The position numbers and the translations under genes were made by a program. From contig JAMLHB010000002.1 of NCBI GenBank assembly GCA_023957375.1, positions 744,001 to 808,000 on the forward strand: a stretch of 64,000 nt of DNA, read 5' to 3'. The stretch comes from Flavobacteriales bacterium (GTDB taxonomy: Bacteria; Bacteroidota; Bacteroidia; Flavobacteriales_F; PHOS-HE28). The notes beneath the pieces are model-generated. The model did no database searches and had not been told where the DNA came from. It worked only from the letters and a program-made list of their open reading frames with translations. Positions within the stretch are counted from its first letter, which is position 1; every line of letters begins with the position of its first letter. Positions 1-64,000 of this stretch are shown here, in pieces.

Positions 1-1335
1 ATCAAGGAGGGCGACACGGTGAAGCGCACCAAGCGCATCGCCAGCGTGAACGTGGGCGAAGGCATGGTGGGCCGCGTGGTGGACACCTTGGGTGAGCCGA
101 TCGACGGCAAGGGCCCCATCCAAGGCAAGACCTACGAGATGCCCATCGAGCGGAAGGCGCCGGGCGTCATCTACCGGCAGCCCGTGAAGGAGCCGTTGCA
201 AACCGGCATCAAGGCGATCGACGCCATGATCCCCATCGGCCGCGGCCAGCGCGAGCTCATCATCGGCGACCGCCAGACCGGCAAGAGCACGGTGGCGATC
301 GACACCATCATCAACCAGAAGGAATTCTTCGACGCGGGCAAACCGGTGTACTGCATCTATGTGGCCGTGGGCCAGAAGGGCAGCACCGTGGCCGGCACCG
401 TGAAGGTGCTGGAGGAGGCTGGCGCCATGGCCTACACCACCGTGGTGGCCGCCAACGCCAGCGACCCCGCTCCCATGCAGTTCTACGCCCCCTTCACCGG
501 GGCCGCGATCGGCGAATTCTTCCGCGACACCGGCCGTCCGGCGCTGATCGTTTACGACGACCTTTCCAAGCAGGCCGTGGCCTACCGCGAAGTGTCGCTG
601 TTGTTGCGCCGCCCCCCGGGCCGCGAGGCCTATCCGGGCGACGTGTTCTACCTGCACAGCCGCCTGCTGGAACGCGCCGCCAAGATCATTGAGGACGACA
701 CCATCGCCGCGCGCATGAACGACCAGCCCGAATCCTTGAAGGGCATGGTGAAGGGCGGCGGTTCGCTCACCGCACTGCCGATCATTGAAACCCAGGCCGG
801 CGACGTGTCCGCCTACATCCCCACCAACGTGATCTCCATTACCGACGGGCAGATCTTCCTGGAGAGCAACCTCTTCCTCAGCGGTGTGCGGCCCGCCATC
901 AACGTGGGTATCAGCGTGAGCCGCGTGGGCGGCAACGCCCAGATCAAGAGCATGAAGAAGGTGGCCGGCACCTTGAAGCTGGACCAGGCCCAGTACCGGG
1001 AACTGGAGGCCTTCAGCAAATTCGGCTCCGACCTGGACGCCGCCACCAAGGCCGTGCTGGACAAGGGCGCCCGCAACGTGGAGATCCTCAAGCAGGGCCA
1101 GAACAGCCCGTTGCGCGTGGAAGACCAGATCGCCATCATCTACTTGGGCACCAAGGGCCTGTTGGGCAAGGTGCCCGTGAACAAGGTGCGCCAGTTCGAG
1201 GAACAATTCCTCACCCTGATGCGCAATGCGCATGGCGACACCATGGCCGCCCTGAAACGCGGGGAATACAACGACCAGATCACCGGTGTGATCGAAAAGG
1301 TAGGTTCCGACCTGGTGAAGAGTTTTTCAAATTGA
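1..1335 (+). CDS. atpA: F1Fo ATP synthase subunit alpha (5' truncated by window edge)
   Basis: Alpha subunit of the F1 headpiece of ATP synthase, which carries non-catalytic nucleotide sites and forms the alpha3beta3 ring. The frame is open from base 1, so 444 codons remain of a usual 500-530 residue protein and roughly the first 80 residues lie outside the window. The Walker A loop (GDRQTGKST) and the arginine-finger region around VSRVGG are present, and the C-terminal helical domain is complete. The GTG at base 19 is internal and should not be taken as a start. atpG follows after 68 bases, as in standard atp operons; atpD is not in the window. Confidence 0.97.
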
Positions 1336-1340
1336 GCGAC

Positions 1341-1388
1341 CCGTGGTTGGTTGGTAATTGTCAAGGCACAACCACCAACTGACCACGG
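1341..1388. repeat. Imperfect inverted repeat between atpA and atpG
   Basis: CCGTGGTTGGTTGGT (1341-1355) can pair with ACCAACTGACCACGG (1374-1388) with two mismatches over 15 positions, giving a long stem in the atpA-atpG spacer. No U-run follows, so it is not a typical intrinsic terminator. It could be an RNA processing or translation-tuning hairpin, or a small dispersed repeat: a GTTG/CAAC-rich inverted repeat also occurs near 20.3-20.5 kb. Confidence 0.4.
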
Positions 1389-1403
1389 ACAACACCCCCA
1401 GCC

Positions 1404-2285
1404 ATGGCCAGCCTGAAGGAAGTACGCAACCGGATCGTCTCGGTGAACAGCACCAAGCAGATCACTGCGGCCATGAAGATGGTGAGCGCCGCGAAGCTGC
1501 GCCGGGCACAGGATGCCATCATCCGCATGCGGCCCTATGCGGAAAAGCTGGGCACTCTGCTGAGCAACGTAAGCTCCTCGCTGGACGGCAGTGAAAATCG
1601 CTATGCCAGCAACCGCGAAGTGAAGAACGTACTGCTGGTGGCCATCGTCAGCAACCGTGGCCTGGCCGGCATCTTCAACACCCAAGTGTTCCGCCGGGTG
1701 AACAAGGCGGCCAAGGAGGCCGAGGCCCGCGGCGAAACCGTGCACGTGCTCTCCGTGGGTAAGAAGGCTGCCGACCATTACCGGCGTTCCAACTGGCATG
1801 CCCAAGGCCTGCCCGAAAACCTCGCCAGCCTCTACGACGGGCTTTCTTTCGACAAAGTGGCCCCGGTGGCCGAAGCCATCATGGCCAAGTACGCCTCCGG
1901 CGAATATGACCGCGTGGTGCTGTTCTACAACCGCTTCAAGAACGCTGCCACGCAAGTGCTCACCGAGGAGCAGTTCCTGCCCATTGTGCCGCCACGCGCC
2001 ACGGATGAGGGCAAAACCGTGCAATCGGACCATATCATGGAACCGGACCGGGCAACCATCGTGGAAGAGATCATCCCCAAGAGCCTGAAGATCCAATTGT
2101 ACAAGGCCGTGCTGGACAGCCATGCCGCCGAGCACGGTGCACGGATGACGGCCATGCACAAGGCCACGGACAACGCCGATTCCCTGCTGAAGGACCTGCG
2201 CCTCTCCTACAACAAGGCACGCCAGGCCGCCATCACCGGCGAGATCCTGGAGATCGTGGGCGGCGCCGAGGCGCTCAAGGGGTAA
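1404..2285 (+). CDS. atpG: F1Fo ATP synthase subunit gamma
   Basis: Central rotor shaft of F1 that couples proton flow to catalysis. The 293-residue product is of family length. It opens with the conserved N-terminal helix (MASLKEVRNRIVSVNSTKQI) followed by MKMVSAAKLRRAQ, and ends with the matching C-terminal helix containing the ALLLDLRL-like segment SLLKDLRLSYNKARQAAIT. The ATG at 1404 is the only start that keeps the canonical N-terminal helix. It is probably co-transcribed with atpA; no atpB/E/F/H or atpD/C genes follow, so the atp genes of this genome are split. Confidence 0.97.
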   Translation: MASLKEVRNRIVSVNSTKQITAAMKMVSAAKLRRAQDAIIRMRPYAEKLGTLLSNVSSSLDGSENRYASNREVKNVLLVAIVSNRGLAGIFNTQVFRRVNKAAKEAEARGETVHVLSVGKKAADHYRRSNWHAQGLPENLASLYDGLSFDKVAPVAEAIMAKYASGEYDRVVLFYNRFKNAATQVLTEEQFLPIVPPRATDEGKTVQSDHIMEPDRATIVEEIIPKSLKIQLYKAVLDSHAAEHGARMTAMHKATDNADSLLKDLRLSYNKARQAAITGEILEIVGGAEALKG

Positions 2286-2341
2286 GACTTCCTCCTCCCG
2301 CGTATTTTGGCCGGCGTTCCCGCCACTTTTGTTCCACCCCC

Positions 2342-3925
2342 ATGTTCCGCCTTGTCCTTTCTATCCTGCTAGCCCTTGGCGCGGCCGTACCTTCCCACGC
2401 CACCCGGTACTATGTGGACGCCGGTGCCACGGGCAGCGCAACCGGCCTATCCTGGGCCAATGCCTTCACGGGCCTGCAGGAAGCGCTGAGCGTGGTGATC
2501 CCGGGCGACGAGATCTGGGTTGCCGCCGGGCAATACAAGCCCACCACCGGCACGAACCGCACCATTGCCTTCAACCTGCGCAACGGGGTGGACGTCTACG
2601 GCGGCTTCGCTGGTACGGAAACCCATCCCGACGAGCGCGACATCGCCGGCAACCCCACCGTGCTCAATGGCGATATCGGGGAACCGGGCACCAGTGGGGA
2701 CAATAGCCGCTCGGTGGTGAAAGCCGCCAACATCAACACCGCCATCATCCTGGACGGGTTCCGCATCATGAACGGCTACAGCCAGAGCGGATCGAGCTAC
2801 GACGGAGGAGGCCTCAACGTGCAGCACACCCTCAACGGGAACCTGCTGGTGCGCAACTGCACCTTCGTGAACAACTACTCCGGCACCTACGGCGGCGCGA
2901 TCTACATGGCGGCCGCGAACCTCACCCTGGAGCGCTGCGAATTCAACAGCAACAGCGCCGGCACGGGCGGTGATGGCGGCGCCATATACAACGGCAACAA
3001 CAACGGGGGTTACTCCACCTTGGAGGTCCGTGATTGCGTGTTCAAGAACAACACCGCCCGGCGCGGGGCCTCCATCCATGGCGGCCTGGATTTCGACCAA
3101 CTCTTCATCGACCGCTGCATCTTCACCAACAACACTTCCCCGCTGAGCATTTTCGAGGTGGACGGGTTTGCCGGTGCCGTGGTCCGGAATTCCTATTTCA
3201 TCGGCAACACCGTGAACGGCAGCACATCCAACATCTTCCGTGTGCAAGCCTCCTTGGCAAGTGAGGTATTGACCATGGCCAATTGCACCTTCACCCAGAA
3301 CTACAACCTGTACGCTAGTCCGGGCTCGGAAATGATCCGGGTGTATGGCACCCATCATCGGATCGTGAACAGCATCGTGTACGGGAATACGCCATATGCC
3401 GGAAGGCAAGTGAGCACGGGCATGGGCATTTCCAGCTCCATTGTGCAGGGAGGCCATGGCGGCGGCACGGCGATCATTGATGCAGACCCGCTGTTCACCG
3501 CGCCACACACCGGTGCGCCAGGCAACTTCGACGCCACGCTGTACGACTACACCGTGCAACCCGGCTCCCCTGCGGTGAATGCCGGTGAGAACGCGCTGGT
3601 GAATCCCTCCTCGGTGCTGGACCTGGCAGGCGCGCCCCGGATCCAAGGCGGCACGGTGGACCTGGGCTGCTACGAATCCGACGGTACCGTTTCCGTACCG
3701 GAACCGATGTGGCCCGGTCCATGGTACTACGACGCGGGGAACCAGGAACTCCATCTTGCCTTTTCAGGGGCCGGGGTGCAAGGAACCGTGGAGGTGTTCA
3801 CCCTGGACGGCAGGCTGCTGTTGCGCACCTACGCCCGTTCCGGCATCCTTCCGCTCAACTTGCGGCCCGGCCTGTATGTGGCCCGTGCGGCGGGGCACGC
3901 CCCCTTGCGTTTCATGGTGCCGTAG
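2342..3925 (+). CDS. Secreted right-handed beta-helix protein with probable T9SS C-terminal sorting domain
   Basis: A 527-residue predicted exported protein of unknown substrate. Residues 1-21 form a signal peptide (MFRLVLSILLALGAAVPSHA) cut before TRYYVDAGATG, a common opening of parallel beta-helix repeat proteins. The middle (about 90-420) has repeating N-rich strands such as NCTFVNN and RCEFNSNSA, typical of pectate-lyase-like coils. The segment ending in DLGCYES resembles the choice-of-anchor Q module. The last about 75 residues (VEVFTLDGRLLLRTY ... LRPGLYVARA) fit a type A sorting domain of the Bacteroidota type IX secretion system. It stands alone, 56 bases after atpG. Surface display or release is inferred from the sorting domain; enzymatic activity cannot be inferred. 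Confidence 0.8.
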   Translation: MFRLVLSILLALGAAVPSHATRYYVDAGATGSATGLSWANAFTGLQEALSVVIPGDEIWVAAGQYKPTTGTNRTIAFNLRNGVDVYGGFAGTETHPDERDIAGNPTVLNGDIGEPGTSGDNSRSVVKAANINTAIILDGFRIMNGYSQSGSSYDGGGLNVQHTLNGNLLVRNCTFVNNYSGTYGGAIYMAAANLTLERCEFNSNSAGTGGDGGAIYNGNNNGGYSTLEVRDCVFKNNTARRGASIHGGLDFDQLFIDRCIFTNNTSPLSIFEVDGFAGAVVRNSYFIGNTVNGSTSNIFRVQASLASEVLTMANCTFTQNYNLYASPGSEMIRVYGTHHRIVNSIVYGNTPYAGRQVSTGMGISSSIVQGGHGGGTAIIDADPLFTAPHTGAPGNFDATLYDYTVQPGSPAVNAGENALVNPSSVLDLAGAPRIQGGTVDLGCYESDGTVSVPEPMWPGPWYYDAGNQELHLAFSGAGVQGTVEVFTLDGRLLLRTYARSGILPLNLRPGLYVARAAGHAPLRFMVP

Positions 3926-3993
3926 GCGGCCCGTTCACCACTGCTGCCTGCGCCAGCCTTTCCCCAGCCGGTGCCCGGTTCTTTACCCTCCGG

Positions 3994-6900
3994 TCAAGCT
4001 TCGGCTTCCCGCAGTTCCTTCTTCCACTGCCTGCGGTGCTTGATCTTCATCACGATCAGCAGCATCACGGGCACCATGATCAGGGTGAGGAACGTGGCGA
4101 AGATGAGCCCGTAGATCACGGCCCAGCTCAGCGGTCCCCAGAAGATCACGTTGTCGCCCCCGAAGTGGATGTGCGGGTTGAGCTCGGTGAAGAGGGTGAG
4201 GAAGTTGAAGTTGAAGCCCACCGCTAAGGGCAACAGGCCCAGGATGGCGGTGATGGCCGTGAGCAGCACGGGGCGCAGGCGTGTTTTGCCGGCGATCACC
4301 AGGGCCTCCTTGCTTTCGTGGATGGGGATCACCGCATGTTCGTCCAGGCCCAGGGTGCGCGCGCTGCGCTGGAAGAGCAGTCGCGCAAAGTCCATCAGCA
4401 CGATGGCGTTGTTCACCACCACGCCGATCAGGGAGATGATGCCAAGCATGGTCATCAGCACCACGAAATCCATGCGGAAGACCACCAGGCCGAGGAACAC
4501 GCCGATGGTGCTGAAGATCACCGTGCTCATCACGATCACGGGATAGCTGATGCTGTTGAACTGTGCCACGATGATCAGGAACACCATGAAGATGGCGATG
4601 AGGAAGGCCCTGCTGAGGAAGCCCATGTCCTTGGCCTGGTCCGCCTGCTCGCCGGTGAAGCTCATGGTGTAGCCTTTGTCGGGGGTGAAGCCGCTGGCCA
4701 GTTGTTCCTTGATCTGTTGCACCACCTCGTTGCCGTTGTAGCCACTGATGACGTTGGAACTGATGGTGACCACGCGGTCCATGTCCTTGCGCTTGATGGC
4801 GCTGAAGGTGCTGGTGCGTTCGGCGGTGGCCACGGCGCTGATGGGCACCTGGCGGATCTGCCCGGAGAGCATGTCGCGGAAGGTGATGCGCATGTTCATC
4901 AAGGCCTGCGGATCGTAGCGGTACACATCTTCCAGGCGGATGTTGATCTCGTGGTCGTCGTCATCCCCTTCGATGCGGTAGTTGCCCACCTCCTTGCCGA
5001 AGAGGGCGGTGCGCACGGCATCGGCAATGGCGTAGGTGCTCACGTTGAGCCTGCGGGCCTTCTCGCGGTCGATGCTGATGGGCATTTCAGGTTTGGCCCG
5101 GTCGATGTCCAGCTTCAGGGCCTCCACCCCTGGGATGTTGCGGTCCTCGATGAATTTTTTCACCCGCTCGGCTTCGGCCAGCAATCCTTCGATGTCCTTC
5201 CCCTTCACTTCGATGTTGATGGCCTTGCCCACGGGCGGTCCGGCCTGGTTCTTGTCCGCCGTAACGGTTACGCCCGGCGGCGGGCTGATGCGGTCCTGCA
5301 GGGTGCGAAGCACCTCGCTGGTGCTCAGGCCCCGGCGGTCGGCGAACTTCACGAAGCTCACCTGCACACGGCCCTTGTTGGGCGTGCTGCCCACGTCCAA
5401 GGTGCTGGCACGCGGGTCGCTGGCTCCTTCACCCACTTGGGCGATCACCGAGTTCACCAGGAAATTCAAGGTGTCCTTGGTCACGGTGCCGTTGGCCAGT
5501 TTGGTGCCGGGCGGCACGAAGTGCGCCGGGTTGTTCACCACGTCCATCACCTGTTTTTCGATCAGGCGTGTGATCGAATCGGTCTTCAGGATGTCCGTGC
5601 CCACCGGGGCCTCGATGAACACGTTGACATACTCCGGCTCGTTCTCCGGGAAGAACAGGGTCTTGGGCGGGAATGCGGCCAGCAAAGCCAGCACCGCCAC
5701 CAACATCACCACCGTGCCGATCAGGAAGGTGCGCGGATGGTGCCTGTCCAGGGCAAAGCGGAGGAACTTCTCGTAGCGCACCTCCAAGCGGGGCATCCAG
5801 CCGTGCTGGAACCAGTTGGTGAGCGGCACGAAGAGCTTGGCGTTCACCACGCCCATCACGCCGAGGAAGACGATGAACAGCCCCAGGCCGAACACCACGT
5901 CGCCATGCAGGGTGGCACCCAGCACCGCCACCACGGTACCCAGCGCGGACAGGATGCCGGCCAGGCGCCACACGGTGCGCATGGAGGTTTGATCCTCCTC
6001 CACCTTCATGAAGCGGGAGGCCAGGGCGGGATTGACCACCAAGGCCACGAAGAGCGAGGAGCCCAACGCGATCATGAAGGTAATCGGCAGGTACTTCATG
6101 AAATAGCCGATGATGCCTGGCCAGAAGAGCAGGGGTACGAACACCATCACGGTGGCCGTGGTGGCGGTCAGGATGGGCATAGTCACTTCGCCCACGGCCA
6201 GGCGGGTGGCACGCAGGGGCGGTTCGCCGTTGGCCATGTGGCGGTAGATGTTCTCCACCACCACGATGCCATCGTCCACCAAGCGGCCCAAGGCCAGGAT
6301 GAGGGCGAAGAGCACCATCATGTTCAGGGTGACCCCGAAGGCATGCAGCAGGGTGAAGGAGACGAACATGCTCATGGGGATGGCCAGGCCCACGAACACG
6401 GCGTTGCGCAGGCCCAGGAAGAGCATCAGGGTGCCGATCACCAGCAGTACGCCGAGCAGGATGTGGTTCATCAGCTCGTCCACGGTGGTGCGTGTGTGGT
6501 CGCTCTGGTCGCCGGTGACCGAGATCGCGAGCCCTTCGGGCAGCACCGCGCCCCGGTCCTCGCGCAGGATCTGCTGGATGCCGTCACTGGCCGAAAGGAG
6601 GTTTTCCCCGGCGCGCTTCATCACGTCCAGCATCACCACGGGTTTGCCGTATTCGCGGGCGAAGCTCTCCGGCTCCTTGTAGGTGAAGTCCACTGTTGCG
6701 ATGTCCCCTAAGCGCACTTCCTTCTGGTGCTCGCTCTTCACCAGCACGTTGCGCACCTGGTCCATATTGGTGAACTCGCCGATCACGCGCACGGCGCGGC
6801 GTTGGCCGTGGCTGAGCATTTCGCCCCCGCTGATGGTGATGTTCTCGCTGCGGATGGCATTGGCCACGTCGTCGAAGTTCAGCTGGAGCGCATCCATTTG

Positions 6901-7527
6901 GTGGAGGTCCAAGCTGATGCGCACTTCGCGTTCGGGCACCCCGCGGATGTTCACCTTGTTGATCTCCGGCAGGGCCTCGATGCGGTCCTTGAGGTGTTTG
7001 GCGTAGTCATGGAGCTGCTCCATGGGATAGTCGCCGCTGAGGTTGATGTTCATCACCGGCATCAGCTCGCTGATGTTGAGCTCCTTCACATCGGGCTCTG
7101 CGGGCAGGTCGGTGGGGAAGTTCTTGTCGCCCCGGGCCTTGTCCACGGCATCCTTCACTTTGCGCAGGGCCTCCTCCGGGGTAACGCTGTAGCTGAATTT
7201 CACGTGGATGGCGCTGAAATTGGGCACGCTGGTGCTCAGCAGCTGGTCCACCCCGTTGATGGTGTTGATCTCCTTCTCCAGCGGTTTGGTGATCAGCTTC
7301 TCGATGTCCACCACCGAGCTGCTGTTGTAGGGTGTGGTGACGAACACTTCCGGGGTGATCACCTCGGGGAAGCTCTCCTTGGGCATCACCATGTAGGAGT
7401 AGATGCCGGTGATGCAGATCAGCAGCGAGAGCACGATCACGGTGGTGCGGTTCTTCACCGCCCAGCTGGTGATGGCGAACTGGCGTTCGGGCCCGTGCAG
7501 GTCTTTTTCGATATCGTGTGCGTTCAT
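3994..7527 (-). CDS. RND-family efflux permease (AcrB/MexB-like)
   Basis: Inner-membrane proton-driven pump subunit of 1177 residues, slightly longer than typical AcrB (about 1050). After a short cytoplasmic leader a first membrane helix (TTVIVLSLLICITGIYSYMV) leads into the porter domain. The central membrane bundle contains LGRLVDDGIVVVENIYRH, where the adjacent aspartates are the proton-relay position, and a second bundle carries GVVVNNAIVLMDFARLL. The family is an HAE1-like multidrug or solute exporter. It is the last gene of a leftward operon tetR-tolC-hlyD-RND. An about 35-residue hydrophobic stretch inside the first repeat explains part of the extra length. Substrate unknown. Confidence 0.93.
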   Translation of the reverse strand: MNAHDIEKDLHGPERQFAITSWAVKNRTTVIVLSLLICITGIYSYMVMPKESFPEVITPEVFVTTPYNSSSVVDIEKLITKPLEKEINTINGVDQLLSTSVPNFSAIHVKFSYSVTPEEALRKVKDAVDKARGDKNFPTDLPAEPDVKELNISELMPVMNINLSGDYPMEQLHDYAKHLKDRIEALPEINKVNIRGVPEREVRISLDLHQMDALQLNFDDVANAIRSENITISGGEMLSHGQRRAVRVIGEFTNMDQVRNVLVKSEHQKEVRLGDIATVDFTYKEPESFAREYGKPVVMLDVMKRAGENLLSASDGIQQILREDRGAVLPEGLAISVTGDQSDHTRTTVDELMNHILLGVLLVIGTLMLFLGLRNAVFVGLAIPMSMFVSFTLLHAFGVTLNMMVLFALILALGRLVDDGIVVVENIYRHMANGEPPLRATRLAVGEVTMPILTATTATVMVFVPLLFWPGIIGYFMKYLPITFMIALGSSLFVALVVNPALASRFMKVEEDQTSMRTVWRLAGILSALGTVVAVLGATLHGDVVFGLGLFIVFLGVMGVVNAKLFVPLTNWFQHGWMPRLEVRYEKFLRFALDRHHPRTFLIGTVVMLVAVLALLAAFPPKTLFFPENEPEYVNVFIEAPVGTDILKTDSITRLIEKQVMDVVNNPAHFVPPGTKLANGTVTKDTLNFLVNSVIAQVGEGASDPRASTLDVGSTPNKGRVQVSFVKFADRRGLSTSEVLRTLQDRISPPPGVTVTADKNQAGPPVGKAINIEVKGKDIEGLLAEAERVKKFIEDRNIPGVEALKLDIDRAKPEMPISIDREKARRLNVSTYAIADAVRTALFGKEVGNYRIEGDDDDHEINIRLEDVYRYDPQALMNMRITFRDMLSGQIRQVPISAVATAERTSTFSAIKRKDMDRVVTISSNVISGYNGNEVVQQIKEQLASGFTPDKGYTMSFTGEQADQAKDMGFLSRAFLIAIFMVFLIIVAQFNSISYPVIVMSTVIFSTIGVFLGLVVFRMDFVVLMTMLGIISLIGVVVNNAIVLMDFARLLFQRSARTLGLDEHAVIPIHESKEALVIAGKTRLRPVLLTAITAILGLLPLAVGFNFNFLTLFTELNPHIHFGGDNVIFWGPLSWAVIYGLIFATFLTLIMVPVMLLIVMKIKHRRQWKKELREAEA

Positions 7528-7575
7528 GCTTCAATGGGGTCTCTCCTCCTCACACCTGATCATTCCCGTAGATCT

Positions 7576-8745
7576 TCACCGGGCCACCAGGGCAGGTTGG
7601 CCATCGCTGACGTTGGCGGCGCCTTCCACCACCACCCGGTCGCCGTCCTTGAGCTGCCCGGCCTGCATGGGTGCCACGTGCACGCGGCCTTGGTATTCGC
7701 TGATGCGCTTCACGGGCACCTTGTGCACCACTGCCTCGTTCGCCTGCACGTTGGTGCCTTGCTCCGCCGGGCCGAGCACGAACACGTAGCTGTTGCCAGC
7801 CATGTCGTCCAGCACGGCTGGGCCCGGCAACACCAGTGCGCTGTCCGTATGGGCGTCCTTGATCTTCAGGTCGCCCAGGAGGTTGGGGCGCAGGTAGGCT
7901 TCGCCCTTGGGGGCCCGCACGGCCACTTGAAACGTGCGGTTGGCCGGGTCGATGTATTCGCTGGCATAGAGCAGTGGAGCCTCGAAGCTCTCGCCGATGC
8001 TGGGGAAGGACACGCGCACCAGGGCACCGGCCTTCACCTGTTTCACATGGGCCTCGCTCACATCGGCCTGCACCTGCACGCCCCCGGGGTTCACCACGCG
8101 GGCCACCGGCAACTGGGGCGCGGCCATGTCGCCCACGCGGGCCATCACTTCGTCTACAATGCCGTCGAAGGGTGCGGTGATGTTGCTGAGGCGTTGCTGT
8201 TCCTGCAAGGTGGCCAGTGCGGCCTCGGCCTGTTCCTTCTGGGTTTTGGCCTGCAGGAACTGGATCTCGCTGCCGATGTGCTGGTCCCAAAGGCGCTGCT
8301 GCTTTTCAAAGGTGGTGCGGGCCAGCTCGGCCACGGCACGGGCCTGGGCGATTTGTTTCTCCACCAGGTCGTTGTCCATGGTCATCATCAGCTGCCCTTG
8401 CCGAACGCGGTCCCCGGCCTTTACACGGATGGTGGCGACACGGCCGCCGGCCAAGGCATACAACGCGGCGCTCTCATCGGCCTTTACCACGCCGTGCACG
8501 TCGATGTAGTGTGTGAATGGCCCGATGCGCAAGGTATCCGCGGACACCAGGGGCAGGTTGCGGCTGATGGTGCTGTCGTTCAGCGCCAACCAGTCCTCCA
8601 CGCGCTTGAGCTCCTTACCCACCTTGTCGTAGGCCACTTTGAGCGAATCCCGTTCCGCACGCTTGCGGGCCACTTCACCCGTGGGTTTCCCCCCGCAGGC
8701 GGCCAGCAAGGCCAGCACGGAAAGTCCGTAGATCGTCTTTTTCAT
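7576..8745 (-). CDS. RND efflux periplasmic adaptor lipoprotein (HlyD/MFP family)
   Basis: Membrane-fusion protein that bridges the RND pump and the outer-membrane channel. The chosen start gives MKKTIYGLSVLALLAACGGK, a lipoprotein signal with lipobox LAAC and acylated Cys at residue 17; an upstream in-frame ATG at 8769 would bury this signal. A coiled coil follows at about 25-60, then lipoyl-like halves (GGRVATIRVKAGDRVRQGQ and ITAPFDGIVDEVMARVGD) flanking an alpha-hairpin, then beta-barrel domains. At 389 residues it has family length. It lies 48 bases upstream of the permease gene. Confidence 0.92.
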   Translation of the reverse strand: MKKTIYGLSVLALLAACGGKPTGEVARKRAERDSLKVAYDKVGKELKRVEDWLALNDSTISRNLPLVSADTLRIGPFTHYIDVHGVVKADESAALYALAGGRVATIRVKAGDRVRQGQLMMTMDNDLVEKQIAQARAVAELARTTFEKQQRLWDQHIGSEIQFLQAKTQKEQAEAALATLQEQQRLSNITAPFDGIVDEVMARVGDMAAPQLPVARVVNPGGVQVQADVSEAHVKQVKAGALVRVSFPSIGESFEAPLLYASEYIDPANRTFQVAVRAPKGEAYLRPNLLGDLKIKDAHTDSALVLPGPAVLDDMAGNSYVFVLGPAEQGTNVQANEAVVHKVPVKRISEYQGRVHVAPMQAGQLKDGDRVVVEGAANVSDGQPALVAR

Positions 8746-8802
8746 CGCGTTTGTTCTTGATCGGCCCACTGGCCCACTGTACAGTCGTCAATCCTTTGGT
8801 TA

Positions 8803-8888
8803 TTCTTCCCTCCTTTCCTTCTTTCCTTCTTCCCTTCTTCCCTTCTTCTCCTTCTTCTCCTTCTTCCCTTCTTCTCCTTCTTCCCTTC
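8803..8888. repeat. 86 bp pure polypyrimidine/polypurine tract (CTTCC/CTTCT repeats)
   Basis: An uninterrupted run of C and T on the plus strand (G/A on the coding strand of the efflux operon) built from CTTCC, CTTC and CTTCT units, in the 222-base gap between tolC and the adaptor gene. Pure homopurine mirror-like tracts can adopt triplex DNA and are prone to slippage, so length variation could tune translation of the adaptor, whose start is about 60 bases downstream on the minus strand. That role is inference. Nothing else is recognised in this gap. Confidence 0.85.
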
Positions 8889-8967
8889 ACCATCCCCTGT
8901 GTTGCGCGTTGGGTTGTTGCGGGTTACGGGTTTCGTTCCGATCACTCTTCACCATTCACTGTTCACC

Positions 8968-10287
8968 TCAGTACATATCCAGCGCCTTGCGCATGTCCGC
9001 CCGGGCCTGCATCAGGTTCACCACGCTTTGCACGTAGTGCTGTTGCGCCGCAAGGAAGTTGGCATGCTCCTGCGTGAGCTCGAAGCTGCTGGCCATGCCT
9101 TCGGTGAACTTGGCGGAGGTGCGGCGGAAGATGTTCCCCGCCAATTCCATGTTGGCCTTGGCCGTGCGGTAGCTGTCGTCCGCGGCAGTGGCGATGGCCT
9201 GTTGTTGCAAATAACCCGCGCGCAGCTGGTGGTCCACGGCCTGTCGGTTCACCTCGGCCTCCTTGGCGGTGATGCGGGCCTGCTTCACGCGCTGCAGCCG
9301 CATGCCGCTGCTGAAGATGGGCACGTTGAGTGACAGCCCCCACATGGACGAGGGGAACCACGGTCCTTCATGCGGGTCGAACTTCATGCTGTTGAACTGC
9401 TGTTGGTAGTTGATGAAGCCGCCCAACGTGGGCAGGTAGGCGGCCTGCTGGTGGCGCACCTCCAGGTTGGCCAAAGCCAATTGGCTCTGCGCCTGCTTCT
9501 CTTCGATGTGCCGTCCTTCCGGGTAGGGCTGCCCTGCCAGCGCCTGTTCCGCCGGATCGGCCAGCAACGCGCCCAGCGAGTCGGTGAGCGCCACCGGGGT
9601 GCCTGCGGGCAGGCCCAGCACCAGGCCCAGGAAGGCCCGGGCCACCTGCACCTGTTGCTCCAGGTTGTGCTGGCTGTTTCGCGCATCGGCCAGTTGGATG
9701 GTGAGGCGGTCCACATCGGTGGTTTCCAGGAAGCCTTGGTCGAGCATGGCCTGTGCGTCATGGGCGCTCTTTTCCAGCAAGGGGATGCCTTGGCCCACCA
9801 AGCGGGCACCCTCCTCGGCCGCCAGCACGGCATAGTAGGCCTTGGCCGCCTGGTTGCGCGCGTCGTGCCGGGCCTTCTCCAAGTTCAAGTGGGCCTGGTC
9901 CTTCAGTGCCCGGGTGGCTTGCAGGCCCACCAGATAACTGCCGTCGAAGAGCAGTTGCTGCAACTGCACCCCTCCGTTCATCATCCAGGGGATGCCCAAC
10001 TGGATCTCGATCGTCGGCGGCTCATTCCCGAAGAAGTTGGGGATCACCTGGGTGGGCACCTTCAGGTAGTTGTTCAACCCGCCGGACGCGGCGACCTGCG
10101 GCAGGCCCACACCGAGGATCTCCTTGATCCTGGCCTCCGCCTTGGCGGCCTCCAGATCGCTGTACTGCACGCTGTAGCTCTGCGCGGCAGCCTGGTCCAT
10201 GGCTTGTTGCAAGCTCAGCTGCACGGGCCCTTGCGAAAGGGCGGCCACGGAGATCAGAAACGCCGGTACCGCTAAAGTGGTCCTCAT
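8968..10287 (-). CDS. TolC-family outer membrane efflux channel
   Basis: Outer-membrane channel of the tripartite efflux system, 439 residues. It has a signal peptide (MRTTLAVPAFLISVAALSQG) and two long helical repeats typical of OEP domains: the first begins LSLQQAMDQAAAQSYSVQY and the second is around NVPIFSSGMRLQRVKQARI. A region near residues 85-115 faces the beta-barrel. The ATG overlaps the stop of tetR by three bases (10284-10287), so the two are translationally coupled. The adaptor and permease genes follow downstream. Confidence 0.92.
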   Translation of the reverse strand: MRTTLAVPAFLISVAALSQGPVQLSLQQAMDQAAAQSYSVQYSDLEAAKAEARIKEILGVGLPQVAASGGLNNYLKVPTQVIPNFFGNEPPTIEIQLGIPWMMNGGVQLQQLLFDGSYLVGLQATRALKDQAHLNLEKARHDARNQAAKAYYAVLAAEEGARLVGQGIPLLEKSAHDAQAMLDQGFLETTDVDRLTIQLADARNSQHNLEQQVQVARAFLGLVLGLPAGTPVALTDSLGALLADPAEQALAGQPYPEGRHIEEKQAQSQLALANLEVRHQQAAYLPTLGGFINYQQQFNSMKFDPHEGPWFPSSMWGLSLNVPIFSSGMRLQRVKQARITAKEAEVNRQAVDHQLRAGYLQQQAIATAADDSYRTAKANMELAGNIFRRTSAKFTEGMASSFELTQEHANFLAAQQHYVQSVVNLMQARADMRKALDMY

Positions 10288-10922
10288 GGGGTTTGGTCTT
10301 TCTTCACCTTGTTCACCAAATACTTCACACCCTTCTCGCTGGCGATGCCGCGTACGTGGTAGCGGAACAACGCCCAGTGCACTTCCCCCGGGTTGAACCG
10401 GTCCGCGGGAAACAGGTCGCCGTCGAAGACCACCTCCAGCCGGGAGATGTACAGCGTGGCGATGATCGGGATGTTCAGGTCGTTGCGGTAGATGCCCTCT
10501 TTTATGCCCCGCTCCATGTTGGCGACCGTGGTGGCATACACCTCCCTGCGCCGGGTCTCCATCATGCGGCGGAACGCTTCGGGATGGTATTTCTCCAAAT
10601 CGAAGTGGATGGACGGGTGGATGCCCTTGAGCCGTTCGGCGACCGTGTTGGTGATGGCATACAGCTCATCGATGGCGTTGCCGGCACGGCTGATGCACAT
10701 CACCCCGCACTTGAATTCCCGGGCCACATGGTCCACCACCTTCTCCACCAGGTCGTTCTTGTCGGCGACATGCTGGTAGAGGGTCTTCTTGCTGATCCCC
10801 ATCCGCGTGGCCAGGTCATCCATGGTCACGCTCTTGATCCCATACGTCCAAAAGATCTTGGCAGCCTCGGCCACGATGCGCTCCGCAGCGTTCACGGGCG
10901 GGGTGGTTTTTTCCTGGGCCAT
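10284..10922 (-). CDS. TetR/AcrR-family transcriptional regulator of the efflux operon
   Basis: A 212-residue one-component repressor. The N-terminal helix-turn-helix is clear (IVAEAAKIFWTYGIKSVTMD followed by DLATRMGISKKTLYQHVADK); the remaining about 150 residues form the variable ligand-binding and dimer domain. The start MAQEKTTPP at 10922 is preferred over an ATG at 10940 because it is closer to family starts. It is first in the operon tetR-tolC-hlyD-RND and lies just downstream of a 13+13 base inverted repeat, pointing to autoregulation. Confidence 0.9.
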   Translation of the reverse strand: MAQEKTTPPVNAAERIVAEAAKIFWTYGIKSVTMDDLATRMGISKKTLYQHVADKNDLVEKVVDHVAREFKCGVMCISRAGNAIDELYAITNTVAERLKGIHPSIHFDLEKYHPEAFRRMMETRRREVYATTVANMERGIKEGIYRNDLNIPIIATLYISRLEVVFDGDLFPADRFNPGEVHWALFRYHVRGIASEKGVKYLVNKVKKDQTP

Positions 10923-10947
10923 GGTGCTTAGGGGCGGCAAACGTACG

Positions 10948-10989
10948 AAACGGTGGAAACTTTAATGCAAATAATTGTTTCCACGGTTT
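10948..10989. promoter_or_regulatory. Candidate TetR-family operator in the tetR / DUF4175 divergent intergenic region
   Basis: AAACGGTGGAAAC (10948-10960) and GTTTCCACGGTTT (10977-10989) form a 13 bp inverted repeat with one mismatch across a 16-base AT-rich spacer. It lies 26-67 bases upstream of the tetR start and about 80 bases upstream of the divergent DUF4175 gene. Position and symmetry fit binding by the adjacent regulator. The sequence is seen directly; the binding partner is inferred. A possible -7 element for the rightward gene (TAACTTTC) lies at 11020-11027. Confidence 0.55.
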
Positions 10990-11069
10990 CCTCCGGGGTT
11001 CCACCGGACCCGGTGTGCCTAACTTTCGGGCCATTCCGCAGCGGCACGCCCGTTGTGGGGTGAACGGCC

Positions 11070-14000
11070 ATGCACACGGACTACGACCTGCTGATCGACA
11101 AGCTGGACGGCTTTATCCGCAAGTACTACAAGGACCGGTTGATCCGCGGCACCTTGTACAGTACCGGCCTGCTGGTGCTCCTCTTCCTGGTGGTGGCCCT
11201 GGGTGAATACTTCGGCCGTTTCGGCACCACCGTGCGCACGGCGCTGTTCTGGCTGTTGGCCGCGGCCAGCGCGGTGGTGCTGGTGCGCTTGGTGGCGCTG
11301 CCCCTGGTGAAGTTGTTCCGCTTCGGCAAGGTGATCGGCCATGCACAGGCCGCCGGCATTGTGGGGCGGCACTTTCCGCAGGTGAAGGACAAACTCTTGA
11401 ACACCTTGCAACTGCGCGGCCAAGCCGGCACGGACCTGCGCCAACAACAATTGATCGAGGCCAGCATTGCCCAACGCAGCCGCGAGCTTGGCCCGGTACC
11501 CTTCGTACAGGCGATCGACCTGCGGCGCAACCGCCGCTACCTGCGCTATGCAGTACCGCCGGTGGGCGTGCTGTTGCTGCTGCTGCTGGCCGCCCCCAGT
11601 CTGATCACCGCGCCCACCAAACGGCTCATGGCCCACGGCACCGAATTCCTGCCCGAGGCCCCCTTCCGCTTCCATGTGTTGAACAAGGAACTCACCGTGC
11701 CCGAGAACGAGGACTTCGAGCTGCAGGTGGAAATGCAGGGGAATGAACTGCCCCAGCAGGTGTTCCTGGAGGTGGCCAACCAGCGCATCCCGTTGGTGCG
11801 CCAAGACGCCGCCCGCTTCACCCACCGCTTCCGCAACGTGCAGAACCCGGTGGATTTCCGGCTCGCCGCGGACGGCTTCCACAGCGGCGCCCTGCACTTG
11901 GCCACCGAGGCCAACCCGGCCTTGCTGGGCCTTACCGTGGCCCTGGAGTACCCGCCCTACCTCGGCTTGAAGAACACCGTGACCAACAACACCGGCGACA
12001 TCACCGTACCCGCCGGCACGCGCATCACCTGGACGGCCGAAACCCGCAGTGCCGACCGCATCGCCCTGGTCTTTGACGACACCACCTACACCCTGCTGCC
12101 CGAAAAGGCAGGCGCCCAGCGCTTCACGGCCAGCCGCCGCTTTCTGCGGGGAAGCGGCTACACCTTGGTGCCGGCGCAAGGCACTTTGCAAGCCCAAACC
12201 CCCGCGCAGTACCGTGTGGACGTGGTGCCCGACCTCTACCCCTCCATCGCCGTGGAAGAAAAGGCGGACAGCCTTGCGCCGCGCCGCCTCTACTTCAAGG
12301 GCGACATCGGCGACGACCACGGGTTCAAGCGCCTGAGCTTCCAGTACCGCTTTACCGCCGGGGGCGATAGCGTGCCCGGCCCCAAGCGCGAGGCTTCCAG
12401 GGAAATCGGGATCCAGCCGGGCACCACCCGCCAAACCTTCTTCCACCAGGAGGACCTGGGCGAATTGCGCTTGATGCCCGGCGACAAGCTGGAGTACTGG
12501 TTCGAGGTGTGGGACAACGACGGGGTGAACGGCCCCAAGAGCGCCCGCAGCACGGTGCGCACCTTTGAAGCACCCACGCTGAAGGAGCTGGCCGAAAAAC
12601 AGGACCAGCAGGGCGAAGCCATCAAAGACGAGCTGCGCGAAAGCATCAAACAGGCGCAGGACCTGCAGCGCGACCTGGACAAGCTGCGGCGCGACATGTT
12701 GGACAAAAAGGAAGCCAACTGGCAGGACAAGCAGAAGATGCAGGACATCCTGGACCGCCAGCAGCAATTGCAGCAGCGGGTGGAGCAAGCGACCGAGCAG
12801 CTCAAGCAGTCCCAACAGGAGCAGCAGAGCTACAAGGAAGCCGATGAACGCATCCTGCAAAAGCAACAACAGGTGCAACAGCTCTTCGAGAACGTGCTCA
12901 GCGAGCAGATGAAGGAACTCTACCGCAAGGTGCAGGAGATGCTGGAAAAGATCGACAAGGAACAGCTTCAGGAGCAGATGCAGGACATGAAGCTCAGCCA
13001 GGAGGACATTGAAAAGGAGCTGGACCGCGCCTTGGAACAGTTCAAGCAGATGGAAGTGGAGCAGAAGGCCGAGGACATCGCCGACCAGCTGGAGCAACTG
13101 GCCGAGAAACAGCAGGCCCTCAGCGAGGAAACCAAGGAAGACCAAACAGCCCAGGAAGACCTGAAGCAAAAGCAGGAAGAGCTGAACAAGGAGTTCGAGG
13201 ACGTGCGCAAGCAGTTGGACGAACTGGATAAGAAAAACCAGGAACTGGAACGCCCCCTGGACCTGCCCAAAACCGGGGAACAGCAGGAGGGCATCAAGCA
13301 GGAACAGGAGAAGAGCAGCGAGCAACTGGACAAGAAGCAAAACAAGAAGGCCAGCGACAGCCAGCAGAAAGCGGGTGAACAGATGCAGCAACTGGCCATG
13401 GAGATGCGCAGCGGCATGCAGCAGGGCCAGCAGGAACAGAACGAGGAGGACATGGACGCCCTGCGCCAGCTGCTGGAAAACATCCTGCAGCTAAGCTTCG
13501 ACCAGGAGGCCAACATGAACACCCTGGAAGCCACTGCCGCCCGCGACCCGCGCTTAGTCGACATCGGGCGCCAGCAGAAAAAGCTGCGCGACGATTCCCG
13601 CATCGTGGAGGACTCCCTGTTCGCCCTCAGCAAGCGCGTGCCCCAACTGCAGGCCTTGGTGAACCGGGAGATGAACGCCGTGAACGAGAACATGGACCAA
13701 GCACTGGCACACTTGGCCGAGGCCCGCGCGAACCCCAGCGAACGCCCCAAGGCGGCGGACAAGCAACAGCGCGCCATGACCTCGTTGAACAACTTGGCGC
13801 TGATGCTGGACGAGGCCCTGCAGCAAATGCAGCAGCAACAGGCCAGCGGCATGCCCGGCAGCGGCAATTGCAACAAGCCCGGCGGCTCGGGCAGCAGCAG
13901 CGGCAACAGCCAAAAGATGCAGAAGATCCGCAGCCAGCAGGAAGCGCTTTCCAAGCAACTGGAACAAATGCGGAAAGCCCTGGAAAAGGGTCAAAAGCCC

Positions 14001-14474
14001 GGCGAAAAGCCCGGCCAGCAAAACCCCGGCGGCATGGGCATGGGCATGAGCCAGCAACTGGCCCAATTGGCCGCCCAGCAGGCCGCACTGCGGCAGGAGA
14101 TGCAGCGCATCGCCCAGGAAATGAACAAGGACGGCTCCGGCGCGGGCAATGGCCTGCAGAAGCTCGCTGAGCAAATGGAGCAGAACGAAAAGGACATCGT
14201 CAATAAGAACATCACCCCGGAATCCATCCGCAGGCAACAGGACATCATGACGCGCCTGTTGGAGGCGGAAAAAGCCGAGCGCGAGCGCGAACTGGACCCC
14301 AAGCGGGAAAGCAACACCGGCAAGGACATCGACCATCCCGACCCGGCCCGCTTCTTCAACTACCAACGCGACAAAATGCGCGAGGCCGAACTGCTCCGCA
14401 CCGTGCCCCCCGGCCTTAAACCATACTACAAGGCCCGGGTAGATCAGTATTTCGATACATTTGGCCGACCCTGA
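11070..14474 (+). CDS. DUF4175-family membrane-anchored coiled-coil protein
   Basis: A 1134-residue protein of unknown function found widely in Bacteroidota. Residues about 25-75 hold two membrane helices (LYSTGLLVLLFLVVALGEYF; LFWLLAAASAVVLVRLVAL), a third is near 155-175 (YAVPPVGVLLLLLLAAPSLI), and beta-rich extracytoplasmic segments follow to about 500. From about 505 to 780 and again from 800 the chain is very rich in Q, E and K with heptad-like spacing, a long coiled coil. A Gly/Ser/Gln-rich low-complexity linker (near 925-950) precedes the C-terminal part. It is followed by a kinase-like ATPase and ybeY on the same strand. Envelope scaffolding is a guess only. Confidence 0.8.
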   Translation: MHTDYDLLIDKLDGFIRKYYKDRLIRGTLYSTGLLVLLFLVVALGEYFGRFGTTVRTALFWLLAAASAVVLVRLVALPLVKLFRFGKVIGHAQAAGIVGRHFPQVKDKLLNTLQLRGQAGTDLRQQQLIEASIAQRSRELGPVPFVQAIDLRRNRRYLRYAVPPVGVLLLLLLAAPSLITAPTKRLMAHGTEFLPEAPFRFHVLNKELTVPENEDFELQVEMQGNELPQQVFLEVANQRIPLVRQDAARFTHRFRNVQNPVDFRLAADGFHSGALHLATEANPALLGLTVALEYPPYLGLKNTVTNNTGDITVPAGTRITWTAETRSADRIALVFDDTTYTLLPEKAGAQRFTASRRFLRGSGYTLVPAQGTLQAQTPAQYRVDVVPDLYPSIAVEEKADSLAPRRLYFKGDIGDDHGFKRLSFQYRFTAGGDSVPGPKREASREIGIQPGTTRQTFFHQEDLGELRLMPGDKLEYWFEVWDNDGVNGPKSARSTVRTFEAPTLKELAEKQDQQGEAIKDELRESIKQAQDLQRDLDKLRRDMLDKKEANWQDKQKMQDILDRQQQLQQRVEQATEQLKQSQQEQQSYKEADERILQKQQQVQQLFENVLSEQMKELYRKVQEMLEKIDKEQLQEQMQDMKLSQEDIEKELDRALEQFKQMEVEQKAEDIADQLEQLAEKQQALSEETKEDQTAQEDLKQKQEELNKEFEDVRKQLDELDKKNQELERPLDLPKTGEQQEGIKQEQEKSSEQLDKKQNKKASDSQQKAGEQMQQLAMEMRSGMQQGQQEQNEEDMDALRQLLENILQLSFDQEANMNTLEATAARDPRLVDIGRQQKKLRDDSRIVEDSLFALSKRVPQLQALVNREMNAVNENMDQALAHLAEARANPSERPKAADKQQRAMTSLNNLALMLDEALQQMQQQQASGMPGSGNCNKPGGSGSSSGNSQKMQKIRSQQEALSKQLEQMRKALEKGQKPGEKPGQQNPGGMGMGMSQQLAQLAAQQAALRQEMQRIAQEMNKDGSGAGNGLQKLAEQMEQNEKDIVNKNITPESIRRQQDIMTRLLEAEKAERERELDPKRESNTGKDIDHPDPARFFNYQRDKMREAELLRTVPPGLKPYYKARVDQYFDTFGRP

Positions 14475-14483
14475 ACACGAACC

Positions 14484-14924
14484 ATGGGAGCGCTTACCGA
14501 GGACGTCCACTACACCCAACGCATCGAATTTCCCGCCAAGGCGGAAAACATCGCGTTGGCGGAAAAGCTGATTGATGAGGCCTGTGCCAAAAACAACGTG
14601 CCCGAGTCGTTGTACGGGAACATCCTGATCGCCCTTACCGAAGCGGTGAACAACGCCATCCACCACGGCAACGGCCTGGATCCCGCCAAAAAGGTGCAAT
14701 TGGGCTACGCCCTGGACGGCGACCAGGTCACCTTCTTCGTCAGCGATGAAGGGCCCGGCTTCGACCACGAGCACCTGCCCGACCCCACGGACCCGCAGAA
14801 CATCGAAAAGCCACACGGCCGCGGCGTGTTCCTGATGCGGGCCCTGTCTGAATCGGTGGAATTTTCCGACAACGGGGCCTCCGTGGCGATCACCTTCAGC
14901 CTGAAGCCCGCCGCAGAAGCCTAA
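14484..14924 (+). CDS. Anti-sigma-factor-type serine kinase / GHKL ATP-binding protein
   Basis: A 146-residue single-domain HATPase_c protein of the RsbW/SpoIIAB type. The N-box region ILIALTEAVNNAIHHGNG, the G1 motif SDEGPGFD and the G2 region GRGVFLMRALSE are all visible, so ATP binding is expected. Such proteins phosphorylate anti-anti-sigma partners in stress signalling; none of those partners is adjacent. It starts 9 bases after the DUF4175 gene and ends 4 bases before ybeY, so these three are probably one operon. Confidence 0.85.
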   Translation: MGALTEDVHYTQRIEFPAKAENIALAEKLIDEACAKNNVPESLYGNILIALTEAVNNAIHHGNGLDPAKKVQLGYALDGDQVTFFVSDEGPGFDHEHLPDPTDPQNIEKPHGRGVFLMRALSESVEFSDNGASVAITFSLKPAAEA

Positions 14925-14928
14925 TGCC

Positions 14929-15360
14929 ATGGTGCAAGGCGGGGTCATCGCGTTCAAGGTCATCCATGTCACCAATGCCTTCCGCAACCGTGAACGCCTA
15001 CGCCAGTGGCTGCACGCCGTAGCCGCCGACCAGGGCTGCCACATCGGCGAACTCACCTACGTGCTGCTCAGCGACAAAGGGCTGCTGCCCTACAACCGCC
15101 AGTACCTCGGCCACAACGAGTACACGGACGTGATCACGTTCGGGCAGGACGACCGCCCCGGCGTGTCCGGCGACATCCTGATCAGCTACGACCGCGTGCG
15201 CGACAATGCGCGCACCTTCGGTGCCACCGCCCAAGAGGAACTGCACCGCGTGATGGTGCACGGCCTGCTGCACTTGCTGGGGCACGGCGACAAGGACCCG
15301 GCCAAGCAAAAGGCCATGCGCGCCGCCGAGGATAAATACTTGGCCCTGTTGAGGAAGTAG
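14929..15360 (+). CDS. ybeY: Endoribonuclease YbeY (rRNA maturation)
   Basis: Zinc-dependent single-strand endoribonuclease used in 16S rRNA 3' processing and ribosome quality control. The diagnostic metal motif is seen at residues 107-118 (HGLLHLLGHGDK: HxxxHxxxxxH-type with the last ligand as His of GHGD), and TDVITFGQ with GDILIS is the conserved substrate face. The 143-residue length is typical. It starts 4 bases after the ATPase gene. The more upstream-like alternative starts (MVQGG is used here) do not change the domain. Confidence 0.93.
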   Translation: MVQGGVIAFKVIHVTNAFRNRERLRQWLHAVAADQGCHIGELTYVLLSDKGLLPYNRQYLGHNEYTDVITFGQDDRPGVSGDILISYDRVRDNARTFGATAQEELHRVMVHGLLHLLGHGDKDPAKQKAMRAAEDKYLALLRK

Positions 15361-15402
15361 TCGGCCGCTGCGCCGCGGAACGCCCTCTGTTGGGTTCCGG
15401 AA

Positions 15403-16257
15403 CTAGGCCCTTTTCACCTTCCTGACCTTCACCGACAGGTCTTCGTCCACCAGCACAAAATGCTGCGGCGGCACCTCGATGAAGTCATCGGCGACGTCGG
15501 TGAGTTTTTCGGAAACGATCAATGCGGCGCGTTCGGATCTGTCCGCCCCGCGCACCATGCGGCACACATTCGCCTCACACACGTACTTCTTTCCTTCGCT
15601 GTAGTACATGGTAAGCGGATCGCTTCCGTCGGTGGTATGGCGCAGCCCTACCGCAATGCGGCCATCGGTATACACCATGTTCAGGTAGGCCACCTCCGTG
15701 ATGCCGTGCTTGGCCATCAGTTCCTCCAGGTCTGCGATCATGGCCTCAAAGCCATCGGCCACCTGGTCGGGCGTGGGCTTTTCTGCCTGCAGGTGGTCCA
15801 GCATCAGGGCGAAGAGGTGCTCACTGTCCGTTTGGCCCTTCACCCAATCGTACATCGGTTGGCTGAGCCGGTTGCACAGGTCGCGCTTGATCTTGTGGAA
15901 CTGCTCCACGCCGCCGTTATGCATCAGCAGGCGGTCCTTGCAATGGAAGGGATGGCAATTGGCCTCGGCCACGTCGCCCACGCTGGCTGCCCGCACGTGC
16001 GCGGCGATGCAGTGGGAACGCACCTTGGGCGCCAAGTAGCGCAGGTTGCGGTTGTTCCACGCGGGCATCACACTGGCGAAAACGGCCGGCTCGGGCGAAT
16101 GGTCGTGGTGGTACCAGCCCACCCCGAACCCGTCTCCGTTCAGCGGTTCCTCGATCTCGCGCGCCGCATAGCTCTGCTTGATGATGGAATCCGAGGGGTC
16201 GTAAAGCAATGCGCCCATGCTGATGGGGGCGCCGAGGTAGGCGAGGAAGCGGCACAT
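15403..16257 (-). CDS. Class II glutamine amidotransferase (EgtC/YafJ-like)
   Basis: An N-terminal-nucleophile amidohydrolase of 284 residues that releases ammonia from glutamine or acts on gamma-glutamyl compounds. The start at 16257 gives MCRFLAYLG, placing the catalytic Cys at position 2, as the family requires; the upstream in-frame ATG at 16362 would add 35 residues before it and is rejected. Other marks are NGDGFGVGWYH, AHVRAASVG (oxyanion region) and LLMHNGGVEQF. Members occur in ergothioneine-like pathways, but no such partner is nearby, so substrate is unknown. Confidence 0.88.
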   Translation of the reverse strand: MCRFLAYLGAPISMGALLYDPSDSIIKQSYAAREIEEPLNGDGFGVGWYHHDHSPEPAVFASVMPAWNNRNLRYLAPKVRSHCIAAHVRAASVGDVAEANCHPFHCKDRLLMHNGGVEQFHKIKRDLCNRLSQPMYDWVKGQTDSEHLFALMLDHLQAEKPTPDQVADGFEAMIADLEELMAKHGITEVAYLNMVYTDGRIAVGLRHTTDGSDPLTMYYSEGKKYVCEANVCRMVRGADRSERAALIVSEKLTDVADDFIEVPPQHFVLVDEDLSVKVRKVKRA

Positions 16258-16430
16258 GGGTTGCTGGATATGCTGGTAGCTGCAATAGGGAACAACAAGC
16301 AGCGCAAATGGTTGGCGCGCAGCGCAAACTCGCGCCAAGGCTGAAATTACCGCTGTGGGCACTGGGACCCGCCTAATAGGTGCAGGCGTTGTGGACGCTG
16401 TGCGGCGGCAGGGCGCCTTTCATTCTGTTG

Positions 16431-16640
16431 CTCCCTCAAGGTCTCCCGAAGGGGACCTTGCAGGAGGAACTTCCTTCGTCAAGGTCCGCTACGCGAGACC
16501 TTGATGGGACTGCTCCCTCAAGATCTCCCAAAGAGGACCTTGCAGGAGGGAGAGAGGGAGGGCTTTCTACGTCAAGGTCCGCTCCGCGTGACCTTGATGG
16601 GACTGCTCCCTCAAGGTCTCCCGAAGGGGACCTTGAGGGA
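16431..16640. repeat. Hairpin repeat array (three CTCCCTCAAGGTC units)
   Basis: Three imperfect units begin at 16431, 16513 and 16606, each opening CTCCCTCAAGRTCTCCC. Each unit holds a short hairpin (AAGGTC ... GACCTT). Between units lies a second hairpin (CAAGGTC ... GACCTTG) with a CGCTACGCGA or CGCTCCGCGT loop. The result is a string of five alternating stems just upstream of the DUF1003 gene. The frame happens to stay open through them, producing a spurious SRSATRDLDGTAPSRSP-type repeat. It is best read as a dispersed palindromic repeat element and not as coding sequence. 16258-16430 holds nothing recognisable. Confidence 0.75.
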
Positions 16641-16904
16641 GAGAGAAATAGCACCACCCATGCCGTGCTTTTAGCTAACCGCCTAGGCATGCCGGAGGCC
16701 GATTGGCTGCGCTTGATGGAAAAGCCGGAGAACGCAGCGCTGTATCCCTTGCGGATCACGCAGGCGATGCTGGATACCTTGGATGCCACCAAGCTGGATT
16801 TGCGTTACCGGTACATGTTGGTGGAGTATGGAATAGTCCGGAGAGGTGCACAAGTTGCAGCCGAACTTTGCTGTGCCTTGCCAACAGGTGGAGGCATCCG
16901 AGCC
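16641..16904 (+). other. Open frame of unknown origin upstream of the DUF1003 gene
   Basis: The frame of the DUF1003 gene stays open upstream through this stretch and encodes a protein-like segment (NRLGMPEADWLRLMEKPENA, then ITQAMLDTLDATKLDLRYRY). It has no start codon with a clear ribosome site of its own and no match I recognise. It may be the remnant of another gene cut by the hairpin repeats, or part of a longer protein starting at 16380. I see no other feature here. Confidence 0.3.
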
Positions 16905-17483
16905 ATGGCGCACAACAAGATCAACGCCGAAATGAACAAGCTGCTCACTGCCCGCAGCGAACGCGTGCGGAAGCTCCAGGAAATCGTGAAGCGGGCCATC
17001 GAAGAAGAGCAGTTGATCTCCACCAACCTGGCCAACCCGCCGCAGGAAGCCATTACGCGGGGCCAGAAACTGGCCGACCGTGTGGCGGCCTTCGGCGGTA
17101 GCTGGGTCTTCATTTCGGTTTTCTTCCTGGTGCTGGCCGCCTGGATCGCGTACAACACCCTGGCCCCCCGGGGAGACAACTTCGACCCCTACCCGTTCAT
17201 TCTGATGAACTTGGTGCTCAGCTGCTTAGCCGCCGTTCAGGCCCCGGTGATCATGATGAGCCAGAACCGCCAGGAGGAGAAGGACCGCAAGCGCAGCGAG
17301 AACGACTACCAGGTGAACCTGAAGGCCGAACTGGAACTGCGCAGCCTTCACCAGAAAATGGACCTGTTGCTGCAGGAGGAAATGCGGTCCCTGGCCGAAG
17401 TGCAGGCAGAACAATTCCAGTTATTGGCGGCCCTGGACCGCAAGCTGGCCAAGCTGGTTCCGGGCCCTCACGGCAAGGGTTGA
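16905..17483 (+). CDS. DUF1003 family membrane protein
   Basis: A 192-residue protein of unknown function. The N-terminal third is helical and charged. ADRVAAFGGSWVFISVFFLV and AWIAYN mark the first of two membrane helices, and the second is FILMNLVLSCLAAVQAPVIM, followed by MSQNRQEEKDR, the hallmark ending of the DUF1003 core. The C-terminal tail is a coiled coil. ATG 16905 is chosen because GGAGG sits 12 bases upstream and because the repeat array precedes it; the in-frame start at 16380 would translate the repeats. Confidence 0.82.
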   Translation: MAHNKINAEMNKLLTARSERVRKLQEIVKRAIEEEQLISTNLANPPQEAITRGQKLADRVAAFGGSWVFISVFFLVLAAWIAYNTLAPRGDNFDPYPFILMNLVLSCLAAVQAPVIMMSQNRQEEKDRKRSENDYQVNLKAELELRSLHQKMDLLLQEEMRSLAEVQAEQFQLLAALDRKLAKLVPGPHGKG

Positions 17484-17557
17484 CCGTTGCGTTCGCTTTT
17501 GTCGCCCTGCTTGCCTTTCTTTGCAGCCAACAGGCCCGCGGCTGATCGCCCAGCACC

Positions 17558-18577
17558 ATGCCGAAGATCACCATAGACAACATCGAGATCGAGGTTCCCG
17601 AGGGCACCACGATCCTACAGGCCGCCCGCATGATCGGCGAGCGCAACAAGGCCGACCGTTACGTGGTACCGCCCACCATGTGCTACTACAGCAAGCTGGA
17701 AGGAAGCGGCGGCTATTGCCGCACTTGCTTGGTGAAGGTGAGCAAGGGCAGCGAGCGCGATCCGCGGCCCATGCCCAAGCCGGTGGCCAGTTGCCGCACC
17801 GCCGTTCAGGACGGCATGGTGGTGGAGAACTCCACCAACGAACAGGTGCTCGACGTGCGCAAGGGCGTTACCGAATTCCTGCTGATCAACCACCCGCTGG
17901 ACTGCCCCATCTGCGACCAGGCCGGAGAGTGCGACCTGCAGGACCTGAGCTATGAGCATGGCGTATCGCAGAGCCGCTACCAGTTCGAGCGCCGCACGTT
18001 CGATCCGGTGGACATCGGTGAGACGATCAAACTGCACATGACGCGCTGCATCATGTGCTACCGCTGCGTGAAGGTGGCCGAGCAGATCACCGACGGGCGC
18101 GTGCACGGGGTGATCAACCGCGGCGACGTGGTGGAGATCAGCACGTACATCGAACAAGCCATCGACAACGACTTCAGCGGCAACGTGATCGACGTGTGCC
18201 CCGTGGGCGCACTCACCGACCGCACCTTCCGCTTCTCCTCGCGCGTGTGGTTCACCAAGCCCATGGACGCCCACCGCGACTGCAAGAAGTGCAGCGGCAA
18301 AGTGGCCATCTGGCTCAAGGGCCAGGAAGTGCTGCGCGTGACCGGGCGCAAGAACCAGTGGCACGAGGTGGAGGAATTCATCTGCAACGAATGCCGCTTC
18401 GAAAAGAAGCAGCTCAGCGACTGGGTGGTGGAGGGGCCACGCGACATCGACCGCCACAGCGTGATCTCCCAAGGCCACTATGTGATCGAACCCAAGCAAA
18501 AGGTGCTCGACACACAAACGCCCAACGTGCCTGAACTGGCCCGCCTGAAGCTGGGAACCATGAAGAAGACCCGATGA
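17558..18577 (+). CDS. nuoG: NADH-quinone oxidoreductase subunit G, short form (2Fe-2S / 4Fe-4S protein)
   Basis: Electron-transfer subunit of respiratory complex I, 339 residues. An N-terminal [2Fe-2S] ferredoxin domain (MCYYSKLEGSGGYCRTCLVK), the His-coordinated 4Fe-4S segment (CPICDQAGECDLQD) and a further CIMCYRCVK...C set are present. The molybdopterin-oxidoreductase-like C-terminal half of E. coli NuoG is absent, which is usual in Bacteroidota and not a truncation. The stop overlaps the nuoH start (ATGA at 18574). NuoE/F are not upstream here. Confidence 0.92.
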   Translation: MPKITIDNIEIEVPEGTTILQAARMIGERNKADRYVVPPTMCYYSKLEGSGGYCRTCLVKVSKGSERDPRPMPKPVASCRTAVQDGMVVENSTNEQVLDVRKGVTEFLLINHPLDCPICDQAGECDLQDLSYEHGVSQSRYQFERRTFDPVDIGETIKLHMTRCIMCYRCVKVAEQITDGRVHGVINRGDVVEISTYIEQAIDNDFSGNVIDVCPVGALTDRTFRFSSRVWFTKPMDAHRDCKKCSGKVAIWLKGQEVLRVTGRKNQWHEVEEFICNECRFEKKQLSDWVVEGPRDIDRHSVISQGHYVIEPKQKVLDTQTPNVPELARLKLGTMKKTR

Positions 18578-19596
18578 TAGCCACCGCGATCTTCCTGCTC
18601 GTCCTTTTTGTGATCACCCTTACGGTGGCGGCCTATTCCACCTATGGCGAACGCAAGGTTGCGGCCTTCATGCAGGACCGCATCGGGCCCAACCGCGCAG
18701 GCCCCTTCGGCATCCTGCAGCCCTTGGCGGACGGCGCCAAGATGTTCATGAAGGAGGACTTCGTGCCGGCCAACGCCAACCGCACCCTCTTCTTCCTGGG
18801 GCCCGCCGTGGCCATGACCGTGGCCTTGGTCACCGGGGTGATCATCCCCTGGGGCGGCACGCTCACCTTCGGCGAAGTGAGCGTGAACCTGCAGGGCATG
18901 AACCCGGAGGTGGGCATCCTCTTCGTGTTCGCCATGACCGGCATTGGCGTGTACGGCATCATGCTCGGCGGCTGGGGCAGTAACAACAAGTATTCGCTCC
19001 TGGGGGCGATCCGGGCGGCCAGCCAAATGGTGAGCTACGAACTGGCGATGGGTTTGAGCATCGTGGCCCTGGTGATGATGACCGGCACCCTGAGCATGGG
19101 CGGCATTGTGGACTACCAGATCGAGCACGGCTGGAACATCATCCGCCAGCCCTTGGGTTTCCTGATCTTCATCGTATGCGCCTTCGCCGAGACCAACCGC
19201 TCGCCCTTCGACATGCCCGAGTGCGAAACCGAGCTGGTGGGCGGCTACCACACCGAGTACAGCAGCATGAAGCTGGGCTTCTACCTCTTCTCCGAGTACG
19301 TGAACATGTTCATCAGCAGCGCGGTGATGGCCACCCTGTACTTCGGGGCCTACCATGTGCCCGGCCTGGCCAGCACCGGATGGGACCCGAACCTGATCAC
19401 CATCTTGGGCGCGATGGCCATGTTCGCCAAGACCTTCTTCTTCATCTTCTTCTTCATGTGGGTGCGGTGGACCCTGCCGCGCTTCCGTTTTGACCAACTG
19501 ATGAACCTCGGATGGAAGGGGTTGATCCCGCTGGCCATCGTCAACATTCTGATCACCGCTGGCATCATGCTCGCACAAGGCGAGATCACGCTATGA
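18574..19596 (+). CDS. nuoH: NADH-quinone oxidoreductase subunit H
   Basis: Membrane subunit that forms much of the quinone-binding cavity of complex I; 340 residues with about eight helices. Conserved segments are AAYSTYGERKVAAFMQDRIG, GPFGILQPLADGAKMFMKED, and AETNRSPFDMPECETELVGG. It overlaps nuoG by 4 bases at its start and nuoI by 4 at its end, so the three genes are tightly coupled. Confidence 0.97.
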   Translation: MIATAIFLLVLFVITLTVAAYSTYGERKVAAFMQDRIGPNRAGPFGILQPLADGAKMFMKEDFVPANANRTLFFLGPAVAMTVALVTGVIIPWGGTLTFGEVSVNLQGMNPEVGILFVFAMTGIGVYGIMLGGWGSNNKYSLLGAIRAASQMVSYELAMGLSIVALVMMTGTLSMGGIVDYQIEHGWNIIRQPLGFLIFIVCAFAETNRSPFDMPECETELVGGYHTEYSSMKLGFYLFSEYVNMFISSAVMATLYFGAYHVPGLASTGWDPNLITILGAMAMFAKTFFFIFFFMWVRWTLPRFRFDQLMNLGWKGLIPLAIVNILITAGIMLAQGEITL

Positions 19597-20213
19597 GCAC
19601 GGCGAACGACCTTTCCGCCACAGGCGGCTTCGCGCCGCTCACCTCGCGCAGCAAACAGGTGAGCCAAAAGAAGATGACGCTCATGGAGCGCATCTACCTC
19701 CCGGCCGTGGTGGCCGGTCTGTGGATCACCATCAAGCACTTCTTCCGCTACAAGAAGGCCACCATCCAATACCCCGAGCAGGTTCGGCCCCGCCCGGGCA
19801 TCTACCGCGGGCAGCATGTGCTGAAGCGCGACGAAGAGGGACGCGAGCGCTGCGTGGCCTGCGGCCTGTGCGCCGTGGCGTGCCCGGCCGAGGCCATCAC
19901 CATGACCGCCGGCGAGCGCAAGAGGGGAGAGGAACACCTCTACCGCGAGGAGAAATATGCCGTCACCTACGAGATCAACATGCTGCGCTGCATCTACTGC
20001 GGCCTGTGCGAGGAAGCCTGCCCCAAGGAAGCGATCTTCCTCACCGACCGCTTGGTGGACAGCGGCTTCCAACGCCAGCCCTTCGTGTACACCAAGGAAG
20101 AGCTGGTGGAGCCGATCGATCAGCGGGTGGACATCTCCAAGCGCCTCACCCCCGACGTGCTGAAGTTCAAGGGGAACAAGCGATTCGCCCACAACCGGCT
20201 CTCCGGGCGGTAA
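19593..20213 (+). CDS. nuoI: NADH-quinone oxidoreductase subunit I (two 4Fe-4S clusters)
   Basis: Ferredoxin-like subunit of 206 residues carrying clusters N6a and N6b between NuoG and the quinone site. The two CxxCxxCxxxCP motifs are RCVACGLCAVACPAEAIT and RCIYCGLCEEACPKEAIF. The start at 19593 overlaps the nuoH stop. The next nuo genes (J-N) are not in the window, so complex I genes are dispersed in this genome. Confidence 0.96.
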   Translation: MSTANDLSATGGFAPLTSRSKQVSQKKMTLMERIYLPAVVAGLWITIKHFFRYKKATIQYPEQVRPRPGIYRGQHVLKRDEEGRERCVACGLCAVACPAEAITMTAGERKRGEEHLYREEKYAVTYEINMLRCIYCGLCEEACPKEAIFLTDRLVDSGFQRQPFVYTKEELVEPIDQRVDISKRLTPDVLKFKGNKRFAHNRLSGR

Positions 20214-20537
20214 GCCGTCCGTGTACCGCTGGCATGCTGCCTGCACGCATGGTGCAGGGCCATCAGGTCTGGAGTCCAATACTGGCGGCTGAATTTGAAG
20301 TTTCGACTGGTTGTTAGTAGAAAGTTGTTCGTTGCCAGAACCCTTCCAACGCGTTCTCAAGGTACTCAGCAATTCAGATACGGGCGTAGGTTCAAACTCA
20401 ACGAATTGGCCACCGCGCGCCGCTTGCCGGGTCAACCCGAACAACTGACAACGAACAACTGATCGAGATCACAGGCTCAATGGACGGTCCAGGCCGGGTG
20501 GCCCTGACGCATGGTGTGGCCACTGGCGGTGACCGCA
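20214..20537. other. Gene-free stretch with a 12 bp inverted repeat
   Basis: No coding signal is seen between nuoI and the channel gene. AGTTGTTCGTTG (20323-20334) and CAACGAACAACT (20449-20460) are exact reverse complements 114 bases apart, and GAACAACTGA is repeated near 20440-20461. These may mark a small non-autonomous repeat; no direct duplication of flanks is obvious and no terminator with a T-run is seen. Confidence 0.4.
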
Positions 20538-20545
20538 TACATTTC
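20538..20545 (+). promoter_or_regulatory. Possible -7 promoter element of the TMEM175-type gene
   Basis: TACATTTC, one base from the Bacteroidota -7 consensus TAnnTTTG, lies 5 bases before the ATG at 20551. If real, transcription would start at or almost at the start codon. Inferred from consensus and from similar placement at other genes in this window. Confidence 0.35.
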
Positions 20546-20550
20546 GCTCC

Positions 20551-21141
20551 ATGGGAACGAACCGCGTAGAGGCATTCAGCGACGGCGTGATGGCCGTGGC
20601 GATCACCATCATGGTGTTGGAGTTGAAGGCACCGGAAGGCATCGCAGCACAAGACCTCTGGGTCTTGGCACCTAAATTCCTGACCTACGTCCTGAGTTTC
20701 CTGTACGTGGGCATTTATTGGAACAACCACCACCACCTGATGGCTGCCGCTGAGCGGGTGAACGGCACGGTGTTGTGGGCCAACTTGCATCTGCTCTTCT
20801 GGCTCTCGCTGATCCCCTTCACCACAGCGTGGATGGGCACGCATCCCACCGCTGCGTGGCCCATGGCCGCCTATGGCAGTGTGTTGATGATGGCCGCCGT
20901 GGCCTGGGCCGTGCTGCAAGGGGCCATCATCCGGTTGCAGGGCGACGGATCTGCCGTGGCGCGCGCTGTGGGCAGTGACGTGAAAGGCAAGTTGTCGGCA
21001 GGCTTGTATTTGGCGGGCGTGGCCTTGGCCTGGTGGGTGCCGTTGGCTTCCGCAGTCCTCTACGCAGGCGTCGCCTTGATGTGGCTCGTACCGGACCGGC
21101 GTTTTGAGGGCGTGTTGGGTGAAGAGGCGACCAAGCCATGA
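20551..21141 (+). CDS. TMEM175-family (DUF1211) potassium channel protein
   Basis: A 196-residue membrane protein with one six-helix TMEM175 repeat; bacterial members form tetrameric K+ channels without a P-loop filter. The family signature RxxxFSDGVxAxxxT is present as RVEAFSDGVMAVAITIMVLE at residues 5-24. LSFLYVGIYWNNHHHLMA is the second conserved helix (YWxxHH). Monocistronic, convergent with dinB-like gene. Confidence 0.88.
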   Translation: MGTNRVEAFSDGVMAVAITIMVLELKAPEGIAAQDLWVLAPKFLTYVLSFLYVGIYWNNHHHLMAAAERVNGTVLWANLHLLFWLSLIPFTTAWMGTHPTAAWPMAAYGSVLMMAAVAWAVLQGAIIRLQGDGSAVARAVGSDVKGKLSAGLYLAGVALAWWVPLASAVLYAGVALMWLVPDRRFEGVLGEEATKP

Positions 21142-21193
21142 TGGCCTCCAACTACGGCTCAAGCCCTCCGTTGCCCGTCCGTTACAGCCCAGA

Positions 21194-21691
21194 TCAGTGG
21201 CGCTCGTCTGCACTGGGGCCGAACAGGCCGGGCACAGGCACGTCCAACAGGCGCAGGTACACGGTGAGCTGGCCGCGGTGGTGCACCATGTGGTCCAGCT
21301 GGTGGGCCAACGCCTGGGCGCGCGGCTTCTTGTCGAAGGCTGCGCCGTTGCGGCGCATTTGCCATTCGATGCCCATGTCCACACCGTCGGCGTTGGCCAG
21401 CGCAGCCTTGGCAGCTTCCAGCTTGGCGTGGTACAGGTCGATGATCGCCTGCAACGAGGTGGGCGGCTCGGGGACCTTGAAGCCGTCCAGCACAAAGTCG
21501 TAATGGTCCTTTTCCAAGATCCGGGCGATCCAGTGCGGAAGCTCCGCCACGTGCTGGCTCAAGCGGCCCAGGGTCATCGATTTTTCGTGGGGCTTCCACA
21601 GGAGCTTGTCCTGCGGAATGCGTTCAATGGCCTTCAGGTTGCCTTGGGCAATATGGTCCAATTGGATCTGGAACAGGGATAGGATATTCAT
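21194..21691 (-). CDS. DinB-family protein
   Basis: A 165-residue four-helix-bundle protein of the DinB/YfiT superfamily, usually metal-binding and often a thiol-dependent transferase or of unknown role. The start MNILSLFQIQLDHIAQGN is chosen over an ATG 27 bases upstream because the candidate -7 element TACCTTTG lies between them. Metal-ligand positions fit LSQHVAELPHW and HQLDHMVHHRGQLTVYLRLL (histidines of the third and fourth helices). Confidence 0.82.
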   Translation of the reverse strand: MNILSLFQIQLDHIAQGNLKAIERIPQDKLLWKPHEKSMTLGRLSQHVAELPHWIARILEKDHYDFVLDGFKVPEPPTSLQAIIDLYHAKLEAAKAALANADGVDMGIEWQMRRNGAAFDKKPRAQALAHQLDHMVHHRGQLTVYLRLLDVPVPGLFGPSADERH

Positions 21692-21698
21692 GGTGGAG

Positions 21699-21706
21699 CA
21701 AAGGTA
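21699..21706 (-). promoter_or_regulatory. -7 promoter element (TACCTTTG) for the DinB-family gene
   Basis: On the minus strand TACCTTTG matches TAnnTTTG exactly and ends 7 bases before the ATG at 21691, implying a leaderless or nearly leaderless transcript. No clear -33 element is seen. Confidence 0.5.
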
Positions 21707-21714
21707 CCCCGTGT

Positions 21715-22131
21715 TCAACGCACGATGCGGCCGGTGCCTTCCAACGAACGGGCTTCATACAGCACTTGCACCTCCTGGCTGCCCAGCACCACGAAGGTGA
21801 AGATGCCCAAGGCCAGGCCGAACGGGATGTTGAGGCAATTGAGCGCAGCCACCACGTAACTGAACGTGCGGCCCTTGTGCTTCTGGATCATGGCCCCACT
21901 GACCAGGTTAAGCAGGGCGTGAAGCTCCACCAGGGCGAACAGGGCCCAGCCCAGGATCTGCAGAAAATGCCCCGCAAAAACCGGCGGCCCCCCCCCGGCT
22001 TGTTGTTGTATCCAATCGCTGTTGAGGAACACCCCTGCGAACACCAAACCCAACAGGCACATGCCGACCAAGCAAATGAAGACGCCATACACATAGTGCA
22101 GGGTGGCCACGGTGGAAAGTTGGTTTTTCAT
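21715..22131 (-). CDS. Hypothetical four-helix membrane protein
   Basis: A 138-residue inner-membrane protein that I do not recognise. Helices are at about 9-33 (LHYVYGVFICLVGMCLLGLV), 48-70, 82-98 and 101-118 (FGLALGIFTFVVLGSQEVQV). The start MKNQLSTVATLHYVYGVF at 22131 is used; the frame extends upstream to 22401 but that part overlaps the msrB leader and lacks membrane character. It lies upstream of the DinB gene on the same strand. Confidence 0.65.
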   Translation of the reverse strand: MKNQLSTVATLHYVYGVFICLVGMCLLGLVFAGVFLNSDWIQQQAGGGPPVFAGHFLQILGWALFALVELHALLNLVSGAMIQKHKGRTFSYVVAALNCLNIPFGLALGIFTFVVLGSQEVQVLYEARSLEGTGRIVR

Positions 22132-22263
22132 GCAACGAAGATGGTGCTTCCCCCGGGCATGCCGTCCTGGAAAGGGAATGGCGGCGTATCTGCCTGACAG
22201 GTGGCGATCCGGCAACATTTCTTGGGAGCATCCTCCCACCGATCCATCCCGTGCCGCGTTTGC

Positions 22264-22271
22264 CACCTTTG
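22264..22271 (+). promoter_or_regulatory. Possible -7 element for msrB
   Basis: CACCTTTG differs by one base from TAnnTTTG and lies 14 bases before the msrB ATG. Confidence 0.3.
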
Positions 22272-22285
22272 CAGTACCGATCACC

Positions 22286-22822
22286 ATGGACCTTCCCCGT
22301 CCCCAATATTTGCTGGCGGCCATCCTCTTGGCCTGCACCGGCGCAACACCTTCCGCCTCCATGCCTGAACAACAACGCTCCGCAGCACAACACAAGGACA
22401 ATCCCTACTACTCCCGCACCGACACCACGCCTCTGCACGTGGACAATGCCGAATGGAAGCGCATCCTTCCGGCCGACATGTACCATGTGGCGCGTGAAAA
22501 GGGTACCGAACGCGCCTTCACCGGCAAATACTGGGATGCGGACGCACAAGGCCAGTACTACTGCGCGGTATGCGGCAACGCGCTCTTCCGCTCGGACAGC
22601 AAGTTCGCCAGCAGTTGCGGTTGGCCGAGCTTCTACCAAGCACTTCGCCCCGGCAGTGTGCACTACCAGGAAGATCGCAGCCATGGCATGGTGCGCACGG
22701 AGGTGCTCTGCGGACGTTGTGGCAGCCACTTGGGCCACATCTTCGATGATGGGCCTCCGCCCACCGGCAAGCGCTTCTGCATGAACTCGGCCGTGCTGGA
22801 GTTCGTGCCAGGGCAACCTTGA
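22286..22822 (+). CDS. msrB: Peptide-methionine (R)-S-oxide reductase, exported lipoprotein form
   Basis: Repairs R-methionine sulfoxide in oxidised proteins. The 178-residue product has the zinc CxxC pairs CAVCGN and CGRCGSHLGHIF and the catalytic Cys in GKRFCMNSAVLEF. The start at 22286 gives a lipoprotein-like signal (LLAAILLACTGA), suggesting attachment in the periplasm; the longer frame from 22103 lacks a sensible N-terminus. Resolving Cys is not obvious, so recycling may use an external thiol. Monocistronic and convergent with sufB. Confidence 0.92.
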   Translation: MDLPRPQYLLAAILLACTGATPSASMPEQQRSAAQHKDNPYYSRTDTTPLHVDNAEWKRILPADMYHVAREKGTERAFTGKYWDADAQGQYYCAVCGNALFRSDSKFASSCGWPSFYQALRPGSVHYQEDRSHGMVRTEVLCGRCGSHLGHIFDDGPPPTGKRFCMNSAVLEFVPGQP

Positions 22823-22859
22823 AGCCACTTCACCCCATTCGCTGGCATGGCGTGAACCA

Positions 22860-24320
22860 CTATCCCACGCTGCCTTCCAAGCTTACCGCCAGCAGCTTCT
22901 GCGCCTCCACGGCAAACTCCATCGGCAGCTGGTTCAGTACATCCTTGCAATAGCCGTTCACAATGAGGCTGATGGCCTTTTCCGGCGGGATACCGCGCTG
23001 GTTGAGGTAGAAGAGCTGGTCCTCGCCGATCTTGCTGGTGGTGGCCTCGTGCTCCACCATGGCGGAAGGGTTTTCACTTTCGATGTACGGGAAGGTGTGC
23101 GCCCCACAGCGGTCGCCCAGCAACAATGAATCGCACTGGCTGAAGTTGCGCGCCCCCTTGGCGCCCCTGCCGATCTTCACCAAGCCGCGGTAGCTGTTGT
23201 TGCTTCGGCCCGCGCTGATGCCCTTGCTGACGATCGTGCTCTTGGTACCCTTGCCGATGTGGGTCATCTTGGTGCCCGTGTCGGCCTGCTGGAAGCCCTT
23301 GGTGAGGGCCACGCTGTAAAACTCGCCCACGCTGTTGTCACCCTTGAGGATGCAACTGGGGTATTTCCACGTAATGGCGCTGCCGGTTTCCACCTGCGTC
23401 CAACTGATCTTTGCCCTTTCCCCGAGGCACAATCCGCGCTTGGTGACGAAGTTGTAGACCCCTCCCACCCCGTTCTCATTGCCGGGGTACCAGTTCTGCA
23501 CGGTGCTGTATTTCAGTTCGGCGTCCTTCATGGCGATCAGTTCCACCACCGCCGCGTGCAGCTGGTTTTCGTCACGCATGGGGGCGGTGCATCCCTCCAG
23601 GTAGCTGACGTAGCCGCCTTCGTCGCAGATCAGCAGGGTGCGCTCGAACTGGCCGGTATTGGCGGAGTTGATGCGGAAGTAGGTGCTCAGTTCCATGGGG
23701 CAGCGCACGCCCGGGGGGATGTAGCAGAAGCTGCCGTCGCTGAACACGGCGCTGTTGAGCGCGGCATAGAAATTATCCGTGCGCGGCACCACCGTGCCGA
23801 GGTACTTGCGCACCAGGTCGGGGTGGTTCTGCACGGCATCGCTGAAGCTGCTGAAGATGATGCCCTTCTCCTTGAGCGTTTCTTGGAAAGTGGTCTTCAC
23901 GCTTACGCTGTCGAACACCACATCCACGGCCACGCCCGCCAAACGCTTTTGCTCTTGCAGGGAGATGCCCAGCTTTTCAAAGGTCTTCACCAGCTCCGGG
24001 TCGGCCTCGTCCAAGCTGTTGAGCTGGGGCTTCTTCTTGGGCGCGCTGTAGTAGTGCGCCGCTTGGAAGTCGATCTCCGGGTAGTTCAGCAGGGCCCAGC
24101 TCGGCTCGGTCATCTTCAACCACGCCCGGAAGGCCTCCAGGCGCCACTCCAGGAGCCATTCAGGCTCGTTCTTCTTCGCGCTGATGAAGCGCACCGTGTC
24201 CTCGGTAAGACCCATCGGTGCCAGCTCGCTCTCGATGTTGGTGACGAAGCCGTACTCGTACTCCTTGTTGGCCACTTCGTGCAGCAGCTCCTCGCTGCTT
24301 TGGACCTGTTCTTTCGCCAT
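22860..24320 (-). CDS. sufB: Fe-S cluster assembly scaffold SufB
   Basis: Scaffold subunit of the SUF iron-sulfur assembly complex, 486 residues. Typical segments are [58 protein letters not shown] and [20 protein letters not shown], and the conserved C-terminal assembly cysteine/glutamate region is intact. ATG 24320 (MAKEQVQSS) is chosen over 24488, which would precede the promoter signals. No sufC, D or S follows: the next gene downstream (msrB) is convergent, so sufB stands alone here. Confidence 0.95.
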
Positions 24321-24370
24321 TGCTCCAGGTTGTCGTTCGCTGGGCCGCAGCTTGTGCTGCCCCGCCCCGC

Positions 24371-24385
24371 TTAGAATTGTTCTAA
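24371..24385. promoter_or_regulatory. Candidate operator (TTAGAA-TTG-TTCTAA) in the sufB leader
   Basis: A 15-base near-perfect palindrome sits 51-65 bases upstream of the sufB ATG and about 13 bases after the candidate -7 element, i.e. in the early transcribed region. The 7-1-7 layout resembles Fur/PerR-family boxes such as TTATAATnATTATAA. Regulation by oxidative stress or iron status would suit a SUF gene; the regulator is not in the window, so this is inference. Confidence 0.5.
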
Positions 24386-24397
24386 ATAACCCTGCGG

Positions 24398-24405
24398 CAA
24401 AGGTA
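24398..24405 (-). promoter_or_regulatory. -7 promoter element (TACCTTTG) for sufB
   Basis: Exact match to TAnnTTTG on the minus strand, 78 bases upstream of the sufB start and immediately before the palindromic operator candidate. Confidence 0.5.
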
Positions 24406-24445
24406 GGGCCGGCCAGCACGGCAAACAACGGTGCGCCGACAGTCT

Positions 24446-25567
24446 TCAGCGCCACGCTTCGGCCAGTTGGTGCAGCAGGCCACCCCACTCAAAGCCTCCT
24501 TCCTTGGTGCCTAAGCGCACGATCACCAGCTCCTTGGAGGGGTTGACATAGACGTACTGCCCCAGGAGCCCGTGCGCCATGAAATCGCCGTCCGGGGAGG
24601 GCAACCACCATTGGTGGCGGTAATAGGGCACTCCTCCTTGGCTGGTATCGGGCCGGGTGCTGGTGGCCACCCATTCCGCGGGCACCAGTTGCCGCCCCTG
24701 CCAATTGCCCGCGTGCAGGTACAGGGACCCCAGCTTGGCGTAATCAAGCGCCGTGGCGTTGATGCAGCAGAAAAACTTCTCGATGCCGCCTTTCTTTCGG
24801 TCGATGCTCCACGAACCACTGTTGCGCATGCCCAATGGCGCCCACAGCTTATCCTCCAGGTAGGCGGTGACCGTCCGTGGATCATGGTGCATGCGCAGTG
24901 CCCGTTCCAAGACCCAGCCCAGCAATTGCGTGCTTCCGCTTTGGTATTCAAACCGCGTTCCCGGCGGGTGGGCGAGCTTCATCTTGGCCATGTACCGGTA
25001 CATCCTTCGGCCGTAATAGAACTTGGCGGCATCGCCGAAGGGGTTGCTGTAGCTTTCGTTGAACTTTAGTCCGCCGGTCATTTGCAGCAGGTGCTCCACG
25101 GTCACCTTGTCGAACCCGTTCGGCGCCAGCTCGGGAATGAAGTCCGTGACCGGCTGGTCCACCCCCTGGATGAGGCCATCGTCGATGGCGCAGCCCACCA
25201 ACATGCCCACCACCGACTTGGCCATGGAGAAAGAGGTGTGCATGTGGCGCTCGTCGTAGCCCTTGAAATAGCGCTCATACACCACGGTGTCGCGGTGGAT
25301 CACCACGAACGCCACGGTCTTGTGCCGTTCAAGAAACGCGTCGAACCCTTGTTCCTTCCCTTGCCAGGTAATGGAACGGGGCCCGCGCTCCACCGGAGCC
25401 GCAGGATAAGTGGCCGGTTGCGCCGGCGCTTGCAACGGCCGCGCCGGGAACTTCTTGTAATCGTTCGTGCCGGCGAAGTTGTAAATGAAGAAGCGGCCCA
25501 CCTTGCACCCGCCCAGCAGCAGGGCGGCGGCCAGCAGGGCGACCCCGTACGATCGGATCCAGCGCAT
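24446..25567 (-). CDS. Serine hydrolase, class C beta-lactamase family lipoprotein
   Basis: A 373-residue penicillin-binding-protein-like serine hydrolase of the EstB/AmpC fold, anchored by a lipobox (LLLGGC, Cys 21). The SxxK catalytic motif is SMAK near residue 115, the YxS motif is YQSGST, and HGLLGQ stands in for the third active-site motif. Such proteins act as esterases, D-amino peptidases or PBPs; true beta-lactamase activity is not implied. Upstream of the ATG a TAACTTGG on the minus strand (25572-25579) may serve as -7 element. Confidence 0.85.
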
Positions 25568-25658
25568 GCCGCCAAGTTAGCCGAGGAGATCCACTGGCTT
25601 GGCGGTAACTTCGCCCCACCACGACTGCATTCGGGAGAATCCCCCCTGTTACGCCGCC

Positions 25659-27113
25659 ATGCTCAAGCAATACCTCAGCCAAAAGCTCCTTCAGAAGCTC
25701 AGCCCCCAGCAGATCCAGCTGATGAAGCTGCTGCAGGTGCCCACCCTGGAACTGGAACAGCGCATCAAGCAGGAGATCGAGGACAACCCGGCGTTGGAGG
25801 AAGGCGAGGACCACGACGACGAGCCCATCCCCACCGAGGAGCAGGCCATTGACGAGAACGAGGACGAACCGGAAAGCAGCAACGAGGAGTTCGACCTGAG
25901 CGATTATTTCGAGGACGACGACACGCCCGATTACAAGCTGAGCGCACGCAACCAAGGTGCGGACGATGACAGCTTCGAGATGCCCGTGGCCGTGGGCACC
26001 ACGTTCCAGGAAAGCCTGCGGGCCCAATTGGCCCTGCGGCACGTGGACGAGCGCATGGAGCTGCTGGGAGAACAGCTGGTCGGCAACCTGGACGAGGACG
26101 GCTACCTGCGCCGCGGCCTGGACCAGATCGTGAACGACCTGGCCTTCACGGCCAACGTGATCACCGACACCACCGAGCTGGAGCGGGCGTTGAAGGAGGT
26201 ACAATCGCTGGACCCCGCCGGGGTGGCCGCGCGCGACCTGCGTGAGTGCCTGCTGCTGCAATTGGTCCGCCAACCCAACAGCGTGGAGGTGATCACCGCG
26301 CGGGAGGTGGTGGGCAAGTACTTCGAGGCCTTCACCAAGAAGCACTACGACCGCATCATGGAGCGCCTGGAGATCGACGAGGATGCATTGCGCGATGCCA
26401 TCGACGTGATCGTCAGGCTCAATCCCAAGCCGGGCAACACGGCCCGCGATGCATCCAGGCCCGCACAAACCATCATCCCTGATTTTGCCGTTACCGCCGT
26501 GAACGGCGTGCTCGAGCTTTCGCTCAATGGCCGCAACGCACCGGAACTGCGCGTCAGTCGGCAATACCGGGAGATGATCAAGGAATACCAGCGCAACAAG
26601 AAGGACCCCAAGGCCAAGGACGCCCTGGTGTTCATCAAGCAGAAGCTCGATTCGGCGAAATGGTTCATCGACGCGATCAAGCAGCGGCAGAACACCCTGC
26701 TGATCACCATGGAGGCCATCCTCGAGCACCAGAAGGAATACTTCCTCACCGGTGACGAAACCAAGATGAAGCCGATGATCCTGAAGGACATCGCCGAAAA
26801 GATCGGCATGGACATCAGCACGGTGAGCCGGGTGGCCAACAGCAAGTACGTACAAACCGACCACGGCACCTACCCGCTGCGGTTCTTCTTCAGTGAAAGC
26901 CTGACCACGGACAGCGGGGAGGAGGTAAGCACCCGCGAAGTGAAGAAGATCCTGGGGGACGTGATCGCCCAGGAGGACAAGCGCAAGCCGCTCACCGATG
27001 ACGAGCTCACGGCGATGCTGCGCGAAAAAGGCTACAACATCGCCCGGCGCACCGTGGCGAAATACCGCGAGCAACTGCAGTTGCCCGTGGCCCGCCTGCG
27101 CAAGGAACTATGA
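25659..27113 (+). CDS. rpoN: RNA polymerase sigma-54 factor
   Basis: Alternative sigma factor requiring enhancer-binding ATPases. The 484-residue product shows region I (LKQYLSQKLLQKLSPQQIQL, Q-rich), an acidic region II (about 45-105), the core-binding domain, a helix-turn-helix (MDISTVSRVANSKYVQTDHG) and the RpoN box ARRTVAKYRE near the C-terminus. ATG 25659 is preferred; the upstream in-frame ATG at 25599 overlaps the promoter region shared with the divergent serine hydrolase gene. Confidence 0.96.
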   Translation: MLKQYLSQKLLQKLSPQQIQLMKLLQVPTLELEQRIKQEIEDNPALEEGEDHDDEPIPTEEQAIDENEDEPESSNEEFDLSDYFEDDDTPDYKLSARNQGADDDSFEMPVAVGTTFQESLRAQLALRHVDERMELLGEQLVGNLDEDGYLRRGLDQIVNDLAFTANVITDTTELERALKEVQSLDPAGVAARDLRECLLLQLVRQPNSVEVITAREVVGKYFEAFTKKHYDRIMERLEIDEDALRDAIDVIVRLNPKPGNTARDASRPAQTIIPDFAVTAVNGVLELSLNGRNAPELRVSRQYREMIKEYQRNKKDPKAKDALVFIKQKLDSAKWFIDAIKQRQNTLLITMEAILEHQKEYFLTGDETKMKPMILKDIAEKIGMDISTVSRVANSKYVQTDHGTYPLRFFFSESLTTDSGEEVSTREVKKILGDVIAQEDKRKPLTDDELTAMLREKGYNIARRTVAKYREQLQLPVARLRKEL

Positions 27114-27128
27114 ACAGGGCCCTGCGGG

Positions 27129-27758
27129 ATGAAGCGTTGGGGATGGCTCCTGATCCTGCCCTGTGCAGTCCGCCTTTCGGCCCAACCCGCCGACACCGCC
27201 TACGTGGAGCATGCCGTGTACAAGTACCTGGTGCATGACAAGCGATCATGGAAAAAGGGCAACGGCGCCGTTACCTATTACAGTGCAGCCGGGATCATCA
27301 AGATGACAGCGCAATACAGGCACCGTAAACTGGACGGGGAAAGGATACAGTACTATGACAACGGGCGAGCGATGATCGTGGAGCCGTACCACAAGGGACG
27401 CCTGAATGGCGTAGTACGTTCCTACTGGCCGAACGGGAACATCGAGTGGTCCAAGCCCTACCGGAAAGGAAAACTGCACGGCGCGCGCATGCTGCTGGAC
27501 TCCATGGGCGTGCCGGTAACCGGCGACAATGTTCAGGTACTGGAATGGGGCCGTTGGCAGATCTCCTCCCATTGCGTGGACGGCCTACCCCAGGGAAAGG
27601 TGACGGGCAAGGTGGACGGGCGGATCAGCTACGTCGGCAATTACTCGGACGGCATGCCCGATGGCGACTTCATCTACTACAACGCAGCAGGAACGCCGCA
27701 TTGGAAGGAGGTGTACCACAACGGCCGTTTCACGAAGGGGGAAATACTGAACCCGTGA
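27129..27758 (+). CDS. Exported MORN/YwqK-type repeat protein
   Basis: A 209-residue predicted periplasmic or surface protein with a signal peptide (MKRWGWLLILPCAVRLSAQP). It is made of MORN-like repeats such as RKLDGERIQYYDNGRAMI, GRLNGVVRSYWPNGNIEWSK and GMPDGDFIYYNAAGTPHWKE, each about 22-24 residues. These resemble the YwqK family often annotated as antitoxin, though no toxin is adjacent and the role here is unknown. It starts 15 bases after rpoN. Confidence 0.75.
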   Translation: MKRWGWLLILPCAVRLSAQPADTAYVEHAVYKYLVHDKRSWKKGNGAVTYYSAAGIIKMTAQYRHRKLDGERIQYYDNGRAMIVEPYHKGRLNGVVRSYWPNGNIEWSKPYRKGKLHGARMLLDSMGVPVTGDNVQVLEWGRWQISSHCVDGLPQGKVTGKVDGRISYVGNYSDGMPDGDFIYYNAAGTPHWKEVYHNGRFTKGEILNP

Positions 27759-27769
27759 GGTTGACCGTC

Positions 27770-28417
27770 ATGCAAACCACAGCTCCCATGGGCAACAAGC
27801 TATTGGACCGGTCCGCACAGGTGCTGTCCGTGGTGCTGCACCCGGTGTGGATGCCCACTGCCGCGCTGTTCCTGGCCTTCCACATCGACCCGCACCTCAC
27901 CTTCACCTTTTCGGCGGCAGGCCAGCGGGTGATCCTGTTCATGATCTTCATCATGACCGCCTTGTTTCCCGTGGCGAGCATGCTGATGTTGTGGCGCAGC
28001 GGCCTGGTATCCCGGCTCTCCATGCCCCTGCGCAAGGAGCGTATCATGCCCTATCTGCTCACCCTGGTCTACTTCGGCATGGCCTATTACCTGCTGCGGC
28101 GCACACCGAACAGCACCACCACGCTCAGCCTGTTCACCGGCATGGTGGCCGCCTTGGCCATGGCCCTGTTGCTCACCCTGCGGTGGAAGGTGAGCCTGCA
28201 CATGGTGGGCATCGGAGGTATCATCGGGATGGTACTGGGGCTCATGGTGGTACACGGCGCACGCGCCGGATTCCTGCCGTTGCTCTTCGTGGTGGCCGGC
28301 GCGCTGGGCAGCGCCCGCTTGCTGGTGGGCGACCACAGCCCGGCCCAGGTATACGCTGGTGCAGCGATCGGCCTTGCTGCACCCTTCCTCTGCATCCTGT
28401 TCGGCCTCCACTATTGA
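27770..28417 (+). CDS. PAP2-like integral membrane protein
   Basis: A 215-residue membrane protein with about six helices. The C-terminal part (SARLLVGDHSPAQVYAGAAI) resembles motif 3 of PAP2 phosphatases (SRxxxxxHxxxD), with the His kept but the Asp replaced by Gln, and no KxxxxxxRP motif is evident apart from RKERIMP. It is therefore more likely a degenerate or non-catalytic relative. It lies between the MORN protein and the ABC ATPase genes, 3 bases from the latter. Confidence 0.6.
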   Translation: MQTTAPMGNKLLDRSAQVLSVVLHPVWMPTAALFLAFHIDPHLTFTFSAAGQRVILFMIFIMTALFPVASMLMLWRSGLVSRLSMPLRKERIMPYLLTLVYFGMAYYLLRRTPNSTTTLSLFTGMVAALAMALLLTLRWKVSLHMVGIGGIIGMVLGLMVVHGARAGFLPLLFVVAGALGSARLLVGDHSPAQVYAGAAIGLAAPFLCILFGLHY

Positions 28418-28420
28418 TCC

Positions 28421-29128
28421 ATGGGCGCAACACAGGCACTTCAAGCCGCGGCCGGCATCCCGGCACTGGAGGTCCGCAACGTGAACAAGCACTTCCGCGA
28501 CCCGGTGGACCTGCACGTGTTGAAAGGCGTGAACATGGCCGTGGGCCGGGGCGAATTCGTCAGCATCACCGGAAAAAGCGGCTGCGGAAAGAGCACGTTG
28601 CTGTACATCCTCAGCACCATGGACACGGATTACGACGGGGAGCTCCACATCGATGGCGAAGCCACGCGCAACGCGGACCGGGCGCGGCTGGCCCGGATCC
28701 GCAACGAAAAGATCGGCTTCGTGTTCCAGTTCCACTACCTGCTGCCCGAGTTCAGCGTGCTGCGCAATGTGATGTTGCCCGGGCTGAAGCTGGGGCTGAA
28801 GACCCATGAGGAAGTGGAGCACCGCGCCATGGCCTTGCTGAAGGACCTCGGCATCGCGGACCAAGCCTTGAAACATGCCAACCAGGTGAGCGGCGGCCAA
28901 AAACAGCGGGTAGCCATCGCGCGGGCCCTGATCAACAACCCCGTGATCGTCATGGGCGACGAACCCACCGGCAACTTGGACAGCCACAACACGGAGATCG
29001 TCTTCGACATCTTCCGCCGCATCGCCAACGAGCACCAGCGCAGCCTGCTGGTGGTGACCCACGACCAGGACTTCGCCAAACGCACCGACCGCATCATCGA
29101 GATGGACGACGGGCGGATCATTTCGTGA
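28421..29128 (+). CDS. lolD: ABC transporter ATP-binding protein (LolD/MacB-like)
   Basis: A 235-residue ATPase of the lipoprotein-release/MacB group. Walker A GKSGCGKST, Q-loop IGFVFQFHYLLPEFSVLRNV, signature VSGGQKQRVAIARAL, Walker B VIVMGDEPTGNLD and the H-loop VVTHDQDF are all intact. The EFxSITGKSGCGKSTLLYIL start and the FQFHxLLPEF segment are typical of LolD, which powers lipoprotein transfer with LolC/E; no permease gene is adjacent, as is common in Bacteroidota. Confidence 0.9.
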   Translation: MGATQALQAAAGIPALEVRNVNKHFRDPVDLHVLKGVNMAVGRGEFVSITGKSGCGKSTLLYILSTMDTDYDGELHIDGEATRNADRARLARIRNEKIGFVFQFHYLLPEFSVLRNVMLPGLKLGLKTHEEVEHRAMALLKDLGIADQALKHANQVSGGQKQRVAIARALINNPVIVMGDEPTGNLDSHNTEIVFDIFRRIANEHQRSLLVVTHDQDFAKRTDRIIEMDDGRIIS

Positions 29129-29164
29129 CCAGGTGGCCTCGTGAAAGGAACGGTCCACAAATAC

Positions 29165-29195
29165 AAAGGGCCGCCCTTTTCCGGAGCAGCCCTTT
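29165..29195. terminator. Possible bidirectional terminator between lolD and tRNA-Ala
   Basis: AAAGGG CCG CCCTTTT (29165-29180) makes a compact stem ending in T4 on the plus strand, and AAAGGGC can also pair with GCCCTTT at 29189-29195. It sits 36 bases after the lolD stop and 5 bases from the 3' end of the tRNA on the other strand. Confidence 0.45.
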
Positions 29196-29199
29196 CCCG

Positions 29200-29273
<74 letters not shown>

Positions 29274-29340
29274 GTGATGTCAACCCGTTTCCCGCCGTTG
29301 GGGAAATGGGTTGGCAAAGATAATCGAATCCGTGATCCGC

Positions 29341-32004
29341 TCAACGGCGGCTTTCTTTTCGGAATTGTGCCAAGATCCCATGCCATTCCGTCTGTGAGCG
29401 GATGCGGCGTTGCCCACTGCCCACCTGCCTGGGATGGCCGACACCCTTGCCGTTGCCCAGTACGCGGGCCTTCACATTGTCCGCCCATTGCAGTTCCAGG
29501 TGATCCATTACCTCGGCCCTGTGGCGTTTGTCCAGGATGGGAAACATGGCTTCCACGCGGCGGTCCATGTTGCGCTGCATCCAATCGGCACTGGAGAGGA
29601 ACACCAAGGGTTTGCCTGCATGGTGGAACACATAGGCCCGGGCATGTTCCAGAAAGCGGTCCACGATACTGATGGCCTGAATGGAATTGCCTTTGCCCGG
29701 CACCAGGCAGCAGATCCCGCGGACGATCAGGCGCACCTGTACGCCGGCACGATCGGCCTGGTACAACCGGCGGATCAGTGGCCGGTCCTCCAGGCTGTTC
29801 AGCTTTAGCAGGATGGAGGCCGTTCTACCCTGCAGGGCCTGCTCGATCTCACGGTCAATGGCATGCTCCAGAAAGCTCCGCAATTGATAGGGTGAGGTGA
29901 TCACCTGCCGGGTACGGCCGGGGGGCGAGTTGCGCATCAGGTCATGCATGATCCCGGCCACCTCGGCGGTGATCGCCTTGCGTGCGGTGCATAGGGCCAT
30001 GTCCGCATAGGTGCCCGCCGTATCCTCGTTGAAGTTGCCGGTACCCAGGCAGGCATAGCGCTTCACGCCACCGGCCTGCTTGCGTTCGATCAGCAACAGT
30101 TTGCAATGCACTTTATACCCCGCGATACCGTAGGATACCCGTGCCCCGGCCTTGGCGAGCACCCTGCCCCACCGCAGGTTGTTCCCCTCGTCGAAGCGGG
30201 CCAACGCTTCCAGCAGCACGTCCACCCGCTTGCCACGCCGCGCAGCCATGGCCAGGGCCTTGCATACGCGCGAGCGCTCCGCCACCCGGTACAAGGTGAT
30301 GGCGATGTGCTTGACGGCAGGATCTTCCGCAGCCCGTTCCACCAAGCGCACCACGGCTGAAAAATCATCGTAGGGAAAGTGCAGCAGGGCATCCCTGCGG
30401 TCCAACTGGCGGAAGGGGTCCCCCTTCGTGAGCAGCGGATGCCCAAGCGGGGCCATGGGCGGCTCCTTCAACTCGGGCCTGCCTGCCACCGGCAGGTTGG
30501 CCAGGTCGGCCAGGCGGTGGTAACGCCCCCCGGCAAGCAGGTCGGCTTCCTTCAACCCCAAGGCACACCGCACGCGCTCCACCAACGGGCGCGGCATCTT
30601 CCGGTCGAAGAGCAAGCGCGCCGGATTGCCTTTCCCGCGTTTGTGCAGGCTCCGCCGCACCTTCAGGGCCAGGTCGTCGGAGAATTCCTCGTCCAGGTTC
30701 AGTTCCGCATCGCGGGAAAGCTCCACGGCATGGCTGCTTTCCAGGTGCCACCCCTTGAAGCAGGTGGCGGCACCCGCACGGACCGCATCATCCAAATACA
30801 TCAGGTCCGTACGGCCCGGCGCAGCGGGCAGCACCAGGAACCGCCCCAGCTTCCGCGAAGGCACGTTCATCAGCACCAAGCGTTCCTTGGCGCGGTTGCG
30901 CCGTGAAAGCCGCATCAGCAGGTATAGCTGGCCATCCCGGATGAAGGGTGCATCCTCCCCGTGCAGGTCCACGGGTTGCAGCAGGGGTGCCACACGGGCA
31001 TGGAACAGCTCCAGCACGGCTTGGTGTTGGCGTTGGGAGAGCTGGCCGGGTTTAAGGAAGCGGATCCCCTGTTTGCGCAAGCCGGGCACCAGCATGTCGG
31101 TATACAAGGCCCCCACCTCGGCCAGCTGGCCCTGCGCTTCCTTGTTGATCTGCTTGATCAGCTTGTCCGCGGGCACTTCCAACGCCGACCGGTTCCACTT
31201 GCCCAGATGGCTCAGTGCGCGCAATTGGGCCACGCGCACCCGGTAAAACTCATCCATGTTTCCGCCGTGGATGGCCACGAACTTCAACCGGTCCAGGAGC
31301 GGCACCGAGGGATCCCGGGCCTCTTGCAGCACTCGTGCATTGAAGGCAAGCCAGCTGAGGTCGCGGTTGGCCACTTGTTCATCGCGGGGGAGCACCGGCC
31401 GGGCCGGGCCACCACCCAGCTCTTGGCGCAACAAGGCGATGTTCTTGGCCTTTTGCCGGCCAAAGCGGCGCCGGGCATAGGGGGTCAGGAAGCGATGGGC
31501 TTCCAGGTAGGCCAGGTCGTTCCTCAACCATTCGCCGGCGTCAATGGGGTGGCCCAGTAGTGCCTCGCGCTCCAAGCGCAGGCGTTCGCCCCTTTCCATG
31601 AAATCGGACTGGCCTGCCTTGGCCTGGTCCGCATCCCGCAATACGCGTTGCGCCAGGCTGCGCGGAACGGCATCCCGGTGCGTGGCCATGATCATGCTGC
31701 ACACCTTGCGGACAAGGCGGTCCTCCATGCCGCGTGCCGTCAACCATTTCGATGCCAGCCTTGCACTTTCCTCCTCATGGCCCTCCTGGCGGTATGCATA
31801 GCCCGTGTCGTGGAAAAGTGCCGCCATTTCCAGCAACAGCAGGTCCCCGCCCGCCACGCCCGATGCGCGACCGATCTCCACCGCCGTGCGGGCCACGTCC
31901 ATCGCGTGCTCCAAGTCGTGATAGGGCAAGCGTTGGCCGATGTGCTTCAGGAAAAAGCGGCGCACATGCAAGCGTGCTTTTTCCACCAAGCTGGGCGTTA
32001 GCAT
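29341..32004 (-). CDS. ppk1: HD-domain / polyphosphate kinase 1 fusion
   Basis: An 887-residue fusion. Residues about 1-190 are an HD-superfamily metal phosphohydrolase-like domain: HDLEHAMD at 29-36 and the HD pair FHDTGY at 64-69, with a later MIMATHRD. From about 212 (NRDLSWLAFNARVLQEA) the chain is a full polyphosphate kinase 1, with the autophosphorylated His in GYKVHCKLLLIER and the second catalytic His region YVFHHAGKPLVFLSSADWM. PPK1 reversibly moves the ATP gamma-phosphate to polyphosphate. ATG 32004 is used; the upstream ATG at 32103 overlaps the divergent gene. The HD part could hydrolyse a nucleotide signal or polyphosphate; that is inference. Confidence 0.9.
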   Translation of the reverse strand: MLTPSLVEKARLHVRRFFLKHIGQRLPYHDLEHAMDVARTAVEIGRASGVAGGDLLLLEMAALFHDTGYAYRQEGHEEESARLASKWLTARGMEDRLVRKVCSMIMATHRDAVPRSLAQRVLRDADQAKAGQSDFMERGERLRLEREALLGHPIDAGEWLRNDLAYLEAHRFLTPYARRRFGRQKAKNIALLRQELGGGPARPVLPRDEQVANRDLSWLAFNARVLQEARDPSVPLLDRLKFVAIHGGNMDEFYRVRVAQLRALSHLGKWNRSALEVPADKLIKQINKEAQGQLAEVGALYTDMLVPGLRKQGIRFLKPGQLSQRQHQAVLELFHARVAPLLQPVDLHGEDAPFIRDGQLYLLMRLSRRNRAKERLVLMNVPSRKLGRFLVLPAAPGRTDLMYLDDAVRAGAATCFKGWHLESSHAVELSRDAELNLDEEFSDDLALKVRRSLHKRGKGNPARLLFDRKMPRPLVERVRCALGLKEADLLAGGRYHRLADLANLPVAGRPELKEPPMAPLGHPLLTKGDPFRQLDRRDALLHFPYDDFSAVVRLVERAAEDPAVKHIAITLYRVAERSRVCKALAMAARRGKRVDVLLEALARFDEGNNLRWGRVLAKAGARVSYGIAGYKVHCKLLLIERKQAGGVKRYACLGTGNFNEDTAGTYADMALCTARKAITAEVAGIMHDLMRNSPPGRTRQVITSPYQLRSFLEHAIDREIEQALQGRTASILLKLNSLEDRPLIRRLYQADRAGVQVRLIVRGICCLVPGKGNSIQAISIVDRFLEHARAYVFHHAGKPLVFLSSADWMQRNMDRRVEAMFPILDKRHRAEVMDHLELQWADNVKARVLGNGKGVGHPRQVGSGQRRIRSQTEWHGILAQFRKESRR

Positions 32005-32083
32005 GGGGGTCGAATGTAGTCCATGGCAACGCGGCCTTGCGGTAGGCTTATGCGCCGTTGCGCCTACCTTGGCAGGGCCGCCC

Positions 32084-33013
32084 ATGGACAGCCGATCGAT
32101 CACCCCGCTGCTTTCCAGCCTGGATACGGATGCCTGGTTGTTCGCCTATGGGGGGGATTTTACGGAGGACCACTCCGCCCGTTTACTTGAGCTTGCCTCG
32201 CTCGCGGGCGGACAATTCGACGGGTTCAACGCCAAGCAAGCCGGTTATGTGCTGGTGGAAGCGTACCAAAACATCATCCGGCACCGGGCCAAGTTGCCGG
32301 TGTCCGGGAGCTGCGGCCCTGGAGAGGGCCTGTTCGTTTTTCGCATCGACCGGAACGGGCTGGGCGTGTACACCGGCAATGCGGTCACCGGGTCCGCCGC
32401 CTCCGAGCTGGACCAAGCCCTGGCATCACTCCGCAACAAGGATGCCTCGGAGCTGAAATTACTTTTCCTACGTGGCATCCAACAGCCCGGGTCACCCGGC
32501 CAGCGCGGGGCCGGGCTGGGTTTGATCGAGATGGTCCGCCGCAGTGGCGCGGACCCGAAGTGGTCTTTTGGGCCCATGCACGCAGGGCACCAGTGGTTCT
32601 CCCTGGTACTGGAACAGGAGGCCAGGCCCCGGCAGGATAGTTTACAGGCCCTGGTGGAAGAGCATCTGTGCCCTTGGATGCTGGGCAACGGGGTGGTCTG
32701 CCTGCAGGTTGCCCCGTGGTCGCCCGGCCTGGGGGAAACGCTGATGAGCATGGCCCGAACAGAAGTTCCGTTACGTATCGGAACCTCCCAAAGCGGGCCG
32801 GCAACCCGTGAACAAGGTCCGTCCGCCTTCATGTCGCAACTGGCCGTGGGCCACCGGATGGCATTCCTGCTTCATGGCAGGGACCGACACCAGCTCAGCA
32901 TCGGCGGACAGCCCGGCCCCCAAAGTGGGTTGCACGGGCACCATGCCCCCATGTCCGGGGCGGCGGCACGCCCTGCCGGCCAGCCCCTGGCCTGGTTTCA
33001 TGGGGCATGGTGA
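32084..33013 (+). CDS. SiaB-family protein kinase (DUF6272) with unusual C-terminal extension
   Basis: A 309-residue protein whose first about 175 residues match the SiaB type: GHKL-like AGYVLVEAYQNIIRHRAKLP (N-box) and QRGAGLGLIEMVRRSG (G-box). SiaB-type kinases phosphorylate anti-anti-sigma-like partners. The last about 120 residues are poorly conserved-looking, Gly/Pro/His-rich at the end (SGLHGHHAPMSGAAARPAGQ), and not recognised. ATG 32084 is chosen because TACCTTGG, a -7-like element, sits 12 bases upstream. Divergent from ppk1. Confidence 0.72.
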   Translation: MDSRSITPLLSSLDTDAWLFAYGGDFTEDHSARLLELASLAGGQFDGFNAKQAGYVLVEAYQNIIRHRAKLPVSGSCGPGEGLFVFRIDRNGLGVYTGNAVTGSAASELDQALASLRNKDASELKLLFLRGIQQPGSPGQRGAGLGLIEMVRRSGADPKWSFGPMHAGHQWFSLVLEQEARPRQDSLQALVEEHLCPWMLGNGVVCLQVAPWSPGLGETLMSMARTEVPLRIGTSQSGPATREQGPSAFMSQLAVGHRMAFLLHGRDRHQLSIGGQPGPQSGLHGHHAPMSGAAARPAGQPLAWFHGAW

Positions 33014-33277
33014 ACGGGTTCCTTACCATCGTGAACCACAAATTAGTCCGACCCCGCTGTGGCGGGATAGGTTTTGCTTGCTCGTTTTCCGCACTACTTC
33101 CCCGGAGGTCCAGTGCAGAAGCTACGGCTACGGCACCGGCCCCCGGATCGACCTGCGAAAAAACAGCCGCACATCCGTTGGCTTGATCTGAAGTTCAAGA
33201 TGGCTTAACATTTTCAGGCAGATCAAACTTCCGTCCGGCGCAACGATCCATACAGGCTTTGCGTATTGCATGGTGAG

Positions 33278-33439
33278 ATGCGTAAATGGTACCGACATAT
33301 CACCGGGCAGCTGCACCGCTTTGAGGCGTGGTTTGCCGATCGTTTCGGTTGGTTCTTCACCAACGGAATGAAGCAGAGAGGGAGTGCTGCACCCACGCCG
33401 GACATGGGACCGGTGGAGGTGGCACCGCCTACAGCTTGA
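33278..33439 (+). CDS. Small 53-residue protein of unknown function
   Basis: ATG at 33278 opens a 53-codon frame ending TGA at 33437-33439. The product begins MRKWYRHITGQLHRFEAWFA and contains DRFGWFFTNGMKQ, an aromatic-rich segment that looks conserved-protein-like, then a Pro/Ala tail. It overlaps the 3' end of the convergent aldehyde dehydrogenase gene by 11 bases. Composition and amphipathic aromatic helix suggest a membrane-associated small protein. The 264-base gap before it holds a short GC hairpin near 33054 and nothing else recognised. Confidence 0.5.
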   Translation: MRKWYRHITGQLHRFEAWFADRFGWFFTNGMKQRGSAAPTPDMGPVEVAPPTA

Positions 33440-34871
33440 TGCACACGTTGCGCGCCTCCGTAAAGAAGTTGAGCGCCTCCATTCCGCCTTCGCGGCCTAC
33501 ACCGCTGTGCTTCATGCCGCCGAACGGGGTGCGCAAGTCCCGAAGCATCCAGCAATTCACCCATACGATGCCGCTCTTCATCAGCCGCGCCAGGCGGTGC
33601 ATGCGGCTGCCATTGGAGGTCCACAGCACGCTGGCCAGGCCGTAACGCGTACCGTTGGCGGCCTGCACGGCTTCCTCTTCGGTATCGAAAGGCTGGATGG
33701 TGACCACCGGCCCGAAGATCTCCTCCTGGTTGGTGCGGCATCCGGGCCCGAGCCCTTCGATCACCGTGGGTGCGATGAACCACCCCCCTGCCAAGGGGCC
33801 GTCTAATTCCACCCGGTGGCCGCCACAGAGCACTGCGCCACCTTCTTCCTTGGCCAAGGCCACATGGTTGAGCACCTTGTGCAAGTGCGCTTCGCTGACC
33901 ACTGCACCGATGTCCGTGGATGCCACTGCGGGATCGCCCACGCGCAACGCCTTCACGCGCTGCACGAAGGCCTCCTTGAACCGTGGATACAGGGAGCGTT
34001 CCACCAGGATGCGCGAGCCGCACAGGCAGATCTGGCCCTGGTTGCTGAACGAGGAGCGCACGGTCTCCTTGAGCATTTCCTCAAAATCACAATCCGCAAA
34101 CACCAGCACGGGGTTCTTCCCTCCCAGCTCCAAGCTCAGCTTCTTGAACATCGGCGCCGCCACCGCGGCAATGCGGGCGCCCGTGGCAGTTCCGCCTGTA
34201 AACGAAATGGCCGGGATGGAAGGGTGTGCCGTGATGGCCGCGCCCACCTTGGGGCCAGTGCCCTGCACGATGTTCAGCACCCCCGGCGGGAGCCCTGCCT
34301 CCATGCAGCGTTCGGCCAGCATCATGCTGGTGAGCGGCGTGATCTCCGAAGGCTTGGCCACCACCGTGCACCCGGCAGCCAACGCCGGTGCGATCTTCCA
34401 GGTGAACAGGTACAGGGGCAGGTTCCATGGGCTGATGCACCCCGCCACGCCCACGGGCTGCCGGTCGGTGTAGTTCACCGCTTGGTCATCGGTGATGTGG
34501 GCCGCACTTTCCTGGTGCAGGATGGCCGTGGCGAAGAAGCGCAGGTTGGCAATGGCCCGGGGGATGTCCACCTCCATGGCCAAGTGCACAGGTTTGCCGT
34601 TGTCGCGGCTTTCGGCGCGGGCGAAGCCGTCCAGGTCGCGTTCCACCAGGGCCGCGACGCGCATCAGTGCATCATGGCGGCCTTGGCGGCCCAGGGCCAC
34701 CCATGCGGGGCCGGCCTTTTCCGCAGCGGCCACGGCCAGTTCCACGTCTTCCGGGCCGCTGTCGGCGATGCGGGCAAACACGCGCCCCTCGGCGGGCGCA
34801 AAACCGTCCAACCACGCGCCTGAACGCGCCGGCGCCAAGGTTCCGCCGATGTAGTTGAGGATTTCCTGCAT
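33429..34871 (-). CDS. NAD-dependent aldehyde dehydrogenase (ALDH8/hydroxymuconic-semialdehyde-type)
   Basis: Oxidises an aldehyde to the acid with NAD(P). The 480-residue product has the cofactor region KPSEITPLT, FTGGTATGARIA, the Glu motif LELGGKNPVLVF and the catalytic Cys in FSNQGQICLCGSRILVE. The ICLC form of the Cys loop is typical of the 2-aminomuconic/2-hydroxymuconic semialdehyde group (ALDH8), so a role in aerobic aromatic or tryptophan breakdown is possible but unproved. ATG 34871 follows a TACCTTTG promoter element by 7 bases; the longer frame to 35009 is rejected. Confidence 0.88.
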   Translation of the reverse strand: MQEILNYIGGTLAPARSGAWLDGFAPAEGRVFARIADSGPEDVELAVAAAEKAGPAWVALGRQGRHDALMRVAALVERDLDGFARAESRDNGKPVHLAMEVDIPRAIANLRFFATAILHQESAAHITDDQAVNYTDRQPVGVAGCISPWNLPLYLFTWKIAPALAAGCTVVAKPSEITPLTSMMLAERCMEAGLPPGVLNIVQGTGPKVGAAITAHPSIPAISFTGGTATGARIAAVAAPMFKKLSLELGGKNPVLVFADCDFEEMLKETVRSSFSNQGQICLCGSRILVERSLYPRFKEAFVQRVKALRVGDPAVASTDIGAVVSEAHLHKVLNHVALAKEEGGAVLCGGHRVELDGPLAGGWFIAPTVIEGLGPGCRTNQEEIFGPVVTIQPFDTEEEAVQAANGTRYGLASVLWTSNGSRMHRLARLMKSGIVWVNCWMLRDLRTPFGGMKHSGVGREGGMEALNFFTEARNVCIKL

Positions 34872-34878
34872 GGTGAAG

Positions 34879-34886
34879 CAAAGGTA
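34879..34886 (-). promoter_or_regulatory. -7 promoter element (TACCTTTG) for the aldehyde dehydrogenase gene
   Basis: Exact TAnnTTTG match on the minus strand, 7 bases before the ATG; the arrangement TACCTTTG-CTTCACC-ATG nearly repeats that of the DinB gene. Confidence 0.5.
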
Positions 34887-34973
34887 GGAGGTGGCCCTGT
34901 GCCCTGCCCGGGGTGGAAGCAGGGCCTGGCGGGTTACCCGTTCGTTGCGCGGCACGCAAGAGCACAAGGGGCA

Positions 34974-35189
34974 GGCCGAAACGCGCGCCAGACGGTTGGA
35001 GCAGTTCATCGGTATATTGGAACGCGGCGAAACGTTCTACCGAACAACCTTGCCATGAGCGACCACGAAGTACGCACCACCCGGATCATCGCCGCCCCGT
35101 GCGGGCGGGTCTTCGCCGCATGGACCGATCCCGCGCAATTGGCGCATTGGTGGGGGCCGAACGGTTTCACCAACACCTTCCATCGTTTC
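34974..35189 (+). repeat. Upstream copy of a direct duplication (offset exactly 940 bp)
   Basis: About 216 bases here are nearly identical, without indels, to 35914-36129. The segment spans the 3' end of a ydeI-like gene (the frame reads AETRARRLEQFIG...ERGETFY) and the 5' end of an SRPBCC gene. It shows that a ydeI-SRPBCC pair was once tandemly duplicated; the left copy has lost most of both genes. Confidence 0.85.
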
Positions 35190-35202
35190 AGGCCCAAAAC
35201 TC
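35055..35202 (+). pseudogene. 5' remnant of a duplicated SRPBCC/AHSA1 gene
   Basis: The first about 45 codons (MSDHEVRTTRIIAAPCGRVF, then AAWTDPAQLAHWWGPNGF) match the intact gene at 35995 almost residue for residue. Homology stops at about 35189 and an inverted-repeat element begins at 35203. The frame runs on to 35378 with unrelated residues, so any product would lack most of the START-like cavity. Confidence 0.8.
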
Positions 35203-35334
35203 ACGCGAGCGTCCACGCTCGTGTGCCTTGCACCATCATTGTAGCGCACAAGGGCATGGTCTTCCACGAACTTGCAACGTCCACTCATGAAGATACTGGC
35301 TGCGTAGTGACGACACGAGCGTGGACGCTCGCGT
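35203..35334. mobile_element. 132 bp MITE-like element with 22 bp perfect terminal inverted repeats
   Basis: The ends 35203-35224 (opening ACGCGAGCGTCCACGC) and 35313-35334 (ending GCGTGGACGCTCGCGT) are exact reverse complements over 22 bases; each end is itself partly palindromic (AGCGTCCACGCT). The 88-base core holds no gene. It abuts the break in the SRPBCC remnant. No clear target duplication is visible, so a dispersed hairpin repeat is an alternative to a transposon derivative. Confidence 0.6.
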
Positions 35335-35398
35335 CAGAGATAGGGCGTTCAATGGGAAATAGCATGAACCTGAATTGAATACACGATTTGAAGATCAC

Positions 35399-35983
35399 AT
35401 GAGCGCGAACAACCCCAAGCAACAAGAGATCCTCTCCTTCGAGACCGCCAAGGACTGGGAAACCTGGTTAGCCAAGCACCACGCGACCTCCAAGGGCGTG
35501 TTCATCCGCGTGGGCAAGAAGGGCAGCGGCATCCGCTCCATCACCTGCCCCGAAGCCCTGGAAGTGGCGCTGTGCCATGGTTGGATCGACGCCATACGGA
35601 AAAGCAATGATGCCAAGACCTTCCTGCAGCGCTATGCCCCGCGCGGCCCGCAGAGCATTTGGAGCGAGATCAACAAGAAGTCCGTGCAAGCCTTGATCAA
35701 GGCCAATCTGATGCACCCGGCGGGGCTTGCTGCCGTGGAGCGTGCCAAGGAAAATGGACAATGGAACAAGGCTTATGCACCGGCCAGCAGCATCACCGCG
35801 CCGCCTGATCTGGAGGCCATGTTGAAGAAGAACAAGAAGGCCCGCGACTTCTTCGCCACGCTGAAAGGCAGCAACCGTTACGCCTTTCTGCACCGGCTGC
35901 ATACGGCCAAGAAGGCCGAAACGCGCGCCAGACGGTTGGAGCAGTTCATCGGCATGTTGGAACGCGGCGAAAGGTTCTACTGA
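35399..35983 (+). CDS. YdeI/OmpD-associated family protein
   Basis: A 194-residue protein of the YdeI/OmdA group (some members linked to peptide resistance). Typical segments are TAKDWETWLAKHHATSKGVF, VGKKGSGIRSITCPEALEVA, CHGWIDAIRKS and RYAPRGPQSIWSEINKKSVQ; the C-terminal KKAETRARRLEQFIGMLERG is the family's conserved end. ATG 35399 is used in place of 35375 as it starts the domain closely. The SRPBCC gene follows after 11 bases and is probably co-transcribed. Confidence 0.88.
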   Translation: MSANNPKQQEILSFETAKDWETWLAKHHATSKGVFIRVGKKGSGIRSITCPEALEVALCHGWIDAIRKSNDAKTFLQRYAPRGPQSIWSEINKKSVQALIKANLMHPAGLAAVERAKENGQWNKAYAPASSITAPPDLEAMLKKNKKARDFFATLKGSNRYAFLHRLHTAKKAETRARRLEQFIGMLERGERFY

Positions 35984-35994
35984 ACAACCTTGCC

Positions 35995-36429
35995 ATGAAC
36001 GATCGCGAAGTACGCACCACCCGTATCATCGCCGCTCCATGCGAACGGGTCTTTGCCGCGTGGACCGATCCCGCGCAATTGGCGCGTTGGTGGGGGCCGA
36101 ACGGTTTCACTAGCACCTTCCATCGTTTCGAGCTGAAGCCGGAGGGTATGTGGGAGTTCACCATGCACGGCCCGAACGGCATGGACTTCCATAACACCTG
36201 CGTATTCAAACGCATCGAACCGCCCGGCTACCTGGAGTTCGACCACTTTAAGGAAATGCACTTCTACAAGGCCATGGTGACGTTCACCGAAGTACCCCGG
36301 GGAACCCGCATCGATTGGGTCATGCGCTTCGATACGGCAGAGGAGCTCGCACCGATCCGCACGTTCATCGAGCAGGCGAATGAGGAGAACCTGGACAAGC
36401 TCGAGCAACTATTGAACGAGTACCGATGA
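35995..36429 (+). CDS. SRPBCC (AHSA1-type START-like) domain protein
   Basis: A 144-residue single-domain ligand-binding-like protein. It opens MNDREVRTTRIIAAPCERVF and has the family hallmark AWTDPAQLARWWGPNGFT, WEFTMHGPNG in the middle and the C-terminal helix ELAPIRTFIEQANEENLDKL. Function unknown; related to Hsp90 activator-like and lipid-binding folds. Intact copy of a family with two decayed copies nearby (35055 and 37490). Confidence 0.88.
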   Translation: MNDREVRTTRIIAAPCERVFAAWTDPAQLARWWGPNGFTSTFHRFELKPEGMWEFTMHGPNGMDFHNTCVFKRIEPPGYLEFDHFKEMHFYKAMVTFTEVPRGTRIDWVMRFDTAEELAPIRTFIEQANEENLDKLEQLLNEYR

Positions 36430-36470
36430 ACGAACACGATCCAGGCTCAAGCCCCGGAATGACATCCTCA

Positions 36471-36547
36471 ACTCGGGCGGGCGTCCGCGCTCGTGCGTAT
36501 GGCATCCTCGTTCAGGTGATCAGGACAGGAGCGTTGACGTGCGTGCA
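36471..36547. repeat. Degenerate inverted repeat resembling the element at 35203
   Basis: CGTCCGCGCTCGT near 36482-36494 resembles the CGTCCACGCTCGT end of the 35203 element, and GGAGCGTTGACG near 36528-36539 resembles its opposite end. The core differs. It may be a decayed second copy. Confidence 0.3.
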
Positions 36548-36582
36548 AGACATGGGGAGGATGGACTCCAGGGATTGTTCTC

Positions 36583-36590
36583 TAATTTTG
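36583..36590 (+). promoter_or_regulatory. -7 promoter element (TAATTTTG)
   Basis: Exact TAnnTTTG match, 25 bases upstream of the 53-codon gene at 36616, in an AT-rich patch. No good -33 element is seen. Confidence 0.45.
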
Positions 36591-36615
36591 TAAGAGTCAT
36601 CTGCCTACGCGCAAA

Positions 36616-36777
36616 ATGAAGTCCATCAAGCGGTTCAGGTCCTTCAAGGAGTTAAAAGCCTTTGAAAGCAGCACAGAAACCCAACTGGTCATTCAGAAGA
36701 GACACCACGCATTCGAAAAGCTCATCGACCAGCTTCGATCCCGGATAACAGCTAAGCGACGAAGCGCAAGGTCATGA
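36616..36777 (+). CDS. Small basic 53-residue protein preceding a nucleotidyltransferase-like gene
   Basis: ATG 36616 to TGA 36775-36777 encodes MKSIKRFRSFKELKAFESST followed by a basic helix (QKRHHAFEKLIDQLRSR). The next gene's ATG follows one base after the stop, so they form a two-gene unit with a good promoter element upstream. The arrangement, a small helical protein plus an AbiEii/MNT-like nucleotidyltransferase, recalls toxin-antitoxin pairs; I do not recognise the family. Confidence 0.55.
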   Translation: MKSIKRFRSFKELKAFESSTETQLVIQKRHHAFEKLIDQLRSRITAKRRSARS

Positions 36778-36778
36778 C

Positions 36779-37443
36779 ATGGAAGAGGAGCTGAAGAAGA
36801 ACCTGCTTTTGGTCTGCTCTGAATTTCAGCGCAACGAAGTTCGATATCTGCTGGTTGGAGGTGTGGCGGTGGCACTCCATGGCTACTACCGGCATTCCAT
36901 GGGACCAATGGGCCTGCTCACCTCCAAGCCGGACATCGATCTTTGGTTCGAACCCACCTACAAGAACTATTTCAAGTTGCTCGGCGCTTTGGCCGCGATC
37001 GGATCGGATGTTTCGGAATTCCAGCAGGAAACGGACCCGGACCCCAAACACGCGTTCTTCAGACTTGACTTGGGCGAATTCACCTTGGATGCGCTTCCCT
37101 GCATCAATGCGAACATCCCATTTGCCAAGGCGTACCGACGAAAAGAAACCGTCGATCTGAACGGGATCCCGATCATGTACATCGGGTATGAAGACCTGGT
37201 GGAGGACAAGCGGAGTTTGGGCCGTAAGAGCCTGTTTGGGATCTCTTCAAACTCGTCCTCCGGTCTCTTTTCCGCCCATGCTTCGCCGGGAAATGATCCC
37301 GTAGACACCGCTACGCGATGATTTTCCGGCTGCACCTGATCGAAAAATAGCCTCGGAGTCCTTCGTTCAAGAGATCCCAAACAGGCTCTAAGAAGGACGA
37401 GGAGGACCTCAAGCACCTGAGACGACTTCGCGGGGAGGTATAG
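36779..37443 (+). pseudogene. AbiEii/MNT-like nucleotidyltransferase gene broken by a MITE
   Basis: The first 149 codons encode a nucleotidyltransferase-fold protein: VRYLLVGGVAVALHGYYRHS, then KPDIDLWFEPT (the paired acidic residues of the metal site) and MYIGYEDLVEDKRSLGRK. At 37228 a 161 bp element interrupts the gene; the present frame continues into it and stops at 37319-37321 (180 residues). Joining the sequence on either side of the element and one TAA restores the normal family ending (KKDEEDLKHLRRLRGEV, stop 37441-37443) and a 166-residue protein. The truncated form may still fold, since only the last helix is lost. Confidence 0.8.
37228..37388. mobile_element. 161 bp MITE with 19 bp terminal inverted repeats and TAA target duplication
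   Basis: Left end GAGCCTGTTTGGGATCTCT (37228-37246) is the exact reverse complement of AGAGATCCCAAACAGGCTC (37370-37388), with weaker pairing for another about 18 bases inward. TAA flanks both sides (37225-37227 and 37389-37391). A GAGCCTG end and TNA duplication fit IS5-family (IS1031/IS427-like) elements, so a non-autonomous derivative is likely. It carries no gene. Confidence 0.85.
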
Positions 37444-37489
37444 CGAGAAACAAGCGCAGGTCACGCCACCCACATAGCGGGCGGAACAC

Positions 37490-37611
37490 GCAACGATCGG
37501 ATCATGCGCTTCAACACAGCGGATGAACTGGTGCCGATCCGCGGGTTCATCGAGCGGGCGAATGAGGATAACCTCGATCGGCTGGAACGGCAATTGACCA
37601 AGAAATCCTGA
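37490..37611 (+). pseudogene. 3' fragment of an SRPBCC/AHSA1 gene
   Basis: The frame RIMRFNTADELVPIRGFIER, then ANEDNLDRLERQL ending TGA at 37609, aligns with the C-terminus of the intact gene at 35995 (VMRFDTAEELAPIRTFIEQA). The 5' part is missing. With the 35055 remnant this makes a third trace of the same family within 2.6 kb. Confidence 0.75.
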
Positions 37612-37665
37612 AACCCCATGCTTTACGCACTCCTGATCCCCGCCGGCCTCAGCGCCGGTCACCTC

Positions 37666-37819
37666 AAGGGGCTTCCCTTTGGGATATGAGGTCTTTCCCG
37701 GCAACACTTTCGAGGGCAAGACCATGTTGCCCATGCTCGACTCCTTCGTGACTGTCCGCGGGGTGAAGCATCCGGTGATGGTGGCCGATAAAGACCAGCG
37801 AACTTTTGACGCAAACTGA
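37666..37819 (+). pseudogene. Transposase fragment (IS1634/IS4-like), frameshifted
   Basis: Reading KGLPFG and then, after an extra base at about 37684, YEVFPGNTFEGKTMLPMLDS and VMVADKDQ recovers a piece of a DDE transposase core (family pattern GxPLxYxVFxGNxxEGxTLxP ... VVADAG). It ends at a TGA at 37817. Nothing else of the insertion sequence is left. Confidence 0.65.
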
Positions 37820-38217
37820 AGTAATTGGCCCAAATCAGGAAGGGAAATTCGGGCGGGGACCGCCTTAACCTTTTCCCCGGCCCGCCCATCTTCATGACCC
37901 AGGTTCCGATTCTCCCCACCGGGTCCCGAGGAGCATCCGGGACCACCTTGGTGCCATAGCTGCGCTTGTTCCCGCCGCTACGGCGGATCCCGGCGATCCG
38001 GAAGCGCCGTGCCATTCCGTGCCGTTGGATCACAGGAAAGCCAAGGCGCACCCGTCGAAATAGAATGAATCTATACAACCGGGCGCAAGCCGTGCCGGTG
38101 CTGGAAATACCGTGGAGTGAGCTGCGTTCACAGCGCTTCCAATTCCTTGTTTTCATGACATAGATCATATTTTAGCTGAGCTTTGTTGATATCATAGCGT
38201 TGCCGATTCCCTTCACC
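37820..38217 (+). promoter_or_regulatory. Leader and probable promoter region of the aromatic-degradation operon
   Basis: No gene is seen in these about 400 bases. The last 70 bases are markedly AT-rich. CTTG (38146-38149), an 18-base spacer and TATTTTAG (38168-38175) are a plausible Bacteroidota-type -33/-7 pair, and a perfect TGATATCA palindrome lies at 38187-38194, near the expected transcription start. GGGCGGGG/CCCCGGCCCGCCC near 37855-37890 can pair into a strong hairpin that may end incoming transcription. Confidence 0.4.
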
Positions 38218-39432
38218 ATGCAACCGAACAACGGAGAACTGAAACCCCTGGACCACTGGATCCGCGTCTGCAAGGAACACGCCTTCGACCTGCAGTTCAC
38301 CCGCGCGCGGAAATGGAAGGAGGAACATGCCGACGGCGTGGTGGTGGGCTACATGCCGGTGTACTTCCCCCGGGAGGTGATCCACGCCGCGGGCGGCCTG
38401 CCGGTGGGCATCTTCGGCGGGGGCGACCGCAAGCAGATCATCAAGGGCGACGCCTACTACCAGTCGTACATCTGCCATATCCCCCGCAGCATCATCGACC
38501 TGGTGCTGGACAACCACACCGACCACTTCGACGGCTACATCTTCCCGAGCATCTGCGACGTGCTGCGCAACCTCTCGGGCATCTTCAAGCTGAACAAGCT
38601 GGGCAAGTTCGTGAAGTACATGGACTTCCCGCAGAACTTCCTGCCCGAGGTGGGCGGCGTGTTCTACCAGCAGGAAATGCAGCACGTGATGCACTACATC
38701 AAGGAGCTCAACGGAAAGGAGGTGACGCCCGAGGCCCTGAACCGGTCCATCGCGCTGTACAACACCAACCGGCGGCTGATCGCCCGGATCTATGATATAC
38801 GTCAGGATCACCCCTGGCGCCTGACCCTGGAGGAACTGTACTATGTGGTGCGCGCCGGCACGGTGATGCCGGTGGAGGAGCACAATGCGATCCTGGAGCA
38901 GGTATGCGACCACCTGGAGCGCGGAACGGGCAAGGCGCAGGACAAGATCAAGGTGGTGCTCTCGGGCGCCTTCTGCGAGCAGCCCGCCGTGGGCCTGATC
39001 CGCGCCATCGAGGAGGCGGGCTGCTACGTGGTGGACGACGACCTGATGCTGGGCTCGCGCATGATCCTGGGCGACATCGACGCCACCACGGCCGAGCCGC
39101 TGAAGGCCATCGCCCACGCCTACATCCACCAGAGCCAGCTGTCCTCCTCCATCTACGACGTGGACAACCCGAAGGAGAACCGCCTGGCCAAGATCGTGAA
39201 GGACCGCGGGGCGGACGGCGTCATTTTCGCCTCGGCCAGCTTCTGCGACCCCAGCCTGCTCGACGCGCCGATCTTCCAGAAGGCCTTCGACCGCATGGGC
39301 ATCCGCTACATCGCGTTCCAGTTCAGCGAGAACATCAACCAGTTCAAGGTCATCAAGGAGCAGGTGGGCGCCTTCTCCGACTCCATCAAACTGTGGGAGG
39401 ACGAACCCGCGGGCGCCGCGCTAACGAACTAA
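38218..39432 (+). CDS. bzdN: Class I benzoyl-CoA reductase, gamma-type subunit (BzdN/BcrC)
   Basis: One of two iron-sulfur subunits that host the ring-reduction site of ATP-dependent benzoyl-CoA reductase. The 404-residue product belongs to the 2-hydroxyacyl-CoA dehydratase (HGD-D) superfamily: VVGYMPVYFPREVIHAAGGL opens the domain, and cysteines in SYICHIPRS, FPSICDVLRN and SASFCDPSLLD fit the cluster-ligand positions. ATG 38218 is used; a TTG at 38200 would add 6 residues. It heads the gamma-beta-alpha-delta gene order shared by bcrCBAD and bzdNOPQ; I favour the Bzd type because subunit lengths fit it, with moderate certainty. Confidence 0.85.
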   Translation: MQPNNGELKPLDHWIRVCKEHAFDLQFTRARKWKEEHADGVVVGYMPVYFPREVIHAAGGLPVGIFGGGDRKQIIKGDAYYQSYICHIPRSIIDLVLDNHTDHFDGYIFPSICDVLRNLSGIFKLNKLGKFVKYMDFPQNFLPEVGGVFYQQEMQHVMHYIKELNGKEVTPEALNRSIALYNTNRRLIARIYDIRQDHPWRLTLEELYYVVRAGTVMPVEEHNAILEQVCDHLERGTGKAQDKIKVVLSGAFCEQPAVGLIRAIEEAGCYVVDDDLMLGSRMILGDIDATTAEPLKAIAHAYIHQSQLSSSIYDVDNPKENRLAKIVKDRGADGVIFASASFCDPSLLDAPIFQKAFDRMGIRYIAFQFSENINQFKVIKEQVGAFSDSIKLWEDEPAGAALTN

Positions 39433-39444
39433 CACCAGAGGCAC

Positions 39445-40740
39445 ATGGCACAGGAAGTCCAGAAGGAAAAGAGCATGATCCTCCAGAAGGAGATGATCGA
39501 AGGGCTCTTCAACGACCTCACCTCGGCGAAGGAGAAAGGCCGCAAGGTCTGCTACACGTTCGTGCCGGGCAACCTCTCGGAGCTGATCCGCACGTTCGAC
39601 ATGCTGCCGGTGTACCCGGAGATCAACGCCCTGCAGAACGCCATGCGCAAGAAGTCCGCCGGCTACATCCGCGAGGCGGAAAAGCATGCGCACAGCGAGG
39701 ACGTGTGCACCTATGTGAAGTGCGACGTGGGCATGCTGCTCAAGGGCAACATCGGCCCCACGGGCCAGAAGCTGCCCGAGCCGGACGTGCTGCTGCTGAG
39801 CTACACGGGCTGCTTCACCTTCATGAAGTGGTTCGAGACGCTGAAACGGGAGTATCCGGACACCAAGGTGATCATGGTGCACACGCCCTACCAGGAGAAC
39901 GGCGTGATGACCCCGGAGATGACCCAGTACATGGTGAAGCAGTTCCGCGAGGAGGTGATCCCGAAGATGGAGGAGGTCACCGGCATCAAGTACGACGAGG
40001 AAAAGCTGAAGCGACACCTGGAACTTTCGCGCGAGGCCGAGGACTGGATCACCAAGATCTTCGACACCACCAAGCACCGCCCCTCGCCGATCGATGCCTA
40101 CTTCGCGGGGGTCTACTACATCGGCCCGATCAACATCGGCTTCCGCGGCACGCAGGAGGCGGTGGACTACTACAAGGAACTGTACAGCGAGATCCAGGAG
40201 CGCATCCGCCTGGGCCTGGGGCCGGTGACGCCCGAGGGCGAGATGAAGGAGGAGAAGTTCCGCCTGGTGGTGGAGGGCCCGCCCAACTGGACCAGCTTCC
40301 GCGAGTTCTGGAAGATCTTCTACGACATGGGCGCGGTGATCGTGGCCTCCTCCTACACCAAGGTGGGCGGCGTGTACGACCTGGGCTGGCGGCACGACCC
40401 CGAGCGGCCGCTGGAGGCGCTGGCCGAATACTGCATGAACTGCTACACCAACCTGAACATCCCCCAGCGCGTGGCCCTGCTCTCCAAGTGCATCACCGAG
40501 TACCAGGCGGACGGCTACGTGACCAACTCCATCAAGAGCTGCAACTCCTTCTCCGCAGGCCAGCTGGCCATGATGCGCGACCTGGAGGACAAGTTGGAGG
40601 TGCCGGTGGGCTTCATCGAATCGGACCTGGTGGACCCGCGCTATTTCTCCTACTCGAACATCAAGAACCGGCTTGAATCCTACTTCCAGATGCTGGCGCA
40701 GCGGAAGATGTTCGAGGCGGCCGAAACCACGAAAGCCTGA
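39445..40740 (+). CDS. bzdO: Class I benzoyl-CoA reductase, beta-type subunit (BzdO/BcrB)
   Basis: Second iron-sulfur subunit of the reductase core, 431 residues, which with the gamma subunit binds benzoyl-CoA and receives low-potential electrons. The three candidate cluster cysteines are in DVCTYVKCDVG (88 or 93), SYTGCFTFMKW (123) and SIKSCNSFSAGQ near 365. It starts 12 bases after bzdN. A paralogue with the same cysteine pattern is encoded at 44814. Confidence 0.87.
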   Translation: MAQEVQKEKSMILQKEMIEGLFNDLTSAKEKGRKVCYTFVPGNLSELIRTFDMLPVYPEINALQNAMRKKSAGYIREAEKHAHSEDVCTYVKCDVGMLLKGNIGPTGQKLPEPDVLLLSYTGCFTFMKWFETLKREYPDTKVIMVHTPYQENGVMTPEMTQYMVKQFREEVIPKMEEVTGIKYDEEKLKRHLELSREAEDWITKIFDTTKHRPSPIDAYFAGVYYIGPINIGFRGTQEAVDYYKELYSEIQERIRLGLGPVTPEGEMKEEKFRLVVEGPPNWTSFREFWKIFYDMGAVIVASSYTKVGGVYDLGWRHDPERPLEALAEYCMNCYTNLNIPQRVALLSKCITEYQADGYVTNSIKSCNSFSAGQLAMMRDLEDKLEVPVGFIESDLVDPRYFSYSNIKNRLESYFQMLAQRKMFEAAETTKA

Positions 40741-40751
40741 TCCCCCGCACC

Positions 40752-42158
40752 ATGAAGAACTACTATCTGGGCATCGACCTCGGCTCCACCACCTCCAAGG
40801 CGGTGATCATCGACGAGCAGGACGCGATCATCGGCCGCGGCATCACCAACACGCGCGCCAACTACAAGGTGGCGGCGGACATCGCCCGCGACGAGGCCGT
40901 CTACGACGCGCGCTTCACCCTGCTGCAACAGCGGGTACCGGCTGAACAGATGGCCCGGCCCGAGTACCAGCGGTACATGCACGACCTGAAGAACGTGTTC
41001 AAGTACGGGCAGTTCAAGCGCAGGATGGAAAGCCTGGAGAAGCTGCTGGTGAGCACCGTGGAAGGCTACACCCATGCCGACAAGGCCGCGATCCTGGAGA
41101 AGCTCAAGGAGATCATCGAGACCATCCGGCCGCAGATCCACCGGGGCTTCATCCACGAAGACCTGGGCTCGAAGAACCAGTTCTTCCGCGACATCGTGAG
41201 CGAGAAGTACAACGCCCAGGTGGAGGAAAAAGGGCGCAGCTTCTACGAGCCGCTGATGCTGGCCTTCGACAAGAGCATCACCCCGGTGGAGAACGAGATG
41301 GTGCACTACGACTTCGCCGAGCTGATGGCCGAGTCGATGGCCGCGCTCGAGGAGAAGTACAGCGCGTTGGCCGAAGGCGCTGCCTGGGCGGATGCCGCGC
41401 TGGAAGCCGCGCGCCAGCACTACCGGGAGGTGGAGCAAACGCTGCGGCCGCACGTGGCGGACATCGCCGGGGAGGAGATCAACATCGCCCGCATGGTGGG
41501 CACCGGCTACGGGCGCGCGCTGCTGCCCTTCCCGCCGGACTGCATCAAGTCGGAGATCCTCTGCCACGCCTTCGGCGCCCACGCCGTGTTCCCCAAGACG
41601 CGCACGGTGCTCGACATCGGCGGGCAGGACACCAAGGCCATCCAGGTGGACAGCCACGGGCTGGTCACCAGCTTCCACATGAACGACCGCTGCGCGGCGG
41701 GCTGCGGCCGCTACCTGGGCTACATCGCCGACGAGTTCGGCCTGTCGCTCAACGAGCTGGGCACCGAGGCCAACAAGGCCACCAAGGAAACCACCATCTG
41801 CTCCACCTGCACGGTGTTCGCCGGTGCCGAGGTGAAGGAGCTGCTGCACAACGGCGAGGAACGGCCCAACATCCTCGCGGGCCTGCACAAGGCCATCGTG
41901 CAGCGGGCCATGTCGCTGATCGCCCGCTCGGGCGGGGTGCGCAACGAGTTCACCTTCACCGGGGGCGTGGCCCGCAACCAGGCCGTGCTCAAGTACGTGA
42001 AGGAGATGGTGCGCCACGCCTACGGCGACCTCACGATGAACATCCACACCGATTCCATCTTCATGGGTGCGCTCGGCGCCGCCATGCTCTCCCGCAGGAA
42101 CATCAACGTGGACCTGCCCGCCGGAAAGGCCGTGGCGGAAACCGAAGGTGCCGAGTGA
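40752..42158 (+). CDS. bzdP: Class I benzoyl-CoA reductase, ATPase alpha-type subunit (BzdP/BcrA)
   Basis: ASKHA-fold ATPase of 468 residues that couples ATP hydrolysis to lowering the redox potential of electrons sent to the core subunits. The first phosphate loop is GIDLGSTTSKAVIIDEQ; an insertion of about 190 residues follows; then DIGGQDTKAIQV, NDRCAAGCGRYLGYIADEFG and ICSTCTVFAGAEV. The first Cys of RCAAGC and that of STCTVF are 39 residues apart, the same spacing as the bridging-cluster cysteines of HgdC-type activators. Starts 11 bases after bzdO. Confidence 0.88.
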   Translation: MKNYYLGIDLGSTTSKAVIIDEQDAIIGRGITNTRANYKVAADIARDEAVYDARFTLLQQRVPAEQMARPEYQRYMHDLKNVFKYGQFKRRMESLEKLLVSTVEGYTHADKAAILEKLKEIIETIRPQIHRGFIHEDLGSKNQFFRDIVSEKYNAQVEEKGRSFYEPLMLAFDKSITPVENEMVHYDFAELMAESMAALEEKYSALAEGAAWADAALEAARQHYREVEQTLRPHVADIAGEEINIARMVGTGYGRALLPFPPDCIKSEILCHAFGAHAVFPKTRTVLDIGGQDTKAIQVDSHGLVTSFHMNDRCAAGCGRYLGYIADEFGLSLNELGTEANKATKETTICSTCTVFAGAEVKELLHNGEERPNILAGLHKAIVQRAMSLIARSGGVRNEFTFTGGVARNQAVLKYVKEMVRHAYGDLTMNIHTDSIFMGALGAAMLSRRNINVDLPAGKAVAETEGAE

Positions 42159-42180
42159 ACCCCCAAACGACCAGAACGCC

Positions 42181-43068
42181 ATGGCCATGAACACCCTGAT
42201 GACCGATGAACAGGACCGCTACGTACACACCATGGGCGTGGACGTGGGCGCGAGCTACGTGAAGGTGGTGCTGTTGCGCTACGACCGCCTGGGGCAGGAC
42301 CACCGGATCCTGGACAAGGTGGCCGAAAAGCTGCGCAAGCGCGACCCCAAGGACGTGGTGCAGGAGTCCGTGGACCTGATGCTGCAGCGCAACAAACTGG
42401 ACTACGACCGCGACATCGCCTACCTGGCCTCCACGGGCGAAGGCGAAATGGTGGCACGGAAGACCGGCCACTTCTACAGCATGACCTCGCACGCGCGGGG
42501 CGGCATCCACTTCGTGCCCGGCGCGCGCACCGTGGTGGACATGGGCGGCCTGTACGTGCGGGCCATCAAGGTGGATGAGCGCGGCAAGGTGGTGGACTAC
42601 AAGATGACGGGCCAGTGCGCCTCCGGGTCGGGCCAGTTCATCGAGAACATCTCGCGCTACTTGGGCCTGGCCATTGAGGAGGTGGGCGAGATCTCCCTGA
42701 AGGCCGACCAGCCCGAGGTGCCCTCCGGCATCTGCGCGGTGCTGGCGGAGACCGACGTGATCAACCTCGTCTCCAAGGGCCTCTCCACCCCGAACATCGT
42801 CAAGGGCATCAACCTCTCCATTGCCGGGCGCGTGGTGAAACTGCTCGGCGCCCTGCGGGCCGAATCGCCCATTGCGCTGGTGGGCGGCATGGGCATGAAC
42901 GTGGGCATGGTGCAGGCCATTGAGGAGACCGCCGCGGAGAACAAGAAGAAGACCTACGAATTCCTCTCGCACCCGGACGCCATCTACTCCGGTGCGCTGG
43001 GCGCCGCGCTCTGGGGCGGGTTCCGCCACTTCAAACTGAAGCAGAAACAGGCCGTGATGGCCGTGTGA
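42181..43068 (+). CDS. bzdQ: Class I benzoyl-CoA reductase, ATPase delta-type subunit (BzdQ/BcrD)
   Basis: Second ASKHA ATPase of the reductase, 295 residues. GVDVGASYVKVVLLRYD is the first phosphate loop, VDMGGLYVRAIKVDERG the second, and QCASGSGQFIENISRYLG with SGICAVLAETDV carry the two cluster cysteines, again 39 residues apart; they bind the [4Fe-4S] cluster shared with the alpha subunit. The 295-residue length matches Bzd-type Q subunits better than the shorter BcrD. ATG 42181 is used; the frame runs upstream into bzdP. Confidence 0.87.
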   Translation: MAMNTLMTDEQDRYVHTMGVDVGASYVKVVLLRYDRLGQDHRILDKVAEKLRKRDPKDVVQESVDLMLQRNKLDYDRDIAYLASTGEGEMVARKTGHFYSMTSHARGGIHFVPGARTVVDMGGLYVRAIKVDERGKVVDYKMTGQCASGSGQFIENISRYLGLAIEEVGEISLKADQPEVPSGICAVLAETDVINLVSKGLSTPNIVKGINLSIAGRVVKLLGALRAESPIALVGGMGMNVGMVQAIEETAAENKKKTYEFLSHPDAIYSGALGAALWGGFRHFKLKQKQAVMAV

Positions 43069-43078
43069 ACCCCGCGCC

Positions 43079-44821
43079 ATGAACCCGCTGCAAGCCGAAC
43101 GCCCGCTGGGGCCCGTAGTGCCGAACCTGGCCACCCTGCTGCACCGCAATGCGGAACGCTTCGCCGGGCGCACCGTGTTCCGCGCCCGCAACGCGCAAGG
43201 GAACTTCGAGGGCATCACGTGGGAGCGCTTCCATGCGGACATCCTGAACATCGCGCACAACCTGCGCCACCGCTTCGGCTTCAAGCCCGGCGACAAGCTG
43301 GTGATCTTCTCGCCCAACCGCCTGGCCATGCTGGAGCTGGAGCTGGCCGTGATGGCCTCGGGCGGCATCGCCGTGCCCATCTTCGCGTTCTTCCATACCG
43401 ATACGGCCGAGCTGCTGATCCGCCACTGCGGCGCCCGCTTTCTGGCCGTGGCAGGCGAACTGCAGCTCGCGCGCCTAGGCGGCGACCTGGGCCTGGACCG
43501 CATCTTCGTGATGGACCCGGGCGTGCCCCAACGCTTCGCGCAGCAGCACGAGTTCGCCGAACTGCTGGCCGAACACCACGGCTCAGGTGACCCGCTGCAT
43601 GTGAACGCCGGGGCCGATGAGGTCTGCCTCAACATGTACACCTCGGGCACCATGGGCGTGCCCAAGTGCGTGCAGCTCACCCACGGCAACATCCTCTCCC
43701 AGCAGGCCGCGCTGGATGCCGCGTGGAACATCGATGAGCACGACCGCTTCCTCTCCTACCTCCCTTGGCACCACAGCTTCGGCGGCATCTTCGAGCTGTT
43801 CAGCGCACTCTCGCGCGGCGCCACCTATGCGCTGGAGACCAGCTACGGCAAGGACCCGCAGTCCAGCTTCCGCGACTGGCAGGAGGTGCGGCCCACCGTG
43901 TTCTTCAGCGTGCCCAAGGTGTACCAGGCCCTGTTCGAACTGGCACGCGCCAGCAAAGAGAACGAGGACTTCCTCTTCCACCCGGAGCTGAAGTTCGTCT
44001 TCACCGCCGCCGCCGCCCTGCCCGAGGCGTTGTCCAATGAGTTCGAGAAGCGGAAGATCCCCGTGATCGAAGGCTGGGGCCTCACGGAGACCGCGCCGTG
44101 CTGCACGCTCACCGATCCCTCGCTCAAGCGCGAGACCGGCCTGGTGGGCAAACCGATCCCCGGCGTGCAGGTGCGCATCGGCGCGGAAGATGAGATCCAG
44201 GTGAAGGGCCCCAACGTGATGGTGGGCTACTACCGCAACGACGAGGCCAACGCGCAGGCCTTCACCGACGACGGCTGGTACCGCACCGGCGACGTGGGCG
44301 AGATCACGCCCAACGGGCTGAAGCTGATCACCCGCAAGGACCGCATCTTCAAGCTCTCCAACGGGGAGAAGGTGATCCCCACCGACCTGGAGAAGGCCAT
44401 CGAGCTCAAGTGCCACTACGTGCAGTACGCCGTGGTGGCGGGCAGCGGCGAGGAATACCCCGTGGCGCTGATCTTCCCCAACAAGAAGCTGCTGGAGCAC
44501 CCGGACTACCAGATCACGCCCGACCAGGGCTGCTTCTGCCCGCGCAGCCTCAACGAGCTGGGGCGCTGCCTCACGGGCTGCCTGCGCATGGCCAACGACA
44601 GCATCGGGCAGAAGTTCGCCAAGGTGCGCTCGGCCGCGGTGATCCTCGACGAGCTGTCGCTGGAGAAGAACACGCTGACGCCCTCGATGAAGATGGCGCC
44701 CAGGAACGTGATGGACAAATACCGGTCGCACCTGCAGAAACTGTACGGTGCGAGCGTGCCGGTGGATGAAGAGGTGTACGTGATCGAACTGGAACCCGAC
44801 GGGCACAAGCGCCATGCATAA
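43079..44821 (+). CDS. AMP-forming acyl-CoA synthetase (probable aromatic or alicyclic acid CoA ligase)
   Basis: A 580-residue ANL-superfamily ligase. The P-loop MYTSGTMGVPKCVQLTHGN, the A5 motif IEGWGLTETAP, YRTGDVGEI and the hinge LKLITRKDRIFKLSNGEKVI are all there, so adenylation and CoA thioesterification are expected. The overall layout resembles long-chain acyl-CoA synthetases more than classical benzoate-CoA ligases. As the only ligase in the operon it could activate benzoate and/or 4-hydroxybenzoate, or serve the adjacent reductase-like pair. Starts 10 bases after bzdQ and overlaps the next gene by 8. Confidence 0.8.
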   Translation: MNPLQAERPLGPVVPNLATLLHRNAERFAGRTVFRARNAQGNFEGITWERFHADILNIAHNLRHRFGFKPGDKLVIFSPNRLAMLELELAVMASGGIAVPIFAFFHTDTAELLIRHCGARFLAVAGELQLARLGGDLGLDRIFVMDPGVPQRFAQQHEFAELLAEHHGSGDPLHVNAGADEVCLNMYTSGTMGVPKCVQLTHGNILSQQAALDAAWNIDEHDRFLSYLPWHHSFGGIFELFSALSRGATYALETSYGKDPQSSFRDWQEVRPTVFFSVPKVYQALFELARASKENEDFLFHPELKFVFTAAAALPEALSNEFEKRKIPVIEGWGLTETAPCCTLTDPSLKRETGLVGKPIPGVQVRIGAEDEIQVKGPNVMVGYYRNDEANAQAFTDDGWYRTGDVGEITPNGLKLITRKDRIFKLSNGEKVIPTDLEKAIELKCHYVQYAVVAGSGEEYPVALIFPNKKLLEHPDYQITPDQGCFCPRSLNELGRCLTGCLRMANDSIGQKFAKVRSAAVILDELSLEKNTLTPSMKMAPRNVMDKYRSHLQKLYGASVPVDEEVYVIELEPDGHKRHA

Positions 44822-46048
44822 GATCGAAAGCACCGCCACGCTGAAGGCCATCATGGGCGAGTACTTCCGCTCGCTGGGCTCCGGCGCGAAGAAGATCGCC
44901 TGGTGTACCAGCGTGGGCCCGGCCGAACTGCTGCGCGCCGCCGGTTTCGAGGTGTACTTCCCCGAGAACCACGGCGCCCTGCTGGGGGCCACGCGCGCCG
45001 CCATGGACCACATCCCCGAGGCGGTGAAGTGCGGCTACTCCGGCCATGTGTGCAGCTACACCACCTCCGACATCGGCGCCTACCTGCGCAAGGAAACACC
45101 GCTGCAGGACCACTACGGGCTGCAAGGCATCCCCAAGCCGGACCTGATCGTTTACAACACCAACCAGTGCCGCGAGGTGCAGGACTGGTTCGGCTTCTTC
45201 GCGCGCGAGTTCAATTGCCCCATAGCCGGCGTACACCCGCCGCGCCACCTGGAGGAGGTCACCGATGGGGAGGTGGCCCTGGTGGTGAAGCAGTTCAAGG
45301 ACCTGGTGCCCATCTGCACGGCCATCACCGGGCAGCCGTGGGACGAGGAGCGCTTCAAGGAAGTGGTGAAGCTGAGCAAAGAGGCCACGCTGCTCTGGCA
45401 GCGCGTGCTGAAGACCGCGGCCTCGGACACCCCGCCGATCAGCTTCTTCGACGGCACCATCCACATGGGCCCCATCGTGGTGCTGCGCGGCACCGAGGTG
45501 GCCAAGGCGTACTACGCGCAGCTGCTGCAGGAGCTTGAAGGCAAGATCGCCCAGGGCCAAGGCTTCCTCCCCAAGGTGCGCTCGCGCATCTTCTGGGAAG
45601 GCATGCCCATCTGGGGCAAGATCCGCATGCTCAGCGACCTCTTCGCCGAGAACGGCGCCGCCGTGGTGGCCTCCACCTATTGCAGCAGCTGGGTCTTCGA
45701 CCAGTTCGATGAAGCGGACCCCTGGACCTCCACCGCGCGGGCCTACACCGGCATCTTCATCAACCGCGGCGAGGGCGCCAAGATGAAGATGCTCGCCGAG
45801 TGGTTCGGCGAGTACGGCATCGACGGCATCGTGTACCACGACAGCAAGACCTGCTTCAACAACTCCAACGCCAAAATGGGCATGCCCGAGCGGCTCAAGG
45901 CCATCACCGGCGTGCCATCGCTGATCATTGAAGGCGACCTGTGCGACCTGCGCTTCTTCAGCGAGGGGCAAAGCATCACCAAGATCGAGACCTTCCTGGA
46001 GCAGCTCGCGGAAAGCCCGGTCGTACACGGCAGAAAACGAACGGTGCA

Positions 46049-46052
<4 letters not shown>
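44814..46052 (+). CDS. Lone BzdO/BcrB-like iron-sulfur reductase or dehydratase subunit
   Basis: A 412-residue member of the 2-hydroxyacyl-CoA dehydratase/benzoyl-CoA reductase beta family, paralogous to bzdO. The three cluster cysteines are kept: GHVCSYTTSDIGAYL (Cys 80), YNTNQCREVQDWF (Cys 119) and HDSKTCFNNSNAK near 350; ending segments (GDLCDLRFFSEGQSITKIET) parallel those of BzdO. No matching gamma-type partner is adjacent, so it may act as a homodimer, like single-subunit relatives (E. coli YjiM, double-cubane cluster protein), or replace BzdO. Its stop overlaps the start of the activator fusion, its likely partner. Substrate unknown. Confidence 0.8.
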
Positions 46053-47875
<1,823 letters not shown>

Positions 47876-47886
47876 CCCACGACCAC

Positions 47887-49086
47887 ATGGCCACCACAGC
47901 GGCATCCGCCTTCCCCGACGCCCGAATCCCCTACGGCACCTGGGGCAGCAGCTACTTTCCCGCCTGGCAGAGCTCGCCCCTGGCCGAGGTCAACATCGGG
48001 CAGTTCGCCGGGGAATCCATGGCGCGCATCATGTCCGTGCGCAAGGTGCCCGTGCAGCACCTGGATTACCTCATCATCGGTTCCACCGTGCCCTGGCACT
48101 GGAAATTCTGGAACGCCACCCTGGTGGCCGGCTGCCTCGGCAAGCGGCTGCCCGGCTTCCACATGGAGCAGGCCTGCGCCACCGGCCTGCAGGCGGTGGT
48201 GCTCGCGGCCGCGCAGGTGCAGGGCGGCAGCAGCGACGCGGTGGGCGTGCTCACCTTCGACCGCACCAGCGACTCGCCCGTGGGCGTGTTCCCCGAGCGC
48301 CGCGCCTACCGCCGCACCGAGGTGATCAGCGACGTGTGGGACAACTTCGGCTTCGATCCCTCCACCGGCGGCTCCATGCTGGCCTCCGCCGGCAACGTGG
48401 CGCGCAAGCACCGCATCGACCGGCGCGAGATCGACGAGCTCACGGCCCACCGCTACGAGCAATACTTCAAGGGCAAGGAGAGCGGCTTCCTGGAGCGCGT
48501 GGCCGTGCCGCTGGACCTGTTGAACGTGCAGGGCAAACCGCTGGGCACCATCAGCGAGGACACCGGCGTGAAGATGATCCATGCCGGAGCGCTGCGCGCC
48601 ATGCGCGAGCTGGACAGCTGCGTCACCTCCGGCACGCAGACCCATGCCGCCGACGGCATGGCCACGCTGCTGGTGACCACCGCAGACAAAGCGAAGGAGC
48701 TGAGCCGCCGCCCGGAGATCGCCATCACGCTCATCGCGAAAGCGGAAGTGCGGGCGGACGCCTCCTGCATGCCCGAAGCGCCCGGCATGGCCGTGCAGAA
48801 GCTGCTGGCCCGCACCGGCCTCACCATGGACGACATGGCCGTGGTGAAGGACCACAACCCTTTCGCCGTGAACGACGCCGTGTTCGCCAAGACACTGGGC
48901 TACGACTGGCGCAAGATGAACAACAACGGCAGCCCGCTGGTGTGGGGCCACCCGCAAGGGCCCACGCTCACGCGCGTGGTCATCGAGGCCCTGGAAGAAG
49001 CCGTGGACCTGGGCGGCGGCCATGTGCTCGTATTCGGTTGTGCCGCGGGCGACGTGGGCATGGCCGCCATCTTCAAGGTTCAATGA
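47887..49086 (+). CDS. Thiolase (acetyl-CoA acyltransferase)
   Basis: Cleaves 3-oxoacyl-CoA with CoA, or the reverse; 399 residues. The nucleophilic Cys is in EQACATGLQAVV, the NPFAVNDAVFAKTLG segment corresponds to the NEAFA loop, NNNGSPLVWGHPQGPTLTR to the GHP motif, and VFGCAAGDVGMAAIF to the C-terminal catalytic Cys loop (here GCAAGD instead of CGGGG). Within the operon it most plausibly cuts 3-oxopimeloyl-CoA to glutaryl-CoA and acetyl-CoA, or acetoacetyl-CoA. Starts 11 bases after the fusion gene. Confidence 0.87.
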   Translation: MATTAASAFPDARIPYGTWGSSYFPAWQSSPLAEVNIGQFAGESMARIMSVRKVPVQHLDYLIIGSTVPWHWKFWNATLVAGCLGKRLPGFHMEQACATGLQAVVLAAAQVQGGSSDAVGVLTFDRTSDSPVGVFPERRAYRRTEVISDVWDNFGFDPSTGGSMLASAGNVARKHRIDRREIDELTAHRYEQYFKGKESGFLERVAVPLDLLNVQGKPLGTISEDTGVKMIHAGALRAMRELDSCVTSGTQTHAADGMATLLVTTADKAKELSRRPEIAITLIAKAEVRADASCMPEAPGMAVQKLLARTGLTMDDMAVVKDHNPFAVNDAVFAKTLGYDWRKMNNNGSPLVWGHPQGPTLTRVVIEALEEAVDLGGGHVLVFGCAAGDVGMAAIFKVQ

Positions 49087-49093
49087 TCGCACC

Positions 49094-51256
49094 ATGGCAT
49101 CCGTGACAACACCTTCCACCGCCACCGGCGATCCGCGCAGCACGCAGGGCAATTCCGCCAACGGCGAGGCCGTCCGCGCCATGCGCCCTTCCACCCTCGG
49201 GGCATTGGGCCTGGGGTCGGTGCTCGACATCTTCAGCAAAGGCCGCCTGCCGGTGCGCGCCGACGAACTGGTGGACCAGGTGTTCGGGCCCAAGGAGGAG
49301 CGCGGCGCCATGGTGATCTCCGGTGCCTGCGGCGTGGTGGGCGCGGGCAAGGTGATGCAGTTCGCCTCGCGGCTGCTGCCCTACGGCGTGCCGGTGATCG
49401 CGCTGGACCTGCCCGGCGCCAACGACGGCGTGCAGCAGCAGTTCGACGGCCTGGTGAAGTCCTTCGGCAAGGAAACGGCCAACGCGATCATGAACAACGT
49501 GATCCGCCTGAACTACGACGGCACCTCCCTGCCCAAGGAGCTGGAGCGCTACAAGCCCAAGCTGCTGCTGGAAGCGATCCCCGAGAAGCTGGAGCTGAAG
49601 AAGGCGCACTACGCCCTGTTCCGAGAAACCTTCCCCGGCATCCACATCTGGTCGGTGACCTCGGGCTTCCCTTCGGCGCAGCTCGGTGTGGACATCGCGC
49701 ACCCCTCATTCCCGCACCAGATCAACAAGGTGTTCGAGATCGTGGAGGCAAGGCCCACGCCGCAGACGCAGCTGCTCTGGGCCCTGGGCCTGGTGCCCAT
49801 GAAGGTGGGCGACCACTGGTCCTTCGTGCTCGACGTGTTCTTCTGCGGCCTGCTGCAGGCCACCCTCCAGTTCTGCCGCCACACCAACACACCGTACTGG
49901 AAGGCCGACAAGTACGTGCGGCGGCTCATCGGCCCCAATCCGTTCCGCGCGCACGACGTGATCGGTGCCAAGGGCGCGAACTACCTCACCTGGTCATGCC
50001 TCCACCACCTGGCCGAGGCCTACGGCCCGCTGTTCACGCCCGATGAGGCGTTTACGGCACGCATGCGCAGCGGGCAGGCATGGTATCCGCCGGACCACTT
50101 CCGTCCGCTGGTGAACTGGAGCCTCGATGCCGAACAGGAACAAGCCCTGGAGGCCATCGTGGAAGGTGCGCTGCTGCAGATGACCTCCATCGTGCTGCAC
50201 GAGCAACGCGCCGACCTGCCCACCATGAACGCCATCGGCGAGCTGTGCGCGCAGTTCAGCAACGGCATCCTGGCGCGTGCCCGGCGCATGGGGCCGGAGC
50301 GCATCGCCCAACAGGTGGGCGCCTACCACCGGCTCTTCCCGGCGGCGGCGGGCACCACGTGGTATCCCGGCACCTTCATGAACATGGCCGAAGGTGCCTG
50401 GACGCAGCTCTACGTGAACGCCGAGCACAACGGCAAGGCCGGCGTGATCACCATCAGCAGGGAATCCTACAACGACGACGTGGACGCCGAGCTCAACCGC
50501 GCCATCGACTGGCTGCTGGGGCAGGGCATCCACCGCGTGATCCTCACCGGCGACTTCCACCTGGCCACCCAACTGGTGGGCGCTGATACCCTGGCCTTCC
50601 ACCCCGCGCTGAGCGACGAGCGCGAGGGCGAGCGCATCTCCCTGGCCTGGTCGCGCACGGCGCGGCGGCTGCACCACGACTTCCGCGCATCGGTGGGGTT
50701 CATCCACGGCAAACGCTGCATGGGCGGCATGCTGGAGCTGATGATGCACTGCCACCAACTGGTGGCGGTGGAAGACACCCTGCTGGCCATGCCCGAAGTG
50801 ACGATCCCGGTGCTGCCGGGCATGGAAGGCTGCCACTGGCCCTTCCGCAAGGCCGACGCCGAGGGCCGCAAGAAGTTGCTGCGCCTGTTGCTGGAAGGCC
50901 GACCCGTAAAAGCCGCCGATGCCACAGGCTGGCTGGTGGACCATGCGGGCACGCTGGAGGACGCCGTGCGCACAGCCTGGCAGGTGATGGAGCAGGACGC
51001 TGCGGCCTTGAAGCCGCGCCCCTTCGCCGAAGGTCCGGTGAAAGCGCCCGATGCCGCCGAGGCGGGCCTGGCCCCCGTGGACGGACCCCTGAAGGAGGCG
51101 CGCGCCGCCATTGCCCGCTGCGTGGCCGAAGCGTGCAACGCCCCGGTGGAACTGGCGCTCACCGTGCAGGCCCGGCACTCCGCCGCCTTCATGACCGGCA
51201 GCCTGTGCCGCAAGGGCCGCTTGGGCAGCGACTACGACAAAATGATGAAGCACTGA
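49094..51256 (+). CDS. Fused 3-hydroxyacyl-CoA dehydrogenase / enoyl-CoA hydratase (HAD-first order)
   Basis: A 720-residue beta-oxidation fusion. The N-terminal half is a 3-hydroxyacyl-CoA dehydrogenase: the NAD turn is SGACGVVGAGKVMQFASRLL and the His-Pro catalytic loop is IAHPSFPHQINKVFEIV. The C-terminal about 270 residues are crotonase-like: ITISRESYNDDVDAELNRAI, KRCMGGMLELMMHCHQLVAV and MPEVTIPVLPGMEG, with both Glu positions kept. This order is the reverse of FadB and recalls archaeal crotonyl-CoA hydratase/dehydrogenases. The sequence is divergent, so exact substrates (3-hydroxypimeloyl- or 3-hydroxybutyryl-CoA) are inferred. An upstream in-frame start at 49022 overlaps the thiolase gene and is rejected. 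Confidence 0.78.
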   Translation: MASVTTPSTATGDPRSTQGNSANGEAVRAMRPSTLGALGLGSVLDIFSKGRLPVRADELVDQVFGPKEERGAMVISGACGVVGAGKVMQFASRLLPYGVPVIALDLPGANDGVQQQFDGLVKSFGKETANAIMNNVIRLNYDGTSLPKELERYKPKLLLEAIPEKLELKKAHYALFRETFPGIHIWSVTSGFPSAQLGVDIAHPSFPHQINKVFEIVEARPTPQTQLLWALGLVPMKVGDHWSFVLDVFFCGLLQATLQFCRHTNTPYWKADKYVRRLIGPNPFRAHDVIGAKGANYLTWSCLHHLAEAYGPLFTPDEAFTARMRSGQAWYPPDHFRPLVNWSLDAEQEQALEAIVEGALLQMTSIVLHEQRADLPTMNAIGELCAQFSNGILARARRMGPERIAQQVGAYHRLFPAAAGTTWYPGTFMNMAEGAWTQLYVNAEHNGKAGVITISRESYNDDVDAELNRAIDWLLGQGIHRVILTGDFHLATQLVGADTLAFHPALSDEREGERISLAWSRTARRLHHDFRASVGFIHGKRCMGGMLELMMHCHQLVAVEDTLLAMPEVTIPVLPGMEGCHWPFRKADAEGRKKLLRLLLEGRPVKAADATGWLVDHAGTLEDAVRTAWQVMEQDAAALKPRPFAEGPVKAPDAAEAGLAPVDGPLKEARAAIARCVAEACNAPVELALTVQARHSAAFMTGSLCRKGRLGSDYDKMMKH

Positions 51257-51265
51257 AGCGCGACC

Positions 51266-52342
51266 ATGACGAACACCAAGGACATGAAGCTGTGGCAGTG
51301 GCGGATGACGGCGCCCAAGAGCGACCTGCAACTGGTGGCCTCTGAGCTGCCCGCGATCGGCGCGCACCAGGCGCTGGTGCAAGTGGCCGGCTGCGGCGTG
51401 TGCCACACCGACCTCGGCTTCTGGCACGATGGCGTGCGCACCAAGATGGAGCTGCCCCTCACCCTGGGCCACGAGATCAGCGGCACGGTGGTGGCGGGCC
51501 CCGCGCACCTGCTGCACAAGCCGGTGATCGTGCCGGCGGTGCTGCCCTGCGGCGAATGCGACCTGTGCGCCCAGGGGCGCAGCAACATCTGCCGCAAGCA
51601 ACTGATGCCCGGCAACGACCTCCACGGCGGCTTCGCCTCGCACATCGCGGTGCCCCACCGCTACCTGTGCCCCGTGCCGCCCGCCATGCTCGAGAAGTAT
51701 CCGCTGGCCCACCTCGCCGTGATCGCCGACGCCATCTCCACCCCATACCAAGTGGTGAAGCGGGCGGGCATTGCGCAGGGCGACCTGGCCATCGTGATCG
51801 GCGTGGGCGGCGTAGGCATCTACGGCGCCATGATCGCCCGCCTGATGGGAGCCAAGGTGCTCGCCATCGACATCAGCGACGAGAAGCTCGCGCTGGCCAA
51901 GCGCCACGGCGTGGATGCCGTGCTCAACAGCAAGGGCATGGACCTCAAGGCCGTCAAGGAGCGCGTGCGGGCCATTGCCGAAGAGCTGCGCGCGCCCAAG
52001 CACGGCTGGAAGATCTTCGAGATCTCCGGCACCACGCCCGGCCAGGACCTCGCCTTCAACCTGATCACCTACGCCTCCACCCTCAGCGTGGTGGGCTTCA
52101 CCATGAACAAGGTGGAAGTGCGCCTGAGCAACCTCATGGCCTTCGACGCGCAGCTGATCGGCACCTGGGGCTGCAAGCCCGAGCTGTACCCGGAAGTGGT
52201 GGAGCTGATCGCCTCCGGGAAGCTGGACATCGGCGAATTCGTGGAAGCCTTCCCGATGTCGAAGATCAACGAGGTGTTCCGCGATTCGGTGGCGCGGCCG
52301 CACACCCGCCGCCCCGTGATGGTGCCCGACATGCCCAACTGA
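51266..52342 (+). CDS. had: 6-hydroxycyclohex-1-ene-1-carbonyl-CoA dehydrogenase
   Basis: Zinc- and NAD-dependent alcohol dehydrogenase of 358 residues that oxidises the 6-hydroxy group formed after hydration of the dienoyl-CoA. Catalytic zinc ligands are in GCGVCHTDLGFWHDG and LGHEISG; structural zinc cysteines are in LPCGECDLCAQGRSNICRKQ; the NAD turn is VIGVGGVGIYGAMIARLMGA. It sits immediately before oah and dch, which fixes its role well. Known in Thauera as had and in Azoarcus as bzdX. Confidence 0.9.
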   Translation: MTNTKDMKLWQWRMTAPKSDLQLVASELPAIGAHQALVQVAGCGVCHTDLGFWHDGVRTKMELPLTLGHEISGTVVAGPAHLLHKPVIVPAVLPCGECDLCAQGRSNICRKQLMPGNDLHGGFASHIAVPHRYLCPVPPAMLEKYPLAHLAVIADAISTPYQVVKRAGIAQGDLAIVIGVGGVGIYGAMIARLMGAKVLAIDISDEKLALAKRHGVDAVLNSKGMDLKAVKERVRAIAEELRAPKHGWKIFEISGTTPGQDLAFNLITYASTLSVVGFTMNKVEVRLSNLMAFDAQLIGTWGCKPELYPEVVELIASGKLDIGEFVEAFPMSKINEVFRDSVARPHTRRPVMVPDMPN

Positions 52343-52360
52343 ACGAAGCGAACGAACAAC

Positions 52361-53461
52361 ATGAAAGCCCTGAAGGAGCACAACCTCGTGCCGGGATACG
52401 CCTACGCCGACATCCTCTACGAGAAGCGCCCCTGCATGGACAGCGACGGCACGCCGGTGCCGGGCCTGTTCAATGCGTGGATCGTGCTGAACAATCCCAA
52501 GCAGTACAACTCCTACACCACCCGCGCGGTGAAGGAGGTGATCCTCGCCTTCGGCGAAGCGTCCAACGACCGCAGCGTGGTGGCCGTGGTGTTCACCGGC
52601 GCGGACGACAAAGCCTTCTGCACGGGCGGCAACACCAAGGAATACGCCGAGTACTACGCCGGCCACCCGCAGGAATACTCGCAGTACATGCGCCTGTTCA
52701 ACGACATGGTCTCGGCCATCCTCAAGTGCGAGAAGCCCGTGATCAACCGCGTGAACGGCATGCGCATCGGCGGCGGGCAGGAGATCGGCATGGCCTGCGA
52801 CTTCACCATCGCCTCGGACCTCGCGCGCTTCGGCCAGGCCGGCCCCAAGCACGGCAGCGCCGCCATCGGGGGCTCCACCGACTTCCTCCACCTCTACGTG
52901 GGCATGGAGCGCGCCATGAACTCGCTCACCCTCTGCGAGCCGTGGACCGCGCACCAGGCCCTGCACATCGGCCTCATCACCGAGATCGTCCCCGCCCTGA
53001 AGGTGGACGGCAGGTTCGTGCCCAACCCGTTGGCCGTGATCGACCGCTATGCCGACGACTTCGGCCGCATCGTCTTCGGCAGCGTGAAGACCGGCGATGC
53101 GCTGGCCAAGGCCAAGGACATGCTGGCCAAGGGCACCGTGGACCTCTCCCTGCTGGACGCCGCCGTGGACCGCCACATCGCCAAGCTGCTGCACACCTTC
53201 CCCAACTGCCTGCACAAAACGCTCACCGAGGTGCGCAAGAAGAAGCTGGAGCACTGGGACAAGAACAAGGAGGGCAGCCGCGAATGGCTCGCCCTGAACA
53301 TGATGACCGAGGCCAAGGCCGGCTTCCGCGCCTTCAACGCGGGGAGCAAGGCCAAGCGCGAAGTGGACTTCGTGAAGCTGCGCCAGCTGCTGGCCGAGGG
53401 CCAGGCCTGGGGGCCGGAACTGGAACAGGCCATCGCACCGGTGCCCGAAGCCATCAACTGA
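52361..53461 (+). CDS. oah: 6-oxocyclohex-1-ene-1-carbonyl-CoA hydrolase (ring opening)
   Basis: Crotonase-family hydrolase of 366 residues that adds water twice and opens the ring to 3-hydroxypimeloyl-CoA. The enzyme is longer than common hydratases (about 260) and has the family opening GYAYADILYEKRPC, the oxyanion segment DDKAFCTGGNTKEYAEYYAG and GMRIGGGQEIGMACDFTIAS, followed by KHGSAAIGGSTDFLHLYVGM. It lies between had and dch with gaps of 18 and 11 bases. Its presence shows the Thauera/Azoarcus-type lower route rather than the Rhodopseudomonas cyclohexene route. Confidence 0.92.
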   Translation: MKALKEHNLVPGYAYADILYEKRPCMDSDGTPVPGLFNAWIVLNNPKQYNSYTTRAVKEVILAFGEASNDRSVVAVVFTGADDKAFCTGGNTKEYAEYYAGHPQEYSQYMRLFNDMVSAILKCEKPVINRVNGMRIGGGQEIGMACDFTIASDLARFGQAGPKHGSAAIGGSTDFLHLYVGMERAMNSLTLCEPWTAHQALHIGLITEIVPALKVDGRFVPNPLAVIDRYADDFGRIVFGSVKTGDALAKAKDMLAKGTVDLSLLDAAVDRHIAKLLHTFPNCLHKTLTEVRKKKLEHWDKNKEGSREWLALNMMTEAKAGFRAFNAGSKAKREVDFVKLRQLLAEGQAWGPELEQAIAPVPEAIN

Positions 53462-53472
53462 TCCGAAGCACC

Positions 53473-54246
53473 ATGGAAAAAGTGAAGTTCACCCGCTCGC
53501 ACGACGACACCATCGCGCACATCGTGCTGGACGACGGCCAGGGCAACGTGCTGGACAACATCATGATGCTCGAGATCCTCGATCGCCTGCAGGTCATCGC
53601 CCAGGACCCGAAGATCAAGCTGATCACCTTCCAGGGGGCGGGCGCGCACTTCTCCTTCGGCGCCAGCGTGGAGGAGCACACCAAGGAATTCGCCGAGGCC
53701 ATGCTGCGCACCTTCCACAAGATCTTCATGGACCTGCTGCAGCTGCGCATCCCCACGCTGGCCCTGGTCTCGGGGCAGTGCCTGGGCGGCGGCATGGAGC
53801 TGGCGCTGATCTGCTCGGTGATCCTGGCCGACAAGTCGGCGCGCTTCGGCCAGCCGGAGATCCGCCTGGGGGTGTTCCCGCCGCCCGCGTCCATCCTGTT
53901 GCCCGAGCGCATCGGCCTGGCCCGCGCCGAGGAACTGCTGCTCACCGGCCGCAGCATCGACGCCGACGAGGCCCAGCGCATCGGGCTGGTGCATGCCGTA
54001 TACGACGACAAGCACAAGCTGGAGGCTGCCGCCGAAGACTGGATCCTCAAGCACGTGGTGCCCAAGAGCGCCTCCTCGCTGCGCTTCGCTTCGCACGCCG
54101 CGCGCATCAAGCTCAACCACCTGATGAACAACTTTCTGCCGCAACTGGAGCGGCTCTACGTAACGCAGTTGATGGAGACCCGCGACGCCAACGAAGGGAT
54201 CACCGCCTTTTTGGAGAAGCGCAAACCGCAATGGGCGAACGCCTGA
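53473..54246 (+). CDS. dch: Cyclohexa-1,5-diene-1-carbonyl-CoA hydratase
   Basis: Crotonase-family hydratase of 257 residues acting on the direct product of benzoyl-CoA reductase. Diagnostic parts are VLDDGQGNVLDNIMMLEILD, FSFGASVEEHTKEFAEAMLR and SGQCLGGGMELALICSVILA, then GQPEIRLGVFPPPASILLPE. The PPAS/PEIRLGVF segment is characteristic of dienoyl-CoA hydratases. Starts 11 bases after oah. Confidence 0.92.
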   Translation: MEKVKFTRSHDDTIAHIVLDDGQGNVLDNIMMLEILDRLQVIAQDPKIKLITFQGAGAHFSFGASVEEHTKEFAEAMLRTFHKIFMDLLQLRIPTLALVSGQCLGGGMELALICSVILADKSARFGQPEIRLGVFPPPASILLPERIGLARAEELLLTGRSIDADEAQRIGLVHAVYDDKHKLEAAAEDWILKHVVPKSASSLRFASHAARIKLNHLMNNFLPQLERLYVTQLMETRDANEGITAFLEKRKPQWANA

Positions 54247-54264
54247 ACAAGACCGCCCCCTGGC

Positions 54265-56130
54265 ATGAAATCCCATGAGGAGATGAGCGGAACGATGAAC
54301 GGCAAAGAGGCGATGGAAAGCGTGGTGATCAAGTTCGCCGGCGATTCCGGCGACGGCATGCAGCTCGCCGGCACGCTCTTCACCGACACGGTGGCCGTGC
54401 ATGGCAAGGAGATCGCCACCTTCCCGGACTTTCCCTCGGAGATCCGCGCGCCGCAGGGCACAGTGGCCGGCGTCTCCGGCTTCCAGGTCCACTTCGGCAG
54501 CAGCGGCGTGCACGGGCCGGGCGATGCGCCCGACGTGCTCGTGGCCATGAACCCCGCCGCGCTCAAGTCCAACCTCAAGGACCTGCGGCCCGCCTGCACC
54601 ATCGTGGTGGACCGCGACTCCTTCGGCAAGCGCGACCTGGACAAGGCCGGCTTCGCCACGGACCCGCTGGAGGACGGCACCCTCGACGGGCACCAGGTGC
54701 TGGCCGCGCCCATCACCTCCATGACCAAGGCCGCCATCGCCGACGCCGGGCTGGACAACAAGAGCGCCGACCGCTGCAAGAACATGTTCGCCCTGGGCAT
54801 GGTGTACCGGCTCTTCGACCAGCCCATGGACCAGACCATCGGCTTCTTCCAGCACAAGTTCAAGAAGTCGCCCGCCATCGCCGAGGCCAACATCCGCGCG
54901 CTGAAGGCCGGGCACAACTACGTGCTGACGATGGAGGCCGTGCCCGCCACGTACACCGTGCAGCCCGCGGCGCGCACGCCGGGCACCTACCGCAACATCA
55001 CCGGCAACCAGGCGCTGGCCTGGGGCCTGATGGCCGGCGCGAAGAAGGCGGGCAAGGACCTCTTCCTCGGCTCCTACCCGATCACGCCCGCCACCGACAT
55101 CATGCAGGAGCTGGCCAAGCACAAGTGGGCCGGGGTGAAAGTGCTGCAGGCCGAGGACGAGATCGCCGGCATCTGCTCGGCCATCGGCGCATCCTTCGCC
55201 GGCGACGTGGCCGTCACCACCACCTCCGGCCCGGGCATGGCGCTGAAGACCGAAGCCATCGGCCTGGCCGTGATGACCGAGCTGCCCCTGGTGATCGTGA
55301 ACGTGCAGCGCGGCGGCCCCAGCACCGGGCTGCCCACCAAGACCGAGCAGAGCGACCTGCTGCAGGCCGTGTGTGGCCGCAACGGCGAAAGCCCCGTGGT
55401 GGTGCTGGCCGCCAGCACGCCCGCCGCCTGCTTCGACCGCGCGGTGGAGGCGATCAAGATCGCCACCGAGCACATGACGCCCGTGATCCTGCTCTCGGAG
55501 AGCTACGTGGCCAACGGCGCCGAGCCGTGGAAGGTGAAGACCCTGGACGAACTGCCCGCGATCCATCCGCCCGTGCTCACCCGGCCCGATCCCGCATGGA
55601 CGCCCTACGGCCGCGATCCCGCCACGCTGGCGCGCAAGTGGGTGGTGCCCGGCACGCCCGCGCTGCAGCACCGCATCGGCGGCTTGGAGAAGGACGAGTG
55701 CACGGGCTGCGTTTCGCACGACCCGCAGAACCACGAAGCCATGGTGGCCCTGCGCCGCCAGAAGGTGGAGCGCGTGGCCGACTTCATCCCCGAGCAGAAG
55801 TTCCGGGGCAAGGGCGCCAAGAAGCTGCTGGTGGTGGGCTGGGGCGGCCAGTTCGGCACCCTCTTCGGCGCGGTGACCGAGCTGCGCAGCGAGGGCAAGG
55901 ACATCGCCGTCACGCACTTCAACCACATCCACCCGCTGCCGCGCAACACCGCGTCCATCTTCGAACAGTTCGAGCGGATCGTGGTGTGCGAGCTCAACAG
56001 CGGCCAGTTCGCCAACTACCTGCGGGCGGTGCTGCCGCAGTTCACCTACCTGCAGTACAACAAGGTGAAGGGGCGGCCTTTCAAGGTGAGCGAACTCAAG
56101 GAGAAATTCAACGAGCTGCTGGCGCAATGA
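54265..56130 (+). CDS. korA: 2-oxoacid:ferredoxin oxidoreductase, fused gamma-alpha subunit
   Basis: A 621-residue subunit of a CoA-dependent 2-oxoacid:ferredoxin oxidoreductase, probably for 2-oxoglutarate, that makes reduced ferredoxin for the ring reductase. The N-terminal gamma domain starts at VVIKFAGDSGDGMQLAGTLF; the alpha domain begins near GNQALAWGLMAGAKKAGKDL with GSYPITPATDIMQELAKH; LQAEDEIAGICSAIGASFAG is the conserved TPP-facing part. The gamma-alpha fusion is the form found in korA of aromatic-degrading Thauera and Magnetospirillum. The start could be a later ATG (54283 or 54298). Overlaps korB by 4 bases. Confidence 0.9.
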   Translation: MKSHEEMSGTMNGKEAMESVVIKFAGDSGDGMQLAGTLFTDTVAVHGKEIATFPDFPSEIRAPQGTVAGVSGFQVHFGSSGVHGPGDAPDVLVAMNPAALKSNLKDLRPACTIVVDRDSFGKRDLDKAGFATDPLEDGTLDGHQVLAAPITSMTKAAIADAGLDNKSADRCKNMFALGMVYRLFDQPMDQTIGFFQHKFKKSPAIAEANIRALKAGHNYVLTMEAVPATYTVQPAARTPGTYRNITGNQALAWGLMAGAKKAGKDLFLGSYPITPATDIMQELAKHKWAGVKVLQAEDEIAGICSAIGASFAGDVAVTTTSGPGMALKTEAIGLAVMTELPLVIVNVQRGGPSTGLPTKTEQSDLLQAVCGRNGESPVVVLAASTPAACFDRAVEAIKIATEHMTPVILLSESYVANGAEPWKVKTLDELPAIHPPVLTRPDPAWTPYGRDPATLARKWVVPGTPALQHRIGGLEKDECTGCVSHDPQNHEAMVALRRQKVERVADFIPEQKFRGKGAKKLLVVGWGGQFGTLFGAVTELRSEGKDIAVTHFNHIHPLPRNTASIFEQFERIVVCELNSGQFANYLRAVLPQFTYLQYNKVKGRPFKVSELKEKFNELLAQ

Positions 56131-57188
56131 GCACGATCGGAACACCGGCGCAACCCTTGTTCAAGCCCAAGGAATACGCGAGCAGCCAGGAGGTGAAATG
56201 GTGCCCCGGCTGCGGCGACTACGCCGTGATGAACGCCGTGCAGCGCGCCTTCTCCGAGCTCGGCCTGAAGAAGGAGGAGGTGGCCATCATCAGCGGCATC
56301 GGCTGCTCCTCGCGCTTCCCGTACTACATGGACACGTACGGCTTCCACACCATCCACGGCCGCCCCGCAGCGGTGGCCACCGGCGTGAAGCTGGCCAACC
56401 GCGACCTGCGCGTGTGGGTGATGGCCGGCGATGGCGACTCGCTCGCCATCGGCGGCAACCACTTCATCCACGCGGTGCGGCGCAACGTGGACATGAACTT
56501 CATCCTCTTCAACAACCAGATCTACGGCCTGACCAAAGGACAGTATTCGCCCACCACCGAACGCGGCACCGTCACCAAGTCCTCGCCCTTCGGCACGGTG
56601 GAGAATCCCTTCTCCGTAGGCGAGCTGGTACTGGGCGCACAGGGCCGCTTCTTCGCACGGGTGCCCGATACCGACGTGAAGCTGATGGCCAAGGTGATGG
56701 TGGAGGCCGAAAAGCACCAAGGCCTTTCGGTGGTGGAGGTGCTGCAGAACTGCGTGATCTTCAACGATGAGGTGTTCGATGCCATCACCAGCAAGGAGAC
56801 CCGCGCCGACAACCAGCTGATCCTGGAGCACGGCAAGCCGATGCGCTTCGGCGCCAACAACGACAAGGGCATCCGCCTGCGCGGCCTGGAGCTGGAGGTG
56901 GTCACCCTGGGGCAGAACGGCATCACCGAGACGGACCTGCTGGTGCATGATGCCACCTGCGCCTCCAACGTGCTGCACCACCTGCTCGCGCAGATGCGGC
57001 TGCCCGACTTCCCCATTGCCATGGGCGTGATCCGAAGCACCGCAGGGCCCGTGTTCGACGCGGACCTCGCAGCCCAGATGAAGGCCGAGCAGGAGCGCAG
57101 CAAATACGCCTCGCTCGATGCGCTCTTCCTCAGCGGCAACACCTTCACCATTCAACCCGGGACCGACAAGCCGGACGGGATCACCTGA
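56127..57188 (+). CDS. korB: 2-oxoacid:ferredoxin oxidoreductase, beta (TPP) subunit
   Basis: A 353-residue thiamine-diphosphate and [4Fe-4S]-binding subunit. Cluster cysteines are in KWCPGCGDYAVM and SGIGCSSRFPYYMD plus one later (LQNCVIF); the TPP motif GDGDSLAIGGNHFIHAVRRN leads to MNFILFNNQIYGLTKGQYSP. Works with KorA. No ferredoxin gene is found next to it. It overlaps the next gene by one base. Confidence 0.92.
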   Translation: MSTIGTPAQPLFKPKEYASSQEVKWCPGCGDYAVMNAVQRAFSELGLKKEEVAIISGIGCSSRFPYYMDTYGFHTIHGRPAAVATGVKLANRDLRVWVMAGDGDSLAIGGNHFIHAVRRNVDMNFILFNNQIYGLTKGQYSPTTERGTVTKSSPFGTVENPFSVGELVLGAQGRFFARVPDTDVKLMAKVMVEAEKHQGLSVVEVLQNCVIFNDEVFDAITSKETRADNQLILEHGKPMRFGANNDKGIRLRGLELEVVTLGQNGITETDLLVHDATCASNVLHHLLAQMRLPDFPIAMGVIRSTAGPVFDADLAAQMKAEQERSKYASLDALFLSGNTFTIQPGTDKPDGIT

Positions 57189-57787
57189 TGCGGAACGGCG
57201 CGACATACTCGGCCATCGTGCTCGCCGGTGGTGCTTCGCGCCGCATGGGATACCCCAAGCCCTGGCTCCGTTGGGATGAGGTGAGCACCTATGCGGAGCG
57301 CATCCTCGGCACCTACCGTGCGCTGGGCCTGCGCGAGCTGGTGCTGGTGCTGAACGCGGAATTCGCGCGGGAACCGTGGCTGCAAGCCTTGGGGCGCACA
57401 AGAAGCATGGCCTCCCTGGTGCTGAACCCGGACCCGGATGCCGGGCGGATGCGCTCGATCTTCCTGGGCATGCGCGCGATCGCTTCGGACAAGGTCTTCC
57501 TGCACAACGTGGACAGCCCCTTCGTGGGCCCCGAGGTGATCCAGGCCTTGATGCGCAACGACGGCGATGAGCAGGTGACCATCCCCGCCAGCCAGGGCAA
57601 GGGCGGGCACCCCGTGCTGGTGAAGGCCGCCGTGAAGCGCGAGATCCTCGCCGCCTACGACCGCCACGCCACCCTGAAGGAGCTGCTGGCCGGGTTTACG
57701 CGCAAGTACGTGGAGGTGTCCTCGCCTTCCGTGCTCGTCAACATCAACACGCCCGCCGACCTCCAACACGGCCATGGACATCCATAA
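57188..57787 (+). CDS. mocA: MocA-like molybdenum cofactor nucleotidyltransferase
   Basis: A 199-residue GT-A fold nucleotidyltransferase of the MobA/MocA group, opening SAIVLAGGASRRMGYPKPWL, with HNVDSPFVGPEVIQAL as the metal-binding acidic segment and ASQGKGGHPVLVKAAVKREI near the end. MocA makes the cytosine-dinucleotide form of the molybdenum cofactor used by xanthine-oxidase-family enzymes, which fits the 4-hydroxybenzoyl-CoA reductase encoded downstream. Overlaps xdhC-like gene by 14 bases. Confidence 0.85.
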   Translation: MRNGATYSAIVLAGGASRRMGYPKPWLRWDEVSTYAERILGTYRALGLRELVLVLNAEFAREPWLQALGRTRSMASLVLNPDPDAGRMRSIFLGMRAIASDKVFLHNVDSPFVGPEVIQALMRNDGDEQVTIPASQGKGGHPVLVKAAVKREILAAYDRHATLKELLAGFTRKYVEVSSPSVLVNINTPADLQHGHGHP

Positions 57788-58544
57788 GGAGATCGAGCAT
57801 GCGCGCAGCGAAGGAACAGCGGCCGCCCTGTGCATCGTGGTGCAGACCAAGGGCTCCACGCCGCGCAAGGCCGGGGCACGCATGCTGGTGTACGCCGACG
57901 GGCGCCTCTCGGGAACCATCGGCGGCGGCAACCTGGAGAAGGCCGTGGTGGCCCATGCGTTCGAGCAACTGCAGGCCGGAACGCCCAAGCTCTTCCGGCA
58001 CGAACTGTTGCAGGAACACAACATGTGCTGCGGCGGCACGGTGGACATCTACATCGAACCCCTGCCCCGCATGAACACGCTGTACCTCTTCGGTGCGGGG
58101 CATGTGGGCAAGGCGCTGGCACGGCTGGCCTCCGAGCTGGACTTCGTGCTCCACGTGATCGACGACCGCCGGGAAGAGCTCGACCGCATCACCACGCCCG
58201 GCGTGCGCAAGGTCCACGGCCAATTCCGCGAAGTGCTGCCCGCCCTGGCCTTCAGCACCAACGCCTACATCGTGGTGATGACCTACGACCACGTGACGGA
58301 CCGCGAGATCCTGGCGCACTGCATCCAGCGGCCGCATGCCTACATAGGCATGATCGGCAGCGAGCGCAAGGCGCGCATCACCAAGCGCATGTTCAGCAAG
58401 GACGGCGTGGCCACCGTGGAACAACTGGACCGTGTGCACATGCCCATCGGCAAGTCCATCGCCGCGGAAACGCCCGAGGAGATCGCCATCAGCATCCTGG
58501 CCGAACTGATCGAAGTGAAGAACAACGCATGCGTGAACAAGTGA
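57774..58544 (+). CDS. xdhC: XdhC/CoxI-family molybdenum cofactor maturation protein
   Basis: A 256-residue chaperone that binds and sulfurates or inserts the molybdenum cofactor into xanthine-oxidase-family enzymes. The N-terminal part has VVQTKGSTPRKAGARMLVYA and LSGTIGGGNLEKAVVAHAFE plus HNMCCGGTVDIYIEPLPR; the C-terminal Rossmann domain reads LYLFGAGHVGKALARLASEL with YIGMIGSERKARITKRMFSK. It is translationally nested between mocA and the SDR gene (overlaps of 14 and 16 bases), pointing to the same reductase target. Confidence 0.9.
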   Translation: MDIHKEIEHARSEGTAAALCIVVQTKGSTPRKAGARMLVYADGRLSGTIGGGNLEKAVVAHAFEQLQAGTPKLFRHELLQEHNMCCGGTVDIYIEPLPRMNTLYLFGAGHVGKALARLASELDFVLHVIDDRREELDRITTPGVRKVHGQFREVLPALAFSTNAYIVVMTYDHVTDREILAHCIQRPHAYIGMIGSERKARITKRMFSKDGVATVEQLDRVHMPIGKSIAAETPEEIAISILAELIEVKNNACVNK

Positions 58545-59263
58545 CCATCATCACCGGCGCGGCCAAGGGCATCGGGGCCGCCATCGCCACCCGGCTGGTG
58601 GCCGAAGGGCATGTCGCCGTGCTGCTCGACGTGGACGACAAGGCCGGCAACGCACTGGCGGCGCAGCTGGGCCGGCAGGCGCACTTCCTCCATGCCGACA
58701 TCACCGATGAGCGCAGGGTGGGCGAAACCTTCGGAACGGTGATGGACCGCTTCGGTCGCGTAGACACGCTGGTGAACAACGCCGGCATCGCAAAGGACAA
58801 CGTGATCTGGAAGATGCCCACCGAGGACTTCGACAGCGTGGTGGACATCAACCTGAAGGGCACCTGGCTGATGTGCAAGCACGCCGCCATCGTGATGCGG
58901 CAGCAGCAGCATGGCCGCATCGTGAACCTGGCCTCGCGTGCATGGCTGGGCAACCCCGGCCAAACGAACTACTCCGCGTCGAAGGCCGGTGTGATCGGCC
59001 TCACCCGGGCCCTCGCCCTGGAACTGGGCAAGCACGGGGTGATGGTGAACGCCGTGGCGCCGGGCTTGATCGACACGCCGCTCACCCAAGCGCTCACCGC
59101 GGAAGTGAAGCAACGGCTGATCGCCACGCAGCCCCTGCGCACCATGGGCCGACCCGAAGACATCGCGCAGGTGGTGGCCTTCCTCTGCGACGAACGCACC
59201 AAGTACATCACCGGCCAGACGCTTTACGTGGACGGCGGCAAGAGCATCGGCGCCGGACTATGA
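58529..59263 (+). CDS. Short-chain dehydrogenase/reductase (FabG-like)
   Basis: A 244-residue SDR. The NAD(P) turn is TGAAKGIGAAIATRLVAEG, NNAGIAKD is the structural motif, and the catalytic Ser/Tyr/Lys are in NLASRAWLGNPGQTNYSASK. The closing GQTLYVDGGKSIGAG is typical. The aspartate at the end of the second strand (LLDVDDKAG) favours NAD. It may act as a 3-hydroxyacyl-CoA dehydrogenase (for example on 3-hydroxypimeloyl-CoA) in this pathway; the exact substrate is unknown. Overlaps the xdhC gene by 16 bases. Confidence 0.85.
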   Translation: MREQVTIITGAAKGIGAAIATRLVAEGHVAVLLDVDDKAGNALAAQLGRQAHFLHADITDERRVGETFGTVMDRFGRVDTLVNNAGIAKDNVIWKMPTEDFDSVVDINLKGTWLMCKHAAIVMRQQQHGRIVNLASRAWLGNPGQTNYSASKAGVIGLTRALALELGKHGVMVNAVAPGLIDTPLTQALTAEVKQRLIATQPLRTMGRPEDIAQVVAFLCDERTKYITGQTLYVDGGKSIGAGL

Positions 59264-59287
59264 TCCACCGCAACTGAAGCAACAGGG

Positions 59288-62065
59288 ATGGAGACCATAC
59301 GATTGATCGTCAACGACAGGCAGCACGACCTGGTGGTGCATCCGCACGAGACCCTGGCGCAGGTGCTGCGCGACCGCATCCAGCTCACCGGCACCAAGCT
59401 GGGCTGCGAGCAGGCCAGTTGCGGGGCCTGCACCGTATGGGTGGACGGGCAGGTGGTGCAGAGCTGCATCACCCCGGTGATGCGCGTCAACGGCAGCCGG
59501 ATCACCACCATCGAAGGCATCGCGCCGGAAGGCGGCGGCCTGCACCCTTTGCAAGAGAAGTTCGTGGAGAAGGGCGCCATCCAGTGCGGGTACTGCACGC
59601 CCGGCATGATCATGACCACGCTGCACTACCTGGAGCAGCATCCCCACCCCACGCGCGACGAGATCAAGGAAGCGCTCTCGGGCAACCTCTGCCGCTGCAC
59701 CGGCTACAAGAAGATCATCGATGCCGTGGAGGCGCACGTGCGCAATGAACCTTCGGCAAAACAGGCGGGCGACGAGTTCAAGATGGTGGGCCACGGCAGG
59801 CCGTACACCGAGGCCGGCCGCAAGGCGTGCGGCTCCGCCGAATACGCCGACGACATCAAGGTGAAGAACGCGCTGCACTGCCGCTTCCATCGCAGCACCC
59901 ACGCCCACGCCCGCATCAAGCGGGTGCACATCGATGCGGCACTGGCCCTGCCCGGCGTGCGCGCCGTGATCACCGGCAAGGAGCTGCCCGTCACCTTCGG
60001 CGTGCTGCCCATCTCCGAGGACGAGACGGCCATGGCCGTGGACAAGACACGCTACATCGGCGAGATCGTGGCCGCCGTGGCCGCCGACACCCCTGCCATC
60101 GCCGCGCGGGCCTGCGCGCTCATCCGGGTGGAGTACGAGCCGCTGCGCGCCTTCTTCGACATGGCGGAATCCTGCGAGGACGTGGGCTCCGACGAGAAGA
60201 TCCATTCCCATGGCCGCTTCAACAACAACATCCACAAGAAGGCCGAGCTCCGCTTCGGCGACCAGCAGGAAGGGCTGAAGCGCGCGGTGCACACCGCCAG
60301 CGCCGAGCTCGAGTTCCAGGGCATCAACCACGGCTTCACCGAGCCGCACGCCGCCACGGCCTGGTGGGACGAGAACGGCCTCACCATCATCACTGCCACG
60401 CAGGTGCCCCACTACCTGCACCGCTACCTGGCCAAGGTGCTGGAGGTGCCCATGAACCGCTTGCGCGTCATCAAGCCCTTCGTGGGCGGCGGCTTCGGCG
60501 GCAAAAGCGATCCCTTCCCCCACGAGATCATCATCGCGCACCTGGCGCGCAAGACCGGCCGCCCGGTGAGCACCCGCCTCAACCGCGAGGAGGTCTTCCT
60601 CACCAACCACGGCCGCCACCCCACGCGCATGAGCATGCATATGGGCATGGACGCCGACGGGCGCTTCGAGGTGCTCGACGCCGACGTGATCATCGACGGC
60701 GGTGCCTACGGCAGCTTCGGGGTGGTCACCTCCTACTACAACGGCGTGCTGCTGCAGGCCCCGTACAAGATCGACAACTTCGGCTTCCGCACGCGGCGTG
60801 TATACACCAACAAGCCGCAATGCGGCGCCATGCGCGGCCACGGCGCCGTCAACTCGCGCTTCGCCGTGGAGACCCTCATCGACCGCCTCGCCGAGCAGGC
60901 CGGCATGGACCCCTGCGAACTGCGCCTGCGCAACTTCCTCGACGAGTATTCCATGACCGTGGGCCAGTACCGCATCACTTCCAACGGCAGCACGCTGGCG
61001 CTGAAGAGCGCGATGGAACGTTCCGGCTGGAAGGACAAGCACCGCAAGCTGCCGCGCGGGCGGGGCATCGGCGTGGGCTGCGGCTTCTTCATCAGCGGCA
61101 GCGCATTGCCGATCCACTGGAACGAGTACCCGCAATCGGTGGTGCACTTGAAGGTGGACCTCGATGGCCGCGTGCTGGTCACCTCCGGCGCCAGCGACAT
61201 CGGCCAGGGCAGCGACACCATGCTGGCCATGGTGGTGGCCGAGGTGCTGGGCCTTAGCCTGGACAACGTGCAGGTGGTGGCAGCCGACACGCTGCTCACG
61301 CCCATCGACCTGGGCAGCTACTCCAGCCGTGTCACCTTCATGGCGGGCAACGCCGCGAAGATGGCCGCCGAACGCCTGCGCGAGCAGGTGCTGGACGCCG
61401 TGGTGCGCATCACCGGCGCGGAGCGCACGGAGCTCAACTTCCAGCGCGAGCGCGTCTTCACCAACGACGGCAAGGTGGACCACAGCTGGCACGAGGCCAT
61501 TGAGATGGCCACGCGCAAGGTGGGCGCCCTCAACGCCACGGGCCACTACAACTCGCCCAAGCTCGGCGGCGACTTCAAGGGCGCGGGCGCGGGCCTCAGC
61601 CCCTCGTACAGCTTCGGCTCCGTGGTCGCCGAGGTGGACGTGAACGAACACACTGGCCATGTGCGCGTGGTGGACCTCTGGGGCGCGCACGACGCCGGCA
61701 AGGCCCTGAACCCGCTCGCCGTGGAAGGACAGCTCGAAGGCTCGTGGCACATGGGCCTGGGCCAGGCCATGAGCGAGCAGATGAAGTACTACGAGGGCCT
61801 GCTGGTGAACGCCAACCTGGTGGACTACAAGATCCCCACCACCATGGACACGCCGGAGATCCACACGGAGATCATCGAATCCATGGACCCCGAGGGGCCG
61901 TTCGGCGCGAAGGAATGCGGCGAGGGTGCCCTGCACCCGGTGATCCCCGCCATCGCCAACGCCATATACGACGCCATCGGCGTGCGCATCACCTCGCTGC
62001 CCATGACCCCCGAGGTGGTGCTCAACGCGATCAAGCAACAACGCAAGCAAGCCGCCGAAGCATGA
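59288..62065 (+). CDS. hcrCA: 4-hydroxybenzoyl-CoA reductase, fused [2Fe-2S] (HcrC) and molybdenum (HcrA) subunits
   Basis: A 925-residue xanthine-oxidase-family fusion, close to the summed lengths of HcrC (about 160) and HcrA (about 770). Residues 1-160 hold two [2Fe-2S] sites: LGCEQASCGACTVWVDGQ...C and IQCGYCTPGMIMT with GNLCRCTGYKKI. From about 165 the molybdenum part has GFGGKSDPFPHEIIIAHLAR, CGAMRGHGAVNSRFAVETLI, SDIGQGSDTMLAMVVAEVLG and the catalytic Glu in FGAKECGEGALHPV. It removes the para-hydroxyl from 4-hydroxybenzoyl-CoA to give benzoyl-CoA. Assignment rests on the HcrB partner's iron-sulfur loop and pathway context. Overlaps hcrB by 4 bases. Confidence 0.87.
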   Translation: METIRLIVNDRQHDLVVHPHETLAQVLRDRIQLTGTKLGCEQASCGACTVWVDGQVVQSCITPVMRVNGSRITTIEGIAPEGGGLHPLQEKFVEKGAIQCGYCTPGMIMTTLHYLEQHPHPTRDEIKEALSGNLCRCTGYKKIIDAVEAHVRNEPSAKQAGDEFKMVGHGRPYTEAGRKACGSAEYADDIKVKNALHCRFHRSTHAHARIKRVHIDAALALPGVRAVITGKELPVTFGVLPISEDETAMAVDKTRYIGEIVAAVAADTPAIAARACALIRVEYEPLRAFFDMAESCEDVGSDEKIHSHGRFNNNIHKKAELRFGDQQEGLKRAVHTASAELEFQGINHGFTEPHAATAWWDENGLTIITATQVPHYLHRYLAKVLEVPMNRLRVIKPFVGGGFGGKSDPFPHEIIIAHLARKTGRPVSTRLNREEVFLTNHGRHPTRMSMHMGMDADGRFEVLDADVIIDGGAYGSFGVVTSYYNGVLLQAPYKIDNFGFRTRRVYTNKPQCGAMRGHGAVNSRFAVETLIDRLAEQAGMDPCELRLRNFLDEYSMTVGQYRITSNGSTLALKSAMERSGWKDKHRKLPRGRGIGVGCGFFISGSALPIHWNEYPQSVVHLKVDLDGRVLVTSGASDIGQGSDTMLAMVVAEVLGLSLDNVQVVAADTLLTPIDLGSYSSRVTFMAGNAAKMAAERLREQVLDAVVRITGAERTELNFQRERVFTNDGKVDHSWHEAIEMATRKVGALNATGHYNSPKLGGDFKGAGAGLSPSYSFGSVVAEVDVNEHTGHVRVVDLWGAHDAGKALNPLAVEGQLEGSWHMGLGQAMSEQMKYYEGLLVNANLVDYKIPTTMDTPEIHTEIIESMDPEGPFGAKECGEGALHPVIPAIANAIYDAIGVRITSLPMTPEVVLNAIKQQRKQAAEA

Positions 62066-63021
62066 ACGCCGCAACACTCCACACCGCCGAGGCGAAGTAC
62101 CTGCTGCCGGGCTCGTTGCGCGAAGCCGCCGACATGGCCGCGGAGCACCAAGACCACTTCCGCTTTGTGGCCGGCGGCACCGACGTGCTCGTGAACCGCT
62201 TCCAAGGCAACGAGGCCTCCGCCTGCCTCATCGACCTGGGCCGCATCCCGGATCTCCAGGGCATCGCGCGGGCCGATGGTCACCTGCGCATCGGTGCGCT
62301 GGAAACGCTGGACCGCCTCCAGGGCGACCCGCTGGTGCTGGCGGAAGCACCCATGCTCGCCGAGGCCGCGCGGTCCGTGGGCGCGCCCCTGCTGCGCAAG
62401 GCCGCCACCCTCGGCGGCAACGTGCTCTGCGAGAACCGCTGCCTGTACTACAACCAGTCGGAGTGGTGGCGCGAGTCCGTGGGCTACTGCCTGAAGTGCA
62501 ACGGCGACATCTGCATCGCCACCGGCGGCCGCAACGCCTGCTTCTCCGAACTGGTCTCCGACACCGCCCCGGCCTTGATCGCACTGGACGCCGAGATCGA
62601 GTACGCCGATGGCCAAGCAGTGACGCGCACGCCACTGGAGCGCATCTACACCGGCGACGGCGTGGCCCCGCGCAACCTCCCGCCCACCGCCATCGTCACC
62701 GCGCTGCGGCTGCCGCTGGAGCGCGGCTTCACCTGGGCCTTCCACAAGCTGCGCGGGCGCCAAAGCCTCGAATTCACCTCGCTCACCACGGCCATGACCC
62801 TGGACAGCGGCGGCCGCATCAAGGTGGCCATGGCCGGCGTGGATCCCCGGCCGGTGGTGGTGGAAGCCGCGGCCACCGACGATCCCGAGGCCGTGATCCG
62901 CAAGGCCATCAAGGGCGCGCGCGCCATCGACAACGACATGTTCACCCGCCTCTACCGCCGCGAGATGATCGGCGTGTACCTGCGCGACAGCTTCAACACC
63001 GTCACCGCCGCGCGCATGTGA
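62062..63021 (+). CDS. hcrB: 4-hydroxybenzoyl-CoA reductase, FAD/[4Fe-4S] beta subunit
   Basis: A 319-residue CO-dehydrogenase-type flavoprotein. FAD-binding segments are RFVAGGTDVLVNRFQGN and AATLGGNVLCENRCLYY. The diagnostic feature is an inserted loop with Cys 127, 143, 151 and 160 (spacings 16, 8, 9), which are the spacings I recall for the extra [4Fe-4S] cluster of the Thauera enzyme; this loop is absent from ordinary xanthine dehydrogenases. The cluster allows electron flow from ferredoxin toward the substrate. ATG 62062 overlaps the hcrCA stop. Confidence 0.9.
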   Translation: MNAATLHTAEAKYLLPGSLREAADMAAEHQDHFRFVAGGTDVLVNRFQGNEASACLIDLGRIPDLQGIARADGHLRIGALETLDRLQGDPLVLAEAPMLAEAARSVGAPLLRKAATLGGNVLCENRCLYYNQSEWWRESVGYCLKCNGDICIATGGRNACFSELVSDTAPALIALDAEIEYADGQAVTRTPLERIYTGDGVAPRNLPPTAIVTALRLPLERGFTWAFHKLRGRQSLEFTSLTTAMTLDSGGRIKVAMAGVDPRPVVVEAAATDDPEAVIRKAIKGARAIDNDMFTRLYRREMIGVYLRDSFNTVTAARM

Positions 63022-63053
63022 ACGCGGCTCTTGAACACATAACCTCAGATGCC

Positions 63054-63584
63054 ATGAACGAACCAATGACCATGATGCTCGCCGAGCACGAAATGATCCA
63101 ACGCGCCGGTAAGATCATCGACGCCCTGGCCAACAGCTGGGAGAAGGATGCCGCGCAGTTTGAACAGGCCGTGCGCAACCTGGTGGAGTTCTTCCGCGAG
63201 TACGCCGACGGCTTCCACCACCGCAAGGAGGAGGAGGTGCTCTTCCCCGCCCTGCGCGACCACCCGGAGTTCGTGATCCCCGAGATGATCGACTCGCTCA
63301 TGCAGCACCACGAGGAGTTCCGCGAGTACACCGCCGACATCGAGCAGGCCCTGGCCGATGCGGACCATGCCCAGGCGCACAAGCTGCTCACCCGCTACAT
63401 GCGCGACCTGGAGGACCACATCTCCGCCGAGAACGACGAGCTCTTCGTGCTGGCCGAGAACCTGTTGGGCAAAAAAGAGCGCGAGGACGTGTACTTCCGC
63501 TTCATGGACATCGACCGCCAACTGGGAGAAGACCGCAAGAAGGAGCTGGAGGACATGCTGGCGGCGGTGAAGGTGGAAGGGTGA
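63054..63584 (+). CDS. Hemerythrin-like domain protein
   Basis: A 176-residue helical-bundle protein with the carboxylate/His di-iron pattern: LAEHEMIQRAGKIIDAL (His 10), FHHRKEEEVLFPAL (His-His and Glu), QHHEEFREYTADIEQA and DHISAENDELFVLAENLL. Such proteins bind oxygen, NO or iron. It starts 32 bases after hcrB on the same strand, so it may be co-expressed with the anaerobic enzymes and protect or sense; that is inference. Confidence 0.85.
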   Translation: MNEPMTMMLAEHEMIQRAGKIIDALANSWEKDAAQFEQAVRNLVEFFREYADGFHHRKEEEVLFPALRDHPEFVIPEMIDSLMQHHEEFREYTADIEQALADADHAQAHKLLTRYMRDLEDHISAENDELFVLAENLLGKKEREDVYFRFMDIDRQLGEDRKKELEDMLAAVKVEG

Positions 63585-63603
63585 GCCACACCCCTTTCGG
63601 GCC

Positions 63604-63942
63604 ATGAACGCATCCGGCAAGCTGGCATGGATCAAGGTGGTGCATACCGCCATTTGGGCGGTGCTCAGCACGGTGATCTTCTACCTGCTGTACGCGGTGA
63701 TCACCGGCCGCCTCGACCAGTGGTTCTGGTGGGGCCTGGGGTTGGTGGGGATCGAGGTGCTCACGTTGTTGGCTTTCGGCATGAGCTGCCCGCTCACCGT
63801 ACTGGCGCGGAGGCTGTCGGGATCGCAACGGGCCAACTTCGACATCTACCTGCCCGAGTGGCTGGCCCGCCACAACAAAACCATCTGCTCCGCGATCCTG
63901 TTTGTGGTGCTGGTGGGCATGGCGTGGCGGTTGCTGAAGTAG
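63604..63942 (+). CDS. Small three-helix membrane protein
   Basis: A 112-residue membrane protein with helices at about 9-32 (VVHTAIWAVLSTVIFYLLYA), 42-60 and 92-108 (TICSAILFVVLVGMAWRLLK). A conserved-looking cytoplasmic or periplasmic segment CPLTVLARRLSGSQRANFDI precedes the last helix. I do not assign a family. It starts 19 bases after the hemerythrin gene and ends the run of same-strand genes. ATG 63960 may open another gene cut by the window end (MNRNRPELKKLNA); 58 bases are too few to judge. Confidence 0.6.
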   Translation: MNASGKLAWIKVVHTAIWAVLSTVIFYLLYAVITGRLDQWFWWGLGLVGIEVLTLLAFGMSCPLTVLARRLSGSQRANFDIYLPEWLARHNKTICSAILFVVLVGMAWRLLK

Positions 63943-64000
63943 CAGATTGGTTTGGTCCAATGAATAGGAACCGACCGGAACTGAAGAAGCTCAACGCTCC

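Follow-up and report, generated by a model that had tools for sequence, protein, structure and literature searches.

The 64,000-nucleotide stretch analysed here, hereafter the window, encodes on its reverse strand (positions 29341..32004) an 887-residue protein in which an HD domain is joined to the N-terminus of a polyphosphate kinase 1 (PPK1). Judging from sequence comparisons, this fusion is real, conserved and fixed in the window's genus, and both of its parts are apparently active. Elsewhere in the phylum the same HD family is linked to ppk1 in the form of HD-PycTM proteins, a context central to the locus that a preliminary description of it had missed. A reading that we find plausible, if a little short of probable, is that the protein is bifunctional, PPK1 plus a metal-dependent HD hydrolase of HD-PycTM origin, and that the nucleotide handled by the HD is coupled to polyphosphate synthesis.

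The gene starts with an ATG at 32004 and its stop codon occupies 29341-29343; an alternative GTG start lies upstream of the ATG at 32103 and would lengthen the product to 920 residues. The HD domain region (residues 1-200; 31405..32004, minus strand) contains the Pfam HD core at residues 31-127 (PF01966, E 2.6e-12, 47.5 bits against a cut-off of 22). It is followed by a linker (residues 201-211; 31372..31404, minus strand), with pLDDT below 50 at residues 199-206. The PPK1 module (residues 211-852; 29449..31374, minus strand) holds all four PP_kinase domains, matched by Pfam at 212-853 (PF13089, PF02503, PF17941 and PF13090), and gives a full-length match to the NCBIfam PPK1 model TIGR03705 over residues 211-852, scoring 653.6 bits against a curated cut-off of 465.85. 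The preliminary description was therefore correct in its coordinates and in placing about 210 residues ahead of PPK1. In the AlphaFold models, pLDDT is 80.6 for the whole fusion protein and 84.1 for the HD alone. Pfam detected neither a PDEase_I domain (PF00233, at E up to 1) nor a PycTM domain (PF18967) in the window protein, the latter being absent from its genome also, and no Ppx-GppA domain was found in the protein.

The genus is represented by 45 genomes and is the only one of its family and order in the collection. Full-length fusions are present in 35 of these genomes, at 50-61% identity (100% for the window's own copy), and three more (G016, G027 and G029) have the fusion in pieces on short contigs. 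G027 at first sight carries a PPK1 without HD; we reject this since both of its pieces stop at contig ends, and PPK1 lacking the HD was seen in no genome of the genus. Seven genomes (G017, G033, G034, G020, G026, G030 and G036) have no PPK1-sized match, including three (G017, G033 and G034) that are 99-100% complete, and PF02503 was absent from all five of the seven that were tested. It seems that the HD-PPK1 gene was lost as one unit in these members. Nearly all of 31 aligned homologues begin with a Met at, or a few residues from, M1 of the window protein. Across this alignment identity is 57.5% in the HD core and 60-70% in the PPK domains, with a mean pairwise value of 21% in the linker. The linker holds no conserved start codon, and in 9 of 28 sequences the 15 codons leading up to the PPK motif include no start codon at all. 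A translation start after the HD, which the preliminary description had raised as an objection, is therefore not a conserved feature; the window sequence itself has GTG codons in its linker, so an internal start could occur in that one sequence. Purifying selection acts on the HD much as it does on PPK, with dN/dS values of 0.13-0.28 and 0.12-0.23, respectively, in six close pairs. The occurrence in 35 of 45 genomes, the shared start and the purifying selection lead us to reject an assembly artefact or a chance open reading frame.

The PPK1 part looks standard and is apparently active, and would make polyphosphate, and in reverse use it, via a phospho-histidine. It can be aligned over its whole length with E. 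coli PPK1 (1xdo), H633 falling in the catalytic His region on the GLKIHAKL motif, and R573, R603, H633 and H787 are invariant across an 18-sequence PPK1 alignment. We take H633 to be the catalytic phospho-histidine and the arginines to be substrate-binding, as in the E. coli enzyme. The window's genome contains two Ppx/GppA genes and no PPK2, so that HD-PPK1 is the only recognised polyphosphate kinase there.

As far as these searches show, HD-PPK1 is a new PPK1 architecture. Of 395 genomes sampled across the phylum, 355 have PPK1 and none of the listed matches is a further HD-PPK1, and a 395-genome class sample yielded no HD-PPK1 from other genera at E <= 1e-160. The preliminary description had suggested looking for the architecture elsewhere in Bacteroidota, and these two scans returned no second genus among the matches listed; we reject the fusion as a phylum-wide feature because the other genera are without it among those matches. 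Phyla beyond Bacteroidota were sampled by a pattern scan of an 85,000-species genome collection. This gave two fusion records, both from Bacteroidota MAGs (L032 and L033) that are probably the same genomes as two of the genus members, the other matches being without HD. We rejected two long frames of PPK1, from G222 and Magnetospirillum (L121 and L037), as their upstream part has no Pfam domain and looks like non-coding read-through. Viral relatives of the HD were not found by pattern scan, and searches by title or abstract of literature outside subscription found no account of an HD-PPK1 fusion. A tree built from 64 HD domains places the fused HDs in one clade (support 100/99) inside the HDs of HD-PycTM proteins, and the fused PPK1s form one clade too (FastTree); the fusion arose once. 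The nearest tree neighbours of the fused HD are HD-PycTM proteins of G015 and G344 whose genes lie away from ppk1, and the tree therefore gives no direct support for descent from a copy linked to ppk1.

Outside the fusion this family takes the form of HD-PycTM proteins (PF01966 plus PF18967, the latter at E ~1e-33), whose membrane domain matches the PycTM models of both Pfam and PADLOC. Among the 29 closest standalone PPK1 loci, 11 have a separate HD gene less than 1.5 kb away, and in 10 of the 11 the HD protein runs on into a PycTM-like C-terminal region, with PF18967 where scanned. One HD protein beside ppk1 (L113, in G252) has a different C-terminal half with no Pfam PycTM match, and in G196 HD and PycTM are two genes beside ppk1. 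Of the 84 genomes in which full HD-PycTM is listed, at least about 20 have its gene no more than 2 kb from ppk1, a lower bound counted by hand from lists (G397, G114, G110, G370, G268, G184, G389, G338, G131, G049, G182, G403, G124, G297, G258, G407, G423, G350, G315 and G313). The families with linkage are f2, f3, f17, f18, f36 and f48. Chance would account for about 0.2 genomes by our estimate, taking 2 kb on either side, at most two ppk1 copies and 4 Mb genomes.

The linked genes come in two arrangements. In the first, HD-PycTM is followed by SixA (PF00300) and PPK1 (L115 and L109), with variants in which the HD gene is divergent (L110) or an ion-channel gene is inserted (L139). In the second, seen in other families, HD-PycTM stands directly upstream of a second PPK1 type; L132 and L134 have overlapping stop and start codons, a gap of 2-5 bp separates the codons in L133, L136, L137 and L138, and the two genes are probably translationally coupled. 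Since the two arrangements lie on different PPK1 branches, the association is either old or recurrent. The order within the fusion, HD then PPK1, is the linked order minus PycTM. The fusion in one lineage and the neighbouring genes in related bacteria suggest that the HD hydrolase and PPK1 are probably functional partners. HD-PycTM also occurs in two genomes (G151 and G364) where the search for PPK1 gave nothing at E <= 1e-40; the family therefore does not always serve polyphosphate. In the literature outside subscription we found no report of this linkage, or of Pycsar joined with a polyphosphate kinase, and the pointer to the HD-PycTM/ppk1 association is, as far as searched, what is new here.

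The metal motifs that the preliminary description had seen in the HD are present, and their ligands are not mutated across homologues. Eleven positions are invariant in 34 fused, PycTM-linked and solo HDs (H29, H33, H65, D66, H76, E77, T108, D124, D126, E145 and W159), which keeps the HD ligand pattern H...HD...D (H33, H65-D66, D124/D126). For the extended dinuclear motif H...HD...H...H...D, as defined in PMC8177086, H76 is invariant and the candidate for the second His, H109, is not conserved. Invariant metal-site residues in such divergent members, together with selection as strong as on PPK, argue against the HD being a structural or regulatory binding domain that the fusion merely tethers. 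The family does join unrelated partners (PycTM and PPK1) and also stands alone, as a binding domain might, but we consider this the least probable of the readings.

In a fold search with the full-length protein every listed match was a PPK1 or PLD-type fold, so the HD was folded and searched alone. Profile searching against the PDB returned 2pq7 (2e-11), 3b57, 3dto, 3djb and YedJ, then YpgQ (0.006) and class I phosphodiesterases (PDEs, ~0.03). Structural alignment with VIA-align placed 3b57, YpgQ (5dqv/5dqw) and 2pq7 on top (Z 17-18 over 163-177 residues; for 5dqv/5dqw, Z 17.9 and 3.2-3.3 A over 175-177 residues), followed by PDE10A and other PDEs (Z 15-16 over ~193 residues), with the proviso that HD enzymes differing in chemistry have similar folds and that the YpgQ-like proteins have tied Z-scores. 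Foldseek on the HD alone was weaker, with a best E of ~8e-4. By sequence and modelled fold, then, the HD appears nearest to YpgQ/YedJ-type HDs, with class I cyclic-nucleotide PDEs next. YpgQ is a mononuclear Mn-dependent (d)NTP pyrophosphohydrolase with the ligands H29, H58, D59 and D124 (PMC8177086). For the window HD we favour, with modest confidence, a YpgQ-like hydrolysis of phosphoanhydrides.

Cross-talk between ppGpp and polyphosphate is known in E. coli, and counts in favour of an HD that specifically hydrolyses (p)ppGpp and so links polyphosphate with the stringent response. The reaction is carried out by SpoT-group HD hydrolases (PMC8177086). However, the HD is closest in sequence and fold to YpgQ-like proteins, the matches listed for it by sequence and fold include no SpoT/MESH1 structures, and we regard such specificity as quite doubtful. 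The HD might also degrade or trim polyphosphate, which would make the protein a synthase and polyphosphatase with two active sites on one chain. Foldseek does weakly find Ppx/GppA HD-like domains and YpgQ acts on phosphoanhydrides (PMC8177086), but the matches to Ppx/GppA cover only part of the fold (129-147 columns, E 0.05-0.1), two Ppx/GppA genes are already present in the genome and the HD family extends to genomes without detected PPK1, all of which makes this improbable. The bifunctional polypeptide put forward in the preliminary description stands as far as a complete PPK1 with an apparently catalytic HD is concerned, whereas its polymer-degrading activity finds only this weak structural match; the switch in stress response that it envisaged can at most be inferred.

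In the cyclic-pyrimidine Pycsar system PycTM acts as the membrane effector (PMC11224242), and the HD could be a cyclic mononucleotide phosphodiesterase that clears the nucleotide gating PycTM and, in HD-PPK1, links the cyclic-nucleotide level to polyphosphate. Its YHNxxHT signature resembles that of class I PDEs, with weak profile matches at E 0.03; a solo HD (L165) matches PDEase_I at E 0.0013 (19.0 bits against a cut-off of 24.8), and the PDE structures align at the Z 15-16 given above. Class III cyclase genes lie next to the cluster in G350 and G315, and every fused-genus genome tested has 5-10 class III cyclase matches. However, YpgQ-like structures outrank the PDEs in both sequence and fold, and in six genomes with HD(-PycTM) beside ppk1 (G182, G124, G403, G297, G313 and G196) nothing matched a class III cyclase at E <= 1e-6. 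Unless another enzyme makes it, a cyclic nucleotide of this type thus cannot be the general substrate. We consider the phosphodiesterase unlikely, and the operon genomes without class III cyclases favour a phosphoanhydride nucleotide.

Several neighbouring genes deserve mention. A divergent gene for a DUF6272 protein (PF19788; 31943..33013, plus strand, true start probably near 32086) has a counterpart next to the fusion in 30 of 32 loci compared within the genus; DUF6272 is SiaB-like, and its product is a possible partner-switching regulator. A tRNA-Ala gene (GGC; 29199..29273, minus strand) lies just downstream of the fusion gene. The window's own genome and its relatives also encode a solo HD paralogue (L002, G000:C3:214248-214811) with 35% identity, on a long separate branch. 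In one genus member a PycTM domain without HD (G008:C9:240389-240709) is found 12.5 kb from the HD-PPK1 gene. Class III cyclase domains directly adjoin ppk1 at L139 13-555 (G350:C17:138006-138521) and at G315:C1:1462115-1462633, in the two g144 genomes that carry HD-PycTM, SixA and PPK1.

Returning to phosphoanhydride hydrolysis, the window protein would be one enzyme in which PPK1 is joined via a flexible linker to a metal-dependent HD hydrolase, derived from a Bacteroidota family otherwise fused to PycTM and often encoded in one operon upstream of ppk1. The HD would cleave a nucleotide of the phosphoanhydride type, resembling (d)NTP, (p)ppGpp or Ap4A, and its presence on PPK1 would let that nucleotide control polyphosphate synthesis or be removed in step with it. 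Relatives would exert the same control at the membrane through HD-PycTM; in the fusion lineage the membrane part would have been lost, and the sensor/hydrolase would act directly on PPK1. It is from this combination that we infer a role for the HD in polyphosphate control. More tentatively, HD-PycTM, SixA and PPK1 may form an undescribed Bacteroidota module that couples a nucleotide-hydrolysing, Pycsar-like membrane protein to polyphosphate synthesis, HD-PPK1 being its collapsed, soluble single-protein form. If so, either PycTM also serves housekeeping phosphate or energy signalling besides phage defence, or polyphosphate is part of a membrane defence response. For most bacteria, little is understood of how PPK1 is turned on and off. 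A partner that is genetically fixed, as a fusion in one lineage and through probable translational coupling elsewhere, offers a direct lead to a PPK1 regulator. The tie between PycTM, known from phage defence, and polyphosphate metabolism could mislead the annotation of defence systems or reveal a new use of the domain.

Set beside known systems, the window protein shares the complete four-domain PPK1 of the E. coli (1xdo) and P. gingivalis (2o8r) enzymes and differs in about 205 additional N-terminal residues, the HD domain, a part matched by no other listed PPK1 outside the genus. Its HD resembles YpgQ/YedJ-type proteins (B. subtilis YpgQ 5dqv, Lin1889 3b57 and 2pq7) in fold over residues 1-200 and in the HxxxH, HD and DAD motifs, but is only ~20% identical to them, has the additional invariant H76-E77 and W159, and is joined to PPK1. 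Ppx/GppA exopolyphosphatases likewise have an HD-like fold tied to polyphosphate metabolism, whereas the window protein has no Ppx-GppA domain and matches them weakly and in part. The membrane domain of its relatives matches Pycsar effectors (PycTM), although the partner gene there is ppk1 and usually not a cyclase. The HD-PycTM proteins of Bacteroidota belong to the same HD family and keep the same HD-then-ppk1 order; in the window protein, PPK1 takes the place of PycTM.
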